NCBI GenBank assembly: GCA_011390415.1
Contig: JAABSL010000077.1
Coordinates: forward strand, 1 to 33,311
Source: Desulfobacteraceae bacterium
GTDB taxonomy: Bacteria; Desulfobacterota; Desulfobacteria; Desulfobacterales; Desulfosalsimonadaceae
DNA length: 33,311 nt
Direction of reading: 5' to 3'
The translations under genes were made by a program, and so were the position numbers. Positions within the stretch are counted from its first letter, which is position 1, and each line of letters begins with the position of its first letter. Positions 1 to 33,311 of the stretch are shown in pieces. A model generated the notes under the pieces. It was given only the letters and a program-made list of their open reading frames with translations. It was not told where the DNA came from and made no database searches.

Positions 1-346
1 CGTCCCGGGTCAGTTTTTCCAAAGGCGCGGTGTTTAAGTCGACCAGGTCGACACCGGTTTCATCCGCCAGTTTCCGGTAGCCCAGTTTTTTGAAAACATC
101 TAAAGTCGTCATGCACGGATCACCCGTGCCTTCGGCAATGACAATTTCGGCATCGGTAAAGGATTTGAGATATTTTACCACGGCCCGGCAGCAGGCCGGT
201 GATGTGGTGATGGGATGCGGCTGGGATGTCACCAGGTTGGGTTTGAGCAGAATACGCGAAATACCGGCCAGCCGGTCCCGGATTCCCAGTGCTTCCAGAA
301 TTTCCGGGACTGAAATATCAAAATTTTTAAATTCAGCGCAAATCAT
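1..346 (-). CDS. DUF362 domain-containing protein (5' part only)
   Basis: The minus strand reads from an ATG at 346 out of the window, giving about 115 N-terminal residues. The segment ILLKPNLV followed by a conserved stretch around SPACCRAVVKYLK and IVIAEGTGD matches the N-terminal half of the DUF362 family, iron-sulfur-associated proteins of mostly unknown function in anaerobes. The start lies 13 bases after the stop of the upstream M16 peptidase gene, with AGGAATAGG upstream as a plausible ribosome site, so the two are probably co-transcribed. The C-terminal half, where some family members carry a 4Fe-4S ferredoxin domain, lies outside the window. Family assignment is fairly secure; biochemical role is unknown. 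Confidence 0.75.
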   Translation of the reverse strand, partial: MICAEFKNFDISVPEILEALGIRDRLAGISRILLKPNLVTSQPHPITTSPACCRAVVKYLKSFTDAEIVIAEGTGDPCMTTLDVFKKLGYRKLADETGVDLVDLNTAPLEKLTRD

Positions 347-359
347 GATTTTGGCCTGC

Positions 360-3341
360 CTATTCCTTTGACGTGATGTCGCCCGGGGATGTTTCCGGAT
401 TTTTCCCCGTGGATGGTTCAGGAACCACCACCACGGTTGCCGCATTTGAATCGTCCAGGTATTTTCGGGCCACGTCGTTGATCTCCTGCCGGGTGACGGC
501 GGCATAATCATCATAAAACGACCTGGCCCAGTCCAGCTGGGCCGGATAACGGCTGGCTCTTTTCAGCACACTGTCCAGCCAGTAGGTATTGGTTTTGACC
601 CGTTCCTTGATGGACGCAAGAATGGGTGCGACCGCCCGGTTCAATTCATCATCCGTAATGCCGAGGGTTGCCAGTTCATCGGCAATCTGCCGCAGTTCGG
701 CAATGATTTCGTCCGTATCATCCGGGTCCACCTGGACCACCGTATTCAAGGTTCCGTAATTTTCATATGCCCGGCTCGGGTCGTTATACGCATAAGAGGA
801 ATAGCTGGCCCCCATTTCTTCCCGGATCCGGATGCGCATGCGGTCGTTGAACACTTCCGACAGAACCGACAGCCGCCGGTTTTCGGCAATGTCCCGGAAG
901 TCTTCGGTCAGATACGCACGGGTCACCATGCCTTTGGGGATGACGGTGGGTACGGCAACGGTCAATGCGTCCCCGGCCGGAAATCTGGGGTGCCGGTCGT
1001 CAGCGTTTGCCGCCGGGGCACCGGTTTTAGCGGTCCGTTCCGGCAGGCTGCCAAAGTATCGGGATGCCAGTGCAATGACTGCTTCCGGGTCCAGATCCCC
1101 GGTAATGGAAATTTCTAAAGGGGCGCTTGCCAGCGGGAGGGACAGCCAGTTGCGGATATCTGCAAGGGAGTTGCTTTTAAAGACATCAAAGTCCGGAAGC
1201 CCGAACCGGGTGTCGCCGCCGGCTAAAAACCGGGAACCTTTGAAAACCATGCCGCCGTGAATGGAATGCGCAAGGGAATCGTATTCCTGGGCATATTGGG
1301 CCAGCGCCAGCAAATATGCATCCTCCCGGAAACCCGGATCATTTATACAGGCATGGTATAGTTGAAAGAGCAGGGCCAGTTCGTCGGTCACGGAATTGCC
1401 GATAAAGGCAAAATGGTCTTCCGCCACCTGAAACTGCACATAGGTGTTTTTGCCGGTGAGCGCCCGTTTCAGCTCATCCCGGGTCAGCCCGCCCAGGCCG
1501 CTCAGCTGAACCACTTTTTGGGAAAGATCCCCCAGGCCGGGATGGTCTTTGGGTTCTGCTTTTTTTCCGTCGCCGAAAATCAGGGCCGCTTTTACCTCAT
1601 TGGCCTTAAAATCCGTGGGCTTGATATTCAAGTGGACCCCGTTTTCAAAGGCCACGTGAATGATTCCCAGATCCGGGATCGTTTCCCGGTGGATAATTTT
1701 GCCATTTCGAGCCGGTGCCGGCAGGTAGGGAAATTCAATCAGGTTCTTTTCGTCAGGCGCTTCCACCGGCACCTTACTGCTGGCGGTATACGCTTCAAGG
1801 ATTTGATTTTCGGGCTCCCCGGCCTGCTCGTTCAGGTCAACGTTGCCCGTCACCAGGATCAGCCGGTTGCCGGTATCCCAGTCATTTTTCAGTGCCTGGT
1901 GCAGTGTTTCAGCGGAAACGGATGCAATCATAGGGGCCTTGAGATCTTTTTCCTGCGCCGGGGACCGAACCACATCTCTTGCATTCAGGCTGTGAATGAT
2001 CTGTCGGGCCAGGTGACTGCTTTCCCGGGTGGGGGCCTCTTTTACGGCCTTGTCCAGCTGCGCGGTAAAAGCTTTTTTGGCCAGTTCGACCTCGGTTTCG
2101 GTAAATCCGAAGGTCAAAGCCTTGCGCAGGGTTTGCTCGATGACGGTCAGGGTCTGGTGCCAGTTTTCCGGTGCGCAGTCGGCATTGATGTCCGCGCCTT
2201 GCAGATAATTTAAATAATTTCCCGAGCTGATCATGGCATGGGTAAACGGGGTTTTCGGATCATCGAGCATTTCAGTCAGCCGTTTGTTGACAATGTGATT
2301 GGCCATGGCCGAATGGAGTTCCTTCTCCTGCTGTTCCACGGTATCCGGGGGATTGATGTTCTCGGTGATGGTTTCAATGGAGATACTTGTACTGCCGGCT
2401 TCCGGTTCAAAATGGTAAAACGGTTTAACGCCGGCATGGTCAATGCTGCCGGGATCCGGATAGTCCGATGCCGGTGCTCTGGCCGTCAGATGGGCAAACC
2501 TTTTTTCGATCAGGGGCTCGGCGGTTGCCGCGTCAAAATCACCGGCCATAATGAGGATCATCCGTTGGGGCCGATACCAGGTATCGTAAAAAGACTTGAG
2601 CATCTGACGGTCCGCATTTTTGATCACTTCCTCGGTCCCGATGGGAAGCCGTTGGGAAAGCAGGGCATCCGGAAGCTCGAATGCAAATGTTTCCTCAAAT
2701 GTTCTGTAACCCACCGAGTCCCGGGTCCGTTTCTCCGCCAGAATCACCGGCCGTTCCTTTTCCACTTCGTTTTCCCGTATCAAGGCCCCGGCCGCATAGT
2801 CCGACAGGACCAGCAGGGCGTCTGCGATGCTTTTTTCGTCATTTTCCGGCAGGTCGATATCATATACGGTTCGGTAAAAACTGGTGCTGGCATTGGCATC
2901 CGGCCCGAACTTCATGCCGATGCTCTGGAAATATTTGACCAGTTCGCCGGGGGCAAAATGTTCGGAACCATTGAACAGCAGGTGCTCCAGATAGTGGGCC
3001 ACACCGCGTTCATGGTCTTTTTCATGCATGGAACCTGCCTGGATATACAGATGCATGCTGATGCGGTTTTCCGGGCGGCTGTTTTTCATTAAAACATATC
3101 GGAACCCGTTGGGCATTTCTTTAAAAATAATGTCCGGGTCCGGTTCCAGGTCGCTGACCTCATGGGCCCAGTCCCGGGTGGGGTTGAATATGGCTTCCTG
3201 CCGCGCTGCGCCGGACAGTTCCGGAAGGCCGGTCGTGTCGGTAGCCGCAGGCGGGGTCTGGGAAACCGTGCCGCAGCCGGCAAATGCAATCAGCAGCAGC
3301 GCATAGAAAAATAATTTGCGAAAAATGATATGTTTCATCAT
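360..3341 (-). CDS. M16 family zinc metallopeptidase, lipoprotein (PqqL/pitrilysin-like)
   Basis: This is an insulinase/pitrilysin-type protease of about 993 residues with duplicated M16 halves. The inverted zinc motif HYLEH lies about 116-120 residues from the chosen start, and the distal glutamate is in the NEVEKERPVI region about 76 residues later, as the family requires. The start is set at the double ATG (3341/3338) rather than the longer frame opening at 3410: AGGA sits just upstream, and the protein then begins with a charged stretch, a hydrophobic segment and the lipobox AFAGC, the mark of an exported lipoprotein. The 23 residues of the longer frame would bury that signal. The C-terminal half has no zinc motif, normal for the inactive half. 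It probably degrades peptides in the periplasm. DUF362 follows in the same operon. Confidence 0.9.
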   Translation of the reverse strand: MMKHIIFRKLFFYALLLIAFAGCGTVSQTPPAATDTTGLPELSGAARQEAIFNPTRDWAHEVSDLEPDPDIIFKEMPNGFRYVLMKNSRPENRISMHLYIQAGSMHEKDHERGVAHYLEHLLFNGSEHFAPGELVKYFQSIGMKFGPDANASTSFYRTVYDIDLPENDEKSIADALLVLSDYAAGALIRENEVEKERPVILAEKRTRDSVGYRTFEETFAFELPDALLSQRLPIGTEEVIKNADRQMLKSFYDTWYRPQRMILIMAGDFDAATAEPLIEKRFAHLTARAPASDYPDPGSIDHAGVKPFYHFEPEAGSTSISIETITENINPPDTVEQQEKELHSAMANHIVNKRLTEMLDDPKTPFTHAMISSGNYLNYLQGADINADCAPENWHQTLTVIEQTLRKALTFGFTETEVELAKKAFTAQLDKAVKEAPTRESSHLARQIIHSLNARDVVRSPAQEKDLKAPMIASVSAETLHQALKNDWDTGNRLILVTGNVDLNEQAGEPENQILEAYTASSKVPVEAPDEKNLIEFPYLPAPARNGKIIHRETIPDLGIIHVAFENGVHLNIKPTDFKANEVKAALIFGDGKKAEPKDHPGLGDLSQKVVQLSGLGGLTRDELKRALTGKNTYVQFQVAEDHFAFIGNSVTDELALLFQLYHACINDPGFREDAYLLALAQYAQEYDSLAHSIHGGMVFKGSRFLAGGDTRFGLPDFDVFKSNSLADIRNWLSLPLASAPLEISITGDLDPEAVIALASRYFGSLPERTAKTGAPAANADDRHPRFPAGDALTVAVPTVIPKGMVTRAYLTEDFRDIAENRRLSVLSEVFNDRMRIRIREEMGASYSSYAYNDPSRAYENYGTLNTVVQVDPDDTDEIIAELRQIADELATLGITDDELNRAVAPILASIKERVKTNTYWLDSVLKRASRYPAQLDWARSFYDDYAAVTRQEINDVARKYLDDSNAATVVVVPEPSTGKNPETSPGDITSKE

Positions 3342-3411
3342 GAGTGTATCCTGACAGCAGCGTTTTCGCCGTTTTGGGTTATGGGAATTTAACTTTAACA
3401 ATCGTTTCACT

Positions 3412-3439
3412 AAAATAAATTCAATTTATAAGATGTCAA
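3412..3439 (-). promoter_or_regulatory. candidate sigma-70 promoter for the M16 peptidase gene
   Basis: On the minus strand TTGACA (3439-3434) is followed after 16 bases by TATTTT (3417-3412). The match at -35 is perfect and at -10 is 4 of 6. It lies about 70 bases upstream of the double ATG. Confidence 0.4.
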
Positions 3440-3673
3440 AAGAGAATTAGTACGGCACGGTGCAAAAGTCAATCCGGGGTGGCATCCGGAAAAAGTTCCG
3501 GGTCGTGGGATGCGCCGGCTTTTAATCCCGCAAATATGCCGTTTTGGCGGCAATCGGTTCCGTTTGAATTGTTCAATTCCCGGGACAGAATGATCTGACC
3601 GGATTTTGCCTTGATGTTGTTTTAACCATATGCTAATACCGCACCATCGCTGAAAGCTGTATTTCCGATTTTG
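3440..3673. other. intergenic region without a recognisable gene
   Basis: This stretch lies between the divergent M16 and phosphate transporter genes. No frame resembles a protein and I see no RNA gene or strong hairpin. It presumably holds upstream promoter sequence for both genes. Confidence 0.5.
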
Positions 3674-3712
3674 TTGTTAATGTTCTAACTTATTGTTATT
3701 ATTTTAACTTAT
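3674..3712 (+). promoter_or_regulatory. candidate promoter of the pit operon with flanking direct repeats
   Basis: TTGTTA (3674-3679) and TATTAT (3697-3702) are spaced by 17 bases, matching sigma-70 elements at 4 and 5 of 6 positions. The octamer TAACTTAT occurs at 3686-3693 and again at 3705-3712, bracketing the -10 element with a 19-base period. That geometry suits a repressor or activator site, but it does not match the 11-base period of classical PHO boxes. Confidence 0.45.
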
Positions 3713-3738
3713 GGATAAATAAAATAATTGGTAAAACG

Positions 3739-4965
3739 ATGTCGGCTGAACTTCCTATTCTCATATTTGGTTTTATCATTGGCTTTTACATGGCCTGGAA
3801 TATCGGTGCAAACGATGTCGCCAATTCCATGGCATCTGCTGTCGGCGCCAAGGCCATAACCCTTCGGCAGGCGATTTTTATCGCCGGTATTTTAAATATT
3901 GTCGGCGCGACATTTATCGGTTCTCATGTCACCAATACGATTCGAAAAGGCATCATCTCAACAGAAGTGCTCCATGATCCGCATATGGCCCTGATCGGCG
4001 CCCTGGCCGCGCTTTTGTCCGCAGCCTTATGGGTATCGTTTGCCACCTGGAAGTCATTACCGGTTTCCACCACTCATTCCATTGTGGGGGCCATGGTCGG
4101 ATTCGGACTGGTTGCCGGCGGATTTTCCGTTGTTAACTGGATTCAGCTGGGCGCGGTGGTGCTGAGCTGGATTATTTCCCCGGTTTTCAGTCTGATCATC
4201 GGGTTTCTCATGTTTAAATTGATCGTCAAGCTCGTGTTAAAAGGTAACCGGGCATATGAAGCGGCACTGAAATTTTCCCCTTTTTTTATCGGTCTTGCGG
4301 TTTTTGTCAGTGTGATGTCTTTTTTGTTTAAAACACCTTTGGGAAAATCAGTTGAACTCTCCGGCCTGGCGGCTTCTCTGATATCGCTGGTTGTTTCGGT
4401 AATTCTCGGGTTTGCCTTTAAATATCTGATTTACAGACTTTTAAGGGGAAAAAAAGACAGCGGGGCGGAAGATGTTTTCAGGCGCATCCAGATCGGCACC
4501 TCCTGTTATGTGGCCCTGGCCCAGGGGGCCAATGATGTGGCAAATGCCATCGGCCCGCTGGCGGTCATATATTTTCTGGTCAAGACCGGCTCGGTGGGGG
4601 CCACGGTGCCGGTACCCTTTTTCCTGTTGCTTTTTGGGGGCGTCGGGATTGCCTTCGGGATTGCCATGGGCGGTTCCCGGGTGATCAGAACGGTGGGCGA
4701 GCGGATTACCACATTGAGCAACACCCGGGGGTTTGCCGTTGATTTTTCAGCCGCAACCACCGTTTTAATCGCGTCTAAAATGGGGCTGCCGGTCTCCACT
4801 ACCCATGCCGCCATCGGCGGGGTGATGGGCGTCGGCCTTGCCCGCGGAATTGAAGCGGTTAATTTTAGCATCATATTTAAAATCATGTTATACTGGGTGT
4901 TAACGGTTCCGGTAGCCGCGGTAACCTGTATGATTTTGTTTAATGTTTTTGAGTTTATCTTTTAA
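3739..4965 (+). CDS. pit: inorganic phosphate transporter, PiT family
   Basis: This integral membrane protein of 408 residues takes up phosphate, in characterised PiT homologues together with a cation. The diagnostic PiT signature occurs twice, as expected from the internal duplication: GANDVANS near residue 23 and GANDVANA near residue 262. Each is followed downstream by a PVSTTH motif, and about ten hydrophobic segments are visible. The ATG at 3739 has only a weak ribosome site, but the N-terminus begins directly with the first membrane helix, as is usual. The DUF47 gene follows 14 bases later with a strong Shine-Dalgarno. This pairing is common in bacteria, where the DUF47 protein is thought to control the transporter. 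The bound cation cannot be told from sequence. Confidence 0.95.
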   Translation: MSAELPILIFGFIIGFYMAWNIGANDVANSMASAVGAKAITLRQAIFIAGILNIVGATFIGSHVTNTIRKGIISTEVLHDPHMALIGALAALLSAALWVSFATWKSLPVSTTHSIVGAMVGFGLVAGGFSVVNWIQLGAVVLSWIISPVFSLIIGFLMFKLIVKLVLKGNRAYEAALKFSPFFIGLAVFVSVMSFLFKTPLGKSVELSGLAASLISLVVSVILGFAFKYLIYRLLRGKKDSGAEDVFRRIQIGTSCYVALAQGANDVANAIGPLAVIYFLVKTGSVGATVPVPFFLLLFGGVGIAFGIAMGGSRVIRTVGERITTLSNTRGFAVDFSAATTVLIASKMGLPVSTTHAAIGGVMGVGLARGIEAVNFSIIFKIMLYWVLTVPVAAVTCMILFNVFEFIF

Positions 4966-4979
4966 AGGAGGCGTCACAC

Positions 4980-5648
4980 ATGCGTATACCGTTTGCTTCA
5001 ATGTTTATCACTTCTCCATTTGACGCATTGCAGGAGCATGCCGAGAAAGTGAAGGAATGCTCCTGGGCGTTTCAGCAGGCCATCGAATGCTATGCATCCA
5101 GCCGATGCGAGACATTTGAAGACCTCCGGCATGATGTCTCCCGTTTTGAGAACGAAGCGGATGCGATCAAGCGCCGTATCCGCGGACACCTGCCGAAGGG
5201 TGTGATGATGCCGGTTGAAAAATTCCAGTTATTCAGATATTTAAGGGAACAGGACAATGTTCTGGATTCGGTGAAAGAAGCGATCAACTGGCTTTCTTTC
5301 CGGCCGGATGCCGGGATTCCGGAATACGCGGAAAAGGATTTGTTCCTGTTGATCGATGCGGTAATCGAACCCATTGAAGAGCTGACGATTATGGTGGCCG
5401 AAGCCCGCATCTATTTTAAGAATTTTTCGGAAAAACAACGGCAGAAAGTAAAAGAGATTATAACCAATCTGCGGCAGATGGAGCATGAAGCCGATAAAAC
5501 GGAATATTCCCTGATAAAAAAGATCTTTAAGTATGAAAAAGATCCCATTGCCGTACAGCATCTGGTTAAATTGACCGAGATTATCGGAAACATTGCGGAC
5601 CATGCGGAAAATACGGCGGATATGATGCGGGCCATGCTGTCAAAATAA
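4980..5648 (+). CDS. DUF47 / PhoU-like protein (TIGR00153 family), pit partner
   Basis: The 222-residue product is predicted to be all-helical and cytoplasmic. It matches the DUF47 family, whose fold resembles PhoU, through the segments FENEADAIKRRIRGHLPKG near residue 60 and EHEADKTEYSL near residue 165; these ExxxD-type motifs bind metals in PhoU. A strong AGGAGG lies 9 bases before the ATG. It is the second gene of the pit operon and probably gates or represses phosphate uptake through the adjacent transporter. This role is inferred from family context. The operon ends at the hairpin just downstream. Confidence 0.9.
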   Translation: MRIPFASMFITSPFDALQEHAEKVKECSWAFQQAIECYASSRCETFEDLRHDVSRFENEADAIKRRIRGHLPKGVMMPVEKFQLFRYLREQDNVLDSVKEAINWLSFRPDAGIPEYAEKDLFLLIDAVIEPIEELTIMVAEARIYFKNFSEKQRQKVKEIITNLRQMEHEADKTEYSLIKKIFKYEKDPIAVQHLVKLTEIIGNIADHAENTADMMRAMLSK

Positions 5649-5675
5649 ATGGCAGCATAGATTCACGGAAAAAAG

Positions 5676-5716
5676 AAAAGGGACCTTTGGCAAGGCATTG
5701 CCAAAGGTCCCTTTTT
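5676..5716. terminator. bidirectional rho-independent terminator
   Basis: An 18-base perfect stem (5676-5693 with 5698-5715) encloses a GGCA loop. The stem ends in AAAA on the left and TTTTT on the right, so it can terminate the pit operon on the plus strand and the ppiD operon on the minus strand, which converge here. Confidence 0.92.
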
Positions 5717-5726
5717 GGGCTTAGGC

Positions 5727-5963
5727 TTAATCCAGAAACGCCCATTTGATATAAAAAATTAGAATGCCCCAGGATATGATGCAAATCAGATAAGAGATCC
5801 AGTTGACGCCTTTGCGGGCTTTTCCGTGCTTGTCCACCCTGCCGATTTTGGTGTGGCATGAAAAGCACTCTTTGGCATCTAGAGGCAGGTGCACAAAACA
5901 TTCCGGACAGCGTTTGACAATGGTTTCTTCCGCCGCTCTTTCCGGATTTTTTTTCTTTCCCAT
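5727..5963 (-). CDS. small zinc-ribbon membrane protein
   Basis: This product of about 78 residues has a lysine-rich start, then a CPEC...CFSC pair of CxxC knuckles that should bind one zinc, and a single C-terminal membrane helix (about 20 hydrophobic residues ending IKWAFLD). I do not recognise a named family; such treble-clef plus helix proteins are common hypothetical genes. A longer reading from a GTG at 5984 adds seven residues but has no ribosome site; the ATG at 5963 has GGAAG upstream at a long spacing, so the start is uncertain. It lies just after ppiD on the same strand, probably in one operon that ends at the bidirectional hairpin. Confidence 0.75.
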   Translation of the reverse strand: MGKKKNPERAAEETIVKRCPECFVHLPLDAKECFSCHTKIGRVDKHGKARKGVNWISYLICIISWGILIFYIKWAFLD

Positions 5964-5994
5964 ATTTGCCGGTTTCTTCCACACGAAGTGTTGT

Positions 5995-7893
5995 TTAGTT
6001 GTTTAAAAACTCTCTGGAAACTGTGATTTCACTGTTTTCCCGCAGGTTCTCGATCCACGAATTATAAAGCGCGGATTGCTTTTGTGATAAGATCCGGTCA
6101 TGAATGTTGCTTTTTGCAACACTCAGTCCCTGCGCCAGAGGGAGCTTTTTTTCTTTTAACTCGATAACGTACAATCCGGTTTCAGCCTGAATCACTTCAT
6201 CTGCTATCTTATTGGTTTCCGTCAGTTTAAAGGCTGCGGCCATTAATTTCTGGTCATTGCCGATACCCGGAACACTGGCCTGCCGGTTCATCTGACCGGT
6301 TGATTTCACTTTTACCGCCGGGTCTTCTTCAGCTGCTGCGGCAAGAGATCCGGCAGCCTTTGCTTTTTCAAGGAATTTTTCAGCCGCCTGTTCAGCAGCG
6401 ATTTTCTGCTGTGCCCGCTTCACGTCTTTGACGAGTTTTTCTTTGACATCATCCAGTTCAGGGATTGTTTCGGCTTCTTTGTTAATCACCTGAATCAGAT
6501 AATAGGATTCACCGATTTGCGTGATATCACTGAGTTCCATCAAGGGCAGGTCAAATGCCGTTTGTGCAAACGCGGCAGCGTTGCCAATATTTTTCGGGCC
6601 CTGGTTTCTGGTGAAAAAATCCGTGGTCGCCAGCTCCAGACCACTGTCTTTGGCATTCTTTTCAAGTTCTTCGCCGTCAAAAGTGATGTCATAGAGTGCC
6701 AGCGCCGCATCATAAGCCATGTTTCTGGCTTTTTGATCGGTTAGCTTTTCGGTAATCCGGGGGGTGGCTTCCTCCAAAGACATGGTCGATGCCGGGTTAT
6801 GGGCTTCTACTTTAATGATGTGCCATCCGAACTGGGTTCTGACCGGTTCGCTGATGTCGCCCACAGCCATTGAAAATGCCGCGTCGGAGAATGGCTTGAC
6901 CATTTCATCCCGTTTGAACTCGCCGAGCTGTCCGCCTTTGTCTTTGGAAGGACCTTCCGAATAGGAGTTTGCCAGTTCGGCAAAATCCTCACCCGCTTTT
7001 GCCTTTTCCATAACGTCCGCCGCCTTTTTGCGGGCATCCGCCACTGCATTTTCATCTGCGTCTTCCGCTACTTTGAAGAGGATATGGCGGGCGGAAACGG
7101 TCTCCGGTAATTCAAATTCCGCGGGATATGCATCATAATATTGTTTGATTTCCGCCGGTGTAACCACAGCCCGGTCCGTGTAGGATTCCGGGTCAAATCT
7201 GATATAGCGGGCCTGCACCCTGGGCTGAGTTTTATATTCTTCCTTGTGGGCATTGTAATATTCTTCGATCATCTGGTCGGTTATTTCAACATCTTCAAAA
7301 GCCGCCGGTTTAAAAGCCGCATAGGCAATGTCAACAGACGTGTTTTCCCAATTGTACCACTCGCGGATTTCATCTTCAGATACTTTTGCATTTTTAACGA
7401 TCAGGGACCGCAGCCGGTCCATGAGGATGGCTTCTTTTTGCATGGCTTCAAATGATTCCGGCGTTAACCGGTTCTGGCTCAGAAGAATTTTATAGCGCTG
7501 CTGGTCAAATACGCCGTTATTCTGAAACGCCGGGATTTGTGCGATGGATTGGGCCAGTTCCGCATCCGGCACCCGGATGCCGTTTTCTTCCGCTGCCTGA
7601 CGCAGCAGGGTGGTTTCAATCAATCCGTCCAGCGCCTGCTGTTTGACATTGAACATTTTAATCATTTCGTCATTCAATCGGTCCCCAAACTGAGCGCGAA
7701 GATTTCCAATGACGCTGCGATAGGCCTGCTGGTATTGGTTTACATCAATGGTGTCCCCATTGACGGTCGCCACTTTTGTCGTCTGCCGGGCATTGAAAGA
7801 TCCGACGCCCATAAAAGTAAAGGCCACTACAATGATTCCCAGCAGAACTTTGATAATCCAGGAACCGGCATTTTGTCGCATTGCATTCAGCAT
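5995..7893 (-). CDS. ppiD: periplasmic folding chaperone / peptidyl-prolyl isomerase PpiD
   Basis: The 632-residue protein has the PpiD layout. A short cytoplasmic start is followed by one membrane helix (about residues 13-32). Next come a SurA-like N-terminal chaperone region (about 36-200), one parvulin domain (about 265-363, with ARHILFKV at its start and FGWHIIKVE at its end) and a C-terminal chaperone region of the second SurA_N type. It would be anchored in the inner membrane and assist folding of proteins leaving the Sec translocon. AAAGGGGA lies just before the ATG. The small zinc-ribbon gene follows within about 30 bases. Length agrees with E. coli PpiD (623 residues). Confidence 0.92.
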   Translation of the reverse strand: MLNAMRQNAGSWIIKVLLGIIVVAFTFMGVGSFNARQTTKVATVNGDTIDVNQYQQAYRSVIGNLRAQFGDRLNDEMIKMFNVKQQALDGLIETTLLRQAAEENGIRVPDAELAQSIAQIPAFQNNGVFDQQRYKILLSQNRLTPESFEAMQKEAILMDRLRSLIVKNAKVSEDEIREWYNWENTSVDIAYAAFKPAAFEDVEITDQMIEEYYNAHKEEYKTQPRVQARYIRFDPESYTDRAVVTPAEIKQYYDAYPAEFELPETVSARHILFKVAEDADENAVADARKKAADVMEKAKAGEDFAELANSYSEGPSKDKGGQLGEFKRDEMVKPFSDAAFSMAVGDISEPVRTQFGWHIIKVEAHNPASTMSLEEATPRITEKLTDQKARNMAYDAALALYDITFDGEELEKNAKDSGLELATTDFFTRNQGPKNIGNAAAFAQTAFDLPLMELSDITQIGESYYLIQVINKEAETIPELDDVKEKLVKDVKRAQQKIAAEQAAEKFLEKAKAAGSLAAAAEEDPAVKVKSTGQMNRQASVPGIGNDQKLMAAAFKLTETNKIADEVIQAETGLYVIELKEKKLPLAQGLSVAKSNIHDRILSQKQSALYNSWIENLRENSEITVSREFLNN

Positions 7894-7932
7894 TGAATTC
7901 CCCTTTGAGACCCGAGATATGGTGTTATAATC

Positions 7933-7947
7933 AGAAAAGTCTTTTCT
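7933..7947. repeat. 15-base palindrome upstream of ppiD
   Basis: AGAAAAG and CTTTTCT are separated by one base, about 40 bases upstream of the ppiD start. It is symmetrical enough to be a small operator, but no regulator is identified. Confidence 0.35.
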
Positions 7948-8024
7948 TTTCCGAATTGTTAGAAGTTTGTTAACGGTAAATGATCTGATAAATTAAATGT
8001 TTTTATTATTTAGAGCCTGGATTG

Positions 8025-8051
8025 TCAATAAAATATCAATAAAATATCAAT
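8025..8051. repeat. 11-base tandem repeat, about 2.5 units
   Basis: The unit TCAATAAAATA occurs twice head to tail (8025-8035, 8036-8046) followed by TCAAT. The period equals about one helical turn. It lies in the AT-rich gap between ppiD and the tRNA gene. Confidence 0.7.
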
Positions 8052-8133
8052 GATCTGAAGCTCTTTTTCTTTGATTGATCCGCTTTGAAAAGAATTTAAC
8101 GGTTGACGAAACAGGCAGAAGTGAAAATATTTA

Positions 8134-8162
8134 TTGACAGGAAAAGGGCATTTTATTAGGTT
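8134..8162 (+). promoter_or_regulatory. promoter of tRNA-Ala
   Basis: A perfect TTGACA (8134-8139) is followed after 17 bases by TAGGTT (8157-8162). Transcription would begin near 8170, a few bases before the mature tRNA 5' end. Confidence 0.6.
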
Positions 8163-8177
8163 GCTTTTTGTTCATAC

Positions 8178-8253
8178 GGGGCTGTAGCTCAGCTGGGAGA
8201 GCGCATGGCTGGCAGCCATGAGGTCAGGGGTTCGAGCCCCCTCAGCTCCACCA
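8178..8253 (+). tRNA. tRNA-Ala (anticodon GGC)
   Basis: A full 76-base cloverleaf is visible. The 7-base acceptor stem GGGGCTG pairs with CAGCTCC, the D arm is GCTC/GAGC, and the anticodon stem CATGG/CCATG carries loop CTGGCAG (anticodon GGC at 8211-8213). The T arm AGGGG/CCCCT has loop TTCGAGC. The 3' CCA is encoded. It reads GCC and GCT alanine codons. It stands alone between its own promoter and a T-rich hairpin terminator. Confidence 0.98.
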
Positions 8254-8265
8254 ATTAAAAAAAAC

Positions 8266-8301
8266 AAGGATTTGCGTCGTTCAGCGTAAATCCTTTTTTT
8301 T
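8266..8301 (+). terminator. rho-independent terminator after tRNA-Ala
   Basis: AAGGATTTGCG (8266-8276) pairs with CGTAAATCCTT (8285-8295) with one wobble, followed by a run of T to 8301. Confidence 0.88.
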
Positions 8302-8547
8302 GTTTCCGGTTTTATTTCCGGAAAAACACCCGGCCAATCCCTTTCTTGCCTTTTGTTCCGAATTAAAATAATTCTTCGTTCAACTGATTAAAGCATCCGG
8401 TCCACTTTAAGCGACTGGTTCACGGCTTTGATGATCTGCCCGAAGATCCAGCAATTTTGCGGGATATTTTGAAGATATGTTCTTGAGATTAAATCACACG
8501 TATTGTATTAATATAAAGATTTTCACAATGTCAAGTGGAGGAGAGCG
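8302..8547. other. intergenic region before the SppA-like gene
   Basis: No convincing gene is present. A minus-strand frame of about 35 codons ends at 8388 with a protein-like composition but has no start codon, so it is at best a decayed fragment. The last bases hold the GGAGGAG ribosome site of the next gene. Confidence 0.5.
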
Positions 8548-9537
8548 GTGAATCGAGTCAAATTTTTTTATATATTTTTATGTATTGCCGGTTTTATGCT
8601 CAACGGGTGCATGTTCCCCACGGTTAAGCTGTTTACCGACGCCACCGACCCTTTAAAGGAGTTTGTTCTGGAAGGAGAGGAGAAGGGAAAGGTGTTGATG
8701 ATACCGGTGCATGGCATCATATCGGATATCCCGAAAAAAGGGATGATTGTGGATGAACCCAGCATGGTCCAGAATATCGTTTCCCAGTTGAAACTGGCCG
8801 AAGCGGATCCGGAAATCGGCGCGGTGCTGTTTAAAATTGATTCCCCCGGCGGATCTGTGACCGCCAGCGATATCCTGTATCATGAAATCCAGTCATTTAA
8901 GGAGCGGACCGGTGTTACGGTGACGGCTGAGATCATGAATGTCGCAGCTTCCGGAGGATATTACATGGCGCTGCCGGCAGATTTTATCATGGCGCATCCT
9001 ACGTCCGTGACCGGTTCGGTAGGGGTTATTTTTCTGCAGCCTAAATTTTATGAGCTGATGGAGAAAATCGGCGTAGGGGTCACGGCAAATACATCCGGAG
9101 AAAACAAGGATATGGGGTCTCCGTTTCGAAAGGCGAGTGCTGAAGAAGAAAAAATGTTTCAAAGCCTGACGGATTCTCTGGGCAGGCGGTTTGTGGATCT
9201 GGTGGTCAAGCACCGGAAAATTGACGCTGCGGCAGTTGAAAATGTTTCCACCGCCCGCATATATCTGGCCGATGAAGCGTTAACGCTTGGATTAATCGAT
9301 GAAATCGGTTATATTGGCGAGGCCGTCGCCCGGACAAAGACGATAGCCGGTCTGGATGAAAACTGCCGGGTGGTGGTCTACCGGCGTGACAAATACCCGG
9401 ATGACAATTTATATAATATCCAGTCACGGTATGGGGCGGCCAGGCCGCAATTGATTGATCTGGGGCTTCCGGACACAAGTCTTTTAAACCGTGCCGGATT
9501 TTATTATCTCTGGTCGGCCGGAATCGGCGGAAATTAG
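8548..9537 (+). CDS. sppA: SppA-type signal peptide peptidase, lipoprotein
   Basis: This S49-family serine peptidase has 329 residues, the short single-domain form. The protein starts at a GTG preceded by GGAGGAG. Residues 1-21 form a lipoprotein signal ending LNGC (lipidated Cys21), which is unusual because the short SppA enzymes are normally anchored by a helix. The catalytic serine is Ser135 in AASGGYY and the general-base lysine is Lys187 in NKDMGSP, both as in the B. subtilis enzyme. The motif KIDSPGGSV near residue 96 is also conserved. It would cleave remnant signal peptides or other membrane peptides on the periplasmic side. It stands alone downstream of the tRNA. Confidence 0.9.
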   Translation: MNRVKFFYIFLCIAGFMLNGCMFPTVKLFTDATDPLKEFVLEGEEKGKVLMIPVHGIISDIPKKGMIVDEPSMVQNIVSQLKLAEADPEIGAVLFKIDSPGGSVTASDILYHEIQSFKERTGVTVTAEIMNVAASGGYYMALPADFIMAHPTSVTGSVGVIFLQPKFYELMEKIGVGVTANTSGENKDMGSPFRKASAEEEKMFQSLTDSLGRRFVDLVVKHRKIDAAAVENVSTARIYLADEALTLGLIDEIGYIGEAVARTKTIAGLDENCRVVVYRRDKYPDDNLYNIQSRYGAARPQLIDLGLPDTSLLNRAGFYYLWSAGIGGN

Positions 9538-9699
9538 CAATCGCCGGGATCTTGGAAAATAGAATGATCCGGGCCGGGCGCGATAATTGGAAATGCGTTG
9601 TTTTATGTCGATTCGGGCAAGTAGCGTTTATTTTCAGCCGTCACCTTGACGCAGGCCGTACTGGAGGTTGCAGGATTTGACACGTATTTGGGCTTTCTG

Positions 9700-10515
9700 A
9701 TGAACCAGAAAATTAAAGATAACGTATCGGTAATTAAGGATTGCTTGCAGGCCGCAGGGCAGAAAGTGGTTCAAAAAGACAGAATCCTGAGGACAAGGCT
9801 CGATAACGGATTTATTGTGGATATTTTTCCCCTCAAGAGCAACCCGGAACATATTCGCGCCCGGTTGAAAATCGATGATCCGGATTCACGCAGCCGCCAG
9901 ACATATGTTGATTCAACCCATAATTCACTTTCTTTCGCACTCAACGGAACCGCAACCGTGGCCCCGTTCTCCCCGGCCAGGAAAAGCGACGGGACACATA
10001 TCTATCTGTCGGTTCTGAAATTGAAAACCGTTGACCATGATGCCCCGATTGAGATCAATGATGATGCCATTGAAATAATCGATGAAGACGCATCAGCCGA
10101 TGACCCGTCGTTAAAGCCCGAACCGGTCTGTTTTGCGGGTCCGGACGATGAAACGGCGTCCGATGACCTGGCAGCGTTTGAACTCGATTTCGGGTCCGGC
10201 CGGGAAAACAGGATAAAAGTGGTAAAGTCGCTGGCGGAAGAGGCGCTTGAAAACCTGGAAACCGTGGATTCAAAAACCTTGCGCCAGAGCCTTGACATGA
10301 TGGGGTTAAAAAGATCAAGCGCTGTCCGGCTGGCAGTCACGCGGATTTTTCGAAGTGCCCTGGAAATATCGGAACTGGAAAAAACAGTTGAGAATGAAGC
10401 AAAAAGAATTTTAACGGCAGGAGACCGGGCAGAACTCCAGGAAGTGAAATCATCGTGCGGCAATGGGTTTTTGGAACCGGTCATCAATCTGTTATGGCAG
10501 GAAGTCTTTAAATGA
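9700..10515 (+). CDS. hypothetical protein, first of a tandem paralog pair
   Basis: I do not recognise a family. The product has about 271 residues, with an N-terminal part of mixed helix and strand, an acidic low-complexity linker (about residues 125-180, rich in D and E), and a helical C-terminal domain. It aligns with the next gene over the first 50 residues and over the last 90, where both share RQSLDMM, LKRSS and DGFLEPVI/NGFLEPVI. The frame is open to a TTG at 9646, but the ATG at 9700 is chosen because it aligns exactly with the paralog's start. No signal peptide or membrane segment is visible, so it is probably cytoplasmic. The pair converges on the Hsp70-type operon, so a link to it is possible but unproven. 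Confidence 0.8.
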   Translation: MNQKIKDNVSVIKDCLQAAGQKVVQKDRILRTRLDNGFIVDIFPLKSNPEHIRARLKIDDPDSRSRQTYVDSTHNSLSFALNGTATVAPFSPARKSDGTHIYLSVLKLKTVDHDAPIEINDDAIEIIDEDASADDPSLKPEPVCFAGPDDETASDDLAAFELDFGSGRENRIKVVKSLAEEALENLETVDSKTLRQSLDMMGLKRSSAVRLAVTRIFRSALEISELEKTVENEAKRILTAGDRAELQEVKSSCGNGFLEPVINLLWQEVFK

Positions 10516-10540
10516 TTAACCCGGAACATAGGTTATTGCA

Positions 10541-11299
10541 TTGAAACAGACTTTAGAAGACAAGGTTGCCCTCATTCGGGAAAATTTTCAGGCAGGGCGG
10601 GCCGAACTCATGGAAGTATCCGGATCATTCCGGATAACGTTTGAAACCGGTCAATCGGTTTACATCTATGTTGAAACCTATGATAATTCAATCACAGCCC
10701 GGTTTGAAACAAAAGAAACCGATCCCGAAAAACGGCGTCATGAGATCCGGGCCCTGCGCCGGCTTCTTGTCAGAGAAATCAGCTTTGCTGATGTCAGTGA
10801 ATTTGCGGAGGCGCCATCCGGTAAAAACCGGTTTGTCTATACCGCGGGCATCCGCATAAATGAATCGATTATTTTTCATGAGACAATCGTATTCGGATCA
10901 GATGCGGCCGGTGAAACCCAAATACCGCTGCCTGAAAAAGAAGCCGATGCCCCTGTTAATAATGCGGCGGCAGTGGCTGATGACCTGTCTGACCTGGCCC
11001 GGGCGGAAAAAGCCATTGAGCAGCTGGAAACCATTGATGCTAAAATGATTCGCCAGAGCCTGGATATGATGAACCTCAAACGATCGAGCAATGTGCGAAT
11101 CGGATTGACCCGAATTTTCAGAAATGCGGTGGATGCCGAAGAGCTGATACTTTCAATTCAGGATGAAGCCGCAAAGCTCAATTCCGACAAAGACCATAAT
11201 GATCTGCGTATTATTAAAACCATCAATACGGACGGATTCCTGGAACCGGTGATCGGGTTGCTGTACGACGCGGTTTTTGACGCTTCTTCCGCCGGCTGA
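10541..11299 (+). CDS. hypothetical protein, second of a tandem paralog pair
   Basis: This 252-residue paralog of the preceding gene starts at a TTG 25 bases after it, with only a weak AGG ribosome site. The N-terminus (MKQTLEDKVALIRENFQAG) mirrors MNQKIKDNVSVIKDCLQAAG of the first copy. The central linker is shorter and less acidic, and the C-terminal domain repeats RQSLDMMNLKRSS and DGFLEPVIGLLYDAVF. The conservation of both ends and divergence of the linker suggest two folded domains under constraint joined by a flexible tether. No catalytic motif is seen. The 3' end faces the J-like gene across about 35 bases containing an imperfect hairpin. Function unknown. Confidence 0.8.
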   Translation: MKQTLEDKVALIRENFQAGRAELMEVSGSFRITFETGQSVYIYVETYDNSITARFETKETDPEKRRHEIRALRRLLVREISFADVSEFAEAPSGKNRFVYTAGIRINESIIFHETIVFGSDAAGETQIPLPEKEADAPVNNAAAVADDLSDLARAEKAIEQLETIDAKMIRQSLDMMNLKRSSNVRIGLTRIFRNAVDAEELILSIQDEAAKLNSDKDHNDLRIIKTINTDGFLEPVIGLLYDAVFDASSAG

Positions 11300-11301
11300 A
11301 T

Positions 11302-11338
11302 CCTGAATCAGCGGGTCCGGCTAAAAAGCCGCTTCAGG
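11302..11338. terminator. imperfect hairpin between convergent genes
   Basis: CCTGA and AGCGG (11302-11314) pair with CCGCT and TCAGG (11329-11338) with a three-base bulge. There is no clear T run, so termination is only a possibility. Confidence 0.35.
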
Positions 11339-13679
11339 GCTTCCGGACCGCCCAGGCGGTTCCGCATTCCACGGCATTTCTTCTCACCGTTTCCCAATGC
11401 GTTGCATCCGGTGATGAAACCGTGGTCACCTGGATTTCCCAGCCGTCGGAATAGCCTGAATAACTGTCAGATGTCCAGTAACTCTTTTTTCCGTTAACCG
11501 GATAAGCCGGTGATGTTTTCAGTATGCCCCTCAGTTCGTCCGGCGTCGGCAGGCGCCAGTCCGTAAAACCGCCGGCGGTTAAAGAGGCAACATATTCCTG
11601 TCCCTGTTCATAAGTAAGGCAGGTGCCGGTCATTGTGGCATCGGAATCCAGCATACTCCACATGAGCCCGGTCCGTGTGTCTGATATGACGCCTGAATGC
11701 TTTTCAACAAACCGTCCGCCGGTTGCGGCCAGTTGCAGTCGCAAGGCATTGGCGGCGCGCTCGGCATTTTGAACGGATATCTTTTTGTTCAGCCGGTTGA
11801 TTTCTTTTTTTACTTTATCCGCGACGGATGATTCCGGGTAAGCTGCCAGATATTCCTGATAGATTCCCACGGCTGCCTGGTAACGGGGGGCCAGCTGATC
11901 GGCTTTTTCAACCAGATTTTTAAATATTTTTTCATCCCGGAGATTGTCCTGATATTCCGGAAGCAGCTGCTTTAGCTGATCCGAATGACTGTTATCATAG
12001 ATTTCAATATAGCTCTGGCATAACCGGATACAATCTTCCCATTTTTCCTGTTTTGCATAAACGGACAGCATTTTTCTTACATAGATGAAATATTCATTGC
12101 TGATTTCGTCGATTAACGCCTGAACCTGTTCCCTGTTTTTTCCATTGGGGTGGTTTTTGAGATATTTTTGAAAAATTTCGATTTTTTGATCGGGGTCGCC
12201 GCTCAAAGACACAGTGGTCAGTTCGGCATAATCTCTTTTTTCGATCTGGGTCGATACCTGGTTGATTTTTTGTTGGATGGCTTTCTTCTGATCGGCATCA
12301 CCGGCTTTTTCAATCTGACGATTTAAAAAAACCAGGGCATTGTCGAGATCTTTTGTTTCAATTAATTCTTCTGCCGCCTGTAAAATATTATTAAATTTTT
12401 CAGTACTTACCCGGGTCTCGATTTGGCTGATCCGGTTTTGGGCATCTGCGCTGTATTCGTTTGCATCGTGAGTGGTGATGTACTTTTTCAGCAGGCGGAT
12501 CTTTTGATCTGCTGCGGGCTGGGCATCAACTTGTTTAATGACTTGCTGATATTCGGATTTGAGGACTTTCTGGTGATGGATTCTGGAAAATCCAAAATAA
12601 CCGGCAATCACGACCAGGATGAGGACAACGGCTGCGGCGGCGACAATGGGCCGTCGAAGATTTTTTTCGGGCTTTTTTTCAATGCGGTATTTCTTTTTCT
12701 GACAAAAGGCCCGGATATAGGCGGCCGCTTCTTCCCGGTCCATGCCGAATTCGATGGCCCTGGACACCAGGGCGTCAAAATATTCATACCGGATTTTTTT
12801 ATTGATAGCGGCCACATTGATATCAGAATCCAAAGATGCCAGCTTGGCCTGGGCCAGACTGACATCATACGCAATCCGGGTTTCATTGGTTTTAAATATG
12901 GTCAGGCACTGACCCGCCAGGGTCAGGCCGGCGGTCACCACGGCATCTTTTTTACCGAGGTTGGACAGAGATTTCTTTTTTTTGCCGGCCTTTTCCTGGA
13001 GCTGGGCCAGCTCGGCATTTTCTTTCACGCCCAGGAAGTCGTAAAGGGATTTTTTAACGACAATTTTCAGGTTGTCGTTAATGCTTTTTTCAATGGATTT
13101 ATCCAGTGGCCGGATCGCCAGGTTTTCCGCTTCTTTTTCGTCTTTTATGACGGGACAGCGAATCCGTTTGCGAATTTCATCCGCATCCATCGAATGCTTT
13201 TTGGCAATCCGCGCCAATTCAGCTTCGAGAATATACCCCTTTCCCATCCGAAGGCCGATGAGCTGATCAATTCTCGAATATACGCCGTCCTGTTTGGCGG
13301 CAATCCGGTCGTTAATCTCGTTTTGCGAAAGGCCGTGGATTTCAGCCAGCCGGATGATATCTTCTTTGCCGATATATCCTTTGCCCATGAGAATATCGAT
13401 GTGGCCGTCGATTTCCGAAATTTTATTTTCACGACCTGCTTCAAGAAATTCCGCTGCCGCTGCCGCTTCTTGTTCTCTTGCACTTTCATCAAGCATGACG
13501 TTTTCGATATCCGGAATCATGTTGATAAATTTTTGAACCTGGAGGCCTTTGGTCGGATGGTTGCGGAGCCGGCTCCACTCCACTTTCTTATTCTGGATGG
13601 CTTTTTTAATTATTTCCTGATCGTTTTCCGGCGGGTCGACGGACAGATCAAGAATGATATAATAATTTTCTCTTTCCAT
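11334..13679 (-). CDS. membrane protein with two J-like domains and C-terminal DUF1566 domain
   Basis: This 781-residue protein is the third gene of the chaperone operon. Residues 5-65 look like a J domain (YYIILDLSVDP...AIQNKK) but with HPT where HPD is expected. Residues 212-275 look like a second (LYDFLGVKENAEL ... RIAYD) with no HPD at all. Between them lie two repeats of the form MGKGYI...HG/HS...EI..RI at about 98-126 and 145-173. A basic stretch precedes a single membrane helix at about 344-363, implying N-in, C-out topology. The outer part (about 370-650) is helical and TPR-like, and the end (about 655-781) is a DUF1566 domain with LMWSMLD, DWRLPTPDEL and WTSD. It may couple the cytoplasmic Hsp70 to a periplasmic binding domain. 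Domain order is read from sequence; the role is inference. Confidence 0.8.
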   Translation of the reverse strand: MERENYYIILDLSVDPPENDQEIIKKAIQNKKVEWSRLRNHPTKGLQVQKFINMIPDIENVMLDESAREQEAAAAAEFLEAGRENKISEIDGHIDILMGKGYIGKEDIIRLAEIHGLSQNEINDRIAAKQDGVYSRIDQLIGLRMGKGYILEAELARIAKKHSMDADEIRKRIRCPVIKDEKEAENLAIRPLDKSIEKSINDNLKIVVKKSLYDFLGVKENAELAQLQEKAGKKKKSLSNLGKKDAVVTAGLTLAGQCLTIFKTNETRIAYDVSLAQAKLASLDSDINVAAINKKIRYEYFDALVSRAIEFGMDREEAAAYIRAFCQKKKYRIEKKPEKNLRRPIVAAAAVVLILVVIAGYFGFSRIHHQKVLKSEYQQVIKQVDAQPAADQKIRLLKKYITTHDANEYSADAQNRISQIETRVSTEKFNNILQAAEELIETKDLDNALVFLNRQIEKAGDADQKKAIQQKINQVSTQIEKRDYAELTTVSLSGDPDQKIEIFQKYLKNHPNGKNREQVQALIDEISNEYFIYVRKMLSVYAKQEKWEDCIRLCQSYIEIYDNSHSDQLKQLLPEYQDNLRDEKIFKNLVEKADQLAPRYQAAVGIYQEYLAAYPESSVADKVKKEINRLNKKISVQNAERAANALRLQLAATGGRFVEKHSGVISDTRTGLMWSMLDSDATMTGTCLTYEQGQEYVASLTAGGFTDWRLPTPDELRGILKTSPAYPVNGKKSYWTSDSYSGYSDGWEIQVTTVSSPDATHWETVRRNAVECGTAWAVRKP

Positions 13680-13861
13680 GGATCTTGCTCAATTTATTTG
13701 GTTTTCGTGTTTGTTTGTGACAGAAAAAAAATTCCGGCAGTTTGGCATGGTACTTCCACTCGGGGGGTTTTTGCAACAAAATATCGGAGCCGGCATAAAA
13801 ACAACACAGGCGTTAAAACAGAAAACATGCCGGATAAAACTGAAAATTCGGTAAATGCTGA
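13680..13861 (-). other. 182-base gap inside the Hsp70 operon
   Basis: No gene is seen between the Hsp70-like stop and the J-like start. There is no clear terminator or strong promoter, so read-through with weak re-initiation (no good Shine-Dalgarno before 13679) is likely. Confidence 0.4.
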
Positions 13862-15541
13862 TTAATGGACAATCAGGTTCTGGGATCGGGCGATGGCCCG
13901 CTCCAGGTCTTCTCCGGCAATAACGGATGCCGTATCCACGGACACGTCAATCTGTCGCGATTCCGCTGTCTCCTGCGCTGTAATATGCAGCCGGCCTTCC
14001 TCATTCAACGTAAATGTAATTTCAATGGGCAGATCAGCCGGCAGATTCGGCGGCAGATTCAACACAGCGGTTTTGATTTCAACCGCATGTTCCGGCGGAA
14101 CTTCCACCCGGCTGGTTTCGCTTTCCATGATACGGATTAAAACGGTTTTTTGATTGCTCACTGCGGTATAAAAGTTCTTTTTCAGGGTAATCGGCACGGT
14201 GGTGTTTCTTAATACGATATTAAATACAATTTCCGTATTCTGGGGGGTGTGAGCGACCACCCCGAAGCTTTTACTGGTCACATTTTTGACTTTGAGCATG
14301 GACCGTTCAATGCTCGGAAGGGTATATCCCGTTTTGTCGGCCACATCCTGGGCGGCTTCTTTAAAATCATTGGCGGACAATTCATTGCTTTCGATCATTT
14401 GGGAAATATCATCAATCTGTGAAATCGGTTTGTTCGATTTCTGGGATAATCGTTCGATCAGGCCGTCGTTGAGGCTGAGTTTCCAGCCGTATATGGCAGC
14501 CCCTTTTGCCACTGCCTCGTCCGGATCAAATATCTTGGGGGTGACGGAAAAGTTTTCTTCAATCCGGGTTTTAATCTGGGGCATCCGGGTGGCGCCGCCC
14601 ACCAGTATAATTTCATCAAAGCTTTTATAGCCTTTATTCTTTGCTTCCTCGAGCATTTCTTTTGTAAATTCAATGGTTCTTTCCAGCAGATCTTCGGTAA
14701 TTTCTTCAAATTTTTCCCGGTCCACAATCATTTTAACGCGTTCCCCGCCATGGGTAACGGAAATAGGGGTTTTGGGGCGCTGGCTTAGAATCTTTTTCGC
14801 CTTTTCCGCTGAAAGCTGAAGATCCTGCCATGTGTCCGGATCATCAAGGATATCTTCGTCCGTTCCGGTTTCATTCTGAAAAAGTTCCACCATATGGGCC
14901 ACAATCCGGTCGTCCCAGTCCTTGCCGCCCAGGTTGTGATCCCCGCCGGTGCAGATGACTTCCACGGAATCTTTGCGGATATCGATCATGGTGATGTCAA
15001 AAGTACCGCCGCCCAGGTCATACACCAGCACCACCCGGTCATTATCTGAATCCAGGGACCCGTAGGCAACTGCTGCTGCCGTGGGTTCGTTGATAATATG
15101 CCGGACGTTAAAGCCGGCGATTTCCCCGGCCTTGCGGGTGGCTTCCCGTTCATTGATGCCGAAATAGGCGGGACAGGTGATCACCACGTCGGTGACGGGT
15201 TCGCCGAGGTACTGTTCAGCATCCTGGGCGAGTTTTTTTAAAATATACGCGGAAATTTCTTCAGCCCGGTATTCTTCGGAATTATGAAGAAAAATAAAGT
15301 TGGGCTCTCCCATGGAACGCTTGACAAAACTGACGACTTCATTGGGATACAGTTTTGAGCTTTCTTTTGCCACATCGCCGATGACAATGCTGTCATCGTC
15401 AAAAAAGACCACCGAAGGCGTGACCCGTTCATTTTCGGCATTCGGGATGATGACCGCCTTGCCGAATTCATCGACATAGGCGATGGAAGAATAAGTGGTA
15501 CCCAGGTCGATTCCGAAAATTCGCTTTGTTTTTTCCGTCAT
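13862..15541 (-). CDS. divergent Hsp70/DnaK-like chaperone lacking the lid
   Basis: The 559-residue protein has a complete ATPase domain: phosphate-1 IDLGTTYSS (11-19), DLGGGTFDI (175-183), NEPTAAAVAYG (151-161) and VGGATRMP (314-321). In place of the short acidic linker there is an extra helical stretch of about 55 residues (357-413), then a beta-sandwich substrate domain starting near LKVKNVTSKSFGVVA (416-430) and ending near 535. The helical lid of about 100 residues is absent; only some 20 residues follow. Its length is close to the HscC/short Hsp70 class rather than DnaK (about 638). The ATG overlaps the GrpE-like stop as TAATG, so translation is coupled. It is probably a dedicated chaperone working with its neighbours rather than housekeeping DnaK. 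Confidence 0.9.
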   Translation of the reverse strand: MTEKTKRIFGIDLGTTYSSIAYVDEFGKAVIIPNAENERVTPSVVFFDDDSIVIGDVAKESSKLYPNEVVSFVKRSMGEPNFIFLHNSEEYRAEEISAYILKKLAQDAEQYLGEPVTDVVITCPAYFGINEREATRKAGEIAGFNVRHIINEPTAAAVAYGSLDSDNDRVVLVYDLGGGTFDITMIDIRKDSVEVICTGGDHNLGGKDWDDRIVAHMVELFQNETGTDEDILDDPDTWQDLQLSAEKAKKILSQRPKTPISVTHGGERVKMIVDREKFEEITEDLLERTIEFTKEMLEEAKNKGYKSFDEIILVGGATRMPQIKTRIEENFSVTPKIFDPDEAVAKGAAIYGWKLSLNDGLIERLSQKSNKPISQIDDISQMIESNELSANDFKEAAQDVADKTGYTLPSIERSMLKVKNVTSKSFGVVAHTPQNTEIVFNIVLRNTTVPITLKKNFYTAVSNQKTVLIRIMESETSRVEVPPEHAVEIKTAVLNLPPNLPADLPIEITFTLNEEGRLHITAQETAESRQIDVSVDTASVIAGEDLERAIARSQNLIVH

Positions 15542-16419
15542 TAGTCGTTGTTATCCTCCGCAGTTGCTTTCGCCTGGTAGACATAGGCGGAAACCATTTC
15601 AGGACGGATTATTTTGCCGTCCCACTCGTAACCGGGCCGCAGTCGCTCCGCAACGGTTTTGTCCTTTTCCGGATCATCCGTTTCGATTTTTTTCAGTATC
15701 CGCTGGCGGGAAGGGTCAAATACATCTCCGTCGCATGTAAACGGTGTAACTCCTTCCCAGGCAAAAAGGTCTTCAAGGTCGGAAGCGATATTTTCAATGT
15801 ATTTATACAGTTTTTCCGTCGTATCGTCCGATTGTTTTTCCGAACCGGACTGGTTTTTATAATGTGCGCTGAATTTTCGCATATCATCAACAATTTTGAT
15901 TATATCAGTGACAATGCGATGTAAATATTTTTTAACCAGGCCTTCCCGATATTCCTGAAGGGACTGGTGCAGGTCATCAATGATTTTGTTCTTGTGCGCG
16001 TCATATTTTAATTTGCTTTCAAACGTCCGGGAAAGATCCTTGAGCTGCTCATTGATTTCATCCAAAGCGGAAGGGTCCGGTATTTGTATTTCATCCGGAA
16101 TATCATTTTCAACGAATTTCCCGACCGGACTTTGTGCTTCCTGTTGTTCGCCACTCTCTTTGAAAAAAGATTCCCCTTGGGGCTCTTCAGTCTCAGGTCC
16201 GGCAGCTGTTTCTTCGTCAGTTTTCGTGCTCATCAGATTGTCCGGCGAATCTTCATTCTGGTCATCCTGATCCGCCTGGTCATCCGGCGCACTTTCTGCG
16301 GATTCAGAAGTTGATGGAGAATTTAAAGCCTCGTCAATCGGAATACCTATTTCAAAATTATCTTCAAAATCTTCCTCATAAATCGAGTCGTCATCATAGC
16401 TTTTGTTTTCTTCATCCAT
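15541..16419 (-). CDS. GrpE-like nucleotide exchange factor with acidic N-terminal extension
   Basis: This protein of about 292 residues is the first gene of the chaperone operon. Residues 1-110 are very acidic and probably disordered; residues about 118-190 form the long helix or coiled coil typical of GrpE; residues about 223-280 form the beta domain, with FDPSRQRI, TVAERLRPGYEWDGK and IIRPEMV close to the GrpE pattern (TVAEVLQKGY...RPAMV). Canonical GrpE is about 200 residues, so the extension is unusual. The ATG at 16419 is preferred to a TTG two codons upstream because AGG sits 7 bases before it. It should release ADP from the Hsp70-like protein encoded next. The assignment rests on the C-terminal pattern and the neighbour. 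Confidence 0.8.
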   Translation of the reverse strand: MDEENKSYDDDSIYEEDFEDNFEIGIPIDEALNSPSTSESAESAPDDQADQDDQNEDSPDNLMSTKTDEETAAGPETEEPQGESFFKESGEQQEAQSPVGKFVENDIPDEIQIPDPSALDEINEQLKDLSRTFESKLKYDAHKNKIIDDLHQSLQEYREGLVKKYLHRIVTDIIKIVDDMRKFSAHYKNQSGSEKQSDDTTEKLYKYIENIASDLEDLFAWEGVTPFTCDGDVFDPSRQRILKKIETDDPEKDKTVAERLRPGYEWDGKIIRPEMVSAYVYQAKATAEDNND

Positions 16420-16494
16420 GGTCAACCTGCTTATTTTAAATTGTGTGAAACGAATCCGCTGTATTGGACTTTGAATTCTTAATGAATCCTATGT

Positions 16495-16523
16495 ATTAAA
16501 TGGAAACACCATCTTTTTGTCAA
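16495..16523 (-). promoter_or_regulatory. promoter of the GrpE/Hsp70/J-like operon
   Basis: TTGACA (16523-16518) and TTTAAT (16500-16495) are separated by 17 bases, matching sigma-70 at 6 and 5 of 6 positions. It begins about 75 bases upstream of the GrpE-like start. I see no CIRCE or sigma-32 type element. Confidence 0.6.
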
Positions 16524-16617
16524 GGAAAAACTTGGAAGATAGGCAAAACTACAGGTTTTAAATGCACTAATTGAACAAGATCTAGAAATTAATCCGCAAA
16601 AAAGGAAAAAATCTGAA

Positions 16618-16645
16618 TTGACAGAAAAAATTATGCCGATATAAT
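16618..16645 (+). promoter_or_regulatory. consensus sigma-70 promoter of the QueG-like/TetR operon
   Basis: A perfect TTGACA (16618-16623) and a perfect TATAAT (16640-16645) are separated by 16 bases. Transcription would begin near 16652, inside the palindrome listed next. Confidence 0.8.
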
Positions 16646-16664
16646 TAATTGAACGTTCAGTTAA
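16645..16664. promoter_or_regulatory. TetR-type operator palindrome
   Basis: TTAATTGAACGTTCAGTTAA is a 20-base inverted repeat with one unmatched pair; its core TGAACGTTCA is perfect and resembles operators of TetR-family regulators. It abuts the -10 box and covers the predicted start site, an ideal repressor position. A second palindrome, GGCAGCTGCC, lies at 16685-16694 in the leader. Confidence 0.7.
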
Positions 16665-16714
16665 TTGTTTCAATTTTTTTAAATGGCAGCTGCCTAAATT
16701 AATGAGGAAAAATA

Positions 16715-17836
16715 ATGATTTCAAAAGAAGAAATTATTCAAAAATCAAAAGAATGCGGGTTTGAGGATGTGGGGTTTACCACGGCCGAACCCTTTGAAAC
16801 GCATCGGGAATTTTTAGCAGGCCGGCAGGCGGAATACGGCTGGGCCGAAACCGTGGGGCTGGAATTAATGAAAGGCACGGATCCGAAAGCCATCATGAAG
16901 GATGCGGAAACGGTGATTGTGCTCATGGAAGTCTATTTCCGCAAGGCTTATCCCCGGCACATGGAGGGCCATTTCGGCCGCTGTTACCTGGATGACGACC
17001 GGGTGACCAAAGACGGCCTGTCCCAGCGCATCAAGGCATTCAGAGGATTTTTGCGGGATAACGGCATTGATTCTAAAGTGCCGTTTAATCTGCCCCACCG
17101 GGTGGCCGCGGCCCGCGCCGGCATGGGCACATTCGGCAAAAACTGCCTGTTCTATTCCAATAACGTGGCCCGGCAGAGTTCCTGGGTCCTGCCCATCGCC
17201 GTGGTGATCAATCAAAAACTGGCGCCCGGCGACCCCACTCTGGAAATGGGATGCCCGGACTGGTGCCGGAACGCCTGTATTGCCGCCTGTCCCACCCGGG
17301 CCCTGAAAGGCAACGGCACCATTGATCCCCGAAAATGTATTTCCTATCTGACCTATTTCGGCGACGGCCTGACCCCGAAGGAACTGCGGGAACCCATGGG
17401 AATTTATGTTTACGGCTGCGACCGGTGCCAGAATGTCTGCCCGCGAAATGCCGCCTGGCTGGCCGCCGATCTGCCGGTCAACGAAAAAGTGGCTGCCAAG
17501 GCCGGTGCCTTTGACCTGTCCGCGCTGCTGCGCATGGACAAACCGTATTTTGAATCCCAAATCTGGCCCCACATGTTTTACATGTCCGCCGATGACCTGT
17601 GGCGATGGAAAATGAATGTTTCCCGGGCCATGGGCAACACCCGTGATCCCATGTATACGGATGACCTGATTTGCGAATTTGAGGAAAATGAAGACCAACG
17701 GGTGCAGGCCATGTGCGCGTGGGCGTTGGGCAGAATCGGCGGAGAAAAAGCAAAAACCGCCCTGGACCGTTTTCTGCGAAAAAGTGCCGGATTGATCCGG
17801 GAAGAAGTAACGGATGCGCTGGCACAATGCCGGTAG
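16715..17836 (+). CDS. QueG-like 4Fe-4S protein with HEAT-repeat C-terminus
   Basis: The 373-residue protein resembles epoxyqueuosine reductase QueG, a cobalamin and double 4Fe-4S enzyme of queuosine synthesis. The central part has RAGMGTFGKN (134-143), then cysteines 180, 184, 188 and 192 (ending ACPT), Cys208, and CDRCQNVCP (235-243). A HEAT-like repeat at about 320-370 (AMCAWALGRIGGEKAKTAL) matches the QueG C-terminal region. Two points speak against it being the housekeeping enzyme: the first cluster has Cys spacing 3-3-3 instead of the usual 2-2-3, and it sits behind a repressible promoter with a TetR gene. GAGGAAA precedes the ATG. The TetR gene follows at its 3' end. It may be a paralog with another reduction role. 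Confidence 0.75.
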   Translation: MISKEEIIQKSKECGFEDVGFTTAEPFETHREFLAGRQAEYGWAETVGLELMKGTDPKAIMKDAETVIVLMEVYFRKAYPRHMEGHFGRCYLDDDRVTKDGLSQRIKAFRGFLRDNGIDSKVPFNLPHRVAAARAGMGTFGKNCLFYSNNVARQSSWVLPIAVVINQKLAPGDPTLEMGCPDWCRNACIAACPTRALKGNGTIDPRKCISYLTYFGDGLTPKELREPMGIYVYGCDRCQNVCPRNAAWLAADLPVNEKVAAKAGAFDLSALLRMDKPYFESQIWPHMFYMSADDLWRWKMNVSRAMGNTRDPMYTDDLICEFEENEDQRVQAMCAWALGRIGGEKAKTALDRFLRKSAGLIREEVTDALAQCR

Positions 17837-17847
17837 CACATGATAAA

Positions 17848-18519
17848 ATGAAAAAAAGATTAAACGCAGACATTCAGAAACCGAAAATCGTAAAGCAATT
17901 TTACAAAACCATTCTTGCGCAAGGGTTTGAAGGCGCCTCTGTTGCCAAAGTGGCAAAGCAAATGCAAATTCATCCCAGTCTGATCCTTCATTATTTCGGA
18001 AATAAGGAAAACCTGACCCTTGCGTTGGTCGATTATGTCATTGATGCGTACGGCAGTCTGCTAAAGAAATTCAAATCACAGGATCTTACGCCGGAAGATC
18101 GGCTGGAAAGGCTTCTGGAAGCGCTCTGGAGCCGGGAATATTATGAAAAAATTGATGTTGCCGGTTCTTTTGCCGTGCTGGCGGTGAGCTTTCGCAATGA
18201 AAAAATCCATCACAAAATCAGGGAACTGTATCGGGGATTGAAAAAATTTCTGGTCCGGGAATTTACGTATTTGATGGATCATCAGGTAGTTGCGGCAAAA
18301 GATCCTGCGCATATGGCCGAAGTGGTCATGACCATGACCGAAGGCTCCCGGCATTTTCGGCGGTTTATCATAGAAGAAGAGAGCGGGGATAACGGGCAAA
18401 TCCGGCGATACAACCAGCAGATGATGGAAGCGGCCTGGCATTATTTAACGGGAAAGCAAAAAACCTGGCCCACAGACCCGGGTTTTTCAGCCTTTCCCGG
18501 AACCCCCTTTGTTCGTTAA
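17848..18519 (+). CDS. TetR-family transcriptional regulator
   Basis: This regulator of about 223 residues has a TetR helix-turn-helix at the N-terminus (GFEGASVAKVAKQMQIHPSL then ILHYFGNKENL), followed by a helical ligand-binding domain. The frame is open far upstream inside the QueG-like gene, but homology begins near the ATG at 17848; an ATG at 17827 overlapping the QueG-like stop is the alternative. It lies in the same operon as that gene, and the promoter carries a TetR-like palindrome, so autorepression is the simplest model. Its ligand is unknown. Its 3' end overlaps the end of the convergent M48 gene by 33 bases. Confidence 0.85.
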   Translation: MKKRLNADIQKPKIVKQFYKTILAQGFEGASVAKVAKQMQIHPSLILHYFGNKENLTLALVDYVIDAYGSLLKKFKSQDLTPEDRLERLLEALWSREYYEKIDVAGSFAVLAVSFRNEKIHHKIRELYRGLKKFLVREFTYLMDHQVVAAKDPAHMAEVVMTMTEGSRHFRRFIIEEESGDNGQIRRYNQQMMEAAWHYLTGKQKTWPTDPGFSAFPGTPFVR

Positions 18520-20415
18520 GACCGGGGGTACCGGAAGATTGAGGGCATAGGCAATGGCGCGCAGCAATTCCGCTTCCTTGGTGGTCACGGTCTGGTCAAA
18601 CAACACACAGTAAGCGCAGGCGTCCAGTATGGTTTTTTTGACAGCCGGAGACGATGCCGCAAAGTTTGAAATGGCGCTGCCCACCACAGGGAACGGTTTG
18701 TTCACCATTTGCGGATGTCTGCCAGCATCGCCTGATGTTTTCGAAGCCGCCGGAATCATTTTTATTGCAAACATAAAGGCTTTTTCAGCATCTGCCGGGT
18801 TATCATGCCCTTCAATGGCGAGCTTGGAGAGCAATATAGTTGCTTCTTCCATCAGCGGTTCAATGCTTTTAAATTTTTGTTTTGCCGTTGCCGGATGGGA
18901 CGCGGTCTCCAGGCGGCTGGTGATGATAAGCTGCAGCGTATATTCAAACAGACTGAGCCGGCCGTCGGATTCCGCCAGAATGGCAACTGCCTGCTGAAAT
19001 GATCGTAACTGCTCAGCCGACATCCGTCGCAGCATGGGAACCGCCAGATCCAGAAGCGGCAGTTTCATTTCACGATCAAGGGTCTGAACGGTTTTGTCCA
19101 GAATTGAGACATGCCGGACGAGCGTGTCCGGCATGACCTGTCTCAGTCCTTCAAGCTGGCGCCTTTTTTCATGGGCGTCTGCGTCAAGGAGCATGGCAAA
19201 TACGACAGCGGATGCGCCCATGGGGTCATTCAGCTCTTTTCGAATGTCGACCGGAATTGATTCCATAATTTTTACGCTGTGCGCCACATGTTCGGCATCC
19301 AGTGAACCGGTACTGTTTATAACATTTTCCGGGTCAATCTCAAATCTGCTGCCGGACCCCGCAAATCCCATGGCCGCGGTTTCTTTTCGGGAAACCGGCG
19401 GGACTTTTTCGCGAATTGCGGCAAAGTCGCCGTTAAATGACGGATCAATTTTTTGGATACGCTGTTTGATGGGCGGGTGAGTGGCAAAAAGCGAACGGAT
19501 GGCCGGGCCAAAAAACATATGACTGGTTTCCGATGCCAGGGGAGCCGATATCTTCGAGCCCTTTGAAAAGCCGCCGATCTTTTTTAATGCATTGGCAATC
19601 CCCGGCGGATTGCGGGTAAACTGAACGGCCGAAGCGTCGGCCAGATATTCCCGCTGGCGGGACACCGCGCTTTGGATAATGCGCGAGACGAAAACACCGA
19701 TGTAACCGATGGCAATAAAGGACAATCCGAGAGCCAGTGCCGGCATGCCGTTTTTCCGGCTCCGGGAACCGGATCGCAGAACCATGCTTCCGATGGACGC
19801 AATGATCAGAATACCGCTGATCATGCCGATCAGCCGGATGTTCAGCCGCATGTCTCCGTTTAAAATATGGCTGAACTCATGGGCCACCACCCCTTGCAGC
19901 TCATCTCTTGTCAATTGCCGGAGGCACCCGTCGGTGACCGCCACCACCGCGTCATCCGGGCTGTATCCGGCGGCAAAGGCATTAATTCCTTTTTCCCCGT
20001 CAAGCACATAGGCCATGGGAACCGGGATGCCGGCGGCGATTGCCATTTCTTCCACTACATTGATGAATTTTTTTTCATCCGGATCACGGGTGGCGGAATT
20101 GACCGGCCGGCCGCCCAGGCTTTCGGCAATATAGGACCCGCCGCGCCGTAACGCCATAATTTTAAACAGACTGCCGCCGATAATAATCAGCAAAACGGCC
20201 CCCATCACACCCAAAAAGATATCCGGATCAAACCAGGTGAAGGCACTTTCTCCGATTGGAGCATCGGGTGGCAGCGGCTGGGACTGGGAAAAGAAAATCC
20301 CGATGATGACCAGATACACGGCCAAAACAATACCGATCACCGCCAGCCCGAAGAGTGCCACCAGCAGCGCGGTTTTTTGTTTGGATTGATCCTGATGTTC
20401 AAAAAAATTTTTCAA
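18487..20415 (-). CDS. M48 family (HtpX-like) membrane metalloprotease with long C-terminal domain
   Basis: This is a 642-residue zinc protease. Two membrane helices (about 15-42 and 65-88) precede the active site HEFSH (179-183), followed by another hydrophobic pair (about 195-212 and 228-248) and the third-ligand region REYLADASAV (256-265). This core resembles HtpX (about 290 residues), the membrane quality-control protease. An extra helical region of some 330 residues follows; the segment FQQAVAILAESDGRLSLFEYTL resembles a TerB-like fold. The start is a TTG without a clear ribosome site, lying within a repeated sequence, so it is uncertain. It follows lemA by 24 bases; the M48-LemA pair is widespread and probably acts together at the membrane. 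Confidence 0.9.
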   Translation of the reverse strand: MKNFFEHQDQSKQKTALLVALFGLAVIGIVLAVYLVIIGIFFSQSQPLPPDAPIGESAFTWFDPDIFLGVMGAVLLIIIGGSLFKIMALRRGGSYIAESLGGRPVNSATRDPDEKKFINVVEEMAIAAGIPVPMAYVLDGEKGINAFAAGYSPDDAVVAVTDGCLRQLTRDELQGVVAHEFSHILNGDMRLNIRLIGMISGILIIASIGSMVLRSGSRSRKNGMPALALGLSFIAIGYIGVFVSRIIQSAVSRQREYLADASAVQFTRNPPGIANALKKIGGFSKGSKISAPLASETSHMFFGPAIRSLFATHPPIKQRIQKIDPSFNGDFAAIREKVPPVSRKETAAMGFAGSGSRFEIDPENVINSTGSLDAEHVAHSVKIMESIPVDIRKELNDPMGASAVVFAMLLDADAHEKRRQLEGLRQVMPDTLVRHVSILDKTVQTLDREMKLPLLDLAVPMLRRMSAEQLRSFQQAVAILAESDGRLSLFEYTLQLIITSRLETASHPATAKQKFKSIEPLMEEATILLSKLAIEGHDNPADAEKAFMFAIKMIPAASKTSGDAGRHPQMVNKPFPVVGSAISNFAASSPAVKKTILDACAYCVLFDQTVTTKEAELLRAIAYALNLPVPPVLTNKGGSGKG

Positions 20416-20438
20416 AATTTGAAACGCTCAACTTAGGT
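20410..20438 (-). repeat. dispersed 29-base repeat, copy A
   Basis: The minus strand reads ACCTAAGTTGAGCG, directly followed by the palindrome TTTCAAATTTTGAAA. The same sequence with one change occurs at 27213-27241 on the plus strand. This copy fills the lemA-M48 gap and runs over the M48 TTG start. Confidence 0.85.
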
Positions 20439-20439
20439 G

Positions 20440-21027
20440 TTAGAAAGTGACTTTCGGGGCCTTCCGTTCTTCTGCGCTTTCCGTGGATTCCAGCAGTTCG
20501 GCGGGGGTGAAGTTGAACATACCGGCCACCAGGTTTGCGGGAAATTTCTCCCGGGAAATATTGTAGGCCATTACCGCGTCATTAAATGCCTGCCGGGCAA
20601 ACGCGATGCGGTTTTCCGTGGAGGACAGTTCTTCCTGAAGCTGGGCCATGTTCTGGTTGGCTTTCAGATCCGGATAATTTTCCGACAGGGCAAAAAGTCG
20701 GCCCAGCGCTCCGGAAAGCATCCCTTCGGAGGCGGACAGATTTTGCATGGCTCCCGGGTCTCCGGGGTTTTCAGACGCCCGGTTGCTGGCGGATACCGCC
20801 GAATTCCGGGCGGCGATGACGGCTTCCAGGGTTTCCCGCTCATGCTGCATATACTTTTTGACCACTTCCACCAGATTGGGGATCAGGTCGTAGCGCCGTT
20901 TGAGCTGGACGTCAATCTGGGCAAAGGCATTTTTAAAACGGTTCTTCCGGGTGACCAGGCTGTTGTAAATGACCGCAATGGCGACGATGCAGGCAATGAT
21001 AATTCCAAGAATGATGAGTCCCGTCAA
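20440..21027 (-). CDS. lemA: LemA family protein
   Basis: The 195-residue protein has one N-terminal membrane helix (about 3-24) and a long helical cytoplasmic or periplasmic bundle. The family motifs are YNSLVTRKNRFKNAFAQIDV near residue 21, RRYDLIPNLVEVVKKY near 44 and the later AFARQAFNDAVMAYN. The start is a TTG, which is well supported because GGAGG lies six bases upstream and the helix begins immediately. Its role is not established in general; it often pairs with HtpX-like or TPM-domain proteins, and here it precedes the M48 protease by 24 bases in one operon. Confidence 0.93.
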   Translation of the reverse strand: MTGLIILGIIIACIVAIAVIYNSLVTRKNRFKNAFAQIDVQLKRRYDLIPNLVEVVKKYMQHERETLEAVIAARNSAVSASNRASENPGDPGAMQNLSASEGMLSGALGRLFALSENYPDLKANQNMAQLQEELSSTENRIAFARQAFNDAVMAYNISREKFPANLVAGMFNFTPAELLESTESAEERKAPKVTF

Positions 21028-21113
21028 GGTGAACCTCCTGTTTTAAATGGTTTTTTATCTATAGCGTGTTTGAACGGAAAGCCTCGAGATGACCGTCTGG
21101 CATTTGAGGTTTT

Positions 21114-21137
21114 CAGTCACCCACTATTGGGTGGCTG
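21114..21137. terminator. hairpin between fumC and lemA
   Basis: CAGTCACCCA and TGGGTGGCTG form a 10-base stem with one wobble around CTAT. It follows the fumC stop by 6 bases on the minus strand but lacks a T run there; on the plus strand CTCTTTTT follows. Confidence 0.5.
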
Positions 21138-21143
21138 CTCTTT

Positions 21144-22520
21144 TTAAATAAGGGTGCCGAATAAAATCGTTTTTAATTCTTTTTCCGGCAAAATGTGTTC
21201 TTCCCGGGCAACGGTTTCAATGGTTTTTCCTTCTGCGAACGCTTTTTTGGCAATTTCCGCGGCCCGGTCATATCCGATATGGGGCACCAGGCTGGTGACG
21301 ATCCCTAAGCTGTTTTGAATGTTATGATGACATTGGTCCGCATTGGCCGTGATGCCGGAGATGCATTTTTCTGCCAGCAGGCTGGCGGCTGCAGACAGCA
21401 GCTCAATGGACTGGATCAGGTTGTAGGCAACGAGCGGCAGCATGGTGTTGAGTTCAAAATAGCCCCCCAGGCCGCCGATGCTGATGGTGGTGTCGTTGCC
21501 GATAACCTGGGCGCAGATCTGGATCACCGATTCCGGTATGACCGGATTGATTTTGCCGGGCATAATGGAGGAACCGGGCTGGAGTTCGGGCAGACGGATT
21601 TCGCCGAGCCCGCATCTCGGGCCGGATGCCAGCCATCGGATATCGTTGGCGATTTTTGACAGACTGACGGCAATGGTTTTGAGAATTCCGCTGGCTTCTA
21701 CCGCCGTATCGCACGCACCCTGGGACTCGAAGTGATTGGGCGATTCCTCAAATGGCAGGCCGGTTTCACCGGAAATAAGGTCGATAACTTTGCCGGCAAA
21801 CTCTTTGTGTGCGTTTAAGCCGGTTCCCACAGCCGTTCCGCCCAGCGCAAGAACGCACAGTCTTTTTTGAACCGGTTCCAGCCGGTCAGCGGCCAGCCGG
21901 ACCTGCCGGGCGTATCCGGAAAATTCGTTGCCCAGGGTCATGATGACCGCGTCCTGGAGGTGGGTGCGCCCGATTTTGTGGATATTTTTAAATTCTTCTG
22001 CTTTATTGTCCAACGTCTGAAAAAGGGCGTCCAGAGCAGGGGCCAGTTGTTTCTGGACCAGCCGGGCAGCGGAAATATGAATGGCGGACGGGATGACGTC
22101 ATTGCTGGACTGGCAGCAATTGACATGGTCGTTGGGATGTACCGGCGTTTTGCCGGATTTTTTCCCGGTCAGGATTTCATTGGCCCGGCAGGCAATGACT
22201 TCATTGAGATTCATGTTGGTGGAGGTACCGGAACCGGTCTGAAAGACGTCTACCGGGAACTGGGTGCGAAATTTACCGGCCATGATTTCTTCGCAGGCCT
22301 GGCCGATGGCGCTGCCGGCTCCTGCCGGGATCAGCTCCAGATTCTGATTCACGGAGGCCGCATGTTTTTTGACCATTGTCAGAGAATGGATAAAAATATC
22401 CGGCAGTCTGAGTGAGCTTACCGGAAAATTTTCAATGGCCCGCTGGGTCTGAGGGCCGTAATAGGCATCTTCCGGCACCCGAACCGTTCCCAGGCTGTCG
22501 GTTTCTTCTCTGTATTCCAT
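21144..22520 (-). CDS. fumC: class II fumarate hydratase
   Basis: The 458-residue enzyme converts fumarate and malate in the cytoplasm, part of the citric acid cycle or fumarate respiration. Superfamily motifs are present: GSGTSTNMN near 96, the HPNDHVN and SSND substrate-binding segments near 128-140, GGTAVGTGLNAH near 228 and the signature GSSIMPGKINP near 316. The P-G-K form and following NPVIPE fit fumarases of anaerobic Proteobacteria-like groups better than aspartase (PAKVNPV), though aspartase activity cannot be excluded by eye. It is iron-independent, unlike class I. AGGAG lies 7 bases before the ATG. A hairpin follows the stop. Confidence 0.92.
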   Translation of the reverse strand: MEYREETDSLGTVRVPEDAYYGPQTQRAIENFPVSSLRLPDIFIHSLTMVKKHAASVNQNLELIPAGAGSAIGQACEEIMAGKFRTQFPVDVFQTGSGTSTNMNLNEVIACRANEILTGKKSGKTPVHPNDHVNCCQSSNDVIPSAIHISAARLVQKQLAPALDALFQTLDNKAEEFKNIHKIGRTHLQDAVIMTLGNEFSGYARQVRLAADRLEPVQKRLCVLALGGTAVGTGLNAHKEFAGKVIDLISGETGLPFEESPNHFESQGACDTAVEASGILKTIAVSLSKIANDIRWLASGPRCGLGEIRLPELQPGSSIMPGKINPVIPESVIQICAQVIGNDTTISIGGLGGYFELNTMLPLVAYNLIQSIELLSAAASLLAEKCISGITANADQCHHNIQNSLGIVTSLVPHIGYDRAAEIAKKAFAEGKTIETVAREEHILPEKELKTILFGTLI

Positions 22521-22777
22521 GACAGGCTCCTGTTTTTTTAATAATGCCGTCGACCTTTTGTGATGATTTTTATTTCTGTCATATCTACCATACTTTTCCC
22601 TGACGGCTCAACTGATTTGATGAAAACCGGATCAGATGAAATGATTTGTTCCCGTTGTTCTTTTATGTTAATTGTTTATCTTTAGTTTGTCCTAAACCGG
22701 TCAGGAATCAGAAATCGCGCCGGCCATTTTTGGTGCGGTCGGGCATATCCGGTTCAATTTTAAAATGAGGAAATCCG
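22521..22777. other. divergent intergenic region, fumC/serA
   Basis: This 257-base AT-rich gap must contain both promoters. I see no element strong enough to name; GAGG precedes the serA start. Confidence 0.4.
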
Positions 22778-24370
22778 ATGTTTAAAATAATGATCAGAGA
22801 CACCATGTCCCTGACGGCAAAGGAAATACTCGAAGCCACCGGAAAAATTGAGGTGACGGTGGATAATGACAAGGCTTTCAACGATCCGGCCGCATTGTCA
22901 AAAATTATCGGCGAATTTGACGGTCTGGCGGTGAGAAGCGGAACCCGGGTGACAGCAGAAGTGCTTGAGCATGCGCCCCGGCTGAAAGTGATCGGCCGGG
23001 CCGGTATCGGCGTGGACAACATCGACCTGAAAGCCGCAACCCGGAAAGGGATTGTGGTGATGAACGCCCCGGGGGGAAATACCGTAACCACGGCGGAACA
23101 TGCCATTGCCATGATGCTGTCCCTTGCCCGGAATATTCCCCAGGCGACCGCCCTGCTGAGGGAAGGAAAATGGGAAAAAAAGCAGTTGACCGGTATGGAG
23201 ATTTGCGGAAAAACACTGGGGATTGTGGGGCTGGGAAATATCGGATCCATTGTGGCGGACCGGGCCAGGGGACTGAAAATGAAGGTGATTGCATCCGATC
23301 CCTACATCAGCAAAGACGCTGCCGGAAAGCTCGGCGTCAGCCTGGTTCCACTGGAAAAACTGCTGGCGGTATCGGATTTTATTTCACTGCATGTCCCGCG
23401 GCTGGAAGAAACGAAAAATATGATCAATGCGGCCACGTTGTCGAGAATGAAACCGGGCGTTCGGATTATCAATTGTTCCCGGGGCGAGGTAATGAATCTG
23501 GAAGATCTGCACAATGCGATTCTAAGCGGTCATGTGGCCGGTGCCGCCCTGGATGTGTTTCCGGTGGAACCGCCGGATGCATCTTTAAAAATTTTAAAAA
23601 ATCCCCGTGTGATTCTGTCGCCGCACTTGGGGGCCAGTACCGGCGAGGCGCAGGTGAATGTTGCGCGCATGATTGCCGAACAGATGGCGGCCTATCTGCT
23701 GGAAGGGGTGATCACCAATGCCGTGAATTTCCCGTCCGTTTCCATGGAAGAGATGGAACGGCTCAGTCCCTATCTCAATCTGGCGGAAAAAATGGGATCC
23801 ATGATGGGGCAGCTGATCCGGGCACCCCATGACATTTCCATCGATTACAGCGGTGATATCACCACTCTTGCCATGAAGCCGGTGACCCACGCACTGCTCA
23901 AGGGACTTTTGAGCGTATTTACCGATCAGCCGGTCAACTACGTCAATGCCCGGGAAGTGGCAAAATCCAAGGGAATCGGCATCAAAGAGGCCGTCACCCA
24001 TGCCGACAGCGCGTTTTCCAGCCTGATCAAACTCAAGATCGAGGCCACGGATGCAAAACCGGATGAAATATGGGGGACCATTTATGAAAAAAAATATCCG
24101 CGGCTGGTGCGGATCGGAGATGTGTATCTCGATGCCGTGCCGGACGGGTCCATGATTGTGATTCAGAATGTTGACAAACCCGGGGTGATTGGAAATGTGG
24201 GCACCACCCTCGGCAGGCACAATGTCAATATCGGCCGGTTCCAGCTCGGCCGCCGGGATGACCGGGCCGTTTGTCTGGTGAATATTGATACGCCGGTGGA
24301 CGAACAGGTGCTTGCGGAAATCAAAGAGCTGCCGAATATCCTGTCTGCCAGACAAATTCTGCTTGGATAG
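22778..24370 (+). CDS. serA: D-3-phosphoglycerate dehydrogenase
   Basis: This 530-residue enzyme oxidises 3-phosphoglycerate with NAD, the first step of serine synthesis. The N-terminal catalytic and Rossmann parts show GRAGIGVDNID (about 72-82), the nucleotide motif GLGNIGS near 150, the catalytic NCSRGEV arginine near 231, the glutamate in FPVEPP near 262 and histidine in SPHLGAS near 284. The middle regulatory (ASB) domain and a C-terminal ACT domain (MIVIQNVDKPGVIGNVGTTLG, about 450-470) make it the long type found in most bacteria other than E. coli; the ACT domain suggests serine feedback. GAGGAAA precedes the ATG. The kinase gene begins 41 bases later on the same strand. Confidence 0.96.
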   Translation: MFKIMIRDTMSLTAKEILEATGKIEVTVDNDKAFNDPAALSKIIGEFDGLAVRSGTRVTAEVLEHAPRLKVIGRAGIGVDNIDLKAATRKGIVVMNAPGGNTVTTAEHAIAMMLSLARNIPQATALLREGKWEKKQLTGMEICGKTLGIVGLGNIGSIVADRARGLKMKVIASDPYISKDAAGKLGVSLVPLEKLLAVSDFISLHVPRLEETKNMINAATLSRMKPGVRIINCSRGEVMNLEDLHNAILSGHVAGAALDVFPVEPPDASLKILKNPRVILSPHLGASTGEAQVNVARMIAEQMAAYLLEGVITNAVNFPSVSMEEMERLSPYLNLAEKMGSMMGQLIRAPHDISIDYSGDITTLAMKPVTHALLKGLLSVFTDQPVNYVNAREVAKSKGIGIKEAVTHADSAFSSLIKLKIEATDAKPDEIWGTIYEKKYPRLVRIGDVYLDAVPDGSMIVIQNVDKPGVIGNVGTTLGRHNVNIGRFQLGRRDDRAVCLVNIDTPVDEQVLAEIKELPNILSARQILLG

Positions 24371-24411
24371 ATCGGTGCTGTTTCAGTTGTTTAAATAATC
24401 GGCCAGGAGAG

Positions 24412-26331
24412 ATGCGCAAAAATAAAATCCAAAAACCGTCATGGTTTATGACAACGGATCGCTGCCCTTATTCCGGTCTGGCGATAACCCGCCCGGAGAC
24501 CATTGACTGCAGTGATTCGGAAAACGACTTTCATGCCGATATCGCCATGCTGGGCGAACATATGCTTTTGGTTAAATCATACGGGTATGTCAGCGCTTCT
24601 GCAGAATCACGGTTGCTTGCGTTTTTGGCCGATTTTGTTTCAAGACAATTCAACCCGGAAGTCCGGATTGTCTACATAGAAGATTATGCCGATCTTACCG
24701 GCGGTGATGCCGACTCCAGAAGACAATATCTTGCGTTTTTTAAACAACGGGAGTTCATTATTGCCGGTATCATTTACAATGTTCCGTCGATCTACAAAAT
24801 CAGTTTCAACCTCTTTAAAAAAATGAATATTCACAGCTCCCGGGGGCATGCTGTTAATTCATATGCGGAGGCAGTGACGCTGGGTCTGAAACTGCTTGAT
24901 CAGAACAAAGCGGATCATGGTCAAATCGTCCCGTCATCCGTTGCGGGAGCCGACCGGCTATACAACAAAAGCGGATCATTTTATTCGATACCCGTATCAC
25001 AGGTGACCGGATGGATTCGCCGGGTATTTGCGTGGCTTAACGGGATAAATCCTTTTTTTACACAAAAAGCCCGGCACCAGTTTAAAAAACAAATTTCAGA
25101 AGAACTGATCAGATATATCGCATCCATTGACTGGCAGACACCCGGTATGCCGCCGCCGGAAAAGACTCTCATTCAAGAGCTCTCAACTAAAAAAATATTT
25201 GATGCGATCAGTTTTGTTAAATCCGAAATTGATACCATGATGGAAGAACGGGCCGAGTCGGAGGCAGTGCTGCGGGAAAGTGAAACCCGGTATCGCTTGC
25301 TGGTGACGCATGCAAAAGCCGGGTTCCTGGAATTCGACTATGTGAACAGTCAAATCATCAGCGTGAATGATGAATTCGTCCGGATGACCGGATATTCGGA
25401 ATCGGAACTGCTGGGCAGAGATCCCATGGAACTTATGACCGAAGAAAGTCAAAACATGCTCAAACAGCGACGGTCACAAGTGATTACAGAGCAATCCGTC
25501 CCCCAGGATGTGATTTATCAGATAATTACCAAAGATAACGAAAGACGGTGGCTGCTGCTGAATTCAAATGTTACCTATCACAACAATTACCCTGAAAAAG
25601 CCAGTGTGGTGGTTACCGACATTACCCAATTCAAAGAAACAGAACATCGGCTGCTGGAATACCAGGAAAAATTAAAACGTCTGTCCGTCCGCCTGTCCAT
25701 GGTCGAAGAAGATCAACGCCGCAGCATGGCATCCCGGCTGCATGAAACCATTGGTCAGGAATTATTTGTGATGCAGCTGCAGATCGCTGCATTTGAAAAA
25801 TCCATCGACAACCCGGCCCTTTTTCCGGGCGTAAAACAGATTAATGATCAGCTTTTAAAAATCATCAAAGAAACCAAAAGCCTTACATTCGACTTAAGTC
25901 CGCCGGTACTCTATGATCTGGGATTTTCAGAGGCCATGACAACGTTGGCCCAAATTGTTAAGCAAAAGCATAATATTGATATGAAAACCGCTTTTGAAGG
26001 GGATATGGATGTAATTGATAATGAAATCAAGGTGATCCTTTACCGGAACATAAAGGAACTGATCCACAATACCATCAAACACGCGAAGGCACAAAATATC
26101 AGCATTCGCTTTAAGAATTGCCGGTCTCAACTGTACGTTGAATTCCGTGATGACGGCATCGGATTTGATGCTGCCGGCGATATCGGTGCAATGTCAACGC
26201 ATGAAGGATTCGGGTTGTTTGACATCAGGGAAAAACTGAATCATCTGGGCGGACGGCTGCTTATCAATTCAACGCCCGGTCAGGGGGCATCCGTATCCAT
26301 GCAGGTGCCGCTGAATGTCTGCGTTAATTAG
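24412..26331 (+). CDS. soluble sensor histidine kinase (NarX/HisKA_3 type) with PAS domain
   Basis: The 639-residue protein lacks membrane helices. Residues about 40-165 form an alpha/beta domain (LGEHMLLVKSYGYV ... RIVYIEDYADLTGG) that resembles STAS or MEDS-like sensor modules; a PAS domain spans about 285-410. The HisKA_3 dimerisation region contains VEEDQRRSMASRLHETIGQ with the phosphoacceptor His444 and LSPPVLYDLG near 495. The ATP domain has the N box ELIHNTIKHAKA (549-560), DDGIGFD (580-586) and GFGLFDIREKL (599-609). No receiver domain or response-regulator gene lies nearby, so it is an orphan kinase. AGGAG sits only 2 bases before the ATG, so a start a few codons later is possible. 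Confidence 0.9.
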   Translation: MRKNKIQKPSWFMTTDRCPYSGLAITRPETIDCSDSENDFHADIAMLGEHMLLVKSYGYVSASAESRLLAFLADFVSRQFNPEVRIVYIEDYADLTGGDADSRRQYLAFFKQREFIIAGIIYNVPSIYKISFNLFKKMNIHSSRGHAVNSYAEAVTLGLKLLDQNKADHGQIVPSSVAGADRLYNKSGSFYSIPVSQVTGWIRRVFAWLNGINPFFTQKARHQFKKQISEELIRYIASIDWQTPGMPPPEKTLIQELSTKKIFDAISFVKSEIDTMMEERAESEAVLRESETRYRLLVTHAKAGFLEFDYVNSQIISVNDEFVRMTGYSESELLGRDPMELMTEESQNMLKQRRSQVITEQSVPQDVIYQIITKDNERRWLLLNSNVTYHNNYPEKASVVVTDITQFKETEHRLLEYQEKLKRLSVRLSMVEEDQRRSMASRLHETIGQELFVMQLQIAAFEKSIDNPALFPGVKQINDQLLKIIKETKSLTFDLSPPVLYDLGFSEAMTTLAQIVKQKHNIDMKTAFEGDMDVIDNEIKVILYRNIKELIHNTIKHAKAQNISIRFKNCRSQLYVEFRDDGIGFDAAGDIGAMSTHEGFGLFDIREKLNHLGGRLLINSTPGQGASVSMQVPLNVCVN

Positions 26332-26362
26332 AAAAGAGAAACGTCTGCGGCGATCATTATGG

Positions 26363-26393
26363 GTTCCCCCGTCCTCCGTGGGAATGCATACCC
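26363..26393. repeat. REP-like palindromic element
   Basis: GTTCCC begins a stem-loop TTCCC..CG / CG.GGGAA followed by TGCATACCC. I recall this type (GTTCCC-CG ... CG-GGGAATGCAT) as a frequent intergenic repeat in many bacterial genomes; only one copy is in this window. Confidence 0.5.
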
Positions 26394-26505
26394 ACCTGGC
26401 AACAGGAGACAGGCACGATGATTCCGTTCTGTTGTGAAAGCCGATAAAATACGGGAGGTTGAAAGTTCGATGGTCGACGTTCAAGGGCCTTTTTGTAAAT
26501 GGTTT

Positions 26506-26751
26506 TCAGCGGGAATTGCCCGGCCCTTTATACACCCGCCGGATTTGAAAGTCCGCCACAAATCGACCGAGTGACGGAACGATTTTTTCAAACCGGGTGG
26601 CCATGCGGGTGACCCTTCCGGGAATGATTTCATACTGATTTTTTTCAACTCCCCTGATAATGGCGTCTGCCACCTGATCCGCCGACAGTTTGGGGATGGT
26701 TTTGGCAAGATGTCTGTTTTCTTCAGACCGGTAGGTATTGATTTCATCCAC
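26506..26751 (-). pseudogene. C-terminal fragment of a short-chain dehydrogenase
   Basis: The 81-codon frame (GTG at 26751) reads like the end of a KDSR-type short-chain dehydrogenase: SEENRHLAKTIPKLSADQVADAII, then a basic amphipathic helix RMATRFEKIVPSLGRFVADF. The Rossmann motif and the catalytic YxxxK, which would need about 190 more residues, are missing; the sequence upstream is arfB. The fragment continues in the same reading frame as arfB beyond its stop, only two codons later. It is therefore probably a remnant left by a deletion that joined arfB to the dehydrogenase 3' end, although a small translated membrane-binding peptide cannot be excluded. Confidence 0.6.
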
Positions 26752-26757
26752 CTTTCC

Positions 26758-27183
26758 CTACTCTTCGCCGGGCACAATTTTGCCCCGGTATTTTTTTTTC
26801 ATGCCAAGATGTTTTTTATTGTCTATCCGCCGCTGAACAGCTCTTTTGGATACTTTTGTTTTTTTACGCGGCGGCAGATCCGTCAATGCGTCCTGCAGGA
26901 GTTCAACAAATTTTTCAACCGCTGCTTCTTTGTTGGCCACCTGGCTTCGATGCCGTTGAGACACGATCCGGAGTCTTTGGTCCTTGCTGATGCGGGTGTT
27001 TAATCGGGACAGGATCCGGTTTTTCTGGTCCGGGGTCAGGCTGGGAGATTCTCCGACGTCAAACCAGAGGGTAATCCGGGTATTGACTTTGTTGACATGC
27101 TGGCCGCCGGGACCGCTGCTCCGGGTGGCAGAAAACTTGAGTTCATCTTCTCCGATGGAAAGGTCTTTTGTGATCTCTATCAT
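26758..27183 (-). CDS. arfB: alternative ribosome-rescue factor ArfB (peptidyl-tRNA hydrolase)
   Basis: The 141-residue protein releases peptides from ribosomes stalled on mRNA without a stop codon. The catalytic GGQ lies in SSGPGGQHVNKVNT (about 22-35), as in class I release factors, and the domain that reads stop codons is absent. The C-terminal tail is rich in lysine and arginine (PPRKKTKVSK ... MKKKYRGK), which in E. coli ArfB (YaeJ, 140 residues) enters the empty mRNA channel. Length and layout agree with a functional gene. There is no strong ribosome site before the ATG. A dispersed repeat lies 30 bases upstream and a dehydrogenase fragment follows. Confidence 0.95.
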   Translation of the reverse strand: MIEITKDLSIGEDELKFSATRSSGPGGQHVNKVNTRITLWFDVGESPSLTPDQKNRILSRLNTRISKDQRLRIVSQRHRSQVANKEAAVEKFVELLQDALTDLPPRKKTKVSKRAVQRRIDNKKHLGMKKKYRGKIVPGEE

Positions 27184-27212
27184 GGGTAGCTTTTATATCC
27201 GATTTGATTCAT

Positions 27213-27241
27213 ACCTAAGTCGAGCGTTTCAAATTTTGAAA
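27213..27241 (+). repeat. dispersed 29-base repeat, copy B
   Basis: Plus-strand ACCTAAGTCGAGCG, directly followed by TTTCAAATTTTGAAA, matches copy A at 20410-20438 (opposite strand) at 28 of 29 positions. It lies in the arfB upstream region. Confidence 0.85.
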
Positions 27242-27305
27242 TGATTTTTTATATTTTAAATTTAGGTCGTAGATTTTTCCAGATCACCATAGCATTATCG
27301 GCCTG

Positions 27306-27349
27306 CAAAAAAAATAAAAAAGCCCGGATCCGAAAAATCGGACCCGGGC
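27306..27349 (-). terminator. rho-independent terminator of the micropeptide transcript
   Basis: On the minus strand a 12-base GC-rich stem (27349-27338 with 27333-27322, one wobble) with a 4-base loop is followed by a long T-rich tract to 27306. It lies 53 bases beyond the stop of the 37-residue peptide. Confidence 0.9.
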
Positions 27350-27402
27350 GAAGGGTTTTAAGCATGGCTTTAGAGTGACGGATGACGTTTTTCAGCAACC
27401 GG

Positions 27403-27516
27403 TTATTCTGTTACAAAGTCCTCTCCGAGAAAGTTGGTTCGCATGTTGCTGAGTACTTTTTTAAGTTCAGCAATAATTTCGTCAAAATCTCTGATAATAA
27501 TTTTTTTGATTTTCAT
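27403..27516 (-). CDS. 37-residue peptide of unknown function under sigma-54 control
   Basis: An ATG at 27516 with a GGAGG five bases upstream (27526-27522) opens a 37-codon frame: MKIKKIIIRDFDEIIAELKK, then a tail ending NFLGEDFVTE. The first 25 residues should form an amphipathic charged helix; there is no signal peptide, cysteine or membrane segment. It is too short for usual gene finding, but it has a strong ribosome site, a -24/-12 promoter about 130 bases upstream and a strong terminator 53 bases downstream, so it is the only coding content of a transcript of about 330 bases. The sigma-54 activator gene lies directly upstream on the same strand. It could be a regulator, a modified-peptide precursor, or a minor reading of a small RNA. 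Confidence 0.6.
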   Translation of the reverse strand: MKIKKIIIRDFDEIIAELKKVLSNMRTNFLGEDFVTE

Positions 27517-27648
27517 GATTTCCTCCATTTTAAATGACTGTTTTTTAGGCATGGCGCTTTTTTGTCGGTTTTTTTAATTTTTGATCCGGTCGGATGGTTT
27601 CCTTGCTGAAGCACTTTCCGGCTGGATCGTTATCTGCTCAATAAACAA

Positions 27649-27664
27649 TACAAACATCGTGCCA
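27649..27664 (-). promoter_or_regulatory. sigma-54 promoter (-24/-12)
   Basis: The minus strand reads TGGCACGATGTTTGTA. The -24 half TGGCACG is perfect and the -12 half is TTGT in place of TTGC, at exactly the required spacing. Transcription would start near 27638 and run into the micropeptide gene. Confidence 0.8.
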
Positions 27665-27683
27665 TGTTTTTTAAAGTCATGAC

Positions 27684-27698
27684 AAATAATTGTTATTT
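27684..27698. promoter_or_regulatory. palindrome upstream of the sigma-54 promoter
   Basis: AAATAA-TTG-TTATTT is a perfect inverted repeat 20 bases upstream of the -24 element. It may bind an accessory factor or the activator, though activators usually bind further upstream. Confidence 0.35.
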
Positions 27699-27801
27699 AA
27701 GGATAAATTTAATAAAGGAATGTGCTGCGGCGTAAACCTGAAAGGAAAATCATGCAGGCTGTGTACAGGGGATGTGCATAGCGCGTACAGGCGGTTGAAA
27801 T

Positions 27802-29289
27802 CTATTCCACCACATCTCCTTTCCAGTCCTGAATATATTTTTTAACGGTTCGGCGGTCCAGGCCGGTTCGGCGGGCCACCTCCTCAAACGTCTGGTGCCG
27901 CTGATACAGCAGGTAGCAGTAGCCGGAAGTCAGCTGGTAGGAATCAATATTGCCCTGATCAATGCCGTTTATCAGGGTCTGGGCCAAATCCAGATCAACG
28001 GCCGCTTCGTCGCCGGCGTACCCGCCCTTTAAAAAAATCCGGCGGACGCATTGTTCCAGTTCCCGGACATTGCCCGGCCACAGATATTCCGGGCCGACAC
28101 TGGAATCAATGGTATTTCGAATTTTAACCGTGAGTGTTGAAGAGGGTCGGCCGATGAGTCTGGCAATGGTAATGTCCAGCAGCCGGTCAAGTTCTGACGC
28201 GTCTTCGGCCATACGCTGGCGCAACGGCGGAACAACAATAACATCGGAACAGAGCCGGTAATAAAAATCGTCACGGAAGATGCCTTCACCGCGCAGTTTT
28301 TTTAACGGCCGGTTGGTGGCTGTGATGACCCGTCCCTCAAACCGGTTCTTTTTCTGACTGCCCACCGGGGCAAACTCCCGTTCCTGAAGCACCTGGAGCA
28401 GTTTTATCTGGATCGGCTTGGAGATTTCCCCGATTTCATCCAGCAGGATGGACCCATAGGGGCTGCACTGGTCGAACACCCCCTGATAATTGTCAATGGC
28501 ACCGGTAAAAGCGCCTTTCCGATGCCCGAAAAGGGCGGATTCGATCAGGGTTTCCGGAAATTGCGATAAATTCAGCGATACAAACGACCGGGTAAAGCTT
28601 TCTTCAAATGTTTTTTTTCGTTTGTCCAGGGGGATGAATCCGGACCGGCCGATGGCAAGAGCGGCCGTGCCCTTGCCGGTACCGGTTTCGCCGAGCAGCA
28701 GGGTGGAAAAATCCTCCATCTTATTCCATAAATACCGGTTATAAAAATCAATATCATGGGTGAAAATATTGTTCCATAAATTGCGGCGCAGCGATTTCAT
28801 GCAGGCGCTGCCGCCCACCAGACTGTTTTTGATGAAGTAAAACGCCCGTCGCATTTGAAATCCAAGGGCAAAATACCGTCGGGCCAGGTCTTCTGTGAAT
28901 CCTTTTTGCATTAAGGTCGCAATGGCGTCATTTAAAAAAGGAATTTTGACCGGCGTATCCCCGTGATGGATCTGATCTTGAATTAGCTGGTCGAACTTAT
29001 CCTTAAACCGGTAAAAGACCTCGAAGAGAAAGGCTTTCTCAACCAGTTCACGATCTTTTCCGTCATAATAGGTAACATTGGCTTTCCCGTTGCGCTCAAA
29101 ATTTGCAAACCATGCGGCGATTTTGTCCACCATTTTATTGATCCGCACGGATTCGGAAGCTGCGGGTGATACGCCGGCTATCCGGATATCGATCTCTGCG
29201 CGTTCATCACTAAACGGGTTGATAAACGCGGCCCGGCAGACTTCGGTCAGGAATTCTTTTTCTTCGGAATTTAATTGTGTTTTTGCCAT
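27802..29289 (-). CDS. sigma-54-dependent transcriptional activator (enhancer-binding protein)
   Basis: This 495-residue AAA+ activator has a non-standard N-terminal domain (about 1-175) with no receiver, GAF or PAS signature that I can recognise. The central domain has Walker A GETGTGKG (200-207), an intact sigma-54-contacting GAFTGA (259-264), Walker B ILLDEIG (281-287), the FRDDFYYRL arginine-finger region (338-346) and WPGNVREL (404-411). A Fis-type helix-turn-helix lies at about 467-486 (FEEVARRTGLDRRTVKKYI). It should open sigma-54 holoenzyme complexes. The only sigma-54 promoter I see nearby is just downstream, before the 37-residue peptide gene, making that the likely target. The input signal is unknown. 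It is not linked to a kinase. Confidence 0.92.
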   Translation of the reverse strand: MAKTQLNSEEKEFLTEVCRAAFINPFSDERAEIDIRIAGVSPAASESVRINKMVDKIAAWFANFERNGKANVTYYDGKDRELVEKAFLFEVFYRFKDKFDQLIQDQIHHGDTPVKIPFLNDAIATLMQKGFTEDLARRYFALGFQMRRAFYFIKNSLVGGSACMKSLRRNLWNNIFTHDIDFYNRYLWNKMEDFSTLLLGETGTGKGTAALAIGRSGFIPLDKRKKTFEESFTRSFVSLNLSQFPETLIESALFGHRKGAFTGAIDNYQGVFDQCSPYGSILLDEIGEISKPIQIKLLQVLQEREFAPVGSQKKNRFEGRVITATNRPLKKLRGEGIFRDDFYYRLCSDVIVVPPLRQRMAEDASELDRLLDITIARLIGRPSSTLTVKIRNTIDSSVGPEYLWPGNVRELEQCVRRIFLKGGYAGDEAAVDLDLAQTLINGIDQGNIDSYQLTSGYCYLLYQRHQTFEEVARRTGLDRRTVKKYIQDWKGDVVE

Positions 29290-29352
29290 TATTTTACAGG
29301 TGCTTGAAAAGATTAATCTAAGTCAACTCAGGTGAAACAATATACTGCCATT

Positions 29353-29381
29353 TTTGTAGATGCATATATGGATATTGTCAA
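29353..29381 (-). promoter_or_regulatory. candidate sigma-70 promoter for the sigma-54 activator gene
   Basis: TTGACA (29381-29376) and TACAAA (29358-29353) are separated by 17 bases on the minus strand, 64 bases upstream of the activator start. The elements lie close to the transposase gene, so they may belong to the end of the insertion sequence. Confidence 0.5.
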
Positions 29382-29469
29382 TCAGGTAATTATCATTTAT
29401 AACTTACATTTCGCATGATCGAAGCCAAAAGTGAATAATTTTAAGTTTTGTCATAATCGGCATATTTAA

Positions 29470-31137
29470 TTAATATGTCTCCGGTTCGTCAGAAAGATTT
29501 AAATATACAGATGGTGGGATGCCCAGAAGACGCAGTACCTCTATGTGGATTTCATGCAGGCCCTTTAAGGTCTGTTTTACCAGATGCTCTTTGATAAATA
29601 TTTGTGATACGTGAACGTTTCGGAATAAATAACGCAGGTTGTTCCAGGTCGGGGCGGCGGTTTTCATTTTTTGAGGAAGGATCGGCAGATCCTCAATGGA
29701 CTCGGCTGCCATTTGCTTACGAACCGCTCTTTCTATCAAGCTGATCACCATTAATGCCACAAAATACAAAAAAGTGATGGCTTCAATGCGGGAGGATTTT
29801 TCAAGAAAAACCGGCGCAATTTCCAATACGGATTTTGTTGTGTTGAAACGTTTTTCCAGGCGCGGCTGCTGTTTATAAATACACAGGACCTCAGTGCATT
29901 CTTCTTCTGTATTGGTAATTAACGGGAATGTCCCGTCTGACAAAGCCTGCTGATCAATTGCGGCTTGGTTTCGTTGCCATTTGAGTTCATAGGTGATCTT
30001 TGTATAATCTTCATAAATGCTGTTTGGTCCCGGTCGGCCAGGGGATATCTTCTTTCTGTACGGAGTTTTATGCTCAAGAAGTTCAATATCGATTAGCCCT
30101 TTGACACTTTTAATTGCTTTGGCGACTGCGGCTTCGATCTGATTTCGGGTTTTGAGCTTGTAGCGGTTGAGTTTTTCGGCAAGCTTTCCCAAACTGGTTT
30201 CAGCATTGGCAAGTCGGCGCTCACGAGTCTTTTTATCTTGTTCTGCTTTGGCCGTACTCAATATCCAGACGAGCCGATACCCTTTTTCGGTGGGTCCGGC
30301 CTCAAATGTATAGAAACTATGCTCCATCGAGGGTTTTCGATTATCCGGCACATTATAGGCCGGTTGCCATTGGACCTGGCCATTTGCAAGCTGTTGCGAA
30401 AACGGCTTGAGAATGGATCGGTTTTTAGGCACTACGGTAATAAAATAACCGCTTTTTTGATGGATGTGATCCAGATTATCTTCGCTGCAAAGCTTGCAAT
30501 CAGCGACATAGATAAAATCTGTTTTATCCAGCATTTGTCGTAGTTGCTCCCAATTGGGGATATGGGTATTGTCGTCGGTTTGGTTGCCGTCAAAAAGATT
30601 GAAGCTTAGAGGAATATGGCCGTCATCGGTGATATTGAGTCCGAATACGAGTTGCAGACAATCTGGCCGGAAATCTTTATTGTGTCCGTGGCACAACTGT
30701 ATGGCCTCCGGGTCTTGATTCTCATAACGACCTTTGAAGGTGACCGTGGTCGAGTCATTATGAATTTTATTGACTTCCAATTGATGAGCCTTAATGGCAT
30801 TTGCCGCCAGATCAAGCATCAATTCGTTCCGGTTGGATTTATACAGGCGATCCAGGCTTCTGCCCAGACAATCATCATTGTATTTTTTGGCTTCTTGTGT
30901 TTTTTCGCCGATGCCGTCAAAATAATCAGTAGCCCATTCGGAAATTTTGTAAAGGGGATTGGGGGAATTAATAATATTAAAAACCATCAGGCACAAAGCG
31001 TCCGCGGGCGCCACACTCATTTGAGGTGTCTTTGGAATGTATTTTTCAAAAAGCTGATTCAAAGAAAGTTGGTCCATATAGTGTGTGATCAAAGGTTTAA
31101 CGTCGAGCATGATTGCTTTTGAGTCGATATTGTCCAC
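29470..31137 (-). mobile_element. IS1634-family (IS4-like) transposase gene, apparently intact
   Basis: The 555-residue DDE transposase begins at a GTG preceded by the strong GAGGAGGG. Residues 1-115 match the DUF4277-like N-terminal domain. The catalytic residues are probably Asp128 in HNDSTTVTF, Asp213 in YVADCKLCSEDN and Glu428 in YKQQPRLEKRF. No stop or frameshift interrupts it, so the element could be active. I could not define terminal inverted repeats or target duplications by eye; the ends lie somewhere in 29290-29469 and 31138-31284. It separates the sigma-54 activator from the radical SAM gene, all three on the same strand. Confidence 0.9.
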
Positions 31138-31233
31138 TGTAACCCTCCTCTTTTTTTGAGGATTACAATATATCCAATAAAATCAAATGTCTAGAATTTT
31201 TTTATTTTAAATTATATCAAATACTTATATCTG

Positions 31234-31244
31234 CCCCCCCCCCC
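31234..31244. repeat. run of eleven C
   Basis: An uninterrupted C11 tract in otherwise AT-rich DNA, about 100 bases upstream of the transposase gene and 40 bases before the remnant of another transposase. It may be slippage-prone or an assembly artefact. Confidence 0.9.
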
Positions 31245-31283
31245 AAAATTGCAAAAATAAATTACAGTCGGTGCGGAATGTGA

Positions 31284-31583
31284 GTTAATACGTTAAAAAA
31301 TCAAGGGTATAATTTCGAACACAATTATGGACTCGGAGAAAAAAATCTGAGTCTCATCTTTGCCATGCTCATGATGTTGGCTTTTCTGATCGATCAAACT
31401 CAACAATTCTCGTGCAAACTGTTCCAGGCGGCTTGGAAAAAGAAAGGTGCAAAAAAATACTTATGGGAACAAATGAGAACTTTGTTTAATTCCTTCGCAT
31501 TTTCCTCCATGCAGCAACTCTATCAGGCAATTGTCTATGGCTTTAAAGTTCAGCCTCCAATCATTTTGAATAATTCCTCATAA
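31284..31583 (+). pseudogene. C-terminal remnant of a second transposase (IS4-type)
   Basis: The plus-strand frame is open from 31284 and reads KNQGYNFEHNYGLGEKNLS, then AMLMMLAFLIDQTQQFSCKLFQAAW, ending at 31583. This is the typical C-terminal end of an IS4-type DDE transposase, whose catalytic glutamate and preceding domains are missing. A short ATG-initiated reading from 31365 is not a separate gene. The upstream part ends at the C-run and the IS1634-like element, so a later insertion or deletion probably removed it. Confidence 0.75.
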
Positions 31584-31586
31584 AAA

Positions 31587-31877
31587 ACCATCAAGAATTC
31601 TTAATATCCATTAAATTAGCCACATGCCCGCGCCTTGGAACAGATCTTCACAGCCGTGATTTTTTATTGCTGCTGATATGATACTTGATTTCAACTCAGG
31701 TTAGTGCCAATTTATTTATAACAGCGTTAATATTTTTGAAATCGAAGTTCCTATATCTTCAGAAAATCAGCCATTTGTTTTATTTTTAAAAAAATTCCGT
31801 TTGAAATACCCCTAAAATCAAGAAAAACTATATTTTTAATTTAGGGCCGGGAATTGCTGTAAAGGCGTAATCTCTGA
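31587..31877. other. AT-rich intergenic region
   Basis: No gene, tRNA or clear terminator is seen between the transposase remnant and the end of the radical SAM gene. Its left part is probably the outer end of the degraded insertion sequence. Confidence 0.5.
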
Positions 31878-33023
31878 TTATCCGATTAGTTTGGGTGCAA
31901 TTCTTGAATGATATATCCGCTCCATTGATTTCAGGATGCCCGGATTTCTCTGAACACCCAGAATACAGTTCTTACACATATCTATTCGGCCGTTGTTCTG
32001 GTGACGGCGGAAGGTGACATGCTTCTCATTGTTCCAGATGGCATCAAAAGAATTTTTAATTATGTTTCCATAAACATAATTGTTAATAAATGGACAGGCC
32101 ACAAGATTGCCATAAGGGTCTACTGTAGTTTCACAACGTTCGCAATAGCATTTGTTGTGTGCGATCAATCCGGTATGCAGACTTTTTGTTGACCTCCCAT
32201 CGATATTTATCGTGACAATATGAATGTCTCCGCAGTTCTTATATTTTTGTTTGATATCTTTAATCTGTTGCTTGATAATTTGCGCCCCTGGTGCATCAAC
32301 TAAAATTGATTTACCTTTGTTTATGTAAAACGGATCCGGTTTCAGTCCGCCAATCAAGGACCGTTCAATACTTTTCGGGAAAAATTCACCGGCATATTCA
32401 AAATGGATTTCATCAAATTTCATTTGAATAGCATACTCGACGAGTTGCTCAAGGATGTTAAAATTAAACCGTGAAACCGTGGTGTTACAAATTAACCGGG
32501 GAAATCTTTTTCCGTTTTTTAGAGTCCGCATATTGGCAATAGTATCTTCAACTCTGTTTGATGCGCCTTTTCTACCCCGGATCTGGTCTTGTTTCTCTCC
32601 GACCCCATCGGTTGATATATAGATGTAGGTCAGGTTCTCAACCATGGCGGCAACCAACTCATCATCCAGTCCAATTTGATTGGTTGGCATATGAATGATG
32701 CAGTTCTTTTCTTTGATATATCGCAGGAGCGGCATTAAAAGATTTTTTCGCAGCAGGACATTGCCACCGAAAATCTCGAAATTGCGAACACCGGCCTGCA
32801 CGAGTTTGTCTATGATGTCCTTCCACTCTTTCAAACCGATTTCTTTTTTTTTTTCTTCCTCCTGTGGACGTTTCCAGCAACTGCAGGTCTGGCAGTGCGA
32901 ATTGCAGCGGTAGGTTAGAAAAAGTGTTCCAACTGTCGGTGCAGCTCTATGAAAGTTGATTTCTCTCTTTACTAATTGGGAAAAATCCTTTGTTAAAACT
33001 TTAATTCCTTTGGTGAGTTCCAT
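31878..33023 (-). CDS. radical SAM protein with SPASM domain
   Basis: This 381-residue enzyme has the radical SAM cluster motif CNSHCQTC (Cys40, Cys44, Cys47) with an extra CSCW just after it. The usual GGEP loop is FGGNVLLR (85-92), with Asn replacing Glu. A SPASM region with auxiliary-cluster cysteines follows (Cys292, Cys294, Cys297, Cys310 in NLVACPF, Cys350 and Cys353). SPASM enzymes often modify ribosomal peptides or activate enzymes; here the substrate is unknown. Codon use is more AT-rich than in the left of the window, and mobile-element debris flanks it, suggesting horizontal transfer. The start carries a 25-base duplication that places AAAGGGA before the ATG. No partner gene is visible within the window. 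Confidence 0.88.
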   Translation of the reverse strand: MELTKGIKVLTKDFSQLVKREINFHRAAPTVGTLFLTYRCNSHCQTCSCWKRPQEEEKKKEIGLKEWKDIIDKLVQAGVRNFEIFGGNVLLRKNLLMPLLRYIKEKNCIIHMPTNQIGLDDELVAAMVENLTYIYISTDGVGEKQDQIRGRKGASNRVEDTIANMRTLKNGKRFPRLICNTTVSRFNFNILEQLVEYAIQMKFDEIHFEYAGEFFPKSIERSLIGGLKPDPFYINKGKSILVDAPGAQIIKQQIKDIKQKYKNCGDIHIVTINIDGRSTKSLHTGLIAHNKCYCERCETTVDPYGNLVACPFINNYVYGNIIKNSFDAIWNNEKHVTFRRHQNNGRIDMCKNCILGVQRNPGILKSMERIYHSRIAPKLIG

Positions 33024-33049
33024 TAATAATCCCTTTGGTGAGTTTCATT
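33007..33049 (-). repeat. 25-base tandem duplication at the radical SAM start
   Basis: CCTTTGGTGAGTTcCATT (33007-33024) recurs as CCTTTGGTGAGTTtCATT (33032-33049), a 25-base period. On the minus strand both copies contain ATG and a following CTCACCAAAGG. The upstream ATG (33048) opens a 15-codon frame that is out of phase with the enzyme. Confidence 0.9.
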
Positions 33050-33167
33050 GCTGTAATTGATAGATCTGAGGGTGTTAAAAAGAACACAGTATTTGTTAAT
33101 GATGGAAAAGACCGAAATAAATTGGACTGAAACAATAAAATTATCTGGTTACCCACTTCGGTCAAGT

Positions 33168-33230
33168 AGGGTGCTTTTTATGCACCACCCTAAAAATTAT
33201 CGCTTGTTAATGGTGCATAAAATGCACCCT
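33168..33230. repeat. REP/MITE-like inverted repeat
   Basis: Arms of 19 bases (33168-33186, AGGGTGCTTTTTATGCACC; 33212-33230, its inverse with one mismatch) flank a 25-base loop. Each arm is itself near-palindromic (GGTGC...GCACC). The general form, TAGGGTGC...GCACCCTA, is like common dispersed bacterial palindromes. A protein frame across it is not credible. Confidence 0.8.
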
Positions 33231-33311
33231 ACAATGTGGCAACTTGCAATTTTCCGGCCCGACAAGCAAACCGGATAAGCAAATTAAATTTTTAAAACAT
33301 ATTTTTTTAAC

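Follow-up and report, generated by a model that had tools for sequence, protein, structure and literature searches.

Organization of the operon and its genomic setting

ORF calling and Pfam searches in the window, i.e. the whole stretch of 33,311 nucleotides that was analysed, identified three minus-strand genes. They encode, in this order, a GrpE-like nucleotide exchange factor (15541..16419), a lid-less Hsp70 of 559 amino acids with an insert of about 60 residues between the NBD and the linker (13862..15541), and a 781-residue membrane protein (11334..13679) which combines two J-like modules, one transmembrane (TM) helix, a helical TPR-like outer region and an Lcl_C/DUF1566 domain. An earlier note on this DNA had described these co-oriented genes, and the ORFs together with the Pfam matches (GrpE, Hsp70 and Lcl_C) confirm that they are real. 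It had also proposed coupling through the motif TAATG and one promoter ahead of the operon. Coupling applies to the first two genes, the stop of the GrpE-like gene overlapping the Hsp70 start in TAATG, but not to the J-like gene, which starts 182 nt past the Hsp70 stop. No minus-strand terminator-like site was found in this 182-nt gap. As to the promoter, a consensus scan of the minus strand upstream of the GrpE-like gene revealed no candidate with at least 9 of 12 matches. The perfect sigma-70 consensus of this region (TTGACA-16-TATAAT, 16618-16645) is on the plus strand, upstream of a divergent gene at 16715.

The GrpE-like protein may start at ATG 16419 (292 amino acids) or at TTG 16425 (294 amino acids). 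Residues 120 to 279 of the 294-residue ORF matched Pfam GrpE (8.5e-17; 61.8 bits for a cut-off of 25.8), and the NCBIfam GrpE equivalog cut-offs were missed (best 37.6 of 194 bits). The acidic stretch, which had been reported as a tail of 110 residues, is actually an N-terminal extension of about 118 residues preceding the GrpE domain, with 39 D/E versus 4 K/R in 118 amino acids. The Hsp70 passed the Pfam cut-off (PF00012, 5e-112 over profile positions 1-372, 375 bits) and remained below those of the housekeeping DnaK models PRK00290 and TIGR02350 (380 of 648 and 366 of 823 bits, respectively). Alignment with DnaK indicated that it stops shortly past SBD-beta and has no lid, as previously claimed. 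Its identity was 39% with an Hsp70-VWA paralogue, 36% with DnaK and 31% with HscC, HscC thus not being the best match.

A full-length housekeeping dnaK with its own grpE is carried by another contig (C276) of the same genome. The existence of a dedicated Hsp70 set apart from the housekeeping locus, as the earlier note had it, is therefore well supported. Six proteins above the DnaJ cut-off are encoded elsewhere in this genome. Two adjoining, very divergent Hsp70-like proteins (L003 and L004) were also noticed on its contig C199, and similar adjacent pairs occur in many relatives. In the window itself, an M48 metalloprotease of the HtpX type, whose long C-terminal extension matched TerB marginally, is encoded at 18487-20415 (minus strand), and an Rfam search found a tRNA alone. 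A link with defence systems was considered and dropped, the PADLOC matches being marginal and limited to the Hsp70 and GrpE proteins. Our literature search, thin on subscription journals, found no account of this operon.

The N-terminal half of the 781-residue protein was detected in 40 of 60 relatives and in 71 contigs, nearly all from Desulfobacterales, one carrier being the isolate Desulfatibacillum alkenivorans DSM 16219; two Thiotrichaceae-type bins and a single Oscillospiraceae bin were also positive. An Hsp70 gene lies directly upstream on the same strand in 65 of the 69 J-like loci with room upstream, and is itself preceded by a GrpE-like gene in 58 of the 61 loci with more upstream room. 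The gene-neighbourhood search called for by the earlier note thus showed the three genes together and in one orientation in nearly every one of some 70 contigs, almost all of them from Desulfobacterales. When the J and Hsp70 search tables of 40 genomes were read side by side by hand, the J-like gene and the lid-less Hsp70 were both present in 28, both absent from 11, and the Hsp70 occurred without its partner in one fragmented assembly. This linkage is strong but does not amount to 28 independent events, because the genomes are related. In a phylum-wide sample, 6 of 297 genomes were positive, all from one order.

A possible accessory gene, orfB (10541..11299, plus strand), is located tail-to-tail with the J-like gene, next to its paralogue orfA (9646..10515, plus strand). 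No Pfam family matched either product. A relative of these genes occupies the same position in 26 of the 61 loci that extend 1.5 kb or more downstream, and some genomes carry extra copies elsewhere. Among the 60 relatives, orfA/orfB were found only within the window's own family, where nearly every genome carries the operon; given this phylogenetic overlap, a functional link can be no more than suggested. The C-terminal domain of the two proteins is helical and conserved, with D166, R171, D175, R181, R186, R194 and E209 (orfB numbering) being invariant. The N-domain of orfB resembles type III secretion chaperones weakly (Foldseek E 0.02; VIA Z 4.7 to 5.7), and we assign it to no known fold.

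J-like modules and outer domain of the membrane protein

The earlier note had placed J-like modules in the cytoplasmic half of the 781-residue protein. In an AF2 model of residues 1-340, which has a mean pLDDT of 87, two four-helix modules resemble J domains, namely J1 (residues 1-77; 13449..13679, minus strand) and J2 (residues 198-285 approximately; 12825..13088, minus strand). Foldseek and VIA returned J domains for residues 2-77 and about 198-279, with Z of about 7 to 8.5 over 62-75 residues. The corresponding Foldseek E-values were weak (about 1), probably due to each domain being a small part of the query. The fold check therefore came out in favour of the modules, whose J folds are predictions. 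Family searches gave no such recognition: Pfam DnaJ matched neither the 781-residue protein at E 1 nor any of 17 J1 members at E 10, and no DnaJ match to the full protein was obtained in NCBIfam. The label "J-like" consequently rests on fold prediction. Pairwise profile alignments against six DnaJ domains were weak as well (E 6e-4 for J1 and 2e-3 for J2), two control regions of the same protein scoring weaker still (0.013 and 0.08).

J1 carries HPT in place of the canonical HPD (residues 41-43; 13551..13559, minus strand) in the loop between helices II and III, and J2 has no HPD. Across all J1 sequences, in a count which includes repeated contigs, the tripeptide was HPT in 99, HPS in 6, HPI in 1, HPQ in 1 and HPD in none, and the surrounding stretch W-S-R-x-R-N-H-P-[T/S]-K was nearly invariant.

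The single TM helix spans residues 345-363 approximately (12591..12647, minus strand; hydropathy peak 2.73), with a net charge of +7 before and +1 after it, which puts the positive side in the cytoplasm as had been proposed. Relatives support this anchor topology: the helix was present in 64 of 67 non-redundant full-length proteins, 63 of the 67 combined it with Lcl_C, and the upstream flank was the more positive in 56 of the 64. The idea of an Hsp70 cycle attached to a membrane sensor stands as far as the anchor is concerned; sensing is not supported and stays conjectural. The C-terminal DUF1566 domain of the earlier description was recovered as Lcl_C (PF07603) at residues 663-751 (11427..11693, minus strand; 1.4e-13, 51.6 bits for a cut-off of 34.9). 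Two cysteines of this region, C687 and C772, the latter just beyond the Pfam match, co-vary: both were found in 61 relatives, neither in two and one in a single protein. Such a pattern would be expected if they formed a disulfide outside the membrane. In Legionella, the C-terminal domain of Lcl trimerises and is able to bind sulphated glycans (PMC11162425), and by analogy the Lcl_C domain of the operon protein could possibly bind a ligand or oligomerise.

Paired replacements in the Hsp70 and in the J1 motif

We compared 68-69 non-redundant operon Hsp70s with 30 DnaKs, residues being numbered as in E. coli. The catalytic residues G10, K70, P143, R151, E171, D194, T199 and D201 were all kept in the operon proteins, and so were the peptide-pocket residues F426, V436 and I438. 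In contrast with the 30 DnaKs, which all have R167 and Q378, R167 was replaced in 68/68 operon Hsp70s (Q in 55, H in 13) and Q378 became Y or F in 69/69. The window Hsp70 and its nearest relatives have H at the first site (H148 codon, 15098..15100, minus strand); at the second, the window protein has Y351 (codon 14489..14491, minus strand). P419 was retained in 69/69. N147 was changed to G and D148 to I, each in 68/68, and the VLLLD linker was replaced by a charged one, mostly [LVIM][KR][VI][KR][ND]. Together with the missing lid, these last changes suggest that normal allostery may be gone. A six-residue deletion affects the loop containing the GrpE-signature region, and of the two salt bridges of the cleft, R56-E264 has been lost. 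The NBD residue D208 was left out of the tally, its alignment being unreliable, and an apparent change at F457 was dropped since two alignments disagree at that site. The HPT motif and the matching Hsp70 changes were absent from the earlier note.

The crystal structure of DnaK with DnaJ shows that D35 of HPD touches R167 and Q378 of DnaK, P34 touches P419 and H33 touches the backbone of the linker residue L391 (PMC8215388). J1 has thus lost only the residue whose two side-chain contacts are gone from the Hsp70, and has kept the H and the P, the contacts of which can persist. DnaK R167H suppresses DnaJ D35N (PMC5519331, PMC7289447); a pair without the salt bridge can therefore work, and HPT with the R167/Q378 replacements looks like a natural compensated pair. 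On the other hand, D35N abolished stimulation in all systems tested (PMC8215388), so that HPT may be inactive, and a classical J-stimulated cycle cannot be assumed with the HPD Asp and both of its DnaK contacts replaced. A single ancestral event may account for all the substitutions, which hence should not be counted as many independent tests.

Several controls argue, from sequence comparison, that these changes are specific to this pair and not a property of short or membrane-linked Hsp70s in general. The window genome's own DnaK is among the 30 that keep R167 and Q378. R167 (2/2 readable) and Q378 are likewise present in an Hsp70-VWA paralogue, whose gene lies beside that of a relative of the J-like protein with a zinc ribbon. 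E. coli HscC also keeps both residues, and its partner DjlC has an acidic HPE. Two Thiotrichaceae-type genomes with HPT possess a Q-type Hsp70 alongside R-type Hsp70s, and the Oscillospiraceae relative, whose tripeptide is NPR, comes from a genome having only an R-type DnaK-like Hsp70, where no dedicated Hsp70 was found. The protein of this last genome (L128:7793-10750) combines the two J-like modules with zinc ribbons and with FnIII-like repeats. A variant operon was also seen at two loci (L044 and L061; G041 contig C499), with a Q-type Hsp70 in tandem with an R-type one whose C-terminal region is VWA-like, and a J-like protein in which a zinc-ribbon and FnIII-like C-terminus replaces the TM helix and Lcl_C; a Thiotrichaceae locus (L064) is similar.

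A candidate membrane-held Hsp70 machine and its relation to known systems

The conservation of the operon, the substitutions on both partners and the TM plus Lcl_C architecture are best explained, in our opinion, by a privately wired Hsp70 machine of uncultured sulfate-reducing bacteria, which a J-like, Lcl_C-bearing anchor would recruit to the inner membrane; we regard the chances of this proposal as evenly balanced. The cytoplasmic J1 would dock on the operon Hsp70 at the usual J site, with the H and P contacts kept and the Asp contact replaced (HPT for HPD, facing Q/H at R167 and Y/F at Q378), and this docking would set the timing of ATP hydrolysis, nucleotide being exchanged by the operon GrpE-like protein. 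J2 might be a non-catalytic J fold positioning J1, as Pam16 does for Pam18, and the outer Lcl_C half would bring the Hsp70 cycle to the cell envelope, next to clients or a ligand there. What we infer here comprises the docking of J1, stimulation of the ATPase, insulation from DnaK/DnaJ and a role at the envelope. More tentatively, and with somewhat less than even expectation, we suggest a naturally insulated Hsp70-J pair whose Asp side has been rewritten on both proteins (T/S versus Q/H plus Y/F), the outer Lcl_C domain placing or gating a private cycle across the inner membrane.

Loss of the HPD Asp from all J1 sequences and lack of HPD in J2 would also fit a tether or brake, in which both modules bind the Hsp70 but leave it unstimulated, in the manner of Pam16-like J folds devoid of HPD. 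Stimulation would then come from clients or from one of the six canonical J proteins that score above the DnaJ cut-off and are encoded at other sites of the genome, and the inactivity of D35N in the systems tested (PMC8215388) is in agreement with it. We consider this rather unlikely, as canonical HPD proteins should fit badly to an Hsp70 that has lost R167 and Q378, and as the H and P of the motif are under strong constraint. The Hsp70 might instead be an ATP-driven signalling switch, toggling the membrane complex when a ligand binds Lcl_C and folding no client. The absent lid, charged linker, 60-residue insert and D148 to I change would suit such a device, as would the glycan binding and trimerisation of Legionella Lcl_C (PMC11162425), but conservation of the core peptide pocket (F426, V436, I438) and a dedicated GrpE-like exchange factor, which points to a cycling Hsp70, make it improbable. 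The present data cannot separate the privately wired machine from either of these two readings. We give very little credence to the idea that the Hsp70 is a common DnaK paralogue paired with a J protein of the membrane, as HscC is with DjlB/DjlC, and that the substitutions are meaningless drift: HscC is also short and DjlB/DjlC are tail-anchored (PMC8215388), but HscC keeps R167/Q378, DjlC has HPE, the hscC locus has no GrpE gene, and the replacements are fixed in nearly 70 otherwise variable Hsp70s.

The HPD Asp and the DnaK Arg are regarded as the universal Hsp70 trigger, and a conserved natural pair devoid of both makes it possible to ask if the salt bridge is required. Such a pair also offers a ready-made private Hsp70-J set. 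If the proposal of a privately wired machine is true, this would be an unusual case in bacteria of an Hsp70 that has both a GrpE-like factor and a membrane-spanning J partner to itself.

With E. coli DnaK-DnaJ-GrpE, the operon shares the Hsp70 fold and all catalytic residues tested, a GrpE domain and a predicted J fold with its H and P; it differs by HPT, by the replaced R167 and Q378, by the changes in linker, lid and GrpE-signature loop, and by having a membrane protein as J partner. HscC-DjlB/DjlC of E. coli similarly associates a short Hsp70 with membrane-anchored J proteins, but HscC retains R167/Q378, DjlC has HPE, the locus lacks a GrpE gene and HscC is 31% identical to the window Hsp70. 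In mitochondria, Pam18/Pam16 act on Hsp70 in a membrane-held motor where an HPD-less J fold sits beside another J fold. The operon resembles them in this juxtaposition, but its J folds share one chain, neither has HPD, and no translocase subunit was seen. Finally, MxDnaK2 of Myxococcus xanthus, which has an upstream GrpE and is biased to membrane proteins, likewise represents a second grpE-dnaK pair (PMC11019930); in contrast to the operon Hsp70, it is a canonical DnaK, with 62% identity to E. coli DnaK and SBD-alpha present.

Follow-up and report, generated by a model that had tools for sequence, protein, structure and literature searches.

Small proteins produced under a dedicated enhancer-binding protein (EBP) have precedents in the phage-shock system, whose small proteins PspB, PspC and PspG depend on sigma-54, but these are larger membrane proteins with no visible sequence relation to the peptide described here, which lacks a long hydrophobic segment. 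In layout, our locus resembles the single-target sigma-54/EBP units, such as the mannose-transport case of Lactobacillus plantarum (cited in PMC4641369), with a one-component EBP carrying the GAFTGA motif, a -24/-12 promoter, an upstream activator site and a target adjoining the EBP gene; here, however, what is controlled is a 37-residue protein whose family is undescribed, and the EBP has no recognised sensor domain. The same arrangement of EBP, adjoining target and activator site is known in a sulfate reducer, since the sigma-54 regulome of Desulfovibrio vulgaris contains many one-component EBPs with adjoining targets and upstream activator sites, and the passages describing it (PMC4641369) make no mention of an orphan micropeptide target. 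Passages of a 2025 survey (PMC12316311) state that EBPs are most numerous in the Desulfobacteria and that, in some phyla, the targets of sigma-54 are enriched in beta-oxidation genes. A last point of comparison are the Pfa-type secondary lipid synthase clusters, among them the K and S types found in sulfate reducers (PMC3098273); the passages on them do not mention sigma factors. In relatives of our organism, fabD and PfaD-ketosynthase genes share the activator site and promoter arrangement described below and adjoin paralogous EBPs, whereas the genome studied here shows no such cluster and a peptide is controlled instead. No EBP-peptide unit is described in the open-access passages of these three papers (PMC4641369, PMC12316311, PMC3098273), which is weak evidence of novelty, and neither did we find there a description of a link from an EBP-family motif to fatty-acid or Pfa-type synthase genes.

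The stretch of DNA analysed (hereafter the window) comprises the 33,311 nucleotides of contig JAABSL010000077.1 from a Desulfobacteraceae bacterium. An earlier note on it had described a near-consensus -24/-12 promoter, a ribosome site, a 37-codon frame and a terminator directly downstream of an activator gene, and all of these were found where it had placed them. The unit, entirely on the minus strand, begins with the gene of the 495-residue EBP (27802-29289), followed by the predicted activator site TGCACATCCCCTGTACA (TGCACA-N5-TGTACA, 17 bp, 27762-27778), the sigma-54 promoter TGGCACGATGTTTGTA (27649-27664, 9/10 core bases) and a predicted leader (27517-27638) whose start near 27638 is placed by the position of the -12 element. 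A GGAGG ribosome-binding site (27522-27526) precedes the ORF of the 37-residue protein MKIKKIIIRDFDEIIAELKKVLSNMRTNFLGEDFVTE (27403-27516 including the stop, with the ATG at 27516), and an intrinsic terminator (27306-27349), with a 12-bp stem of nine G-C pairs and a T-run (27349-27322), separates it from arfB (27183-26758). The predicted message is monocistronic, of about 330 nt, and the genome encodes RpoN (E 6e-63). Directly upstream of the EBP there is an IS1634-family transposase (29470-31137, minus strand), at whose insertion synteny breaks, since the genes upstream of the EBP differ in close relatives. Beyond it, on the same strand and 2.6 kb upstream of the EBP start, lies a gene for a radical SAM/SPASM protein (31878-33023) with a weak relationship to NirJ1 (75.8 bits, the cut-off being 650).

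A translated search of related genomes retrieved five orthologues of the peptide, with identities of 82% (G005), 79% (G003), 58% (G021), 54% (G024) and 41% (G015), and all five share a contig with an orthologue of the EBP. The loci repeat the same order of EBP, sigma-54 promoter, GGAG-type ribosome site before the ATG and 37-38 codons, with one extra gene on the opposite strand between EBP and promoter in G003. The earlier note had staked its proposal on finding frame and promoter beside homologous activators, and both, together with the activator site, are conserved beside the EBP orthologues of these five other genomes. When the window, G003 and G005 are compared, the ORFs are 82-89% identical; the leaders share 38-52% and the trailers 21-68%, and what persists in the trailers is mainly the terminator stem. 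Close pairs within the group have dN/dS values of 0.03-0.15, with fewer amino-acid replacements than a random placement of the same substitutions would produce (P <= 0.006 in four close pairs: window-L104, window-L105, L104-L105 and L099-L100). The contrast between the ORF and its flanks and the low dN/dS argue for selection on the protein, and by these sequence comparisons the 37-codon ORF is taken to encode a real protein under purifying selection. The 37-codon start is correct, because the extra in-frame codons that the window has 5' of this ATG lack conservation.

The promoter considered alone could be due to chance, since the pattern TGGCACN5TTG, matched once in the whole window, is expected 0.26 times in shuffled sequence. 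This doubt is removed by its conservation (8-9/10 core bases in the five relatives) and by the paired activator site, which the earlier note had not mentioned and for which the chance expectation in the window is 0.00. The site lies about 100 bases upstream of the promoter and its half-sites are 11 bp apart, one helical turn. In the six orthologous loci TGTACA is always found 103-113 bp upstream of the -24 element, and in five of them it is preceded, at a spacing of exactly 11 bp, by a partner half-site, TGCACA or TGAACA; such half-sites number three in G005, and G015 has TGTACA only. A possible third half-site, TGCATG (27751-27756), read from the sequence a further 11 bp on in the window, is also present in L105 and partially in other loci. 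From established sigma-54 biology, the EBP would bind these TGTACA repeats and activate the promoter.

The EBP itself has a Sigma54_activat domain (PF00158, E 1.7e-40) with the GAFTGA motif, and its C-terminal helix-turn-helix gives a weak match to HTH_23 (E 0.0015, below the Pfam cut-off) in a region strongly conserved across the family. Residues 1-190 have no Pfam match, including to the receiver, PAS, GAF, CARF and V4R regulatory domains. The structure model of this N-terminal domain (about residues 1-185) is all-helical (pLDDT 93), and comparison with PDB folds gave nothing better than E 0.2 in Foldseek and Z 5.9 over 59 residues; a profile search of PDB sequences was equally devoid of significant matches (best E 0.075). 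A faint resemblance to the TetR-type acyl-CoA regulators (FadR, DesT, EthR) is far below significance and was given no weight. In a tree of 49 EBPs, the six linked to the peptide fall in one fully supported clade of 14 members. No local peptide was detected for the other eight, and in several of their genomes the activator site and promoter precede fabD elsewhere.

A way to see how far this regulatory arrangement extends is to search genomes blindly for its pattern, with the reversed pattern as control. TGTACA-N85..112-TGGCAYN5TTG gave 26 matches versus 4 for the control in 36 genomes of the family, and a stricter version gave 27 versus 1 in 389 genomes of the order. The single match of the stricter pattern in the window's genome is the peptide promoter, so there the description of the promoter as private to the peptide holds; it does not hold in some relatives, where the same arrangement also precedes fabD or Pfa-type genes. 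Besides the peptide, the recognisable targets are mostly fabD, clustered with SDR reductases and FabA-like dehydratases, or a PfaD/ketosynthase protein of about 1,580 residues, while matches inside genes or before unrelated genes are probably due to chance. The same kind of switch therefore appears to control fatty-acid-type synthesis genes elsewhere. Among genomes at least 90% complete, the comparison of EBP presence with the fabD promoter element gave 8/9 versus 0/2 (P=0.055), a co-occurrence that is suggestive but not significant. The search made here found no fabD-type cluster in the window's genome or in G021 (99% complete); both retain EBP and peptide, which argues against the peptide being strictly an accessory of the fabD/Pfa pathway. 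In G003 (L226, contig C34), site and promoter, including the direct repeat of half-sites, precede a gene whose product, judged by eye, resembles an ATPase of the BadF/BcrA type (2-hydroxyacyl-CoA dehydratase activator).

Paralogous EBPs show related layouts, and many of their divergent sigma-54 promoters also have an upstream TGTACA, at -102 to -127. At L106 (G003:C39, 14000-30000) there is a sigma-54 promoter on each side of a paralogous EBP, each followed by two hydrophobic micropeptide ORFs with ribosome sites (METLLTIGHIVVYAILWIA and MEILTILTNVVYCFTLGWIV; METLLTFGHIVFYAILWIA and MESLLTFGHTIIYALFRII). At L167 (G015:C244, 1077-1480), the divergent promoter of another paralogue is followed by three similar ORFs, the first of which, METVMKI[TGA]YIAFYAVLWII, carries a TGA in frame at a position that is glycine in its relatives; this could be a nonsense mutation, a sequence error or recoding. 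In L071, L107, L165 and others, paralogous EBPs adjoin a sigma-54 promoter whose downstream gene encodes a VIT/VWA-domain protein that putatively bears a signal sequence.

The peptide has an AlphaFold-predicted helix at residues 11-30 (mean pLDDT 75), and its conserved portion is the N-terminal two thirds and not the C-terminal tail. Searches of the window peptide and four relatives against Pfam and NCBIfam gave nothing meaningful (best Pfam Tsc35, E 0.03, below cut-off), and the peptide had no match in the PDB. An origin from a mobile element or phage was rejected, as tblastn of plasmids and phages gave no match. The peptide is confined to a few genomes of one order, and a profile search across the phylum (395 genomes sampled) found it in the window's own genome and G003 only. 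With a profile built from the six orthologues alone, distant peptides of 36-38 residues were recovered in G161 (E 1.5e-6), G011 (1.9e-5), contig C22 of the window's genome (1.4e-4), and G008 and G005 (2.4e-3), the next matches being at E 0.2 or worse. Like the orthologues, they open with a short beta-like segment, followed by an acidic-aromatic turn and a helix in which E17-L18 (numbered as in the window) is invariant; in the G011 copy no clear ATG could be recognised as the start. Four of them, in four genomes, lie ahead of an acyl-CoA dehydrogenase gene, and those inspected have a terminator to themselves and a promoter that looks sigma-70-like; the G161 peptide precedes a gene that on reading its sequence resembles a CoA-disulfide reductase. 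Specifically, the second family peptide of the window's genome, MNEICIEVKDYEDILPELSEALAQLNDDLIGDELLWI (L108, G000:C22, 15864-15974, minus strand), has a glutaminyl-tRNA-synthetase-like gene on one side and, on the other, an acyl-CoA dehydrogenase gene whose G008 orthologue has a rubredoxin-like tail. These distant relatives have neither sigma-54 promoters nor an adjoining EBP, and for this reason the functional link to acyl metabolism is one of guilt by association.

Taken together, we consider that the locus is probably a sigma-54 regulatory unit in which an EBP activates a small protein tied to acyl or lipid metabolism. The EBP, a one-component protein whose sensor domain is helical, would bind TGNACA-N5-TGTACA about 100 bp upstream of the -24/-12 promoter and switch on a monocistronic message of about 330 nt, which would encode a 37-residue, mostly helical cytosolic protein of a small undescribed family. 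Activation of the unit by the EBP and translation of the peptide are strongly supported at the level of sequence. The product would most likely bind an enzyme or regulator of acyl-CoA/lipid metabolism; that its target lies there, as the gene neighbourhoods suggest, is a tentative assignment, somewhat doubtful as it stands.

The most serious rival on function is that the peptide feeds back on its own EBP through the helical N-terminal domain, making a self-limiting switch. The linkage of EBP and peptide in six genomes, a sensor domain without a recognised fold and the lack of any other target of the stricter pattern in the window's genome would all fit, but the eight EBPs of the same clade without a detected local peptide and the distant peptides without an adjoining EBP do not, and we regard this reading as unlikely. 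Alternatively, the peptide could be secreted as a signal, or could be a precursor that undergoes modification, for which the radical SAM/SPASM protein would be a conceivable maturase. Peptide signals under EBP control are an attractive idea and the candidate maturase gene is near and on the same strand, but the IS1634 transposase stands between it and the EBP, inspection by eye shows neither a signal peptide nor a double-glycine leader nor a cysteine-rich core, and conservation falls in the N-terminal two thirds rather than in the tail, leaving a signal or modified peptide quite improbable. Maturation by a radical SAM enzyme was rejected specifically, since no homologue was present within the retrieved stretches around the five orthologous loci and the linkage is therefore not conserved. 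Sigma-54-driven small RNAs exist (Qrr, GlmY, CrcZ), and the compact transcript, its strong terminator and a fold whose stability somewhat exceeds that of shuffled sequences (z -2.3, to which the terminator contributes much) would suit a regulatory RNA with an incidental or dual-function ORF. The earlier note had raised this option beside those of a signal and a regulator, but constraint acts on the codons and not on leader or trailer, which diverge freely save for the terminator stem, and there is no Rfam match, so that this reading is very improbable.

Returning to the EBP-activated small protein, a sigma-54 promoter is opened only at the cost of ATP spent by its activator, and a unit devoted to one 37-residue protein therefore implies that under some specific signal the product is important. 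Genes of this kind can escape annotation, as no family model covers the peptide. Here a defined regulator, its predicted binding site, the promoter and the product are found together and conserved in six genomes, and an activator motif can be proposed for a large EBP family of sulfate reducers. More speculatively, and with the odds rather against it, one EBP family of the Desulfobacterales may be specialised in switching on tiny proteins (the 37-residue helical one and, at paralogous EBPs in two genomes, tandem hydrophobic ones of 19-23 residues) whose role, coordinated with Pfa-type lipid synthesis, would be to regulate the membrane or the enzymes that handle lipids or acyl-CoA.
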